Positions 1 to 35,980 of a stretch of 35,980 nt of DNA are shown here, piece after piece. Below the pieces are notes generated by a model. It saw only the letters and a list, made by a program, of their open reading frames with translations. It searched no databases and had not been told where the DNA came from. Both the position numbers and the translations under genes were made by a program. How positions within the stretch are numbered: the first letter of the stretch is position 1; every line of letters begins with the position of its first letter. This DNA comes from Myxococcales bacterium (GTDB lineage: Bacteria > Lernaellota > Lernaellaia > Lernaellales > Lernaellaceae): positions 1 to 35,980 of the forward strand of contig JAAYVF010000019.1 of assembly GCA_012517325.1 (NCBI GenBank), in the 5' to 3' direction.

Positions 1-326
1 CGCGAGCCGCCGTCCGATCGGTTCCGCCGCTCCGCGCCCTTTTCCCATCCTTACGTTGACAGTAAATATCCATAGCACCGCCCGGGCCGGATAAGCAAGC
101 GATTTTTTGTATCCAAAATAAAAATCTTTGGCGGGTTCGACTGCTGGATTTTTGGGGTAGTGGCTTCTCTCATCTATAAAATTCAGCCACCATGGTTCAC
201 AATACCGTCTAAATTATCTTTCCGCTACGACAATGGTAATGTATATTTATCATGTTGTTTCTTTCAGATCGGTGGCGATTGTAGGTTGCTGCGATAGGAA
301 AAACGAAAAATACCGGAGGATGTCTG
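1..326. other. Intergenic region before the first gene
   Basis: I see no convincing gene here. Open frames in it lack a ribosome binding site or are antisense to the lipoprotein that follows. The sequence becomes AT-rich after about position 80, which is unusual for this window and fits a promoter and leader for the gene at 327. A TTGACA hexamer lies at 56-61, but no matching -10 box follows at normal spacing, so I do not call a promoter. A GGAGG ribosome binding site near 315-319 serves the downstream start. Confidence 0.5.
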
Positions 327-932
327 ATGGAAAAGAGGCTTGTTCTTTTGCTGTTGGCGATCCTGTTTGGCGCCTGTTTTTGGTTATCGGCTTGCGATTG
401 CAACAAAGACGACGCGGACCGAGTCGAGGAACCCGCTGACGACGACACCCTGTCGATCGATCCGGATCCAACTTGCGGTTCGGTCGCCGAGATGATGAAC
501 GAACTCTGCACGGGAGCGCTACCCGACGAACACGGCAACGTGCCAGGCGAAGCCGGGTTGAAAAAATGGTGCGAACTGTCCGCGGCGCTCATGCCCTCCG
601 AAACGTTTCCGCCGTTCTGGGAGTGCCTATCCCATTGTTTTCCGTTCGGAGGGGAATGCGACAGCAGTTGCGTTCTTGGTTGTCTGGCCCCGCCGAATCC
701 GGGAAGCGATTGCGGCGCGGCGATCTTCGGCATTTATCACTGCAACATCGAAATCGTTTTCAAGGGAACCGACCTTTGGATCCCGCAGTTGGATTTGCTG
801 GCGATTTGCGACAACCTGCCCGGCTATCCGATGGACTGCTACCTCGGTTGTTGGGAAAAGTACCCCTGCTCCGATCCGATCGAAGGATTGCAGCATGAAA
901 TTTTATTGGCCTGCATCAATGGCTGCGGATGA
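327..932 (+). CDS. Cys-rich lipoprotein of unknown function
   Basis: This is a 201-residue predicted lipoprotein. A hydrophobic signal segment ends in a lipobox (LSAC), with the lipidated Cys near residue 23, followed by an acidic linker containing DDAD and ADDD. The mature part has many Cys residues, several as closely spaced pairs, which suggests an extracytoplasmic disulfide-bonded domain. The residue after the lipidated Cys is Asp, which in enterobacteria retains lipoproteins at the inner membrane; whether that rule applies here is unknown. A GGAGG about 8 bases before ATG supports the start. I do not recognise the family. The acidic post-Cys linker recurs in four other lipoproteins of this window. 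Confidence 0.75.
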   Translation: MEKRLVLLLLAILFGACFWLSACDCNKDDADRVEEPADDDTLSIDPDPTCGSVAEMMNELCTGALPDEHGNVPGEAGLKKWCELSAALMPSETFPPFWECLSHCFPFGGECDSSCVLGCLAPPNPGSDCGAAIFGIYHCNIEIVFKGTDLWIPQLDLLAICDNLPGYPMDCYLGCWEKYPCSDPIEGLQHEILLACINGCG

Positions 933-975
933 ATTGCCGCCGCGAGAAACGGCTTGATCTTCGTCCGTCCCGCGA

Positions 976-1575
976 TCACTGTTGCTCGGCAATGCAGTTC
1001 GCGGCCGCTTCGCAAGCGTCCCAGTTTTGGAGGACGCAAAGGAAATATTCGTCGCCGTAGCCGTACGGATTGACGTCTTCACAGCAGTAGATAATGACTT
1101 CCTCCAAAGTGTCGCCCAGGGACTTGCCGCAGTCATGATAATAGTGCGTCCACAGGTCCGCGCAGGTCGGGATGACGCACTCGTCGTTTTCCTCGTCGCA
1201 ATAGGCCACCAAGGTATCACATGGATTCGCGGCGGGAAGGCAATCCAGGGTTTCCGGATCGCACATTTCCTCGCCGTTGCAGTAGAAGCCGTCGGAGCAG
1301 GAGCCGCCGCCGTTGGCCGTCCAGGCGTCGGCGGCCTGGCCGGCATCGCAAAGGTAACACGGGGCCGCCGGATTGCGGTCGCCCTGGGCGTAGCATTGAC
1401 CGTCGATCAGGCAATCGCAGGGCGGGGATTCGTCGTTGTCGTTATCATTATCGTCGTCGCCGGTGTTGTCGTCGTCGTTATCGTTGTCGTCGTCGTCCGC
1501 GCAACCGACGAATAACGCCATTCCGCCAAGAAGTGAAATTGCCACGAGAAACATCAACCCAGACAAGTCGCGCAT
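976..1575 (-). CDS. Cys-rich lipoprotein with Asp/Asn linker
   Basis: This is a 199-residue predicted lipoprotein. The signal peptide ends in a lipobox (FVGC), followed by a low-complexity Asp/Asn stretch at about residues 26-48. Next comes a Cys-rich module at about 52-120 with the order DCLIDGQCY, NPAAPCYLC, GGSCSDGFYCNGEE and MCDPETLDC. That pattern resembles the disintegrin-like Cys-rich repeats found in many myxobacterial-type surface proteins, so an exposed or binding role is plausible but inferred. A C-terminal half with further Cys pairs is unrecognised. A GGAGGG five bases before ATG supports the start. It is convergent with the lipoprotein at 327-932, with only 43 bases between the two stops. 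Confidence 0.8.
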   Translation of the reverse strand: MRDLSGLMFLVAISLLGGMALFVGCADDDDNDNDDDNTGDDDNDNDNDESPPCDCLIDGQCYAQGDRNPAAPCYLCDAGQAADAWTANGGGSCSDGFYCNGEEMCDPETLDCLPAANPCDTLVAYCDEENDECVIPTCADLWTHYYHDCGKSLGDTLEEVIIYCCEDVNPYGYGDEYFLCVLQNWDACEAAANCIAEQQ

Positions 1576-1635
1576 TGTCGCCCTCCAATAATTTTGGATG
1601 AAAACAGTTGATAATAAAGCCGTCGTCCTGACGGT

Positions 1636-1950
1636 TCAGTTCACTTCCATTTCCGGGCCGGGCATCGCCATCGGCGCGGCGATCTCCAGTTTGCCGAAGC
1701 GTTTTTCGTAGTTCTTGATCTGCTGATCCAGCAGCATCAGGGTGCGCTTGGCGTTTTTCGGGGACATGATGATCCGGCTGGAAACCTTGGTTTTCGGCCG
1801 GCCGGGCTGAATGAAAACGAAATCGAGCACGAATTCCGAGTCGGAATGATTGACGATGCACAAGTTGGCGTAGGTGCCGCCGGCCACGGCTTCATCGACC
1901 TTGATTTCCATTTTCACCGCGGGCTTTTTGGGCAATTTGTCTTCCGTCAT
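1636..1950 (-). CDS. DUF3467 family protein
   Basis: This is a 104-residue cytoplasmic protein that matches the DUF3467 pattern as I know it. A short charged N-terminus is followed by a beta-rich core with YANLCIVNHSDSEFVLDF, then a loop and RIIMSPKNAKR leading into an amphipathic C-terminal helix. Function is unknown in this family. An AGGAGG four bases before ATG gives a strong start. It lies 60 bases upstream of the lipoprotein at 976-1575 on the same strand and diverges from glpK; nothing in either neighbour explains a role. Confidence 0.85.
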   Translation of the reverse strand: MTEDKLPKKPAVKMEIKVDEAVAGGTYANLCIVNHSDSEFVLDFVFIQPGRPKTKVSSRIIMSPKNAKRTLMLLDQQIKNYEKRFGKLEIAAPMAMPGPEMEVN

Positions 1951-2062
1951 GATCCCTCCTTGGTCGATTCAGAATAAACCCCGTCCGAGGCCTGTCAACC
2001 GGTTGCCGCTCGACGCCGCAAAGTGTTATTAAAAGCGCGTTCCACCTTCAAAGGAGACCGCG

Positions 2063-3541
<1,479 letters not shown>

Positions 3542-3561
3542 GCGGCAGCGAAGCACGAATA

Positions 3562-3591
3562 AAAAAGGCGATCCGATCGGGTCGCCTTTTT
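3562..3591. terminator. Bidirectional intrinsic terminator between glpK and tatA
   Basis: A perfect 10-bp inverted repeat (AAAAAGGCGA with TCGCCTTTTT) surrounds a 10-base loop. The T run lies on the glpK side and the A run serves the opposite strand. It sits 20 bases after the glpK stop and 26 bases before the tatA stop, exactly where two convergent units need to end. Confidence 0.9.
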
Positions 3592-3617
3592 GTTTTCGTT
3601 TGGCCGTAACGGTCGCG

Positions 3618-3812
3618 TTACTCTTTCTTTTCTTCGATTTTCTTTTCGGGTTCGTTTTTCTTGTCGCCGGCGGTCAGATCGGCGGATGAGGCATCCTTGA
3701 ATTCCTTGATGCCCTTGCCCAGGCCGCGGCCGACTTCCGGCAACTTGCCCACGCCGAAAATGATCAGAATGATCACCAGGATGATGATCAGTTCGGTCGC
3801 CCCAATGCCCAT
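3618..3812 (-). CDS. tatA: Twin-arginine translocase subunit TatA
   Basis: TatA multimerises to form the protein-conducting element that moves folded twin-arginine substrates across the inner membrane. The 64-residue product shows the standard order: a short N-terminal transmembrane helix (about residues 5-20, isoleucine-rich), the FGVGKLPE hinge, an amphipathic helix beginning [14 protein letters not shown], then a charged, Lys/Glu-rich tail. No tatB or tatC is present in the window, so this is an orphan tatA as seen in many bacteria. A GGGAG lies upstream of ATG. A 43-codon membrane-peptide gene ends 12 bases before this start and is probably co-transcribed. Confidence 0.95.
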
Positions 3813-3824
3813 GACTCTTCTCCC

Positions 3825-3956
3825 TTATTTAAAGTATGGGGTGATCAGTCCCCACCCCAGGATTTCGTCCACCGTGGCGAACCCGAGCAGGCCGACGTAC
3901 ACGATGAGCAAACCCAGCAGCAGATTGGGCCAGATTTTTTGCAGGCGCTCGAGCAT
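3825..3956 (-). CDS. Small single-span membrane protein (43 aa) upstream of tatA
   Basis: I translated this short frame by hand. It reads MLERLQKIWPN, then a hydrophobic stretch (LLLGLLIVYVGLLGF, about residues 12-26), then ATVDEILGWGLITPYFK and a TAA stop. An AGGAGG motif sits about six bases before the ATG, which is as good as any start in the window. The stop is only 12 bases before the tatA start codon, so the two are very likely one transcript. The positive residues before the helix predict a cytoplasmic N-terminus. I do not recognise a family. A role with Tat is only suggested by position. Confidence 0.65.
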   Translation of the reverse strand: MLERLQKIWPNLLLGLLIVYVGLLGFATVDEILGWGLITPYFK

Positions 3957-4149
3957 ACCGCCCTCCTTTGCACAACGCCGGTATCCTCATAGCACATTCC
4001 GCGGTGACCCGCAATCAAGCGGCCGGTCAGAGGAAGTCGTCCTGATTCTTGTTAATATTCTGCCGGCTTGCCGGATGAATCGGTAAAAGGATTATTAAGT
4101 TGGTTACCCAACAGCATTGGAAAAGGGTGATGGCTTGTCCGTGTCGAAC

Positions 4150-4335
4150 CTAATCCAGATAGCGCTTTGTTGCGAGGTCCAGAGCTTGGCGACGAGCGTT
4201 CTCGTATTGGATGAAGATACTCTCGGTCGCCTTGATGAGTTGATCATGCGCTTGGCGCACCTTTTCCGGCGTGTCCAAAAGCCGTTCCCCTTTTTCTGAT
4301 TTTGTAACTCTCAGAATGAGATCGGATCTTTTCAT
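4150..4335 (-). CDS. Small helical protein coupled to the cysteine peptidase
   Basis: This is a 61-residue, highly charged, probably all-helical protein (starts MKRSDLILRVTKSE) with no signal peptide or membrane segment. The ATG chosen here overlaps the stop of the upstream cysteine-peptidase gene in an ATGA arrangement, the classic layout for translational coupling. A GTG two codons earlier is possible but less likely. The tight coupling suggests a fixed partner, for example a regulator, adaptor or immunity-type protein, but this is inference. I do not recognise the family. Base composition is AT-richer than the surrounding genome, as in its partner. Confidence 0.65.
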   Translation of the reverse strand: MKRSDLILRVTKSEKGERLLDTPEKVRQAHDQLIKATESIFIQYENARRQALDLATKRYLD

Positions 4336-5837
4336 GGGCACTCCCGTAGGTTGTTCACGTAAATATCATAGGGCCTTGAATCATGCAACCGCTTGTCCAT
4401 AACGAAGCGATGTGGTTTCAGTGAGCTTGTGTCGCGGTCGTTAACGATGAACCGACGCGGAAAGTGGATTGCGATGAAGCCGAACGGATCTTGCTGGGAG
4501 GCGGTGGCATCCCAAATGATTTCACCGAGGACCTGGCCTTTTTTTGCGCCCAGCGTACGATCGTCATACAATACCTTGGTGGTCATTTCGCAAACCCAAA
4601 TGAACTTCGGCATGGGAATTTGCTGGTAAACGCGACTTACCTCGTTTCCAATCGGGTGATCCTTGCGATATTTCTTATAAGAACGCGACGAAGTGAGAAA
4701 AATTCGAAACACCAAGTCCGGTGGTTCAAAACCAAAATTTTCCGTATTGAATCCATTGTTGGGGCAGAGAATATGAAATACATAGCTCTCGATGTGTTCA
4801 GCGGCCAGATAAATCTTTTCGTAAACCGGGACCACAAAGGTATCGATGTCCGCTATTTTGAACTCGGACTCATGAGGAACCAACCCGGTTGGCCCGCTTT
4901 TCCATAGCACCTGATAGGGAAGATGGTTGTCGTCATTGACAATAAATCCATCGACCAAATCATAGGTATTTATCGGATTACCGCCGGCAATGGCCGCGGC
5001 GGACCTTGGACAAGAGTGACCAAGAATCGTAATGGCATGGCTTTTCCCTCTTAGCCCGGCCACAACCGGCAAGCCAGACTCAACATAATAATATAGGAGC
5101 CGGTTAAATAAGGCCGGATCATTCCGATAGGTTTCACGAAAATAGATCAATGGGAAAAAACCGAACCGAGTGAAAATCTCCGACACCTGAAAAACAGTCA
5201 GACCGGTTGAAGGGACGCGCCTACCAAGCGAAAGATCATGAGTGAGTTGAGTCAGTTCATAAGGGTGAATTTCCGCGTAGGCCACGTACCTCTCGGAAAA
5301 GTAACGAAAAATCATCCAACATGCCGCGTGGGCACAAACGGTCACGTCTGTATCCTGGCTGATATAAGGAAAAGCATCAATCGCCAACGGCGAGCCGAGC
5401 AAATGATTTTTATAGCGAGTTTGCGCTAGAAAACCATGAACAAAACCAAGAAGAGCCGGGTTGATAAGCGTACGGCCGATGGTATTGGTTCTGGTCGGGC
5501 GAATGACCATCGAGCCGATATATTTTTCTTGGTACCGAGTCAGGTCCCAAAGCCCACGCGGGGCAATTCTCGTATTGAAAAAATTCAATCGGATCGCGCG
5601 AGGTGAATAGAGGGCGAATTTCTTTGAATAAAAGTGTGAAAACGTGTCTCGGTAATCCTTGTCATGGTAGTCTTTCTCAATCAACACGCACTGGGCGACA
5701 TCATGAAGGTAATGATAAATTTGACTCCAATCCCAGGGGGTCAAGAAATCCTGACAAAGATCAGACATTGATTGCCAATCTTCGGCTGATCGAAAATGAA
5801 CCAACGGATGCGTACTATTTTTGTAATATACCGTCAT
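4332..5837 (-). CDS. Predicted papain/C39-like cysteine peptidase, uncharacterised
   Basis: This is a 501-residue protein without a signal peptide. The centre looks like a papain-fold cysteine peptidase. QDTDVTVCAHAACWM (residues 161-175) offers an oxyanion Gln161 and nucleophile Cys168, as in the C39 pattern of Cys followed by Ala and a long helix. GKSHAITILGH supplies His267, and FIVNDDNHLPYQ supplies an Asp at 302 or 303. A preceding segment (YIGSMVIRPTRTNTIGRTLI, 106-125) and a long C-terminal region (about 340-501) are not recognised. The start is set at the ATG at 5837 because GAGGAG lies just before it; an upstream start at 5873 is possible. The gene is clearly AT-richer than its neighbours (one sampled line is 24/60 GC against 41/60 in the porin gene), which suggests transfer. 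It is coupled to the small gene at 4150-4335. Confidence 0.7.
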   Translation of the reverse strand: MTVYYKNSTHPLVHFRSAEDWQSMSDLCQDFLTPWDWSQIYHYLHDVAQCVLIEKDYHDKDYRDTFSHFYSKKFALYSPRAIRLNFFNTRIAPRGLWDLTRYQEKYIGSMVIRPTRTNTIGRTLINPALLGFVHGFLAQTRYKNHLLGSPLAIDAFPYISQDTDVTVCAHAACWMIFRYFSERYVAYAEIHPYELTQLTHDLSLGRRVPSTGLTVFQVSEIFTRFGFFPLIYFRETYRNDPALFNRLLYYYVESGLPVVAGLRGKSHAITILGHSCPRSAAAIAGGNPINTYDLVDGFIVNDDNHLPYQVLWKSGPTGLVPHESEFKIADIDTFVVPVYEKIYLAAEHIESYVFHILCPNNGFNTENFGFEPPDLVFRIFLTSSRSYKKYRKDHPIGNEVSRVYQQIPMPKFIWVCEMTTKVLYDDRTLGAKKGQVLGEIIWDATASQQDPFGFIAIHFPRRFIVNDRDTSSLKPHRFVMDKRLHDSRPYDIYVNNLRECP

Positions 5838-6190
5838 GCCTCTCCTCGCCTCACAGATTCCTCGTTCAAACAATCCAACCGAAGTAATTTATTTAGCCAC
5901 CTTAGAAAATTATGAGTTACCGTCGTTTGCTTGACTCCTATACGTACCGGTACTTGATGTCAAGAGTAAATTGCAAATGCCATCGTTTCAGTAAAATGAA
6001 AAGTTTTTCACCAGTTTGGTGACTACCTTGAGCGTTCAAGCGGCCGCTTCCAGCGAAACCCGGCCGGAAACCTTTGAACTTGCATTCAGACCGCCAAACC
6101 GTTATACACTGCTAGATTCTCCGAGGATTTTGGGATGCTGAACCGCCCGCCTTTGATCGGCGGCCGCGGCCCGAAGAAAGGGTGGTATCC
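5838..6190. other. AT-rich intergenic region with short palindromes
   Basis: No gene is seen in this stretch, which separates the divergent cysteine-peptidase cassette from the porin gene. It must hold the promoters of both. Two short adjacent palindromes are visible: GTACCGGTAC at 5944-5953 and CTTGATGTCAAG at 5953-5964, either of which could be an operator. GC rises again after about 6040, marking the end of the AT-rich island. Confidence 0.4.
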
Positions 6191-7666
6191 ATGAAACGCC
6201 TGCCGAGCCTGTTCGCCCTGACCCTGATAATGACATTGCTGGCCGCCCCGGCTTTCGCCGCCAACGGCCTGGATGCCACTTCCTCCGGCGTCCGCGCCGC
6301 GGGCATGGGCGGCACGGATCTGGCCATCGCCCTCGACGCGACCGCGATCGACACCAACCCGGCGGGCCTGATGCAGTTGACCGGCCACCGCGTCGATTTC
6401 GGTACCAGCCTGCTGATGCCGCAACTGCACTTCAAAAACGACCTCAACGACGCCGACGGCGAACCGCTTTACGTGCTCTCGCCCGTGGCGGCGTGGGGTT
6501 ACAAGCTCAAGAACCTGCCGCTGGCGACCGGCTTCGGCGTCTTCACCCAGGGCGGCGCCGGTACTTCCAGTTTCGAGTTGAAACACGCGTTGCTCGGCAA
6601 CGACACGCGTTACTACTCCAACATCCAGACCATCAAAATCGCGGGCGCGCTGGCCTGGGCGCCGCATCCCACCATCGCCTTGGGCGTCGCGCCGCATCTG
6701 TCGCTCTCGCGGATGGACCTCGATCTGCCCTACACCCGCGCCACCAAATGGCTGCGCGGCCACGCCGATCCGACCAACATGGAAACCTGGAATTCGGTTT
6801 TCCGGAAGCCGGTTTCGGAAGGCGGTTTCGGGTTTGACGAAGCGACCTTCCGCCTGCGGCTCAACAACGCGACGGCATACGGCGTCGGCTTGAAGGCGGG
6901 CGCGTTGTGGATGCCGATCGACGCGGTGCACGTCGGCGTCGCCTACACCCTGATGGTGCCGATGGATTACATCGGCCACGCCCGGATGGATCTCAAACCG
7001 CAACTCTCGGCCGGCCGCGAACGGCTGTACAAGGAACTGCTCCGCCAGGGATTGTCGGCGGAGGAAGCGGCGCGGCAGGCGGATTTGCAGATGCAGTTCT
7101 GGGGCATCGAGGACAACGATCTGGAATCCCGGTACGATTCGCACGTCGAGTTCACCTGGCCGCAACGGGCCGGCCTCGGATTGTCGTTCCGGCCGGGCGA
7201 AAGCTGGCTGCTGGGCGTCGACGGTTCGTTCATCAACTGGGCCAAGACGATGCAAAACGTCAAATGGGTGATCGAGAAGCCCAACAACCGCAACTCCAAG
7301 CACGTTCTCGGCCAGAAAAGAAAGAACACCATCCTGCACGAAAAATGGGACGATCAGTTCGTCGTCGCGGCGGGCGTGCAGTACGAATTCGTCGAAAATT
7401 TCTGGGGCCGGCTGGGCTACAACTACGGCAACAACCCGACCCCGGACGACAGCGTCACGCCGATTCTGCCGGGCATCCAGGAACACCACGCGACCGCCGG
7501 CCTCGGCTATCGCCACGGGATGTGGGAACTCAACGGTTTCTACGAATACGGCGTGCCCAACACGCAAAAAGCGGCCGACGAACATTGGTGGGCCGACGAA
7601 TACAACGGCAGCGAGACCACCCAGGGCTCGCACAACGCCGGCGTGATGATGTCGCTGATGTTCTGA
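6191..7666 (+). CDS. OmpP1/FadL/TodX family outer-membrane transporter
   Basis: The product is a predicted outer-membrane beta-barrel of the FadL family, which carries long-chain fatty acids or other hydrophobic compounds across the outer membrane. The 491 residues begin with a signal peptide ending in AFAA. The mature N-terminus follows the family pattern: NGLDATSSGVRAAGMGGTD and then AIDTNPAGL, the hatch region with the NPA motif. The rest is an alternating beta pattern ending in an aromatic-terminated strand (VMMSLMF), as expected for BamA recognition. An ATG at 6191 with AAAGGG upstream is preferred over a GTG at 6182. The substrate cannot be told from sequence. Confidence 0.9.
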   Translation: MKRLPSLFALTLIMTLLAAPAFAANGLDATSSGVRAAGMGGTDLAIALDATAIDTNPAGLMQLTGHRVDFGTSLLMPQLHFKNDLNDADGEPLYVLSPVAAWGYKLKNLPLATGFGVFTQGGAGTSSFELKHALLGNDTRYYSNIQTIKIAGALAWAPHPTIALGVAPHLSLSRMDLDLPYTRATKWLRGHADPTNMETWNSVFRKPVSEGGFGFDEATFRLRLNNATAYGVGLKAGALWMPIDAVHVGVAYTLMVPMDYIGHARMDLKPQLSAGRERLYKELLRQGLSAEEAARQADLQMQFWGIEDNDLESRYDSHVEFTWPQRAGLGLSFRPGESWLLGVDGSFINWAKTMQNVKWVIEKPNNRNSKHVLGQKRKNTILHEKWDDQFVVAAGVQYEFVENFWGRLGYNYGNNPTPDDSVTPILPGIQEHHATAGLGYRHGMWELNGFYEYGVPNTQKAADEHWWADEYNGSETTQGSHNAGVMMSLMF

Positions 7667-7687
7667 TCGCCGTTCGCGCCAACCCGC

Positions 7688-7720
7688 GGGGCCGGCCTTT
7701 CGCCGGCCTCGTTTCATTTT
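7688..7720 (+). terminator. Probable intrinsic terminator after the porin gene
   Basis: A GC-rich hairpin (GGCCGGC, loop of five, GCCGGCC, extended by one G-C and one G-T pair) is followed by GTTTCATTTT. It lies 22 bases after the porin stop and before the ribosome binding site of the next gene. The T tract is interrupted, so strength is uncertain. Confidence 0.5.
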
Positions 7721-7767
7721 CCGGTCGCGCTCCGGCGCGCGCCGCGCTACCGACGGGAGGTTTTCTC

Positions 7768-8592
7768 GTGTCGCACCACACCATGAACCCGGATGAACAA
7801 CAACAGCAGGACCAACGCATTGCGCAGACGTTGTCGCGCATCCGCCACAAGATCCTCGTCATGAGCGGCAAGGGCGGCGTCGGCAAATCGACCGTCGCCG
7901 TCAATCTGGCCGCCGCCCTGGCGAAGGCCGGCCGGAAGGTCGGCGTGCTCGATGTCGACCTGCACGGACCGACCGTGCCGGTGCTGCTGGGCATCGTCGG
8001 CCAGCGGGCCGGCGCCTCGGAAGACGCCCTGCTGCCGCTGCCGGTATCGCCCAATCTGTCGGCGCTGTCCATCGGCAACCTGCTGGACGAAAACGACCGG
8101 GCGGTCATCTGGCGCGGCCCGATGAAAATCAGCGCCATCCGGCAGTTACTTGCCGACGTCGATTGGGGCGAACTGGATTACCTGATCATCGACTCCCCGC
8201 CGGGAACCGGCGACGAACCGCTGACCGTCGCGCAGACGATTCCCGACCTGCGGGCGCTGATCGTCACCACGCCGCAGGAAGTCAGTCTGGCGGACGTGCG
8301 CAAATCCATCGATTTCTGCAAAGCGGTGATGCTGCCGATCCTGGGCCTGGTGGAAAACCTGAGCGGCTACGTCTGTTCGCAGTGCGGCCATCTCGAGCCG
8401 CTTTTCGGCGAGGGCGGCGGCCGGCGGACGGCGGAAAAGTTCGAACTGCGGCTGCTCGGCCAGGTGCCGATCGACCCGGCCGTGGTGCGCGGCGGCGACG
8501 CCGGCCGGCCGTACGTGCTGGAAGAAGTCGAGGGACCGGCGAGCCGGGCTTTCGCGGAGATCGTCAAGGCCGTCGAGGAAAAGCTCGGCTGA
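7768..8592 (+). CDS. Mrp/NBP35-type P-loop ATPase
   Basis: Mrp/ApbC/NBP35 proteins bind and transfer iron-sulfur clusters using ATP. The 274-residue product has the deviant Walker A motif GKGGVGKS (residues 34-41), a switch region DVDLHGPTVP, Walker B-like LIIDSPPGTGDE, and the CxxC pair Cys203/Cys206 (YVCSQCGH) that bridges clusters at the dimer interface. There is no N-terminal MIP18-like domain, so it is the short form. The start is taken as a GTG with GGGAGG seven bases upstream; an ATG five codons later lacks such a site. It is convergent with the peptidase gene, the two stop codons being directly adjacent. Confidence 0.93.
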   Translation: MSHHTMNPDEQQQQDQRIAQTLSRIRHKILVMSGKGGVGKSTVAVNLAAALAKAGRKVGVLDVDLHGPTVPVLLGIVGQRAGASEDALLPLPVSPNLSALSIGNLLDENDRAVIWRGPMKISAIRQLLADVDWGELDYLIIDSPPGTGDEPLTVAQTIPDLRALIVTTPQEVSLADVRKSIDFCKAVMLPILGLVENLSGYVCSQCGHLEPLFGEGGGRRTAEKFELRLLGQVPIDPAVVRGGDAGRPYVLEEVEGPASRAFAEIVKAVEEKLG

Positions 8593-10185
8593 TCAATATT
8601 TGCCTTTGACCAGCGGCTTCAGGCGCCGGAAATAATCCTGCGGCTCGATTTGTTTGCGCCCCGCCTGGGCGGCCAGTTCCGCGGCGCGGTAGTACCGCCC
8701 CTTGCTCCACCACGACCGCAGATAAGCGCCGGCCGCCGGCTGGGCATACCAATCCTCGCCGTAACGCCGGGCCAGATCCGCCGCGAGCGTCGCTTCGAGC
8801 AGCCAGGCGCGCACATAGTCGGCCCCGGCCAGAAAATCGTCCGCGTCGGCATAGCAGCGCAGGCCGTCGTTTTCGTCGAGCGCGATCGCCGCCGCCTGGC
8901 CGTGCCAGCCGCGATACGCCTTCAGCGGCTCTTCCAGGCCCCGGTGCAGCACCATCTCGTACAACACCTTGGCGCAGTAACGCCGCAACTGATACAGCCG
9001 CTGATAGGCGACGAACCGCCCGAACGCCGTCGCGTCCTCTTCTTTGAAGTTGAACGCGCGTCGTAGGAAGCCGGGATCCGCGAACAACCCGTCGAACAGA
9101 AACGCGAAGGCGTCGGTGGCGGCGTGGTCGCCGAGCTGTTGAAATTCCCACAGCCCGGCGGTCGTGTTGGCGGCCTGCTGGGCGTGGCCCGTTTCGTGCC
9201 AGAGGGCCTGGTATTCGGCGAAACCGGCGGCCGGGATCAGCGTCAGGCGGACGTCGCCGGGCACGGCCACCGGATAGCACATCGCCCGAGGCGATTTGCG
9301 CGGCCGGTCGGCGTCGTCGACCTTGATCTTGTCGGCCGGCAATCCCAGACCGCCCAGAAAACTCCGCCAGCGGGGCAGCAGCTCGTCCTTGCCGAAGTAC
9401 GCCGCGAAACGCTCGGCGCCGAACAGCCGCATCGTGTCGCAACGCCGCAGTTTGTCGGCCGGAAACCCAAGCTGGAAGGGCACCGCCCAGTTTTGCAGTT
9501 TGACGAACCCTTTTTGCGAATCGTCGAGGAATTGTTTGCAAGTGGCGGCGAAGGCCGTCAAATCGACGTGGCGCAACTGCGCGGCCAGCGCGAGGTAATC
9601 GGCGAAACCCAGCTCCTTGGCGAGCCGCTGCAGCCGCTGTTCCTTGCGCCGGTAGCGTTCGTTGGCCTCGCGCAGAATCGGCGCGACCGCGTTGCTCAGT
9701 TCCTGCCGCGCCGCGTAGTCCTTTTCGTCCCGCAGCAGGCGCGGCAGTTCGTAATAGGCGTAGTTCTTGCCGCTGTAATCGAAGCGGGCGCCGGCCAGGT
9801 AAGCGTCGATCTCGTCGTTCAGGCCCGCGACGCGCATGCCGACCATCTCGCCCAGCAGGTAGTCGCGGAAGAAGCCGTAGGCCTTTTTCTCGTCCGGATT
9901 GGTCGCCGCGGCCTCCGCCCGCATCAGCAAAAGCAGCGAGTCGATCGAAAACAGTTTTTCGTGCCCGTTGTACGTCGCGGCGAGGTCCGTTTTTTCGCCG
10001 GTCGTCCGCCGTTTCCAGCTCAATTCCATCTGTTCGCGGACCAGGCTCCCGGCCTCGTCGCGCAATTTGGCGATCGCCGTGCGGTCGGCAAGGGAAATCG
10101 CCGGCGTTTGGGCGAGCGCCGGGAAAAAACCGGCCAGCAGGCAGCCAATCAGCGTCGCGACAAACAGGCGGCCGAAGCGGTTCAT
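8593..10185 (-). CDS. Secreted zinc metallopeptidase, M2/M3-like
   Basis: This 530-residue protein has a signal peptide (cleavage likely after PALAQ near residue 26), so it should act in the periplasm or outside. The long helical N-terminal part and WHETGHAQQ (HExxH at 330-334) match the M2/M3/M32 gluzincin group of helical peptidases. In these enzymes a third zinc ligand, a Glu, lies about 28 residues after the first His. Here that place is Asp358 in GDHAATDAFAFLFD, where relatives I recall carry TEAFAFLFE. The downstream helical lobe (RLYQLRRYCAKVLYE and later Tyr-rich segments) fits substrate binding. The next gene, an SDR on the same strand, ends only 23 bases upstream of this start. Confidence 0.82.
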   Translation of the reverse strand: MNRFGRLFVATLIGCLLAGFFPALAQTPAISLADRTAIAKLRDEAGSLVREQMELSWKRRTTGEKTDLAATYNGHEKLFSIDSLLLLMRAEAAATNPDEKKAYGFFRDYLLGEMVGMRVAGLNDEIDAYLAGARFDYSGKNYAYYELPRLLRDEKDYAARQELSNAVAPILREANERYRRKEQRLQRLAKELGFADYLALAAQLRHVDLTAFAATCKQFLDDSQKGFVKLQNWAVPFQLGFPADKLRRCDTMRLFGAERFAAYFGKDELLPRWRSFLGGLGLPADKIKVDDADRPRKSPRAMCYPVAVPGDVRLTLIPAAGFAEYQALWHETGHAQQAANTTAGLWEFQQLGDHAATDAFAFLFDGLFADPGFLRRAFNFKEEDATAFGRFVAYQRLYQLRRYCAKVLYEMVLHRGLEEPLKAYRGWHGQAAAIALDENDGLRCYADADDFLAGADYVRAWLLEATLAADLARRYGEDWYAQPAAGAYLRSWWSKGRYYRAAELAAQAGRKQIEPQDYFRRLKPLVKGKY

Positions 10186-10208
10186 GGGTTACCCGCGTAA
10201 ATGGCGGC

Positions 10209-10964
10209 TCAGGCGGTCGAGCCGGCGTCGATCACGATGGTCTGCCCGGTGATGTAGTCCGAATCCGCGCCGGCGAGAAACACGGCGGTGGCCGCGATGT
10301 CGCCCGGTTGGATCAACTGATGGATCGCCTGGCGGTCCAACGCCTGTTTGAGGATTTCCTCGGAGTTCCACAGGGCGGCGGAAAAATCGGTCTTGACCAG
10401 GCCGGGGGCGATGGCGTTGACGCGGATGCCGAAGATGCCCCATTCGGCGGCGAGGGTCTGGGTCATCATCTGCAAGGCCGCCTTGCTCATGCCGTAAGCA
10501 CCGAGCATCGGCGAAAAGCGGAAGCCGGCGGTGCTGGTGAGGTTGATGATTTTGCCGTACTGGCGTTTCTGCATCGGCTCAAGGCAGGCCTTGGCCAGCA
10601 GGAACGGGCCGAAAAAGTTGACCTCGAAGATTTTTTTCATCGCGGCTTCATCGCAGTACATCACCGGCCCGAAAACGGGATTGGTGGCGGCGTTGTTCAC
10701 CAGGATGTCGATCTGGCCGTAGGTGTCGAGGGTTTTCTTGACCAGCCCCTGGATCTGTTCCGCCTGCCCGACGTGGGTCGCCACGGCCAGGGCTTCGCCG
10801 CCCGCCTCGCGGATCGACGCGGCCACGGCCTCGAGCGGCGCGGCTTTGCGCGAGGCCAGGACCACCTTGGCGCCCGCCGCGGCCAGATGCCGCGCGATGT
10901 GTTCCCCAATACCCCGGCTGGCGCCGGTGACGATCGCTACACGGTTCGCGAGTTTTTGTTCCAT
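10209..10964 (-). CDS. Short-chain dehydrogenase/reductase (SDR)
   Basis: This is a classical SDR oxidoreductase of 251 residues. It shows the NAD(P)-binding motif TGASRGIG (13-20), NNAAT (90-94), the catalytic Ser144, Tyr157 and Lys161 (YGMSK), and the C-terminal pattern DYITGQTIVIDAG. Cofactor may be NADP, judging from the Ser-Arg-Lys after the second strand, but this is not certain. The nearest types I recall are the DHRS4-like carbonyl reductases. The start is the ATG at 10964 with GAGGAG upstream; the open frame extends 44 codons further without a binding site. It precedes the secreted peptidase gene in the same direction; no functional link is evident. Substrate unknown. Confidence 0.92.
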   Translation of the reverse strand: MEQKLANRVAIVTGASRGIGEHIARHLAAAGAKVVLASRKAAPLEAVAASIREAGGEALAVATHVGQAEQIQGLVKKTLDTYGQIDILVNNAATNPVFGPVMYCDEAAMKKIFEVNFFGPFLLAKACLEPMQKRQYGKIINLTSTAGFRFSPMLGAYGMSKAALQMMTQTLAAEWGIFGIRVNAIAPGLVKTDFSAALWNSEEILKQALDRQAIHQLIQPGDIAATAVFLAGADSDYITGQTIVIDAGSTA

Positions 10965-11514
10965 GATGCTCCTCGGATGGTACGGTTGCTGGGGGGCTAT
11001 GGTAACACGCCGAACGATGGGCGCAACCAGCGGACGGACGGAGTTTAAAAAAATGACCCCAAAACAAGTTCGGGGGGATGGACCGGTATGGCACAAGCCG
11101 TGCGGTCGGGTCGAACTCGTTCCGGGGTCAGGGCTATTCCGGCCGCTCCGATCTATCGGCCGTCAGAGCATCCTCACTTTGCCGACATCCAGAGCAGGCG
11201 CTGTTCGGGGGCGTTTCCTTGCTTGTCTACGACACGGACATTTCCACCCATGGTTCCCACCAATTTTATGCAACTACCGTACCAGCGAAAAAATTTTCCT
11301 GCTCGCCGCGGGAAAGAACACGGTGAGCGGATTGGGGGGAAATCGCATTAAACGTTGTTTTCAAAATGATTTTTTAAATATCGACCGCATTCCGACGCCT
11401 GATTATTCGCGGTCGTAGAGGATCGCGAAGAAGCGATTGACGTGCTAAATATTCAGCGCTTATTCACCGGACGGTTGAAATCTCAGCAATTACCGTCTCG
11501 CCATGCGTCCGAGG
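10965..11514. other. Long intergenic region with a REP-like palindrome
   Basis: These 550 bases hold no convincing gene; short plus-strand frames lack binding sites and look like random open sequence. The clear structure is the palindrome at 11054-11130. The rest (about 11230-11450) is AT-richer and unremarkable, and I see no terminator or regulatory RNA I could name. Confidence 0.45.
11054..11130. repeat. 77-nt imperfect palindrome, REP-like
   Basis: Two 19-base arms, 11054-11072 (TGACCCCAAAACAAGTTCG) and 11112-11130, are inverted copies of each other with three differences. In a minus-strand RNA all three differences become G-U pairs, so a full 19-bp stem could form. A second inner stem (GACCG with CGGTC, and GCAC with GTGC) fills the centre. 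TGACCCC-type hairpins like this are typical of REP elements mobilised by Y1 (RAYT) transposases. No transposase gene is in this window, so the assignment is by form only. Confidence 0.55.
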
Positions 11515-12021
11515 TCACTCCGATTGTTCCGGATAATCCGGATAATAAGGAGTCATATTGACGTCGCTTTCACAGGCACGAAACTCGTCGATGTAATTCA
11601 AAATGATCGTCCGGCGCTGCTCAAGATCGATGGGATGAAAAGCCAGATCCACCTTGATGTCATACCAAGCGTCGCTCAGACAATCAGCGTCGTAGCCGCA
11701 ATGCGAAAGCTCGGACCACTCCGGCTCGGAACAACCCGGATCCCAGAAATAACCGCCCATGAAGAAGCAAATCCATAAATCGGCGAAATCGTAACCGCTG
11801 TGCGGCAGACAAGCGGAAAAATCCTCGCAGCAGGATTGTTGATCCCAATTGTATTCGGCCAGGACGACGCAGGCTTGAAAGGCATCCAGGCATTCGTCCG
11901 GTTGGCCGCAATCGTAATCGCGGTCATCGTCGTCGTCGCCGCAAGCCGGAAGAATGCCGCCGACGACCGCCAGAATCATCAAGCCGATCAGTCCGAATTC
12001 CAATGTCATGATTCGTCGCAC
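11515..12021 (-). CDS. Cys-rich lipoprotein of unknown function
   Basis: This is a 168-residue predicted lipoprotein. A hydrophobic segment ends in a lipobox (LPAC, Cys near residue 27) followed by GDDDDD. The mature domain carries many Cys residues (DECLDAFQAC, QSCCEDFSAC, then CFFMGGYFWDPGC and HCGYDADC) and is rich in aromatic residues, suggesting a disulfide-stabilised extracytoplasmic fold. The layout resembles the lipoproteins at 327 and 976, and the paired-Cys DDCL/CCED style suggests they are distant paralogues. The start is a GTG with GAAGG six bases upstream; an internal ATG four codons later is an alternative. Function not recognised. Confidence 0.72.
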   Translation of the reverse strand: MRRIMTLEFGLIGLMILAVVGGILPACGDDDDDRDYDCGQPDECLDAFQACVVLAEYNWDQQSCCEDFSACLPHSGYDFADLWICFFMGGYFWDPGCSEPEWSELSHCGYDADCLSDAWYDIKVDLAFHPIDLEQRRTIILNYIDEFRACESDVNMTPYYPDYPEQSE

Positions 12022-12138
12022 TTGCCGCCTTCTCTGGGTATCGTCCCTTGATGCAATTCACTCATGATTGAAATAATAACATTTCGCATTCGCTGTTGTC
12101 AAATTGATCAGATCGCTATTACCGGCGACGACGATCGC

Positions 12139-12996
12139 TCACTTCTCGATTCGCACCGTCACCAGCAGCACGTCGGAATGGGTGCGCGTGGTCGTCTCCC
12201 ACGAGCGGAACAGGTCGGTCACGCGGTTCATCGACTCGCCGGAAACGCCGCCCAACAGGATCTGGTCGCCGTCGCGAACCCGCACGGTGGTGCTCAGGTC
12301 CATGAAGGGCTGATTGGCCGGTCCCTTGGCGGTATAAAGCGTCGCGCGCGGCATGATCTTCAACTCGACCTCGTCGCCGACGATCCGCGGCCGCACTTCC
12401 AACGCGGTCTGCACCGACGTGACCTGACCAGTCATCACCGGGCCCAGCTTGCCGGCCCAGGCGAACCGGTCGGGTTGATACACCTGCTTTTGCCCGGCCA
12501 GCAGGGTTGCCGTTTCACCTTCCAGCACGCGCACTTCGACGCGGCTCGCGTCGGTGTTGCGGTCGATGCGCCGCAGCGCCTTGCCCTGCCCGCCGATGGT
12601 GCCGTCGCGCGACCTGGCGTCGAACGGCAACCGGCCGACGCGCCAGCCGCCGCCGGCCGCCGTCCAATCGACCGCGACGCCCAGATTTTCGTACTCGTCC
12701 GCGCCGATCCGTTGCGCCGCGATGTAAACCGTCCGCGGTCGCACATCGAGCTGCGCCAGCGCCTGCCTGACCCGCGCGATCGCCGCCGGGCTGCCGGTCA
12801 CGACCAGCGAGCCGGTGCGCGCGTCGACCGTGATCGTCCCCTCGGTTCCGAGCGCGGCCTGGAGCGCCGGCAACAGGTCTTCCGCTGTGCGGTATTGCGG
12901 CTTGAGCACCGCGAAGTCGTTGTCGGCGGCGTGAAGAATGATCGGCATCGCCAGTGTAACGAAAAGCATTGCGAGCAGGATCGAAAAACGGCGCAT
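12139..12996 (-). CDS. Minimal secretin-like protein
   Basis: The 285-residue product has a signal peptide (about residues 1-23), then a NolW/N1-like domain (about 25-90, including TITVDARTGSLVVTGSPAAI) of the type that forms rings in type II/III secretins. A secretin-type domain follows (about 150-285), with VEVRVLEGETATLLAGQKQ, a long amphipathic central strand region, and a C-terminal DGDQILLGGVSGES then LLVTVRI. These match the start and end of the secretin pore domain, but the usual VPxLGxIPxLGxLF core is reduced to RVTDLFRS. The protein is far shorter than real secretins. It stands alone, without type II, III or IV pilus genes. GGGAGG upstream of ATG supports the start. Confidence 0.72.
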   Translation of the reverse strand: MRRFSILLAMLFVTLAMPIILHAADNDFAVLKPQYRTAEDLLPALQAALGTEGTITVDARTGSLVVTGSPAAIARVRQALAQLDVRPRTVYIAAQRIGADEYENLGVAVDWTAAGGGWRVGRLPFDARSRDGTIGGQGKALRRIDRNTDASRVEVRVLEGETATLLAGQKQVYQPDRFAWAGKLGPVMTGQVTSVQTALEVRPRIVGDEVELKIMPRATLYTAKGPANQPFMDLSTTVRVRDGDQILLGGVSGESMNRVTDLFRSWETTTRTHSDVLLVTVRIEK

Positions 12997-13084
12997 GACG
13001 ATGGCCCTCCCGTCGTCTCAATATAAAACTTTCGCAGAGAAAAAACGAATCGGCAGGCTATCGAGCGAGGTCGCGACAAGGGCA

Positions 13085-13663
13085 TCAATCGATTTTTCGC
13101 CAGACCAAATTCAGATCTAAAAACATCCACTCAAAACCACCGTTCGATAACTCATGGTAAGCCACAAGCTCGAATTCTCCATCGATTGTGCACCTCATGC
13201 TGGCATTGAATTGAAGATAATCAGGGTTTGATTGATCGAGACCGCAAAGATAAATTTCACCATTCGCCGAGGTCACCTCAACCGGTATTCCCCAAGATGA
13301 GTCGCAAAGAAGCTGATTGCCGTCGGAATGAATGGGAAACATCCAAAAACCGGATGACGCGCAGGACATGGTCAGCGTCGTGCCATCCGCCGGATTTTCA
13401 TACAGGCCGGCGTATCGTTCCAAAATCTTTTGCGCTTTTTGGTAGTCTTCCTCGGAAACATCCTCGGGCTTGGGCGGCAGGCAATCATCGGCTGATTCGT
13501 CGGCGGTGGCAACGAAGGAATCCGCCTCGGCTTCAACCTCCACGGTGATCGAGCACGAACCTGATGGGTCGTTGTTATGATCGTCCGTGCAGGCGATTAA
13601 AAGAAAAAGGTAAAAAGTGACAAGCGCTAATATCAAAATGAAATGAATTTTTTTTGATTTCAT
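13085..13663 (-). CDS. Predicted lipoprotein of unknown function
   Basis: This is a 192-residue predicted lipoprotein. A Lys-rich N-terminus and a long hydrophobic segment end in a lipobox (LIAC, Cys at about residue 25), followed by an acidic TDDHNND linker. A Glu/Ala-rich stretch (about 40-65) leads into a domain with helical KAQKILERYAGLYENP and then beta strands, perhaps resembling small adhesion or inhibitor folds. I do not recognise it. AAGGAG before ATG supports the start. The gene is AT-richer than its neighbours and its upstream region to 13880 contains a striking AT-rich palindrome. Confidence 0.75.
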   Translation of the reverse strand: MKSKKIHFILILALVTFYLFLLIACTDDHNNDPSGSCSITVEVEAEADSFVATADESADDCLPPKPEDVSEEDYQKAQKILERYAGLYENPADGTTLTMSCASSGFWMFPIHSDGNQLLCDSSWGIPVEVTSANGEIYLCGLDQSNPDYLQFNASMRCTIDGEFELVAYHELSNGGFEWMFLDLNLVWRKID

Positions 13664-13747
13664 TGGATTCTCCTTTTTTGGTCATTTCGCGGCCGAAATC
13701 ACTACTATTTGGATAAATGAATCATATGAACACATAGTAATATAATG

Positions 13748-13799
13748 CCAAAAACGGCAACACAATACTATTTATTGAAAAATAGTATTGTATTTTTGG
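13748..13799. repeat. AT-rich nested palindrome (possible terminator or operator)
   Basis: A perfect 12-bp inverted repeat, ACAATACTATTT at 13762-13773 and its complement at 13780-13791, encloses a 6-base loop. Outer arms CCAAAAA (13748-13754) and TTTTTGG (13793-13799) are also complementary. The T tract after the stem fits a plus-strand intrinsic terminator, but no plus-strand gene ends here. Its position between divergent genes makes an operator or a mobile hairpin element equally possible. Confidence 0.55.
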
Positions 13800-13886
13800 G
13801 GGTTCTTGCTGGTTGTCATGCCGCGTCAGGTGTGCCACTTTCAAGTTGTTGAACTTCCGACAACCAATCCCGGTAGGAGCCGAGCC

Positions 13887-15011
13887 ATGAGCCTGCTCGC
13901 CGTTTTATTGCTGATCGTCGTTTTCCTGTTCGTCTGGTACGACCTCGCGCGGCGCTTCTACGGCGGGCGCGGCACCGAGGACGAAATCCAATTCGTCACC
14001 ACCGACGACGGCTGGCGGCTGGCGCTGCACCGCTACCGGCCGCGCGGCGCGAACCCGCACGGCGAGCCGGTGCTGTTGCATCACGGGCTGGCTTCCAATT
14101 ACCGCTCGTTCGACCTGAACGTCGATTCGCCGGCCGCGCCCGTGCCGTCGCTTCCCCACTGGCTGGCCGAGCGCGGCTACGACGTGTATGCCATCGACCT
14201 GCGCGGCCGGGGCGACAGCGAGCGCGCCGGCTGGGGCACGGATAAAACCTGGACCTGGTCGGTCGACGATTACATCGAAAAGGACGATCCGGCCTTCGTG
14301 CAGGCGATTCTGGCGCGCACGGGTTTCACCGATCTGCACTGGATCGGCCACAGCATGGGCGGAATTCTGCTGTTGGCGCACTGTGCGCGCGAGGGTTCGC
14401 CGCGGCTGGCCAGCGGCATCGCGGTCGGTTCCGGCCTGGCTTATCAAAACACCGGCTCGCATTACGAACGGCTCATCCCGTTCGCCGGAGTGACCCGTTA
14501 CAAAAAGCGTTTTCCGTTCGGCTCGATGGCGAAGTTCTTCGCGCCCTTTGCCGGGTGGAAGAAAATCGGCCTGGACACCTTCAATTACTGCCCGGAGAAC
14601 ACCGCGCCGGCCGCCGCCAAGGCCATCTACGGCGGGGTCATCTGCAACACGAGCAGCCTGGTGGTGCGGCAAATGGCCTCCCTGTTCGGCGCGGACGGCC
14701 TGACCTCGCTGGACGGAAAAATCCGCTACCCCGAAATCGCGAAAAACGTCACCACGCCGCTGCTGCTCATCGCCGGCTCCCGCGACCATCAAAGTTCGAT
14801 CGCTCTGGCCGACCGGACCTTGAAGCAATTGGCCGGCGAGCAGCACAAAACGCTCTTTTTCGGCAAGGATCACGGCCACCGCGAAAACTACGGCCACTTC
14901 GACCTGTTGGTCGGTTTGCACGCCGAAACCGAGGTCTTCCCGCACATCCTGGAATGGCTGCAAAGCCACCCCGCGAAACGGGCCGCCGGCAAAACGGGGA
15001 GTGAAGCGTAA
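13887..15011 (+). CDS. Membrane-anchored alpha/beta hydrolase
   Basis: The 374-residue product starts with a single N-terminal transmembrane helix (about residues 2-18) and continues with an alpha/beta hydrolase fold. The oxyanion HG is at 66-67 (LLHHGLAS), the nucleophile elbow GHSMGG places Ser156, and candidate acid and base are Asp300 (IAGSRDHQS) and His337 (NYGHFDLL). The wording around HHGLASN and GHFDLL is typical of lipase/esterase-like members, including PHA-depolymerase-like and lipase-related groups, so a lipid or ester substrate is plausible. TAGGAG before the ATG at 13887 is chosen over an earlier in-frame start at 13788, which would run through the intergenic palindrome. Confidence 0.87.
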   Translation: MSLLAVLLLIVVFLFVWYDLARRFYGGRGTEDEIQFVTTDDGWRLALHRYRPRGANPHGEPVLLHHGLASNYRSFDLNVDSPAAPVPSLPHWLAERGYDVYAIDLRGRGDSERAGWGTDKTWTWSVDDYIEKDDPAFVQAILARTGFTDLHWIGHSMGGILLLAHCAREGSPRLASGIAVGSGLAYQNTGSHYERLIPFAGVTRYKKRFPFGSMAKFFAPFAGWKKIGLDTFNYCPENTAPAAAKAIYGGVICNTSSLVVRQMASLFGADGLTSLDGKIRYPEIAKNVTTPLLLIAGSRDHQSSIALADRTLKQLAGEQHKTLFFGKDHGHRENYGHFDLLVGLHAETEVFPHILEWLQSHPAKRAAGKTGSEA

Positions 15012-15036
15012 TTTCCCTTACAAAATCAAGGCTCTC

Positions 15037-15065
15037 TTGACACTCAGGGCCTACGTTCTTAATGT
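15037..15065 (+). promoter_or_regulatory. Candidate sigma70-type promoter of the ABC operon
   Basis: A perfect TTGACA at 15037-15042 is followed after 17 bases by TAATGT at 15060-15065, a weak -10. It lies about 95 bases before the ABC ATPase start, in an AT-rich gap that otherwise contains no gene. Confidence 0.35.
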
Positions 15066-15159
15066 TTGGCCTCATTAATTAACAAACGCGGTCGAACCGT
15101 GTCTAAACGGAAATTATCGGTCGGTTTGTTTCGAGCAATCGTTCCATCGGGGTACCCTC

Positions 15160-16101
15160 ATGATTGAAGTGAAAAACCTGGTCAAACGATACGGCGACTA
15201 TCCGGCGGTGGACCGGATCAGTTTCCGGGTCGAAAAAGGGAAGATCCTCGGTTTTCTCGGCCCGAACGGCGCCGGCAAAACCACGACCATGCGGATCGTC
15301 ACCGGCTTCATGCCGCCGACCGCGGGCGAAGTGACCATCGACGGTTACAACATTATGACCCACCCGATGGAAGCGCGGCGGCGCATCGGTTACCTGCCCG
15401 AGACCCCGCCGCTGTACCCGGATTTGACGGTCCGCGACTACCTGACGTTCGCCGCCCGCATCAAGGGCGTGCCGCGCAAGAAGGTCGCCGAGCGCGTGAC
15501 GACCGTCGCCGGCAAATGCGGTGTCACCGACTACCTCGGCCGGCTGATCGCCGTGCTGTCGAAGGGCTACCGGCAACGGGTCGGCCTGGCGCAAGCCTTG
15601 GTGCACGATCCGGAAGTGCTGATTCTGGACGAGCCGACCATCGGCCTGGACCCGAACCAGATTCAGGAAATCCGCCAACTCATCCGCTCGCTGGCCGGCA
15701 ATCACACCGTGGTGCTTTCGACGCACATCCTGCCCGAGGTGACGATGACCTGCGACGACGTGATCATCATCAGCAAGGGCAAGATAGTGGCGGCCGACAC
15801 GCTGGAAAACCTGACCAGGTCCGGCGGCGGGCGCGCCCGGACCTATCTGCGGCTGGCCGAACCCGACGACAAGACGCTCGGCCTCCTGCAGAAAACGCCC
15901 GGCGTGGCCCGGGTCGAAACCGCGAAGGACCGGGGCGCTTTCTTCATCACCAGCCAACCGAACACCGATCCCTCGGCCGACCTCGGCGTGCTGGTGCTGC
16001 AACACGGCTGGGGTTTGCTTGAACTCCGCCACGAACGGCCGACGCTGGAGGAAGTCTTCAGCCGGCTGACCCTCGGCGAGGAGGATGCGGCTCATGCGTA
16101 A
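15160..16101 (+). CDS. ABC transporter ATPase, GldA-like
   Basis: This is the 313-residue nucleotide-binding subunit of an ABC-2 type exporter. Walker A is GPNGAGKT (34-41), the signature is LSKGYRQR (133-140) in place of LSGGQ, Walker B is VLILDEP (153-159), and the H-loop is His189. LSKGYRQRVGLAQAL is characteristic of the gliding-associated GldA group and related ATPases. The C-terminal extension after residue 225 is the usual regulatory tail of this group. It is the first gene of a tight operon: the permease start lies inside its last codons, then come a GldG-like and a DUF4340 protein. The exported substrate is unknown; presence does not by itself indicate gliding. Confidence 0.93.
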   Translation: MIEVKNLVKRYGDYPAVDRISFRVEKGKILGFLGPNGAGKTTTMRIVTGFMPPTAGEVTIDGYNIMTHPMEARRRIGYLPETPPLYPDLTVRDYLTFAARIKGVPRKKVAERVTTVAGKCGVTDYLGRLIAVLSKGYRQRVGLAQALVHDPEVLILDEPTIGLDPNQIQEIRQLIRSLAGNHTVVLSTHILPEVTMTCDDVIIISKGKIVAADTLENLTRSGGGRARTYLRLAEPDDKTLGLLQKTPGVARVETAKDRGAFFITSQPNTDPSADLGVLVLQHGWGLLELRHERPTLEEVFSRLTLGEEDAAHA

Positions 16102-16861
16102 CATTTGGGCGATCGCCGACAAGGAACTGCGGCAGTTTTTCGGCGGCTCGGTGGCCTACGTGGTCATGGCCGCTTTCCTGATGCTGACCGGGTTTTTCTT
16201 CTACGACATGGTGATGTCGTACAACCGTTACCTGGGCTACACCCAGATGAACCCGGCGATGATGGATCAGCTCAACATCAACGACCTGATCATCACGCCC
16301 CTCTTCCACAACATCAACGTGATCCTGTTGCTGATCGTGCCGCTCGTCACGATGCGGCTGTTCGCCGAGGAACGGAACCAGGGCACCGACGAAATGCTGC
16401 TGACCAGCCCGGTGAGCATCGGCCAGATCGTCACCGGCAAGTTCCTGGCGGCGACGGCTTTTTACCTGCTGCTCCTGCTGCTGACCGGCTTGTATCCGGC
16501 GATTCTGTTCAAGTACGCGAAGCCGGACATCGGCAAACTGGCGGCCGGTTACGCGGGCCTGATTTTGATGGGCGTTTCGTTCATCGCCTTCGGCCTGTTC
16601 GCCAGCACCCTGACGCGCAGCCAGGTCGTGGCGGCGATCGTCAGCTTCGCCGTGCTGCTGGTCTTCTGGATTCTGGGCTGGCTGGCCGAATCGCAGGCCG
16701 GCGTTTTCGGCAAAATCCTCAAATACCTGGCGATGACCGAGCACTTCGAGCGCTTCAGTCAAGGAATGATCGACACCAGCGACCTGCTGTACTTCGTCAG
16801 CTTCATCGCCTTCTTCTGGTTCATGGCCACCCGCGCCGTCGAATCGACCCGGTGGAGGTAA
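16094..16861 (+). CDS. ABC-2 type permease, GldF-like
   Basis: This is the membrane subunit of the exporter, 255 residues with about six transmembrane segments. It begins with the cytoplasmic KELRQFFGGSVAYVV motif typical of GldF/NosY-like permeases, has a long first periplasmic loop (about residues 40-75), then ERNQGTDEMLLTSPV, which is the conserved cytoplasmic coupling segment. The ATG at 16094 is preferred because GAGGAG sits about ten bases upstream; an ATG nine bases earlier lies directly on that site. The start overlaps the ATPase stop by 8 bases, so translation is probably coupled. Confidence 0.9.
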   Translation: MRNIWAIADKELRQFFGGSVAYVVMAAFLMLTGFFFYDMVMSYNRYLGYTQMNPAMMDQLNINDLIITPLFHNINVILLLIVPLVTMRLFAEERNQGTDEMLLTSPVSIGQIVTGKFLAATAFYLLLLLLTGLYPAILFKYAKPDIGKLAAGYAGLILMGVSFIAFGLFASTLTRSQVVAAIVSFAVLLVFWILGWLAESQAGVFGKILKYLAMTEHFERFSQGMIDTSDLLYFVSFIAFFWFMATRAVESTRWR

Positions 16862-16867
16862 GCGGCC

Positions 16868-18511
16868 ATGAAAACCTCTTATCGCATTTTCTTCTGGGAA
16901 GGCCTGGTGCTGGTGCTCTTCGCCGCCCTGACCCTGTTCTTCGTCAGTTTCGAGACGGTCTACGAGCTGCTGTTCCCGATCGTCTTCGGCGGCATCGGCC
17001 TGGCCGGGCTGGTGCTCGGCCTGGTGCTGTATCTGATCGACCTGAGCAAAACCGGCGAGAAGCGGCAGGGCGAGACGATGGGCGCCGGCCGCGTCAAACT
17101 GACCACCAAGTTCGGCGCCAACGCGATCACCTACTCGGCCGTTTTCCTCGGCATCCTGATCTTCGCCAACATCCTGGGCAGCGGCCACGTGAAAAAAATC
17201 GATCTGACCTCGGCGAAGGTCAACACCCTCTCCGACCAGACCAAGACCGTGCTGCAAAACCTGCCCGCCGGAACCGAACTGACGATGGTCGGCTTCTTTA
17301 AAACCGGCGAGGCCCGCAACTTCGAACAACTGGCCGGAAAATACAAAGACCTCGACCAACGGGTCACCTACCGCTCGATCGACCCCGACCTGTACCCCGA
17401 GGAAGTGAAGCGCTACGCGGTTTCCGAACGCGGCGCCATCGCCGTCTCCTGCGACCGGCCCGGCCAGAGCCCCGAGCAGAAGCAGACCGCCGACCGCTGC
17501 ACCGGCCAGACCAACATCACGATGGATCTGTCCGAGCAGGGCCTGACCACGGCCGTCATCAAGGTGTCGGCGCCGCAGGCCGGCAAGATCTATTTCATCC
17601 AAGGCCACGGCGAAGTGCCGCTCGACGGCGCCGAGGAGCGCGGTTACGCCCTGATCCGCAAAGGGATCGAAAACGAGAATATCGTCCTCGAACCGTTGAC
17701 GATGCTGACCTCGGCGCAGATTCCGCAGGACGCGCGGGCGCTGGTGATCGCCGGCCCGACGAAAAAATTCCAACCCGAGGAAGTCGCGGCGATCGGCAAC
17801 TACCTGCAAGGCGGCGGCCGCGTACTGGCGATGATCGACCCGCAGACCGAAACCGGCCTGGAGGGCTTGCTCGCCGGTTACGGCATCCAGCCGCAGAACA
17901 ACATCATCGTCGACCGCCAGGTCCGGATGTACCAGGGTTCGGTGCTCGGCCTGGACCCGATCGTCGTCAACTACGGCCCGCATGAAATCACGAAAAAATT
18001 TGGCGAGAACCCGACCCTGTTCCACGAGGCTCGCTCGCTGAAGATCATCACCGAGGGCCGGCTGGACGGCGTCGACACCCAACCGCTGCTCAACACCGGC
18101 GAGGAAAGCTGGGGCGAAACGGACTTCGGGTTCTTCGCCAAACAGGGCGTCGACCCGACGTTCGACCCGGCCAAGGATTCCAAAGGGCCGCTGGTGCTCG
18201 GCGCGGTCGCCGAGCGGACGTTCGGCGAGGGCGAGGCGAAAAAGACCGCGCGGCTGGCGGTCATCGGCGACAGCGATTTCATCGGCAACAAATACGCGCC
18301 GCAGGGCTACAACGCCGATCTGTTCTTCAACACGCTCAACTGGCTGACCGGCCAGGAAGCGTACATTTCGGTCCGGCCCAACAGCTTCGCGCCCGACGTC
18401 TTCACGATGACCGAGCAGGATACGGCGCTGTTGTTCTTCGCTTCGGTCTTCCTGCTGCCCCAATTCGCGGCGATGCTGGGCATCGGCGTGGCGATCCGGC
18501 GGCGGAGATAG
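16868..18511 (+). CDS. GldG-like ABC auxiliary protein
   Basis: This 547-residue protein belongs to the ABC_transp_aux/GldG type. Two or three transmembrane helices lie at the N-terminus (about residues 10-60 and 90-105). A large extracytoplasmic domain follows, opening with the family hallmark KIDLTSAKVNTLSDQTKTVLQNL and including IYFIQGHGE and ALVIAGPTKKFQPEEV, a Rossmann-like glutamine-amidotransferase-like fold. One helix (about 518-540) and a basic tail end it. It starts 6 bases after the permease stop and ends 2 bases before the DUF4340 gene. In this family it acts with the ATPase and permease, probably in the periplasm, but mechanism is unknown. Confidence 0.9.
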   Translation: MKTSYRIFFWEGLVLVLFAALTLFFVSFETVYELLFPIVFGGIGLAGLVLGLVLYLIDLSKTGEKRQGETMGAGRVKLTTKFGANAITYSAVFLGILIFANILGSGHVKKIDLTSAKVNTLSDQTKTVLQNLPAGTELTMVGFFKTGEARNFEQLAGKYKDLDQRVTYRSIDPDLYPEEVKRYAVSERGAIAVSCDRPGQSPEQKQTADRCTGQTNITMDLSEQGLTTAVIKVSAPQAGKIYFIQGHGEVPLDGAEERGYALIRKGIENENIVLEPLTMLTSAQIPQDARALVIAGPTKKFQPEEVAAIGNYLQGGGRVLAMIDPQTETGLEGLLAGYGIQPQNNIIVDRQVRMYQGSVLGLDPIVVNYGPHEITKKFGENPTLFHEARSLKIITEGRLDGVDTQPLLNTGEESWGETDFGFFAKQGVDPTFDPAKDSKGPLVLGAVAERTFGEGEAKKTARLAVIGDSDFIGNKYAPQGYNADLFFNTLNWLTGQEAYISVRPNSFAPDVFTMTEQDTALLFFASVFLLPQFAAMLGIGVAIRRRR

Positions 18512-18513
18512 CG

Positions 18514-20121
18514 ATGAACGCGAAAAAGACCCTGGTCCTGGCGATCGTGCTGGCCGCGTTGGCGGCGGTGGTCGTGTTCTGGGAACTGCCGCAGCAACGG
18601 GAGAAAGAGCGGACGGATCTCGAGGGCGACAAGATTCTCGACCTCGCCTACGACGCGATCAACAAAATCGAACTGGAGCGCGGCGACGAGAAGCTGGCCT
18701 TCGAAAAGGAAGCGACCGGCGAGGATTGGCGGATGAAAAAGCCGTTCGACGACGAAACCGAACGCTGGATCGTCCAATCGCTGATCAGCGCCGTCCGCTA
18801 CGCCCACCCGACGCGCACCCTCGACAAACCGGGCGCCGAAGCGCTGACCCGCTTCGGCCTGGACAAACCGCGCGCCGTGCTGACCTTCGATGCCGGATCG
18901 GTCACCAAGCGCCTGCGCATCGGCGCGAAAAACCCGATCGGCCAAACGGTATACCTCAAACCGGAAGACCGGGACGTCGTGTTTCTGGTGCCGGAAAGCA
19001 CCCTGGCGAGCCTCGATAAGCCCGCCGACGATTTCCGCCGGCGCGACCTGCTCGCCCCGGCCGATCCCACCCTCAAGATCAACCGGCTGACCCTCGCGGT
19101 CGCCGGCCGGCCCGAACTGACCCTGGTGCCGGCGACGCCGCCTAAAACCGAGGGCGAAAAGGACGCCGCGCCGGAAATGCCCGAGGACCAGATCTGGCAC
19201 CTCGACGAGCCGACCGGGCCCGTGGCCGATCCGGAAACCGTGCGCACCCTGCTGGATCTGGTCTCCGGGCTGAAAGCCGCCCGTTTCATCGGCCCGCTCG
19301 GCGCCGAGAACCAAAACTACGGCCTGGACAAGCCGAGCCTGACGGTCACCGCCGTCTACGGCGAAGGCGACAAACAGAAGACCCTGACGCTGACGATCGG
19401 CGGCACCGCCGAAACGCCCACCGAATGGTACGCGACGGTCAGCGGCCGGCCGTATGTCGCGATGCTGCTCGAATCGGCCTTTCAGGGTCTACGCCTCGAA
19501 CGGGCCGATCTGCGCGACCGCCGGTTGCTGGCCGGAATCGATCCGGCCAAGGTCGAATCGATCGACTTGCAAAGCGCGAAGACGTCGTTTAAAATCTCGC
19601 GTTCCGTGGACGGTTGGCAGTTTGCCGATGAAACGCCGGCCGACAAGGAAAGTGTCGAAAAATGTTTGCGCGCCGTCGCCAAATGGCGGGCGCAGGAGTT
19701 GGCGGACGGTCCGCGCGGCGCCCGGTTGGCCCGGGCGGTCAAGGGCAATCAGGTGACGAGCCTGGTCCTGACCGACGCGGACGGCAAGGTTTTGGAAAGC
19801 ATTCGTTTTTCCGAACCACTGGATCCGGGGAAAATCGCCCCGGTGAAAAAAGCCGTAGCCAAGGCCGAAACGGAAGAGAAGCCGGCCGAAAGCGCGGAAC
19901 GCCTGGTGGCGCTGGTCGCCAACGGGTATCCGCACACGGCGTATCTGGTGAAACCGGACGTCTTGAACGATCTCCCCGGGAGCATCGAGGAATTCAAGGC
20001 GACCGAACGGGACGACGCGAAGCAAGCCGCCGCGGCCGGCGGCCAATCGCCGAGCGAAGTCCAGACGATGCCGCCCGCCGAAATTCCGGCGGCGGCCCCG
20101 GGCGCACCGCCGGCGGAATGA
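18514..20121 (+). CDS. DUF4340 membrane-anchored protein
   Basis: This 535-residue protein has one N-terminal transmembrane helix (about residues 5-23) and a large periplasmic part. DUF4340-type repeats are visible in the DKPGAEALTRFGLDKPRAVLTF segment (about 105-130) and again at ENQNYGLDKPSLTVTAVYG (about 265-290): each holds the recurrent YGLDKP motif followed by beta strands. It ends in a low-complexity Ala/Pro/Glu tail. It is the last gene of the operon. DUF4340 genes regularly follow gldG-like genes, supporting a shared complex; biochemical function is unknown. Confidence 0.9.
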   Translation: MNAKKTLVLAIVLAALAAVVVFWELPQQREKERTDLEGDKILDLAYDAINKIELERGDEKLAFEKEATGEDWRMKKPFDDETERWIVQSLISAVRYAHPTRTLDKPGAEALTRFGLDKPRAVLTFDAGSVTKRLRIGAKNPIGQTVYLKPEDRDVVFLVPESTLASLDKPADDFRRRDLLAPADPTLKINRLTLAVAGRPELTLVPATPPKTEGEKDAAPEMPEDQIWHLDEPTGPVADPETVRTLLDLVSGLKAARFIGPLGAENQNYGLDKPSLTVTAVYGEGDKQKTLTLTIGGTAETPTEWYATVSGRPYVAMLLESAFQGLRLERADLRDRRLLAGIDPAKVESIDLQSAKTSFKISRSVDGWQFADETPADKESVEKCLRAVAKWRAQELADGPRGARLARAVKGNQVTSLVLTDADGKVLESIRFSEPLDPGKIAPVKKAVAKAETEEKPAESAERLVALVANGYPHTAYLVKPDVLNDLPGSIEEFKATERDDAKQAAAAGGQSPSEVQTMPPAEIPAAAPGAPPAE

Positions 20122-20181
20122 ATTTCGCCGGCTGACGCGTCGCGGATGATGGTTACCTTTAACCGGTAAGGGGGACAGGCG

Positions 20182-20409
20182 ATGGCCCGAGTGACCGTGG
20201 AAGACTGCATCGAACGGATTCCGAATCGTTTCGCGCTGGTTCTGGCGACCGCCAAGCGCACCAAGCAATTGATGCGCGGCAGCCGTTATCTGGGCGAGGA
20301 AGCGACCGACAACAAACACGTGGTGAACGCCTTGCGCGAAATCGCCGCCAACAAGGTTCACCTGGCGCAAAACCTGAAAGAAGTCGAGCAAATCGCCGAG
20401 GAACTGTAA
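20182..20409 (+). CDS. rpoZ: RNA polymerase omega subunit
   Basis: The omega subunit helps fold and hold the beta-prime subunit of RNA polymerase. The 75-residue product has the family pattern MARVTVEDCIERIPNRFALV, then AKRTKQLMRG and the conserved DNKHVVNALREIAANKV. AGGGGG before ATG supports the start. Omega genes often precede unrelated genes; here a 61-residue protein follows after 11 bases and dnaJ after that, so transcription is probably joint. Confidence 0.95.
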   Translation: MARVTVEDCIERIPNRFALVLATAKRTKQLMRGSRYLGEEATDNKHVVNALREIAANKVHLAQNLKEVEQIAEEL

Positions 20410-20420
20410 AGGAGCTGAGG

Positions 20421-20606
20421 ATGTCCACCATTTCCAAGCCGGAACAGATTTACGATGTCCGACTCATCGAACGCCACCTGGCCGCTGGTAAAATAAAGAA
20501 GGCCGAGTTGGATCAATATCTCAAGCAGTTGGCCGATGTCGCGGAAAACAGCGAGATCATTTCCAAGGAAATTTTGTTCGATCACCTGCCGCCGGAATCC
20601 AAATAA
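20421..20606 (+). CDS. Small protein of unknown function (61 aa)
   Basis: A strong AAGGAG six bases before ATG and a start only 11 bases after the rpoZ stop support a real gene. The 61-residue product is predicted helical (AGKIKKAELDQYLKQLADVAENSEIIS) with a charged surface and no signal or membrane segment. The placing between rpoZ and dnaJ suggests a housekeeping-linked role, but I do not recognise a family. Confidence 0.8.
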   Translation: MSTISKPEQIYDVRLIERHLAAGKIKKAELDQYLKQLADVAENSEIISKEILFDHLPPESK

Positions 20607-20666
20607 CGATCCTCGCGGCGATCCAGCGCGAAGCAAACCGCCGAAAAGCATGCGGAAAACGCGGAA

Positions 20667-21791
20667 ATGATCAACAAAGACTATTACGAAATCCTGGGTC
20701 TGAGCCGCGGCGCCACGGATGCCGACGTCAAGAAGGCATACCGTAAAATCGCTCTGGAATCCCATCCGGACCGCAATCCCGACAATCCCGAGGCCGAACG
20801 GCGCTTCAAAGAAGCCAGTGAAGCCTATCAAGTGCTTTCCGATCCCGAAAAACGCCGCATCTACGACACCTATGGTCATGACGGCTTGAAAGGCCAGGGG
20901 TTCACCGGCTTTTCGAGTTTCGAGGACATTTTTTCCTCGATGGGCGGCATCTTCGAGGAATTTTTCAATTTCGGCGGCGGCCGGCGGCGCTCCGGGCCGC
21001 GGCGCGGCGCCGATCTGCGCTACGACCTGGAACTCGAGTTCGAGGAAGCGGTCTTCGGCGCCACCAAGGAAATCGAAATCGGGCATCACGCCGTCTGCAA
21101 ACATTGCAACGGCACCAAAATGGAGCCCGGCAGCAGCGCCGTCACCTGCCCGACCTGCGGCGGCGTCGGCGAAGTCCGCCGCAGCCAGGGTTTCTTCACT
21201 CTGACGACCACCTGCCCCCATTGCCGGGGCGCCGGACGGATCATCCAAAACCCTTGCCGCGAATGCCGCGGCTCGGGCACGCAACTCGAAAACACGAAGA
21301 CCACCATCAACATTCCCGCCGGCGTCGAGGACGGCAACCAATTGCGCCTTCCCGGCAAGGGCGAAACCGGCGAAACCAGCGCCCAGCCGGGCGATTTGTT
21401 CATCGTCCTGCACGTCAAACCGCACGATTTCTTCCAGCGGCGGAATTACGATCTGATCGCCGAACTACCCATTTCCTTCTGCCACGCGGCCCTGGGCGCC
21501 ACCATCGAGGTGCCGACGCTCGACGGCAACGTCAATCTGAAAATCCCGAAGGGGACGCAGCCCGGCCACCCCTTGAAGGTGCCCGGCAAGGGCGTGCCGC
21601 ATCTGCACGGTTACGGTCGCGGCGACCTGGTTTTCATCGTCAACGTGGAAATTCCGCGCCATTTGACCAAGGAACAGGAAGATTTGCTGCGCCAACTGGC
21701 CGCTTGCGAGGAAGGCTCGCGAAAAACCAAAAGCAAAAGCAAGAAAAAAGACAGCTGGTTCGACAAGATCAAAGACATCGCCCTGGGTTGA
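20667..21791 (+). CDS. dnaJ: DnaJ (Hsp40) co-chaperone
   Basis: DnaJ delivers unfolded clients to DnaK and stimulates its ATPase. The 374-residue product has all domains in order: J domain with HPD at 33-35, a short Gly/Phe region (about 70-108), a four-repeat zinc domain (Cys 144/147, 161/164, 183/186, 197/200) and two beta-sandwich client-binding domains. The first zinc repeat reads CKHCNGTK, lacking the final Gly of CxxCxGxG. The C-terminus is Lys/Ser-rich ([11 protein letters not shown]), which is unusual. The gene lies alone, without dnaK or grpE, and the binding site before ATG is weak. Confidence 0.95.
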
Positions 21792-21921
21792 TTTCCCGGC
21801 GGCGAAGACAAATCGCCTCCCGGCGATACTTTCGGACAAACTTGACTTCGCCGATCCGTCGGCTACAATCGAGACGAATCGTACCATCCGCAAATATTTC
21901 AAGGTGAGGATTGGATAGCTA

Positions 21922-22590
21922 ATGGCTCCTGAAAACAATCAACCCGAGGCCATCATTTTCAAAAAAAACGAGGTCTCGCCCAATTTCCAGGTCGGAACCC
22001 CGATTTTTTTCGAATTAACGCAAAAAAGCCGGCGGTTGCGCGCCCAGGCGACGCTGATCGGCTGGTCCCGGCCGCATATTCTGATCACCTCGCTGCCCAT
22101 GGAAAGCCGCCTGTTGATCATTCCGACGGGCACCGAATTGATCGTCCGCTATCTGTTGGAAGGTGCGGTTTACGGCTTCATCACTCGGCTGATCCACAAA
22201 CAGCAAGAACCGTTCGGCATGTGGATTCTGGAATATCCGGAAGTCGTCGAAATCAAAAACCTGCGTCGCAGCCCGCGTATCCCACTTTACCTGAAGGTCG
22301 GCACCGGCACCGGCGACGAATGGGAAATGCTGGATCTTTCCAATTTCGGCGCGCTCCTGGTTTCCAACGACGAGCAATTCATCGGCGACGACGTGGAACT
22401 GTCCTTCACCCTACCCGACGGCAATCAGGTCGATAACCTGAAAACCAAGGTCGTCCGGGTCAATTATTCCAAGGAAGAAAGCCTGGTCGGTGTGCAATTC
22501 GACGAAGACGACCTCGTAAACCTTGGAAAAATAAAGAAATATATCGAAAGCTGCCTGCGGCGGCAGGTCGTCTCGCAGAATCTCAAATAG
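21922..22590 (+). CDS. PilZ-domain protein, YcgR-like
   Basis: PilZ domains bind cyclic-di-GMP. The 222-residue product has an N-terminal YcgR/PilZN-like beta domain (about residues 20-110) and a C-terminal PilZ domain (about 114-218). The two signatures are visible: RRSPR (115-119, the RxxxR motif) and DLSNFG (138-143, the D/NxSxxG motif). In characterised YcgR the protein acts as a flagellar brake and in other species it modulates motility or adhesion. There are no flagellar genes here. It is followed at 22744 by a CheX-like phosphatase, consistent with a motility or surface-signalling role. Confidence 0.9.
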   Translation: MAPENNQPEAIIFKKNEVSPNFQVGTPIFFELTQKSRRLRAQATLIGWSRPHILITSLPMESRLLIIPTGTELIVRYLLEGAVYGFITRLIHKQQEPFGMWILEYPEVVEIKNLRRSPRIPLYLKVGTGTGDEWEMLDLSNFGALLVSNDEQFIGDDVELSFTLPDGNQVDNLKTKVVRVNYSKEESLVGVQFDEDDLVNLGKIKKYIESCLRRQVVSQNLK

Positions 22591-22743
22591 TCGCGCGTGT
22601 TTTCACTCGGTACTGTTTCATTCGGGACACAGCTTTTTTGTTTAGACGTTTGCCGCGCCTGACGATACGAATATCGAAATGATGTGTTTGACATCGTCAA
22701 ATTACCTGAAGTTTTAGGCAGGTAACCATTTGGGAGATTTCGC

Positions 22744-23214
22744 ATGAACGTCGAATTCGTGAACCCTTTCCTCAGCGCTATTTTAAACGTTCTCTCCACC
22801 ATGGCGATGACCGAGGCAAAGGCCGGGAAGCCGTTTATCAAATCTTCCAATATGGCCAGCGGCGAGGTCACCGGCATGATCGGCCTGGCGGGCAATCAGG
22901 TTCGCGGCTCGCTGGCGATCAATTTCTCGCGCGAAGCCATCCTGCACATCGCATCACAGATGCTGGGTGAAAGCTTCACGGAAATCGACGACACCGTGAA
23001 GGACGTGGTCGGCGAAATCACCAACATGGTCACCGGCGGCGCGAAGAAAAGCCTGGCCGAACAGGGCTACCGCTTTGAAATGGCCATCCCGACCACCATC
23101 ACCGGCAAAAGCCATACGATCACCCACAAGACCCACGGCCCGATCATCGTCGTGCCCTTTACCATCGACGGCACCGGTGAATTCTACGTTGAAGTCTGTT
23201 TCGAGGACGTGTGA
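22744..23214 (+). CDS. cheX: CheX-like chemotaxis phosphatase
   Basis: CheX/CheC/FliY proteins dephosphorylate CheY-P. The 156-residue product has the single-motif CheX layout: DVVGEITNMVTGGAK (87-101) holds the catalytic Glu91 and Asn94 (ExxN). The remaining alpha/beta pattern, ending in a FYVEVCFE beta strand, fits the CheX fold. GGGAG seven bases before ATG sets the start. It follows a PilZ protein and faces the minus-strand unit that encodes a REC-domain protein, which may be the link between them, though that receiver lacks the normal phosphorylation pocket. Confidence 0.87.
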   Translation: MNVEFVNPFLSAILNVLSTMAMTEAKAGKPFIKSSNMASGEVTGMIGLAGNQVRGSLAINFSREAILHIASQMLGESFTEIDDTVKDVVGEITNMVTGGAKKSLAEQGYRFEMAIPTTITGKSHTITHKTHGPIIVVPFTIDGTGEFYVEVCFEDV

Positions 23215-23247
23215 CCGCGGGCGCGCGGTCGGGGCAAGACGATCCGG

Positions 23248-24051
23248 CTAATCTTCGACCTGCAACAAAGTTTCCTCGGCTTCTTTCTTTTTTACCAGCG
23301 CCTGCTCGGCCGCCTCGCGTATCTCGCGATGGACGTTGCCGTCGTTGAGCACCTCGCGCAACTCCTGCCGCTTGAGGGTCGGCAGCAGCGCCATGGCGAT
23401 CTGCGGCGGCGTGTACGGATTGCGCACCAGCGACAACCGCACGTCCGGCCGGGCGCGCCATTTGGCGCTTTCAAAAATCACCTGCAGGATTTCCGGCCGG
23501 TTGGGCCGGCGGGCCGAGATGGCCACCACCATTTTTTCGGTCAGGCGCGGGTTGGTCAACAGATCGCGGATCACGCGCGGGCTGACGTCGTAGCCGACGC
23601 GGGTCAACAGGTCGGGATCGAGGCTGCGCGCGGCGCTGGCGCGTTCGCCGACGGTCAGATTCGGCAGGCCGTACTTGAGAAACGACTCCTCATCGCCTTC
23701 CGGCGATTTGACGGGCTTGATGGTGCGAAACAGGTTGCAGACGTCGGTATGCTTTTGCCGGGCCGCGGCGTGATAGATCCGCCCGACGCGCAGCTTGCCG
23801 AGCGTCTCGAAGATGAGTTGGGCGTCGATGCCGGAGGAAACGAGCGCTTTGCAGGCGGAATCGCCTTGCAAGGCGCGGGCCTGGATTTCGTGCAGCACCT
23901 CGGCGATCACCTCGTCGTCCAGCGGTTCGATCCGGCGCACGAAAAAATGGCGGCGCAGGGACAGGTCGACGATCTGATCGGCAAAACGCACCAGATTGGC
24001 GATGGTTTCCTGAACGAGTTCCGCGGTGATTTTTTCCGCCACGCGCCGCAT
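23248..24051 (-). CDS. Repeat protein of unknown function (HEAT-like)
   Basis: This 267-residue soluble protein is predicted to be all helical with a repeating pattern (DVSPRVIRDLLTNPRLTEKMVV, ARPNRPEILQVIFES, RPDVRLSLVRNPYTPPQIAMALL). The leucine-rich helical pairs resemble HEAT or leucine-rich-variant repeats. The last segment is charged (VKKKEAEETLLQVED). The ATG at 24051 with GAAGG seven bases upstream is preferred over a TTG at 24084. It lies 72 bases after the stop of the REC-PATAN-J-TPR gene on the same strand and is probably its operon partner, perhaps a scaffold for it. Family not recognised. Confidence 0.7.
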   Translation of the reverse strand: MRRVAEKITAELVQETIANLVRFADQIVDLSLRRHFFVRRIEPLDDEVIAEVLHEIQARALQGDSACKALVSSGIDAQLIFETLGKLRVGRIYHAAARQKHTDVCNLFRTIKPVKSPEGDEESFLKYGLPNLTVGERASAARSLDPDLLTRVGYDVSPRVIRDLLTNPRLTEKMVVAISARRPNRPEILQVIFESAKWRARPDVRLSLVRNPYTPPQIAMALLPTLKRQELREVLNDGNVHREIREAAEQALVKKKEAEETLLQVED

Positions 24052-24123
24052 CCTTTCGCCTTCGGTCTGCCCGTAGAGTAGCAACCGCCGCGCCGGCGGT
24101 CAAAGCGCGTTTGGCCGAGGGGA

Positions 24124-26769
24124 TCAGAAGAAGATTTTTTTGATCGTTCGTTTGACGCTGGAAAAATCGATGTCTTTTTTCAGCAGGCTGCCGAGCTTTT
24201 CCTTTTCCTTGCCTTCCAGCTCGACGCGTTCGCGCTCGCGGTCGACCTGCAGCTTGCGCAGTTCGCCCTTCGCTTCCTCGTTGTTTTTGTTGTAGCGGAA
24301 AGCCAGCGCGAACATCTGGCGGGCTTTTTCCTTGTTGCCGAAGCCCAGCAGGATTTTGCCCAGGAAGAAATAGCCCTTGTCGCCCTTCGGATTGATTTTG
24401 ATCGACCGTTCGATCGATTCGCGGGCCTGGTTGGAGCGCTCGCCCTCGGGGCGTTCGGAGTTGTTGAAGCAGGCCCAGCCGTAAAAGGCGTGATACTCGC
24501 CTTCCTCCGGGAACAGGTCGCACGCCTCCCGGAAGTGGGTTTCGGCCTCGGCGAAACGCCCGCGCCGCAATGACAGCACGCCCTGGTTGAAGGCGCGTTC
24601 GGCGGCCAGGATCGTGGTGATGCGGCGTTCCTTCAGTTCCTCGCCCATGCCCGAAAGCCGCCGGTCGTATTCGGCGCGTTTCGCCACGTTCGCCAGCACG
24701 TTGTAGGCCAGGGTCAGCGATTGCACCACGCGGTTGGCCTTGTCTTTCAGTTCCGGGTCGCTCAGCGTGGCGATCTTGTCGGCGTGGTATTTTTTCACCA
24801 GGTTGTGATAGGCCATCTTGATCGCCAGCTCGCCGGCGTTGCGCGGCACGTCGAGCAATTCGTAGTGATTGCTTTGCTCGATCCGCAAAAACAGATTCAG
24901 CAACCCCTGAATCCATTCGTCGTCCACCGCGGACTGGTCGGCTTCCACCTCGTCGATCGGCGCCAGTTCGCCGGCCGGCGACGGCTTGATTTCCTGCTGC
25001 TCGAATTGCGCCAACTCCGCTTCCAGGTCGGGCGCCAGTTCGCTGCTCGGCGGCGGGGGCGACGCTGGAATGGGCGCCGTCGTTTCCGGTGCATCTTCAA
25101 AGACGAACAACAGATCGTCGTCACCGGCGGTCGCGGCCGGCGCGGCGGGGGATTCGTCGATCGGTTTCAAATCGACGGGCGCCGGCGCCTCGCTTTCCGG
25201 ATCCTGCCAGTCGATCTCGGTCAAATCGACCGTGACATCCTCGGCAAAGGTGGGTTCGACCACGGTGCGCGCCGGGCGCGGCGGCGAGGCGGGCTGCGGC
25301 GGCCGGGCGGGAGCCTCTTCTTCCTCGCGGCGCCGGTCGAACATCCGTAAAATCAACATGGCATAAAGGAGCAGGAAGGTCTGTTCGCGTTCGAGCGGCG
25401 AGGCGGCGACGATTTCGGCGAGCGTCCGCCGGCCGTCGATCAGGGAATGCAGCCGCCAGATTTCCTCGCCCAATTCGACCATCCGGCGGTCGAACGGCAA
25501 CGGTTCCGCGGGCACCACCACCTGATCGCCCACCTCGGCGAACATCTCCTCCACCGAGGCTGCGTCGTAAGAATGCAAAACGCCGTCGAGGATGAGCCGC
25601 GGCATCGGCAATTCGAAAATCGTCAGGCTGAGCTTGTCGAAGGCGACTTCGTCGAAGTAGTACGAACCTTCGAGCCATTGAAAGAGATTGAGCAGTTTCT
25701 CGCGCATCTGCTGGCGCAGGGCCTGGTAGAGCTGCATCGGGTTGAGGATGCCCAGCTCGACCATCGCCCCGCCCTGCCGGCGCCCGAAGGCGGCCATGTT
25801 TTCGAGCGAGAGCATGACGTCCTGCTCGCTGACGATCCCCTGCCGCATCAACACCTGGCCCAGGCTTTCCTGGCGGCTTTCGCTTTCGACGTAGACGGCG
25901 CGGCCCTCGTCGAAATAAACGTGCTTGTAATTGCCCTGGTGCGACAGCTCGAGAATGCCGGTCTTCCGGCTGTAATAAAGATAGGCCATCAGCTCGGGAA
26001 CGCTGATTTCCTCCAGCAGCCCCTCGCGCGGAAATTCCTCGTCGCTTTCCGCCGCGTCGACCTCAGCCAGCTCCGGAAGTTCTTCCGTGAGCGGCTCGGC
26101 GGCCGCGGCCGCCGGCGGCTTGGCTTCGAACAAATCGGTCATCTCGGCCAGCAGATCGGCCAGCGGGTTGTCGGCGCCGGACGGGGGTTTGATGCCTTCG
26201 TTGATCTGGGCGACCTTCGGGGCGCGATCGAGCAATTCCGTGCCGGCGATGTCCGCCAGCGTTTTATCGAGCAGATCGTCGAGCGAGATTTCCGGCTCGC
26301 GCGCCGCGTGGGCCGGCGTGGGCCGGTTCGTCGCCGACGTGGTTTCGGGCGGGGCGGCCGCGGTCGCCGGCGGCCGGCTCGGCCGCTCGCGCGGGGGCCG
26401 CGCGGCGATCAATTTCTCGACGTCCTCGACCAGCGCCTTGGGCATGTAAGGCGATTGGTAATAGCGATCGGCTTTCCACAATTTGAGAACGCGTTCGGCC
26501 ATGTTGGTCTGGCGAAAGAGGCTGCTGACGATCACGATGGGGATTTGATCGCCGTCCGGATCGCTCTTGATCCGCTGGCAGAGTTCGCCGCCCGACAGTT
26601 TGGGAATCAGCACGTCGATGACGATCGCGGCCGGCAAATGCTCCTTGAACAGGTCGAACCCCGCCAGGCCGTCCGCGGCCGGTATGACCTCGAAGCCTTC
26701 TTTTTCGAAAAAGGTGGAAATGCGGCGCAATTCGCCGCGGTTGTTAATGACAATGAGGATTTTTTCCAC
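24124..26769 (-). CDS. REC-PATAN-J-domain-TPR signalling protein
   Basis: This 881-residue cytoplasmic protein is assembled from four modules. A receiver (REC, about 1-122) keeps the phospho-acceptor-position Asp52, but the acidic pair is N9 N10 and the conserved Lys before Pro is Ser106. A Pro/Ala-rich linker follows. A PATAN/DUF4388 domain (about 250-375) contains ISVPELMAYLYYSRKTG and GQVLMRQGIVSE. A helical segment (425-480) leads to a second linker rich in Pro, Ala and Asp. A J-domain-like unit (633-705) has HAD (662-664) in place of HPD. TPR repeats fill about 725-835, before a Lys/Glu-rich tail ending KKIFF. PATAN proteins with receivers occur in deltaproteobacteria and cyanobacteria in motility and cell-polarity signalling. 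No SD is obvious to me. Confidence 0.85.
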   Translation of the reverse strand: MEKILIVINNRGELRRISTFFEKEGFEVIPAADGLAGFDLFKEHLPAAIVIDVLIPKLSGGELCQRIKSDPDGDQIPIVIVSSLFRQTNMAERVLKLWKADRYYQSPYMPKALVEDVEKLIAARPPRERPSRPPATAAAPPETTSATNRPTPAHAAREPEISLDDLLDKTLADIAGTELLDRAPKVAQINEGIKPPSGADNPLADLLAEMTDLFEAKPPAAAAAEPLTEELPELAEVDAAESDEEFPREGLLEEISVPELMAYLYYSRKTGILELSHQGNYKHVYFDEGRAVYVESESRQESLGQVLMRQGIVSEQDVMLSLENMAAFGRRQGGAMVELGILNPMQLYQALRQQMREKLLNLFQWLEGSYYFDEVAFDKLSLTIFELPMPRLILDGVLHSYDAASVEEMFAEVGDQVVVPAEPLPFDRRMVELGEEIWRLHSLIDGRRTLAEIVAASPLEREQTFLLLYAMLILRMFDRRREEEEAPARPPQPASPPRPARTVVEPTFAEDVTVDLTEIDWQDPESEAPAPVDLKPIDESPAAPAATAGDDDLLFVFEDAPETTAPIPASPPPPSSELAPDLEAELAQFEQQEIKPSPAGELAPIDEVEADQSAVDDEWIQGLLNLFLRIEQSNHYELLDVPRNAGELAIKMAYHNLVKKYHADKIATLSDPELKDKANRVVQSLTLAYNVLANVAKRAEYDRRLSGMGEELKERRITTILAAERAFNQGVLSLRRGRFAEAETHFREACDLFPEEGEYHAFYGWACFNNSERPEGERSNQARESIERSIKINPKGDKGYFFLGKILLGFGNKEKARQMFALAFRYNKNNEEAKGELRKLQVDRERERVELEGKEKEKLGSLLKKDIDFSSVKRTIKKIFF

Positions 26770-26832
26770 GCGTAATAACCTTTTGTCGCCTCATCATTTT
26801 CCTTCGTGCACAGTAAGATATAAATCCTTGTT

Positions 26833-26907
26833 ATGTCAAGTTTTATTCCGTATCCCCTTTCGGCCCCCCGCCGGCGACGGCAGCGGGCGGCCCTTTTTAC
26901 TTGACAT
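26833..26907. promoter_or_regulatory. Divergent TTGACA elements
   Basis: In the gap between the divergent genes, CTTGACAT occurs on the plus strand at 26900-26907 and, as its reverse complement ATGTCAAG, at 26833-26840. They point outward, toward the TPR gene at 26937 and the REC-PATAN-J-TPR gene at 26769. Neither has a clear -10 box at 17 bases, so either they are weak promoters or the pair is an operator. Confidence 0.3.
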
Positions 26908-26936
26908 CCGGGCCTCGCTTGCTTGAAGCTGTTTGC

Positions 26937-27566
26937 ATGGAACCGGAAAGCAAACAGGTCGAAAAGCAAGTTTCTTTAGAGAATATAACCGTTTTTCGTC
27001 CCCCGCAAAAAACGCCGCCCATCGTCTGGGTCCGCCGCGTCGTGGTGTGGTCCGTGGTGATCGCCGTTTTTTCGTGGGCGTTCGTTTCCTGTTACCGCGT
27101 TTTTTCGCACGGGAAGGTTAAAACGCCCAACCTGGTCAACGTCAACGTCGCCCGCACCCTGCCGCCCTCGACCGGCGAATACAAATTTGAAAAGGCCCGC
27201 GACCTTTTCGTCGCCGGCCGCAATCTCTTGCGCGCCGGCGATTTCTCCGGCCTGGCGACGCTGGAGGAAGTGCTCCGGTCCTACCCCGATTCGCCGCAGG
27301 CACGCCAGGCGTTGCTGGTCATCGCCGCCACCCAGCGTTATCAGTTGAAGCAGCCGAAAAAGGCGCTCGCCGAGTACGAACGTTTCGTGCGGACCTACCC
27401 CGAGGACGCGCAGGTCGTCCGCGCCCTCGCCGCCATTCGTTCGTTGTCGGGTGAATTGAAGGAAACCGATTCGAGCGACACCCTGGCCCGCCTCGCGCTG
27501 GCGAAGGTCGCCGACAATCCCCCGGCGAAAGCCCGGCTGGAAAAGTGGCTGACCCCGAAACCTTAA
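26937..27566 (+). CDS. Membrane-anchored TPR protein
   Basis: This 209-residue protein has one transmembrane helix (about residues 36-52, VVVWSVVIAVFSWAFVS) with a basic N-terminal flank and a C-terminal region of TPR-like helices (FVAGRNLLRAGDFSGLATLEE, DSPQARQALLVIAA, KALAEYERFVRTYP). It resembles YbgF/CpoB-type TPR proteins but lacks the N-terminal coiled coil, so the assignment is only to a TPR fold. The start is the ATG preceded by GAAG; an earlier in-frame codon at 26901 lies on the TTGACA element. Function unknown. It is convergent with the DHH phosphoesterase, 4 bases apart. Confidence 0.75.
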   Translation: MEPESKQVEKQVSLENITVFRPPQKTPPIVWVRRVVVWSVVIAVFSWAFVSCYRVFSHGKVKTPNLVNVNVARTLPPSTGEYKFEKARDLFVAGRNLLRAGDFSGLATLEEVLRSYPDSPQARQALLVIAATQRYQLKQPKKALAEYERFVRTYPEDAQVVRALAAIRSLSGELKETDSSDTLARLALAKVADNPPAKARLEKWLTPKP

Positions 27567-27570
27567 GCGA

Positions 27571-28545
27571 TTATTTCGCCGCGGCGGTTTGCTTGCCCCA
27601 GAGCCGCACGATGTCTTCCACCACCTTGGCCTTGATGCGCAGTCGTTCGTCCTTGGACGAGGCGGTGATCTTGCCGCCCGCGGCGGTGGGATGGCCGCCG
27701 CCCAGTTCGAGCTGGTCGAGAATGGCGGCGCAGTCGTGCAGCCGCAGTTGCTCTTTCAGGAAGGGGTTGAGCGACAGGCTCAGCCGCAGGTCGTTGGTTT
27801 TACGGCCGCCCATGACGACGGGTTGAATCGAAAGCACCGCGCCGGCCTTCGGGAACAGGGTATAGGCGAGATTTTTCGAGAAGCGCGGCGCGACTTTCAT
27901 CTCGGAAAAATCGAGCACGCAGATCTGGCCGTTGCCCACCAGTTCGCCCAGCCGGCCGATGGTTTCGGCGGCGCGCTTGCCGTGTTCCTGGTTTTTCGCG
28001 AACCGTTCCCGCACTTCCTGGTATTCGGCGACCTCGGAAAGCGGCTTGGTCTGCACCATGGTCACCAGCCGCAGCAGATATTTCCGCGCCTGTTGCAGAT
28101 CTTCGTTGGGCAGAAAAATCGTGCTGTTCAGGATGTTCTCCGGCGTCTCGGCCAGCCAATCCTCGATCGTGGCGTAATCCATCGAATCAACCCGGTCGGT
28201 CGCCGCGACGGTTTCGGCCAGAAACGGCGGAAAATTCACGCTGCTTTTCAGATGGTCGTAAATGACCCGCGCCGCCGAGGGGGCTTCGTAGGCGGCGCCC
28301 TCGCCCACCGACCAGGCCATCTGGCGGGCTTCCTCGATGTTGCCCGCGTGGTGATCGAACCAGGCGCGCACCGGATAGGACGGATGGGGCAGATCGCACA
28401 CGACATCCTTCGGGCCGAAGGTGTTGCGACGCAACGACTCGGGGCCGGTGAAGAAAACGAAGGTGTGCCGCGTCCACAGCGACGCCAGCGCCGCCGACAC
28501 GATGCCGTCGAAATCGCCGTGCGACACGATTTGCGGTCCTTGCAT
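27571..28545 (-). CDS. DHH-family phosphoesterase
   Basis: DHH/DHHA1 proteins hydrolyse phosphodiesters; characterised members act on nanoRNA, pAp or cyclic dinucleotides. The 324-residue product has motif I HGDFDGIVSA (residues 9-18), Asp51 (VVCDLPHP), the DHH triad at 64-66 (WFDHH), and the C-terminal DHHA1 motif GGGHPTAAGG (282-291). It is shorter than RecJ and lacks CBS or GGDEF domains, so it falls in the NrnA-type/DHH small group or a related uncharacterised one. The ATG at 28545 is preceded by a G-rich site. Which substrate it uses cannot be read from sequence. Confidence 0.88.
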   Translation of the reverse strand: MQGPQIVSHGDFDGIVSAALASLWTRHTFVFFTGPESLRRNTFGPKDVVCDLPHPSYPVRAWFDHHAGNIEEARQMAWSVGEGAAYEAPSAARVIYDHLKSSVNFPPFLAETVAATDRVDSMDYATIEDWLAETPENILNSTIFLPNEDLQQARKYLLRLVTMVQTKPLSEVAEYQEVRERFAKNQEHGKRAAETIGRLGELVGNGQICVLDFSEMKVAPRFSKNLAYTLFPKAGAVLSIQPVVMGGRKTNDLRLSLSLNPFLKEQLRLHDCAAILDQLELGGGHPTAAGGKITASSKDERLRIKAKVVEDIVRLWGKQTAAAK

Positions 28546-28733
28546 GCAATCCCCCTTTCCGGGAGAGCCTTTCTATCAGAAGACGACGCCCGGAGAAAGA
28601 GCGGCGGCGCGGGGCGGCGGATTTTTGTCGGGATTCTTCCGCCGGCGTCTGGACGAGCGGCGCGCGAGGTGCGAGAATTATCGTCTCCAATCGACTGGGT
28701 TCGCGAAAAACCAATGTATAGAGGGGTGGTGCC

Positions 28734-29642
28734 ATGAACGAGTTCCGTTTCGACGGGCGGGTGGCGATCGTCACGGGAGCGGGCCGCGGCTTGGGGCGGG
28801 CGCACGCGCTGTTGCTGGCGTCGCGCGGCTGCAAGGTGCTGATCAACGATCTGGGCGGCGCGTGGACCGGCGAAGGCGGCGGTTCGGCCGAACCGGCCGA
28901 GCTGGTCGTCCGGGAAATCAAAAACGAGGGCGGCGAGGCCGCGGCGAATTACGATTCGGTGCTCGACGGCGCGAAGATCGTTCAGGCGGCGCTGGACCAT
29001 TTCGGCCGGGTGGACATCGTCATCAACAACGCGGGCATTTTGCGCGATGTGTCGTTTCACAAAATGACCGACGACGACTGGAACAAAATCCTCGACGTTC
29101 ACGTCCAGGGCACCTACCGCCTCATGCACGCCGCCTGGCCGCACCTGCGCGACCAGAATTACGGCCGCGTCATCATGACCACCTCGGCGGCGGGCCTCTA
29201 CGGCAACTTCGGGCAGGTCAATTACTCGACCGCGAAAATGGCCGTCATCGGGATGGGCCTGTCGCTGGCCGCTGAGGGCGCCAAGCGCAACGTCCACGTC
29301 AACATGATCGCCCCGATCGCCGGCAGCCGCATGACCGAAACGGTGCTGCCCAAGGAAATCTGCGAGAAGCTCAAACCCGAGTACGTCTCGCCGCTGGTCG
29401 GCTACCTGTGCAGCGAGGGCTGCGAGGAAAACGGCGCGATTTACGAGGTCGGCGCGGGCGTCATCGCGCGGGTGCGCTGGCTGCGGTCGCCCGGCGTGGC
29501 GCTGCCGCTCAAGGACGGCCTCACCATGGAAAAAATCGCCGAGCATTGGCCGGCCGCCAACAAAATGGCGGGCGGGCAGCTCGTTTCCTCGTTGCAGGAA
29601 TCGAGCATGATCACCATGCAGAACCTATCGTCGGCCGAGTAA
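28734..29642 (+). CDS. HSD17B4-type (3R)-hydroxyacyl-CoA dehydrogenase-like SDR
   Basis: This 302-residue SDR carries TGAGRGLG (14-21), the glycine-rich insert GGAWTGEGGGSAEPA (41-55) that marks peroxisomal multifunctional enzyme type 2 relatives, NNAG (98-101), catalytic Ser151, Tyr164 and Lys168 (YSTAK), and VNMIAPIAGSRMTETV. This matches the dehydrogenase part of HSD17B4, which oxidises (3R)-hydroxyacyl-CoA in fatty-acid beta-oxidation; in bacteria the domain occurs alone. The extra C-terminal part (from about 240) is also typical. The ATG has GAGGGG upstream. It could support use of fatty acids taken up by the FadL-like porin, but that is inference since the genes are 21 kb apart. Confidence 0.9.
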   Translation: MNEFRFDGRVAIVTGAGRGLGRAHALLLASRGCKVLINDLGGAWTGEGGGSAEPAELVVREIKNEGGEAAANYDSVLDGAKIVQAALDHFGRVDIVINNAGILRDVSFHKMTDDDWNKILDVHVQGTYRLMHAAWPHLRDQNYGRVIMTTSAAGLYGNFGQVNYSTAKMAVIGMGLSLAAEGAKRNVHVNMIAPIAGSRMTETVLPKEICEKLKPEYVSPLVGYLCSEGCEENGAIYEVGAGVIARVRWLRSPGVALPLKDGLTMEKIAEHWPAANKMAGGQLVSSLQESSMITMQNLSSAE

Positions 29643-29678
29643 ACCGGCGAACGGCAGCGGCCGAAACCAGACGCAAAA

Positions 29679-29706
29679 AAAAGGCGACCCGCCAGGGCCG
29701 CCTTTT
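29679..29706. terminator. Bidirectional intrinsic terminator
   Basis: Arms AAAAGGCG and CGCCTTTT, with inner CCC/GGG pairs and a 4-base loop, form a hairpin 36 bases after the SDR stop. A runs lie before it and T runs after it, so it can also end the minus-strand SGNH hydrolase gene, whose stop is 22 bases away. Confidence 0.85.
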
Positions 29707-29727
29707 CTTCGTTTGACCGGACGCGAG

Positions 29728-31068
29728 CTATTGCAGATTGATCTTCTGCAACGGGCTGGCCGTCGCCGGCCTGGCCGCGCCGAAACCGCCGCCCCGTTGC
29801 AAATACGCGGCGAAATCCTGCATCAGCGCGTTGTAGAGCAGGTTGCCCAGCACCACGCCGCCCTCGGGGGTCGGGTGCAGCAGATCGCCGGCGCCCAGCC
29901 GCGGGCTCGCCTGGTACCACCGGGCCATCGCGCCGTCGCCGCCCATCGCCTCGAAAATACTCCAGTAGGCGACCTTCGCCTCCGCCGCGGCTTCCTTCTG
30001 CTTCGCGGCCACTTTCTGGACGCGCCCGTCGCTGACCAGATTGGGGCCCTGCTTAAGCGCCGAATCGTTCGGGCTGGTGACCAGGATCGCGACGTTCGGC
30101 AACGCCTGACGGACCACCGCGATGTCCTCGAGCAGGTCTTTTTTCGCCTGTTCGGGGGCGAAATTGGAGCGCGCCTCGTTGCCGCCGTAGCTGAGAATGA
30201 CCAGGTTCGGATTGCGGTGGCGCAGCATGTTGATGAAGTGATCGCGCTGGATGGTGAGCAGCGCGCCGGCGCCGACGCCGTTGGTGCCCAGGGCGTCGTA
30301 GACCACGCCGGGCACGTCGCGCTCGAGGATGACGCCGTAGGCGCGCGTTCCCTTGTTCGGCGCGACGAGCGTCAGTTCATGCGCGCCGTCCGCCACGGCG
30401 ACTTCGGTGTAGGCGTCGCGGGCCGGCGAGCCGGTCGTCGGGATCAGGCCGAGCCGCTTGCCGTCGACCTCCACCTCGAGCGGACCGTTTTGCGGATCGA
30501 CCGGATACAGAATCTGGAAGCGCGAGACGGAGCGGCCGGTCTGACCTTTTTTGGAAGTGCCGAAAACCGCTTCCGCCTTGGCCTTGTAAGCGAACGAGAG
30601 CGCGCCGCCCAGGCCGAAGCGGCGATCCTTCTGGCTGCTGTCGTAAAGCGCGTAGGCGATCCAGGACGCGGCCGGTTCGTGCAACACGTCGTAGGGTCGA
30701 TACCACGGCTGCGGCCGGCTGACGTTGACCCATCCGTGGCCGGCGTCGCCCCATTTCATCTGCATCCGGCGGCGCGCCTGGCCGGAAACCAGATCCATCT
30801 CGATCAGCGAATCGCCGAAGTGGCAGATGCGGGTGATCGCTCCGGGCTGTTTGGCCGCCGTCCGCGCCAAAGCCGCGTAAAACGAATCGAGCGGATGCGC
30901 GCCCGCCTGATCCTCGATCGCCGGCGTCTTTTCCGCCCGCTCGGCGGCCAAAGACTGCAAGATCGCGCCGGTATCGGCGGCAACCGCGGCGCCAAGCGGG
31001 ATCAACAACGCCAGCGAGAATAACAATGCTAATGCGCCCATTCCCCATAACATCACGGGCCGAGTCAT
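29728..31068 (-). CDS. Secreted SGNH/GDSL hydrolase
   Basis: This 446-residue protein has a signal peptide (about residues 1-31, ending AAVAA) and an SGNH fold. Block I is FGDSL (Ser87), block III is YGGNEA, and block V is GDLLHPT (Asp395 and His398), so all key residues are present. A beta insertion between blocks I and III (about 180-240, with GPLEVEVDGKRLGL) looks like a carbohydrate-binding-like sandwich. The arrangement resembles acyl-esterase or O-acetyltransferase-associated SGNH proteins of polysaccharide modification (PatB- or AlgJ-like); exact substrate not known. AGGAGG five bases before the ATG at 31068 is chosen over a longer frame starting 22 codons upstream. Confidence 0.85.
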   Translation of the reverse strand: MTRPVMLWGMGALALLFSLALLIPLGAAVAADTGAILQSLAAERAEKTPAIEDQAGAHPLDSFYAALARTAAKQPGAITRICHFGDSLIEMDLVSGQARRRMQMKWGDAGHGWVNVSRPQPWYRPYDVLHEPAASWIAYALYDSSQKDRRFGLGGALSFAYKAKAEAVFGTSKKGQTGRSVSRFQILYPVDPQNGPLEVEVDGKRLGLIPTTGSPARDAYTEVAVADGAHELTLVAPNKGTRAYGVILERDVPGVVYDALGTNGVGAGALLTIQRDHFINMLRHRNPNLVILSYGGNEARSNFAPEQAKKDLLEDIAVVRQALPNVAILVTSPNDSALKQGPNLVSDGRVQKVAAKQKEAAAEAKVAYWSIFEAMGGDGAMARWYQASPRLGAGDLLHPTPEGGVVLGNLLYNALMQDFAAYLQRGGGFGAARPATASPLQKINLQ

Positions 31069-31300
31069 CGATGCCTCCTGATTTTCACCGTTCGGGGAAC
31101 AACCAACCGCCTCCCCAATGAAGGAAATATTCATCCTTCGGCGGTCATTCGCGGGTGAATTTTTCGGTGGAACCCCTTTAATAAAAAATACAAAGCCATT
31201 TTCTTTCTATTCATACTCATATTTTCAAATGAGGCAAGTCCGTAAAATCATTCCTTTCCTTGGGGATGATCCATCCGCTGAACGGTCGCGAAAAGCCGGC

Positions 31301-33430
31301 TCAATCCGCCCAGTAGCGGCGGCGGCCCTGCTGGAAATCGAGCTGCAGGCGCCGGGTTCCCAGTTCGATCGCGGTGACGTTGTCGCCGAACTCCTGGTAG
31401 CAATACGGGTTGTCGAACCGCGCGTAGGGGCCGAGATCCACCGTTTCGCCGTCGACGACCATCGCGCCGGTATAACCGACTTCGACCGTGCCGCGGCTGG
31501 GTGATTCGTAGGTCACGGCATCGCCGATCGTCACCGTCGCGTTTTGGATGTCGGCGACGAATTGCGCGAACGAGCCGTTTTCCGCCGCGTCGCCCAATTC
31601 GACGAGCCACACGTTCTCCCGTGCGTCGGCGATCAATTCGTAGTCGTTTTCCGTCGACCAGACCGGCGGTTCCTGCGAATACAGCGCCACGTAGGCGTCG
31701 CCTTTGCGGCCGATGGTCCAGTGTTCGTCCTGGACCAATTCGTCGAATTCGTTCTTCGGGAAATAGGCATGCGAGTAATCGACGAACAGGTACTGATCGA
31801 GCAACGGAATGTCCGGCCGCCGGTATTGGAAGACGCCGACGTTCTTGAACATCGTCGCCCGCGGCGTCCAGCCGCCGGTCCAGGGTCCGGCCATGTAGTC
31901 GTCGGCCAGCCCGCCCGGATACGAAGTGAACACGTAGGCGTCGGCATCGAGCGTCGCCTGCCAGATGTGAATCTGGGCGGTCCACATGCCCGGATTGTAA
32001 TCCTGTGCGCCGGAAAGCTGATAATCCGGCGTCCGGTAGGTGTAGGTGCCCATCGTTTCCAGCGCCACGCCGCGCGACATCGGCTCCAGCAGGGTGGAGA
32101 CGAATTTCAACAACGGACTGCCGACCAGGAAGCGCAGGAAGGCGAGGTCGCTCCACAGGAAACCGTCCCACATGTCGAAATTTTCCACGAGGTCGAACGT
32201 GCCGGTAACGATATCGGGCGCCACGTAGCCGGTGGCCCCCCACCAGAAGAGGATGTCGTCCCAATCCTCGTAGCCGATGCCGTAATCCGGGCCGTCGGCG
32301 ATGTCGATGCTGTCCCGCTGCCGGTGCTCCAGTTCGTTGAGCGCGTCGTTCGCGACGTCTTCCAGCACGGCCGGCGGCCAGTAGAAATCGCTGGTCGCCA
32401 GGTGCGTGGCGCTGAAGTTGCCGCTGCCGTTGCGGGTTCCTAGCCCCAGCATGATCCAGGCCGCGCCATCGGTCGAATCGGACAAGCCGCCGAGCAGATG
32501 GCTCTGGTAGGTGCGGCCGTGCGTCGTGGCATACAGCCCGCGGTAATAGTTGGCGGCCATGTCGAAAGCGAGAATATCCAGGGTCATCGCGGCCTTGGTT
32601 CGTGCGGTATCGTCCTCGGCGAAATCGACCAGGTTGACCAGCGCCGGCATATCCTCGTTGAAGTAAACGTTCGAGTGCCATTCGGAAAAGCCGAATTTGC
32701 CGCGGAAATCGAGCCAGCGCAGAACCTGCGGCAAGGCATGGGCCACGTGCTCGGCGCCGGTCATGCCGGCATTCGGAAACACGTCGTCGGGGAACAACTG
32801 CCCGGCCAGCAACTCGGCGGAATGAAACAGGATTTGGTGATTTTCCGACCACCAGCACATCGTGTCCGGCCCGGTTTCGTCCAGCCAGTATTTGAAGTTG
32901 AGCACCGCGGCCTCGATGTCCGCCTTCAACTCCGTCGGCAGCACGTTCCGGTCGCGATCGAGATACAACAGGCGCAACAGGGAATTCAGGTCGAAATCCG
33001 CGGTGTCCTCGCGGGCGTTGATCTCCGCCAGGCTTTCCTGAATGGCCGTTTCGCTGTAGGTCGTTTCGCCGTTGTAAACCCGGCAGACCTGGCCGTAGAC
33101 GCCGCCGTCGGGCGGGGCATTGTCGGCGTCGCACGCCGCCAGGTACTCGGCCTGCCGGCTCAGAAAACCATCCGTCGGCTCGATTGGATCGCCGGGATCG
33201 GTATCGTCGTTGTCGTCATTGTCGTCGTTGTCGTCATTGTCGTCATTATCGTCATTGTCATCATTGTCGTCATTGTCGTCATCGTTATCGTCATCATCGT
33301 CGGCGACGGAGCTATCGTCATCGTCATCGTCAACCGATGAAGAATCATCATCATCGTCATCGCCGCATGCCGCCAGCGAAAAAAGCGCCAGAAGTGAGAG
33401 AATGAACAACAGCCCGCAATAGAGTTTCAT
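31301..33430 (-). CDS. Large lipoprotein with predicted alpha-toroid domain
   Basis: This 709-residue lipoprotein has its lipidated Cys at 22 (LAAC), then a long Asp/Asn/Ser linker (about 24-77) encoded partly by the 9-bp tandem repeat at 33206-33277. The following part (about 90-480) is rich in helices with conserved-looking WWSENHQILFHSAELLAGQL, GFSEWHSNVYF and DFYWPPAVL, a pattern reminiscent of (alpha/alpha)6 toroid enzymes such as heparinase-like lyases. The C-terminal 200 residues look like a beta sandwich. I do not place it in a named family and call it only a candidate surface polysaccharide-active enzyme. AT-rich DNA flanks it on both sides. Confidence 0.75.
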   Translation of the reverse strand: MKLYCGLLFILSLLALFSLAACGDDDDDDSSSVDDDDDDSSVADDDDDNDDDNDDNDDNDDNDDNDDNDDNDDNDDTDPGDPIEPTDGFLSRQAEYLAACDADNAPPDGGVYGQVCRVYNGETTYSETAIQESLAEINAREDTADFDLNSLLRLLYLDRDRNVLPTELKADIEAAVLNFKYWLDETGPDTMCWWSENHQILFHSAELLAGQLFPDDVFPNAGMTGAEHVAHALPQVLRWLDFRGKFGFSEWHSNVYFNEDMPALVNLVDFAEDDTARTKAAMTLDILAFDMAANYYRGLYATTHGRTYQSHLLGGLSDSTDGAAWIMLGLGTRNGSGNFSATHLATSDFYWPPAVLEDVANDALNELEHRQRDSIDIADGPDYGIGYEDWDDILFWWGATGYVAPDIVTGTFDLVENFDMWDGFLWSDLAFLRFLVGSPLLKFVSTLLEPMSRGVALETMGTYTYRTPDYQLSGAQDYNPGMWTAQIHIWQATLDADAYVFTSYPGGLADDYMAGPWTGGWTPRATMFKNVGVFQYRRPDIPLLDQYLFVDYSHAYFPKNEFDELVQDEHWTIGRKGDAYVALYSQEPPVWSTENDYELIADARENVWLVELGDAAENGSFAQFVADIQNATVTIGDAVTYESPSRGTVEVGYTGAMVVDGETVDLGPYARFDNPYCYQEFGDNVTAIELGTRRLQLDFQQGRRRYWAD
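33206..33277. repeat. 9-bp tandem repeat encoding an Asp/Asn linker
   Basis: Eight near-identical 9-base units (GTCATTGTC and one-base variants on the plus strand) lie in a row, inside the lipoprotein gene on the minus strand. Each unit keeps the reading frame and encodes Asp-Asn-Asp-type tripeptides. Shorter stretches of similar GTC/ATC triplets extend on both sides to about 33200-33360. Confidence 0.85.
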
Positions 33431-33629
33431 GCCGCGATTTCCTTTCCCCGAAATGGCGCTCGATTATAAAACGTCCGCCGCGCCGCCGGTAGACGGTAAG
33501 AAAAAACCGCCGGCCGTTTCATTTTGCTAATCAAAAATGCCTGCCGATCCGATGGGTTGTATATCCGGCTGGAGAAAAATACGCGATGGACGCGGAAAAA
33601 GCCGAAAAAAATGAAGGGTGGAGGGCGTC

Positions 33630-34010
33630 TTGATTAACCGTTTGGTCGTTTTAGGCTTGTGTCTGGCGATCACCCTGGCGGTCGCCCCGACGGACGATTC
33701 CTGGGACGAAACCAACGACGGCAAAACCGTCTCGCTCCAAGCCGGTCGGTCGGCGACCTTGACGCTCACCATGGCCGCCGGCACGGGTTACAAGTGGGAA
33801 TTGGCGCCCGTGGACGCGGCCGTTCTGGCCGTGGCCGGGCCGGAAATCGAGCCGTCGAAAGATCCGTTGCTCATGGGCGGGCCGGTCAAGATGCGCTGGA
33901 CGCTGACGGCCAAGGGCGCCGGCGAAGTCGAATTGAAAGCTCGCCTGATCCGCTCCTGGCAAGCGGACCAGCCGGCGAAGACGGTCACGATCCGCGTTAC
34001 GGTGCAGTAA
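33630..34010 (+). CDS. Chagasin-like cysteine protease inhibitor (I42)
   Basis: Chagasin-type inhibitors (MEROPS I42) block papain-family proteases through three loops. The 126-residue product shows all three in order: GTGYKW (51-56, the NPTTGY-type loop), GGPVKMRWTL (83-92) and RSW (108-110, normally RPW). An N-terminal signal peptide (about residues 1-19) sends it to the periplasm or outside. The Pro of RPW is replaced by Ser. I start at a TTG with GGAGGG four bases upstream; an in-frame GTG at 33618 has no good site. Its target is unknown; the cysteine peptidase of this window, at 4.3 kb, has no signal peptide and is not an obvious partner. Confidence 0.75.
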   Translation: MINRLVVLGLCLAITLAVAPTDDSWDETNDGKTVSLQAGRSATLTLTMAAGTGYKWELAPVDAAVLAVAGPEIEPSKDPLLMGGPVKMRWTLTAKGAGEVELKARLIRSWQADQPAKTVTIRVTVQ

Positions 34011-34021
34011 GACGGCTTCCG

Positions 34022-35791
34022 CTACGGCGTCGCCAACCGCAGTTTTTCTTTCAAGGTCAGCAGAATTTGCAACGAAACCGCGCGCCACTGCCCGGCACGC
34101 GGATCGCGCTGCGCCATCGCCAGAGCTTGCAGGCATTTGAGGTCGTTGCCCTGCCCGGCGTGGATGCCGGCGACCTGCAACCACAACGTACCGTCCTCCG
34201 GACACATCAGAAAAGCCTGCTGCAGGCAGGATTCGGTTTCCTTCTCCGCCGTGGCGCAAAACAGCGACCACGCCTCGCAATCCGAGCGGCCGGTAAGTAG
34301 TAGGGTGGCGAACGCCCGGCTCGAAGCCGTTTTGTCGCTCCGGGCGCAATATTGTCCGGCCGCCAGCAGCCAGTCGCGGTTGACCTCGATGCTCGGCTGC
34401 GAATCCAGCAACACCCGGCAGGCCTCCGCCGCGCGGCCCGTTTTGGCCAGGCCGCGCGCGTAATTGAGCGCCAGGCCAGCGGTCTTTTTACCCGAACGCG
34501 CGCCCGCTTCCCAGGCCTGCCGTTGCGCCTCGGCCGCCGCCGCATAATCGCCGCGCTGCGCCAACGCGGCCCCGTAATTGGTCCAGCCGATGGGATCGTC
34601 GGGTTCCAGGGCGACCGCCCGGCTCCACAACGACAACGGATCGCGCCAGACGCCGACCTGCGCGTGGGCCAGCCAGCCGAAGGATAAAATCAGCAACGCG
34701 GCCACCGCCCAGCGCGCCGTTTTCGGCAATCGCCAGACGCCCGCCGCCACGAGCGGCAACAGGCCGATCAGCGGCAGGGCCAGGTAGCGCTCGGCCATCA
34801 CGATCCAGAACGGCATGAAAATATGACTGACCGGCAACAGCGCCAGCAGAAAAATCCCCGCGCCCAGCGCCGCCCGTTTACGTTTCAACAGTCCGATCGC
34901 CGCGCCGAGGACGACCAGCCACAGGCCGATTTGCGCCGCCCAGCCGGCGAGCGCCACCGGCGCATGCAACAGATAGGAAGGCCGGAGCGCGATCGGCAAA
35001 AACGCCAGGCGGACGTAACGCCAGAAAAGCACGCCGAAAGCCCACAAACCGCCCGCCGGGCCGCCGCCCAACCAGGCCGTGTCCGCCGGCTGGCGCGGAT
35101 GCGCGAACACCCAGAGAAACAGGTACAGCCAGGCGACCAGCCATTCGGGCCACGTCCGGCGCCAGGCTTGCCGCCAGCCGTCGCCGCGCACGAAAGCCAG
35201 CCCCGTCAGCACGGCCGGCCACAGCACGCCCCATTCCAGGGTGTAACAAGCCGCCAGCAGGAAAAACGGCGACAACCAGCGCGCGCGGCGCGGCCGCTCG
35301 TCGAGCCCGGCCGTCCAGCAACAACCCGCGAGCAGCAGCAGAAAGACGCTGAGAATCTGTTCCCGGTTGGACGGCACGGCGATGGTCTCGACCAGCGCCG
35401 GATGCAAAAGGTACAACCCTGCGGCCAGCCCGGCCGCCGCTTTCCCATCGGGAAACAACCGCCGCAGCAGCAGAAACAACAGCCACGCCGAAAAAACGCC
35501 CAGCAGCAGGTTCGTCAGCGCGTAGCCGAACGGTTCCTTGCCCCAGAAAAGGTGATCGACCAGATAACTGGCGGTGACCAGCGGCCGATACGTTTCCTCG
35601 CCGGCGGCCCGCAAATAGGCACGGCCCCACAAGCGTAGCAAATTGGCCGGATGGGAAATGAAATCGTTGTCGCGGATGACCAGAATGTCGTCGTAATTGA
35701 AACCGCAGTTCAGGGACGGCCGGTAGACGGCCAATCCCGCCAGCAGCAACAACAGCAGCGCCAGAAGTTTTTGCGTTCGTTCGTTTGACAT
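34022..35791 (-). CDS. GT-C-like polytopic membrane protein with TPR domain
   Basis: This 589-residue inner-membrane protein has an N-terminal helix, the loop motif NYDDILVIRDNDFI (metal/donor-site type of GT-C glycosyltransferases), the YRPLVTASYLVDHLFWG segment, and HPALVETIAVPSNREQ. These match the TMTC/bacterial O-mannosyltransferase-like family that has a DUF1736-like core. About ten transmembrane segments fill residues 10-385, and the C-terminal 200 residues are TPR-like helices (ALEPDDPIGWTNYGAALAQRGDYAAAAE). Substrate unknown; a lipid-linked-sugar-dependent protein glycosyltransferase is plausible. The ATG at 35791 is preferred over a TTG 12 codons upstream, though neither has a strong binding site. 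Confidence 0.82.
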   Translation of the reverse strand: MSNERTQKLLALLLLLLAGLAVYRPSLNCGFNYDDILVIRDNDFISHPANLLRLWGRAYLRAAGEETYRPLVTASYLVDHLFWGKEPFGYALTNLLLGVFSAWLLFLLLRRLFPDGKAAAGLAAGLYLLHPALVETIAVPSNREQILSVFLLLLAGCCWTAGLDERPRRARWLSPFFLLAACYTLEWGVLWPAVLTGLAFVRGDGWRQAWRRTWPEWLVAWLYLFLWVFAHPRQPADTAWLGGGPAGGLWAFGVLFWRYVRLAFLPIALRPSYLLHAPVALAGWAAQIGLWLVVLGAAIGLLKRKRAALGAGIFLLALLPVSHIFMPFWIVMAERYLALPLIGLLPLVAAGVWRLPKTARWAVAALLILSFGWLAHAQVGVWRDPLSLWSRAVALEPDDPIGWTNYGAALAQRGDYAAAAEAQRQAWEAGARSGKKTAGLALNYARGLAKTGRAAEACRVLLDSQPSIEVNRDWLLAAGQYCARSDKTASSRAFATLLLTGRSDCEAWSLFCATAEKETESCLQQAFLMCPEDGTLWLQVAGIHAGQGNDLKCLQALAMAQRDPRAGQWRAVSLQILLTLKEKLRLATP

Positions 35792-35850
35792 CGGCGGATC
35801 GTAACGCGAGCCGCCGTCAAGATGCAACTTGAGCCCGGTCGGCTGTATTA

Positions 35851-35980
35851 GCTTAGCGACTTTGTCCCCTGTAACTGCTTAGCGATTATGTCCCCCATGA
35901 AGAAGGACATGATTTCGATGACTCCCAAGGAGTTACAGCGGATGAGGTTGCTGGTCTGCGTCCTGGAGGGGCAGCTGCCC
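35851..35980 (+). mobile_element. Left end of an insertion sequence (ISNCY/IS1202-like)
   Basis: Two 19-base direct repeats, 35851-35869 and 35877-35895 (17 of 19 positions identical, GCTTAGCGA then TGTCCCC), stand directly before a transposase-like start codon. This looks like a terminal region with repeated transposase-binding sites. The element runs out of the window, so its other end, length and target duplication are not visible. Confidence 0.65.
35897..35980 (+). CDS. Transposase N-terminus, partial
   Basis: Only 28 residues are present (MKKDMISMTPKELQRM and onward) before the window ends. The Met-rich start, the TPKELQRMRLL segment and the following VLEGQLP match the start of transposases in the ISNCY/IS1202 group, which open with a short helix-turn-helix before the DDE catalytic core. 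The catalytic part lies outside the window. An internal ATG at 35909 is another possible start. Confidence 0.6.
   Translation, partial: MKKDMISMTPKELQRMRLLVCVLEGQLP

Follow-up and report, generated by a model that had tools for sequence, protein, structure and literature searches.

A mobile gene pair encoding a putative papain-like cysteine peptidase and a small partner is a candidate bacterial defence or toxin-antitoxin system

Analysis of a 35,980-nucleotide stretch of bacterial DNA (hereafter the window) identified a two-gene module, a predicted papain-like cysteine peptidase and a small, probably helical partner, that makes a good candidate for a bacterial system not described before, of the defence or the toxin-antitoxin kind. 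Its mobility and the pairing of its genes are well supported, as is the prediction that the larger product is a papain-like peptidase. The reading we prefer is that of a mobile module whose protease is restrained by the helical partner and released on a trigger, probably in defence against phage. We give this reading a probability of about 0.45; that the two proteins bind, that the partner inhibits, the nature of trigger and target, and a role in defence are inferred.

The two genes and their surroundings are listed in Table 1, together with genes found beside homologous modules at other loci. Both open reading frames proposed in the initial annotation were exact, and the ATGA joining them was seen in the sequence. 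The start codon at 5837 agrees with the aligned N-termini of homologues, and GGGAGTG, a purine-rich and ribosome-binding-like stretch, lies upstream of the 61-aa frame. Scans for promoters and terminators gave results no better than shuffled sequence. The pair had also been described as AT-richer than its surroundings, which holds: GC in the large gene is 0.47 and GC3 0.52, whereas the window as a whole has a GC of 0.605 and most real neighbours have a GC3 close to 0.8. A single further gene of the window, at 13085-13663, is as GC-poor as the peptidase gene, so low GC alone is weak, supporting evidence of foreign origin. Elsewhere in the window, three predicted lipoproteins (976-1575, 11515-12021 and 31301-33430, all on the minus strand) begin with a lipobox-like Cys, after which come long runs of Asp and Asn (CADDDDNDNDDDN); this is apparently a house style among the secreted proteins of this genome.

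Table 1. Features of the two-gene module in the window, and selected genes adjoining homologous modules at other loci.
Feature	Locus	Position	Strand	Remarks
Peptidase gene (P0001)	window	4332..5837	-	501 aa, ATG start; predicted papain-like (C39-fold) with extra N- and C-terminal domains
Partner gene (P0002)	window	4150..4335	-	61 aa, predicted helical, hydrophobic C-terminal tail (RYLD)
ATGA overlap of peptidase stop and partner start	window	4332..4335	-	from the sequence; read as translational coupling
Ribosome-binding-like GAGGAGAGG 5' of peptidase start	window	5838..5850	-	purine-rich
Bracket between aligned flanks, containing the acquired insert (~2 kb)	window	3885..6072		G001 synteny and flank alignment
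43-aa ORF with one TM segment, directly upstream of tatA	window	3825..3956	-	pre-existing flank, outside the module; G001 counterpart judged by eye
Type I restriction	L002, L070			two clear loci; three proteins match the model
Snf2/DEAD helicases	L005, L006			
pAgo and HKD-Snf2 helicase	L016			terminase-bearing viral contig
DUF1156 methyltransferase and HipA-like genes	L050			
Caspase and DEAD helicase	L018			
TrlF ATPase	L019			
ThiF E1	L017, L020, L044, L046, L072			5/39 loci
Multiubiquitin, E2-like or DUF6527, and ThiF beside the module	L017	10554-12726		
Multiubiquitin, E2-like or DUF6527, and ThiF beside the module	L072	5920-7996		
Multiubiquitin, E2-like or DUF6527, and ThiF beside the module	L020	5680-8028		
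Multiubiquitin, E2-like or DUF6527, and ThiF beside the module	L044	5049-7078		

An empty site in a related genus (genome G001, locus L085) shows where the module was inserted. There, glpK, tatA and an outer-membrane fadL-like gene lie in the same order as in the window (76, 68 and 52% identity), and the flanking DNA could be aligned at window positions 3810-3884 and 6073-6089. Between these flanks lie ~180 bp in G001 versus ~2.2 kb in the window, and the acquired piece therefore consists essentially of the peptidase and partner genes. The 43-aa frame beside tatA looks like part of the ancestral flank, and the insert, ~2 kb long, therefore probably starts after ~3960; this small frame is perhaps an unannotated twin-arginine accessory gene. 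A search for repeats or att sites flanking the module returned only short two-copy matches, none of which stood out. The suggestion that the pair is a transferred two-gene module is supported by the empty site, together with a patchy distribution and carriage on plasmids and a viral contig.

We collected about 40 peptidase homologues from unrelated bacteria, including four plasmids, and from one viral contig. A single genome scan yielded 11 loci, with record names covering Pseudomonadota, Deltaproteobacteria, Desulfobulbus and relatives, Phycisphaerae, Chitinophaga, Algoriphagus and a Thiosymbion. In whole-genome searches the peptidase was present in 15 of 386 genomes across the domain and in 9 of 346 within one phylum. 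The nearest relatives of the window peptidase share ~46-52% identity with it and fall outside its family and class as sampled, and five of the six nearest sampled genomes (G001-G006) lack the peptidase, the sixth (G005) having a distant branch only. Given this patchy distribution, horizontal spread is indicated.

The module appears in none of the reference collections that we searched. The window peptidase had no match in Pfam even at an E-value of 10, in NCBIfam even at 1, or in PHROGs, and neither it, the window partner nor four homologues matched PADLOC-DB 2.0.0 at 10. Sequence searches of the PDB, with the single protein and with a profile, gave chance matches only; phage records held no peptidase homologue, and a viral fold library returned only weak papain-like matches. 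Among open papers we found no account of the peptidase-partner pair. The catalytic fold and two-gene protease or toxin modules are already known; what the searched libraries lack is this family of enzymes, the partner and the constant pairing of the two.

A putative Cys168/His267/Asp302 or 303 triad in a papain- or C39-like core had been proposed for the large protein, with structure prediction as a check. The predicted structure does contain a papain-like core, and the homologues keep the catalytic residues, with Asp303 rather than Asp302 as the acidic member. Cys168 is conserved in 40/40 homologues, His267 in 39/39, Asp303 in 39/39 and the presumed oxyanion residue Gln161 in 38/40, one frame-broken row in this count being without the His and Asp. 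In the AlphaFold2 model (30-row alignment; pLDDT 88.2, pTM 0.90), Cys168 starts a helix (168-183), His267 starts a strand (267-275) and Asp303 lies just past another strand (297-301). By this modelled secondary structure the elements follow the papain order Gln-Cys-His-Asp, as in clan CA peptidases. The best Foldseek matches were C39 peptidase domains (PCAT1, ComA and an AMS/PCAT protease with leader peptide, 6mpz) at probabilities of 0.99-1.00 and target TM scores of 0.6-0.72, with E-values of 0.005-0.04, none below 0.001; the Ufm1 protease UfSP (5ejj) followed at a probability of 0.94. The ~150 residues on each side of the core appear to form additional domains without a recognised match. 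The identification of the protein as a papain-like cysteine peptidase with a C39-type core is well supported by conservation and modelling together; unbroken conservation of the triad argues for catalysis, and the enzyme is probably active and cytosolic. Two plasmid homologues (L019 and L020) share an extra C-terminal domain of ~220 residues (~500-726; TGxxAARIxGE...WEVNFFSGRYSGDY) that is absent from the window protein.

Where the flank is intact, almost all homologues have beside them a gene for a partner of 52-74 aa. No clear partner was recognised at L068 or L040, and at L046 and L073 the gene downstream is of another kind. In one clade (19 of the 37 tree rows, support 99/98) the partner overlaps the end of the peptidase gene or follows it after a gap of ~1-20 nt. 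On other branches it lies 12 to ~150 nt upstream, an order that does not form one clade on the tree. Several upstream-type partners outside the plasmids were chosen by eye among small frames, and homology between upstream-type and downstream-type partners is an assumption. In all four plasmids the small gene is independently annotated. Under strict mechanical criteria, 13 of the 18 homologues in the downstream clade are followed by a coupled frame of 45-85 aa (inspection finds one after all 18), compared with 9 of 263 control genes. Peptidase and partner pairwise distances also correlate (mirror-tree rho 0.75, versus 0.43 for the best of 2000 permutations), a correlation to which shared ancestry contributes. 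Chance pairing is ruled out by the control genes together with this co-variation. The expected co-conservation of the small gene beside the large one is thus observed, and the arrangement is a conserved two-gene pair with a small partner, as in toxin-antitoxin systems. No fusion of peptidase and partner was present among the long homologues.

The bodies of the partner proteins are weakly conserved, with an Ala near the C-terminus invariant in a 16-row alignment. Their last residues are more hydrophobic than in any of 10,000 shuffles (p below 1e-4; 23 non-redundant sequences), with tails such as KYLD, FVVD, VILTA, FALR, FAWR and KVVR. AlphaFold2 predicted the window partner to be one long helix (residues 23-60; pLDDT 77), both ends being less certain.

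At ~13 of 39 loci, about a third, the module has known or likely defence genes next to it (Table 1), although the HipA and some of the helicase labels are our own reading of the sequences and not database matches. The 130 module neighbours matched 209 PADLOC models, versus 70 matched by 121 control genes, taken from 16 regions far from the module in the same genomes; restriction, E1 and pAgo models were absent among the 25 listed of those 70. The module is therefore enriched beside known defence genes, on a comparison that is coarse because the tally counts models and not loci. The initial annotation had offered toxin-partner, defence or regulatory proteolysis as possible purposes and asked whether homologues sit in defence islands. 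The proposed purposes are supported only in part. Defence-like surroundings were seen at about a third of loci; in about two thirds, the window included, there is no recognised defence gene within 4-5 kb, and the window's own surroundings are ordinary chromosome.

On the 18-kb viral contig (L016, 9366-15556), the module, an Argonaute (PADLOC E-value 6e-265), a 218-aa protein and an HKD-Snf2 helicase form a compact defence-like cassette, located on a viral or prophage element with a terminase. At L050 (1852-12196), what looks like a composite defence island lines up genes for a 1044-aa protein, a HipA-like kinase and a HipA-like partner, then the module and the gene for an HmaB-related DUF1156 methyltransferase.

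Ubiquitin-like conjugation genes are a recurrent type of neighbour. Multiubiquitin genes are found at four of the five loci with ThiF, including both E1-bearing plasmids, where they lie beside the module. At L017 and L072 the convergent ThiF gene overlaps the end of the peptidase gene by a few bases; these two are sister rows on the tree, so the E1 linkage appears to have arisen in about four lineages. Multi_ubiq was detected in 6 of 372 background genomes and in 2 of 24 carrier genomes, each of the latter with a copy beside the module. Linkage to E1, E2 or modifier genes is not constant across the 39 loci (ThiF at five, multiubiquitin at four).

We propose that the large gene would yield an active papain-like cysteine peptidase, and the coupled small gene a helical protein that binds it. 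The partner helix would dock on the peptidase and place its hydrophobic C-terminal tail in the substrate groove, thereby holding the enzyme inactive. C39 enzymes bind a helical leader that continues into an extended tail; since the partner is a predicted helix with a selected hydrophobic tail, we propose inhibition of a product-like kind, in which the tail would lie much like a C39 leader peptide and stop at the point where a product would end. This tail-in-groove placement is a guess by analogy, and the AlphaFold2 model, helical almost to the partner's end, speaks against it. A trigger, most likely phage infection, would relieve the inhibition and permit proteolysis of a host or phage protein. 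The papain-like protease fold is widely used in animal and plant immunity. A broader and rather unlikely extension would see here a widespread and as yet undescribed class of protease-based bacterial immunity in which the active site of a papain-like enzyme is filled by the tail of a dedicated helical protein, and which sometimes works with ubiquitin-like systems as a tail-specific conjugase or deconjugase of a non-ubiquitin modifier.

Other readings of the pair have to be weighed against restraint by the partner. The small protein could be a substrate or modifier whose tail the peptidase recognises in the manner of a ubiquitin-like protease, processing, conjugating or deconjugating it beside ubiquitin-like conjugation systems. 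The preserved tail, the fold match to UfSP and the ThiF and multiubiquitin linkages, seen against the low background of Multi_ubiq, make this a minor but real possibility. However, a Multi_ubiq gene is missing at most loci and from the window genome too. The partner is predicted to be helical and not beta-grasp and does not end in Gly-Gly, the E1 operon usually runs convergently to the module and is separate from it, and the UfSP match is no better than those to C39. Activation of a downstream effector, as in bacterial protease-gasdermin pairs, with the small protein as sensor or chaperone, seems quite improbable. It draws on L046 (7256-7563) and L073 (7640-7957), where the peptidase gene overlaps a gene whose product of 102-105 aa has two apparent transmembrane stretches, the two products being related (26% identity, E-value 5e-10); yet other loci, the window among them, have no such third gene, and L046 has no clear small partner. 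These ~100-aa proteins are possible membrane effectors, and L073 also has an 82-aa helical gene upstream of the peptidase.

A cytosolic housekeeping or regulatory protease, acting in stress or quality control, might also move horizontally by chance and enter islands passively. The many loci in ordinary chromosome would suit such an enzyme, whereas the patchy spread, plasmid and viral carriage, defence neighbours beyond those of control regions and near-constant pairing would not, and we regard it as unlikely. Highly improbable is an ordinary C39 peptidase for bacteriocin maturation and export with the small gene as precursor, despite the C39 fold and the small adjacent frame. The initial annotation had noted no transporter or substrate gene near the pair in the window. 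Among the neighbours read within 4 kb at most loci, no ABC transporter gene or double-glycine precursor was recognised, and the partners have no Gly-Gly motif; bacteriocin processing is disfavoured on these grounds. Moreover, the peptidase is predicted to be cytosolic with two extra domains, and the conserved tail is the very end of the partner, which leaves nothing beyond it to be released.

The peptidase family occurs in ~3-4% of the bacterial genomes sampled, matches nothing in the four family libraries that we searched and is apparently intact in its catalytic residues throughout, which points to a large class of enzymes that has escaped annotation. Should it act as an immune effector, the bacterial repertoire would gain a papain-like protease held by its own small restraint. 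Because the module recurs near ubiquitin-like conjugation genes, a connection between modification and proteolysis in bacteria can be put to the test.

Among known systems, the C39 domains of ComA, PCAT1 and AMS proteins share the predicted fold and the Gln/Cys/His/Asp order, and the module's possible helical partner with an extended tail recalls their leader-peptide binding (6mpz). The module differs in having no fused or nearby transporter and no double-glycine substrate, judging from neighbours within 4 kb at most loci and from the partner sequences, and its peptidase has N- and C-terminal domains of ~150 residues each without a Pfam match. UfSP (C78), the second-best solved fold, likewise combines a papain-like core with additional domains, and the module sometimes adjoins ubiquitin-like operons; however, no sequence similarity was found (no Pfam match), and the catalytic order in C78 is Cys-Asp-His, unlike the Cys-His-Asp of the module. 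Staphopain and staphostatin also couple a papain-like protease gene to a small gene, and staphopain gave a weak Foldseek match. Staphopain is secreted and staphostatin is a beta-barrel inhibitor, whereas the module's protease is predicted to be cytosolic and its partner helical. Type II toxin-antitoxin systems and two-gene defence modules, including the protease-bearing ietAS, differ from the module in that it has no DNA-binding partner, its partner gene can precede or follow that of the enzyme, and its enzyme family is unlisted; they resemble it in their overlapping genes, mobility, small charged partner and defence neighbours.

Follow-up and report, generated by a model that had tools for sequence, protein, structure and literature searches.

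A REC-PATAN-J-TPR protein with a pseudo-receiver and an altered J domain, accompanied by an intact paralogue in seven genomes of one phylum

The locus, its neighbours and its relatives

Within the window, that is, the whole stretch of 35,980 nucleotides that was analysed, positions 24124-26769 of the minus strand encode an 881-aa protein, and a plausible AAAGG stands about 10 bases upstream of the GTG start. The encoded protein has the domain order REC-PATAN(DUF4388)-DnaJ-TPR, and all of its Pfam matches stand above the curated cut-offs. We found no earlier description of this layout in the open-access literature, which is weak evidence of absence. The features at the locus are the following, the calls of the flanking genes being based on ORF length and GC3:

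24124..26769, minus strand: REC-PATAN-J-TPR gene, 881 aa, GTG start (translation; Pfam and NCBIfam matches; orthologues in 7/7 genomes of the phylum)
26425..26760, minus strand: receiver-like domain, residues 4-115 (Pfam PF00072, Response_reg, E 2e-11; DivK alignment)
25579..26025, minus strand: PATAN domain (DUF4388), residues 249-397 (PF14332, 77.9 bits against a cut-off of 25, E 9e-22)
25708..25866, minus strand: MshEN-like 24-5-24 helical insert within PATAN, residues 302-354 (NCBIfam NF053729, E 1.8e-7, 30.9 bits, below the cut-off of 38; motif register)
24664..24870, minus strand: J domain, residues 634-702 (PF00226, 41.7 bits against a cut-off of 27.8, E 1e-10; contact-residue table)
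24256..24600, minus strand: TPR repeats, residues ~724-838, with the conserved block FPEEGEYHAFYGW (Pfam TPR_2, E 1e-9, best stretch 724-755, and TPR_8; further Pfam TPR match at 799-830; alignment; single-sequence model; Foldseek TPR matches)
24127..24168, minus strand: C-terminal tail DFSSVKRTIKKIFF, basic and amphipathic (alignment; hydrophobic moment 0.48, charge +3)
26901..27566, plus strand: divergent neighbour, 221 aa, one apparent membrane span and TPR (Pfam, BLAST, HMM)
23248..24084, minus strand: downstream neighbour, 278 aa, without a Pfam match that passes the cut-off; retained close to the orthologue in G001

Seven genomes of the same phylum, mostly fragmented assemblies, were compared (G000 to G006, G000 being the source genome). 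In G001 and G006 a counterpart of the 26901-27566 gene is likewise the divergently oriented next neighbour, and in G002 it lies on the same contig. The block of ABC transporter, rpoZ, DnaJ and PilZ genes keeps its order in G001, and in the source genome a CheX gene, which was not found at the G001 locus, stands between PilZ and the 23248-24084 gene. Elsewhere in the window, 15160-20121 holds ABC ATPase, permease, GldG-like and DUF4340 genes that are syntenic in G001 (the labels GldA-like and GldG-like come from NCBIfam matches below the curated cut-offs), 12139-12996 encodes a 285-aa protein with secretin N and secretin domains, no other secretion gene being recognised beside it, and 31301-33430 encodes a 709-aa protein in which a signal-like N-terminus is followed by a long Asp/Asn-rich run. 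No pilus genes were recognised beside the 24124-26769 gene in the loci read.

In a tree of 43 PATAN-J-TPR proteins the orthologues, one from each of the seven genomes, form a single clade (support 99/94), inside which none of the tree's proteins from outside the phylum is placed. All seven genomes also have a sister paralogue with the same REC-PATAN-J-TPR layout; six of these form a clade with support of 100/100, to which a split copy in G006 is added. Both groups are single-copy per genome and have the same domain order where the proteins are complete. Wherever the sister receiver can be read, in six copies, its residues are DD-D-S-K (a contig end interrupts the copy of G002), and all seven J domains have HPD. 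In the source genome this paralogue is found on another contig:

G000:C53:37409-39664: intact paralogue, REC-PATAN-J-TPR with a DD-D-S-K receiver and HPD

It resembles the 24124-26769 protein in domain order and in size, and differs from it in the DD-D-S-K and HPD residues and in belonging to a separate clade.

Receiver and J domain across the orthologues

Aligned with DivK, the receiver has Ile8-Asn9 (26743-26748) where the acidic pair would be; the initial annotation had put the pair at Asn9-Asn10, off by one residue, as Asn10 comes right after it. Its other readings agree with the translation, in which Asp52 (26614-26616) is present, Ser106 (26452-26454) stands at the Lys position, and HAD occupies residues 662-664 (24778-24786) of the J domain. 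Ser82 is at the Thr/Ser position and Tyr103 at K-3. A pseudo-receiver has been defined as one in which any one of five residues is missing (PMC12632262), and here three are replaced (DD1 by Ile8, DD2 by Asn9, the Lys by Ser106), with Asp52 and Ser82 kept. The class of aspartate-less receivers (ALR) was considered and rejected, as Asp52 is present. To judge from the sequence, residues that canonical Mg-dependent phosphotransfer requires are missing from the receiver.

The same holds across the orthologous group. Given here, and below for the HPD position, in the order G000, G001, G002, G004, G005, G006, G003, the residues at DD2 are N, H, H, H, H, H, V, those at the Lys position S, A, W, E, E, E, R, and those at position 52 D, N, S, A, T, T, D. 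The earlier expectation that Mg-dependent phosphorylation is unlikely is supported by this group-wide pseudo-receiver, from which DD2 and Lys have gone in all seven. Whether the receiver signature is conserved, a check that the annotation had proposed, has a mixed answer, in that the loss of DD2 and Lys is uniform but Asp52 survives only in the source copy and in G003, the phospho-Asp being absent from five of the six other orthologues. Since about 2% of receivers generally lack the Asp (PMC12632262), its loss in 5/7 orthologues is far from that background, although the sequences are related and the events not independent. A Trp is found at receiver position 98 in six of the seven. The receiver of the G006 orthologue (L045:8206-8570) was read in two frames across an apparent one-base frameshift inside the domain, which may be an assembly error or real.

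The presence of a J fold at residues 633-705, which had been proposed from the sequence, is supported by full-length J homology, above the Pfam cut-off, and by core residues, of which Tyr7, Leu10 and Tyr25 (E. coli DnaJ numbering) are kept in all seven orthologues and the Tyr54 position holds Y, H or F. In a single-sequence model residues 645-659 and 672-704 are helical and HAD falls in the turn, at a pLDDT there of only ~58-73; the mean over the J-TPR model is 73.6, the confident part being mainly the TPR, and Foldseek matches are mostly TPR proteins. The HPD position reads HAD, HPD, HAD, HSD, HPD, HPD, SVK, so that HAD is not a conserved feature of the group (HAD 2/7, HPD 3/7, HSD 1/7, SVK 1/7), whereas H and D are kept in six of seven. 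As the HPD of G001 stands in the tree between the HAD of G000 and that of G002, the motif has changed either twice or once with a reversal, and at least three changes of HPD are needed across the group. Close homologues with DD, Lys and HPD had been named as what would make this copy an odd variant; DD and Lys occur together in no orthologue, but HPD does occur in some.

A second change concerns the surface that faces DnaK. Val682 sits where E. coli DnaJ has Phe47, a residue that contacts DnaK (PMC13012618), and at this position the orthologues carry, in the order of the contact-residue table, V, V, M, M, V, I, T, replaced in every one, as against F in 7/7 intact sister copies and in 21 of 30 other family members. 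At Arg27 they have N, A, A, D, V, R, R (basic residue replaced in 5/7), and all intact copies have K or R. Because Phe47, and mostly Arg27, are replaced group-wide, the DnaK-facing surface was partly changed before the Pro or independently of it. As far as aligned residues tell, the J domain has kept the residues of its fold and altered part of the surface that meets DnaK. The statement that HAD abolishes DnaK stimulation is nevertheless too strong: the His and Asp are still in place, HPD itself persists in three of the orthologues, and for P34A the paper found offers only a simulation, in which H33 and D35 are disoriented (PMC13012618), a result that predicts a weakening of DnaK stimulation but is no proof of its loss. 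Among published replacements, HPN and QPD abolish stimulation (PMC13254874). Type IV (pseudo) J proteins such as Pam16 likewise have a recognisable J domain with an altered HPD, and the source copy with its HAD fits that description, which does not extend to the group, as HPD stands in three orthologues; Pam16 differs further in having DKE or DKS and in pairing with Pam18, whereas here H and D are kept.

The two groups of paralogues also differ in how their domains have been conserved. Pairwise identity between genomes in the intact group is 60-83% for REC, 42-73 for PATAN, 47-74 for J and 56-82 for TPR, the receiver being the best-kept domain in most pairs. In the pseudo group the ranges are 22-55% for REC, 26-52 for J, 32-66 for PATAN and 36-68 for TPR, and the receiver is the least kept domain in 11 of 15 pairs, the J domain in the other four. 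Better preserved in the pseudo group are PATAN, the TPR repeats and the tail at the C-terminus.

A strict coupling of receiver decay to J decay was considered for the wider family and rejected, as one member (L103) joins an intact receiver to SPD, and two others (L008, L101) join pseudo-receivers to HPD. Elsewhere in the source genome, three adjacent PATAN-paralogue genes (L048:6327-12916, contig C85), one of them with two PATAN domains, have receivers at various stages of decay and one J domain with RPY for HPD. A further pair of adjacent PATAN proteins (L050:7532-12998, contig C41) has two J-like stretches each, with HPD at the aligned position in one of the four.

PATAN domain, C-terminal tail and type IV pili

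The PATAN assignment rests on sequence comparison, a single-sequence AlphaFold model of this part reaching a pLDDT of 41. Inside the domain, at 303-354, is the match to NF053729, an MshE-related c-di-GMP motif. The insert resembles the MshEN/GSPII receptors of c-di-GMP in that its helical insert keeps the 24-5-24 spacing of the MshEN motif definition (PMC5013675) in register. It differs in that its two 24-residue motifs do not both carry the Arg, Leu-Gly and Gln of the receptors: Ser302 replaces the Arg and Met325 the Gln of the first motif, Gln332 replaces the Leu of the second, and Arg331 and Gln354 are kept. A relaxed form of the published motif fits both halves in 2 of the 60 PATAN inserts examined, so the deviation in ligand residues is general to the family; c-di-GMP binding by the insert was set aside, key ligand residues being missing, and is not claimed.

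The PATAN-CheY regulators of cyanobacteria (PixE, PixG, LsiR) share with this protein a receiver and a PATAN domain with a helical insertion, and differ in having PATAN first and neither J nor TPR. PixE and others bind PilB1 (PMC7690835, PMC10519157); by analogy, the 24124-26769 protein may have a target at type IV pili. In the source genome PilB and PilT are encoded elsewhere, and a different REC-PATAN gene lies directly behind pilT in G000, G001 and G002, an arrangement that match positions also indicate in G006, whose pilT has a broken frame. The pilT-linked genes are L058:6527-7717, L116:3556-4794 and L117:1949-3112 (and L118:3826-5037). Their receivers likewise lack the acidic pair, the Asp and the Lys, which makes them a second PATAN group with pseudo-receivers, and pseudo-receiver PATAN regulators at type IV pili therefore seem to be a habit of the phylum.

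At the C-terminus, six of the seven orthologues share the pattern VK-K/R-x-I/L-x-K-I/L-F-W/F/T. The hydrophobic moment of the tail is 0.44-0.56 and its charge +2 or +3 in the five orthologues measured, and the same calculation gave 0.41 and 0.65 for yardstick peptides that we take to be the tails of E. coli MinD and FtsA. The amphipathicity is suggestive only, because equally high values are reached in 8 to 66 windows of the protein concerned, and the conservation of the tail is the stronger point. The tail is perhaps a peripheral membrane anchor.

Possible modes of action

The reading that we tentatively prefer, at somewhat less than even confidence, is that the 24124-26769 protein is the pseudo-copy of a duplicated REC-PATAN-J-TPR pair and serves as a phosphorylation-independent adaptor, with a pilus target as its likeliest form. 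The pseudo-receiver and the TPR would hold partner proteins, the tail would tether the adaptor peripherally to the membrane, and PATAN would contact a motor ATPase, or the regulators of one, with type IV pili as the most plausible system. Such an adaptor would act constitutively, with DnaK coupling weak or none, and the intact sister paralogue would supply the phosphorylation-gated, DnaK-recruiting version. The role as a scaffold or binding module put forward in the initial annotation is a natural reading, given the group-wide pseudo-receiver, the kept residues of the J fold and the loss of Phe47 throughout. Its suggested link to motility is plausible, through the PilB binding of cyanobacterial PATAN proteins (cited in PMC10519157 and PMC9090330) and the REC-PATAN genes next to pilT, but the gene's own neighbours are not pilus genes; by analogy, the protein plausibly has a role in surface motility.

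The nearest working parallels are the PATAN-PilB interaction and that of FrzS with SgmX. In Myxococcus xanthus, FrzS likewise has an N-terminal receiver without the phosphorylation residues that works as a binding module (PMC1974792, PMC11580455), and this pseudo-receiver binds the TPR protein SgmX (PMC11580455). The differences are that FrzS lacks the phospho-Asp, which the present copy keeps as Asp52, and that its receiver is followed by a long coiled coil, whereas here PATAN, J and TPR come after the receiver.

What sits awkwardly with an adaptor that has no contact with DnaK is the survival of H and D in nearly all orthologues, which is odd. The J domain may still recruit DnaK, though more weakly, HAD and HSD being tuned-down forms of the motif, and may bring it, with no phosphorylation switch involved, to a motor bound by PATAN. 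We regard this as rather unlikely. It is favoured by those conserved residues, by the HPD of three orthologues, among them the nearest relative, by the two full-length DnaK genes of the source genome and by the tolerance of some systems for HPD to AAA, alongside the simulated effect of P34A (PMC13012618). DnaK1 and DnaJ3, moreover, act with type IV pili in cyanobacteria, and DnaK1 binds PilB in Nostoc (PMC9239167), which is a parallel for why a PATAN protein might contain a J domain. The replaced Phe47 contact, the basic residue lost at Arg27 in most orthologues and the SVK of G003 weigh against it.

The degenerate protein could instead act on its own paralogue, pairing pseudo-receiver with receiver or degenerate J with J and so restraining the active copy. 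That both paralogues occur in all seven genomes agrees with such a partnership, as does the stable inhibitory complex in which the degenerate J protein Pam16 holds Pam18 (PMC13254874), but there is no linkage between the genes, which in the source genome are on contigs C19 and C53, and we consider it improbable. More doubtful still is a form in which the pseudo-receiver and the degenerate J domain jointly set the active copy's phosphorylation and its DnaK recruitment at a membrane-bound motor, the degenerate copy being a silent partner. Relaxed decay, in which receiver and J domain are passengers and only PATAN and TPR matter, would account for the low REC and J identities in the group and for at least three separate replacements of HPD. 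Both domains are however full length, the frame is open apart from a single frameshift in the G006 assembly, and residues of the core are kept, including Trp98 in 6/7 receivers and Tyr25 in 7/7 J domains; decay of this kind is likewise an improbable account.

The group bears on two wider questions. How pseudo-receivers are switched has been called a mystery (PMC12632262), and whether deviations from HPD are accidental or selected has been called enigmatic (PMC13254874). Intact and degenerate proteins of the same layout in 7/7 genomes form a natural control pair, and a single orthologous group offers graded variants of the motif (HPD, HAD, HSD, SVK); both questions are therefore directly testable here with a few purified domains.
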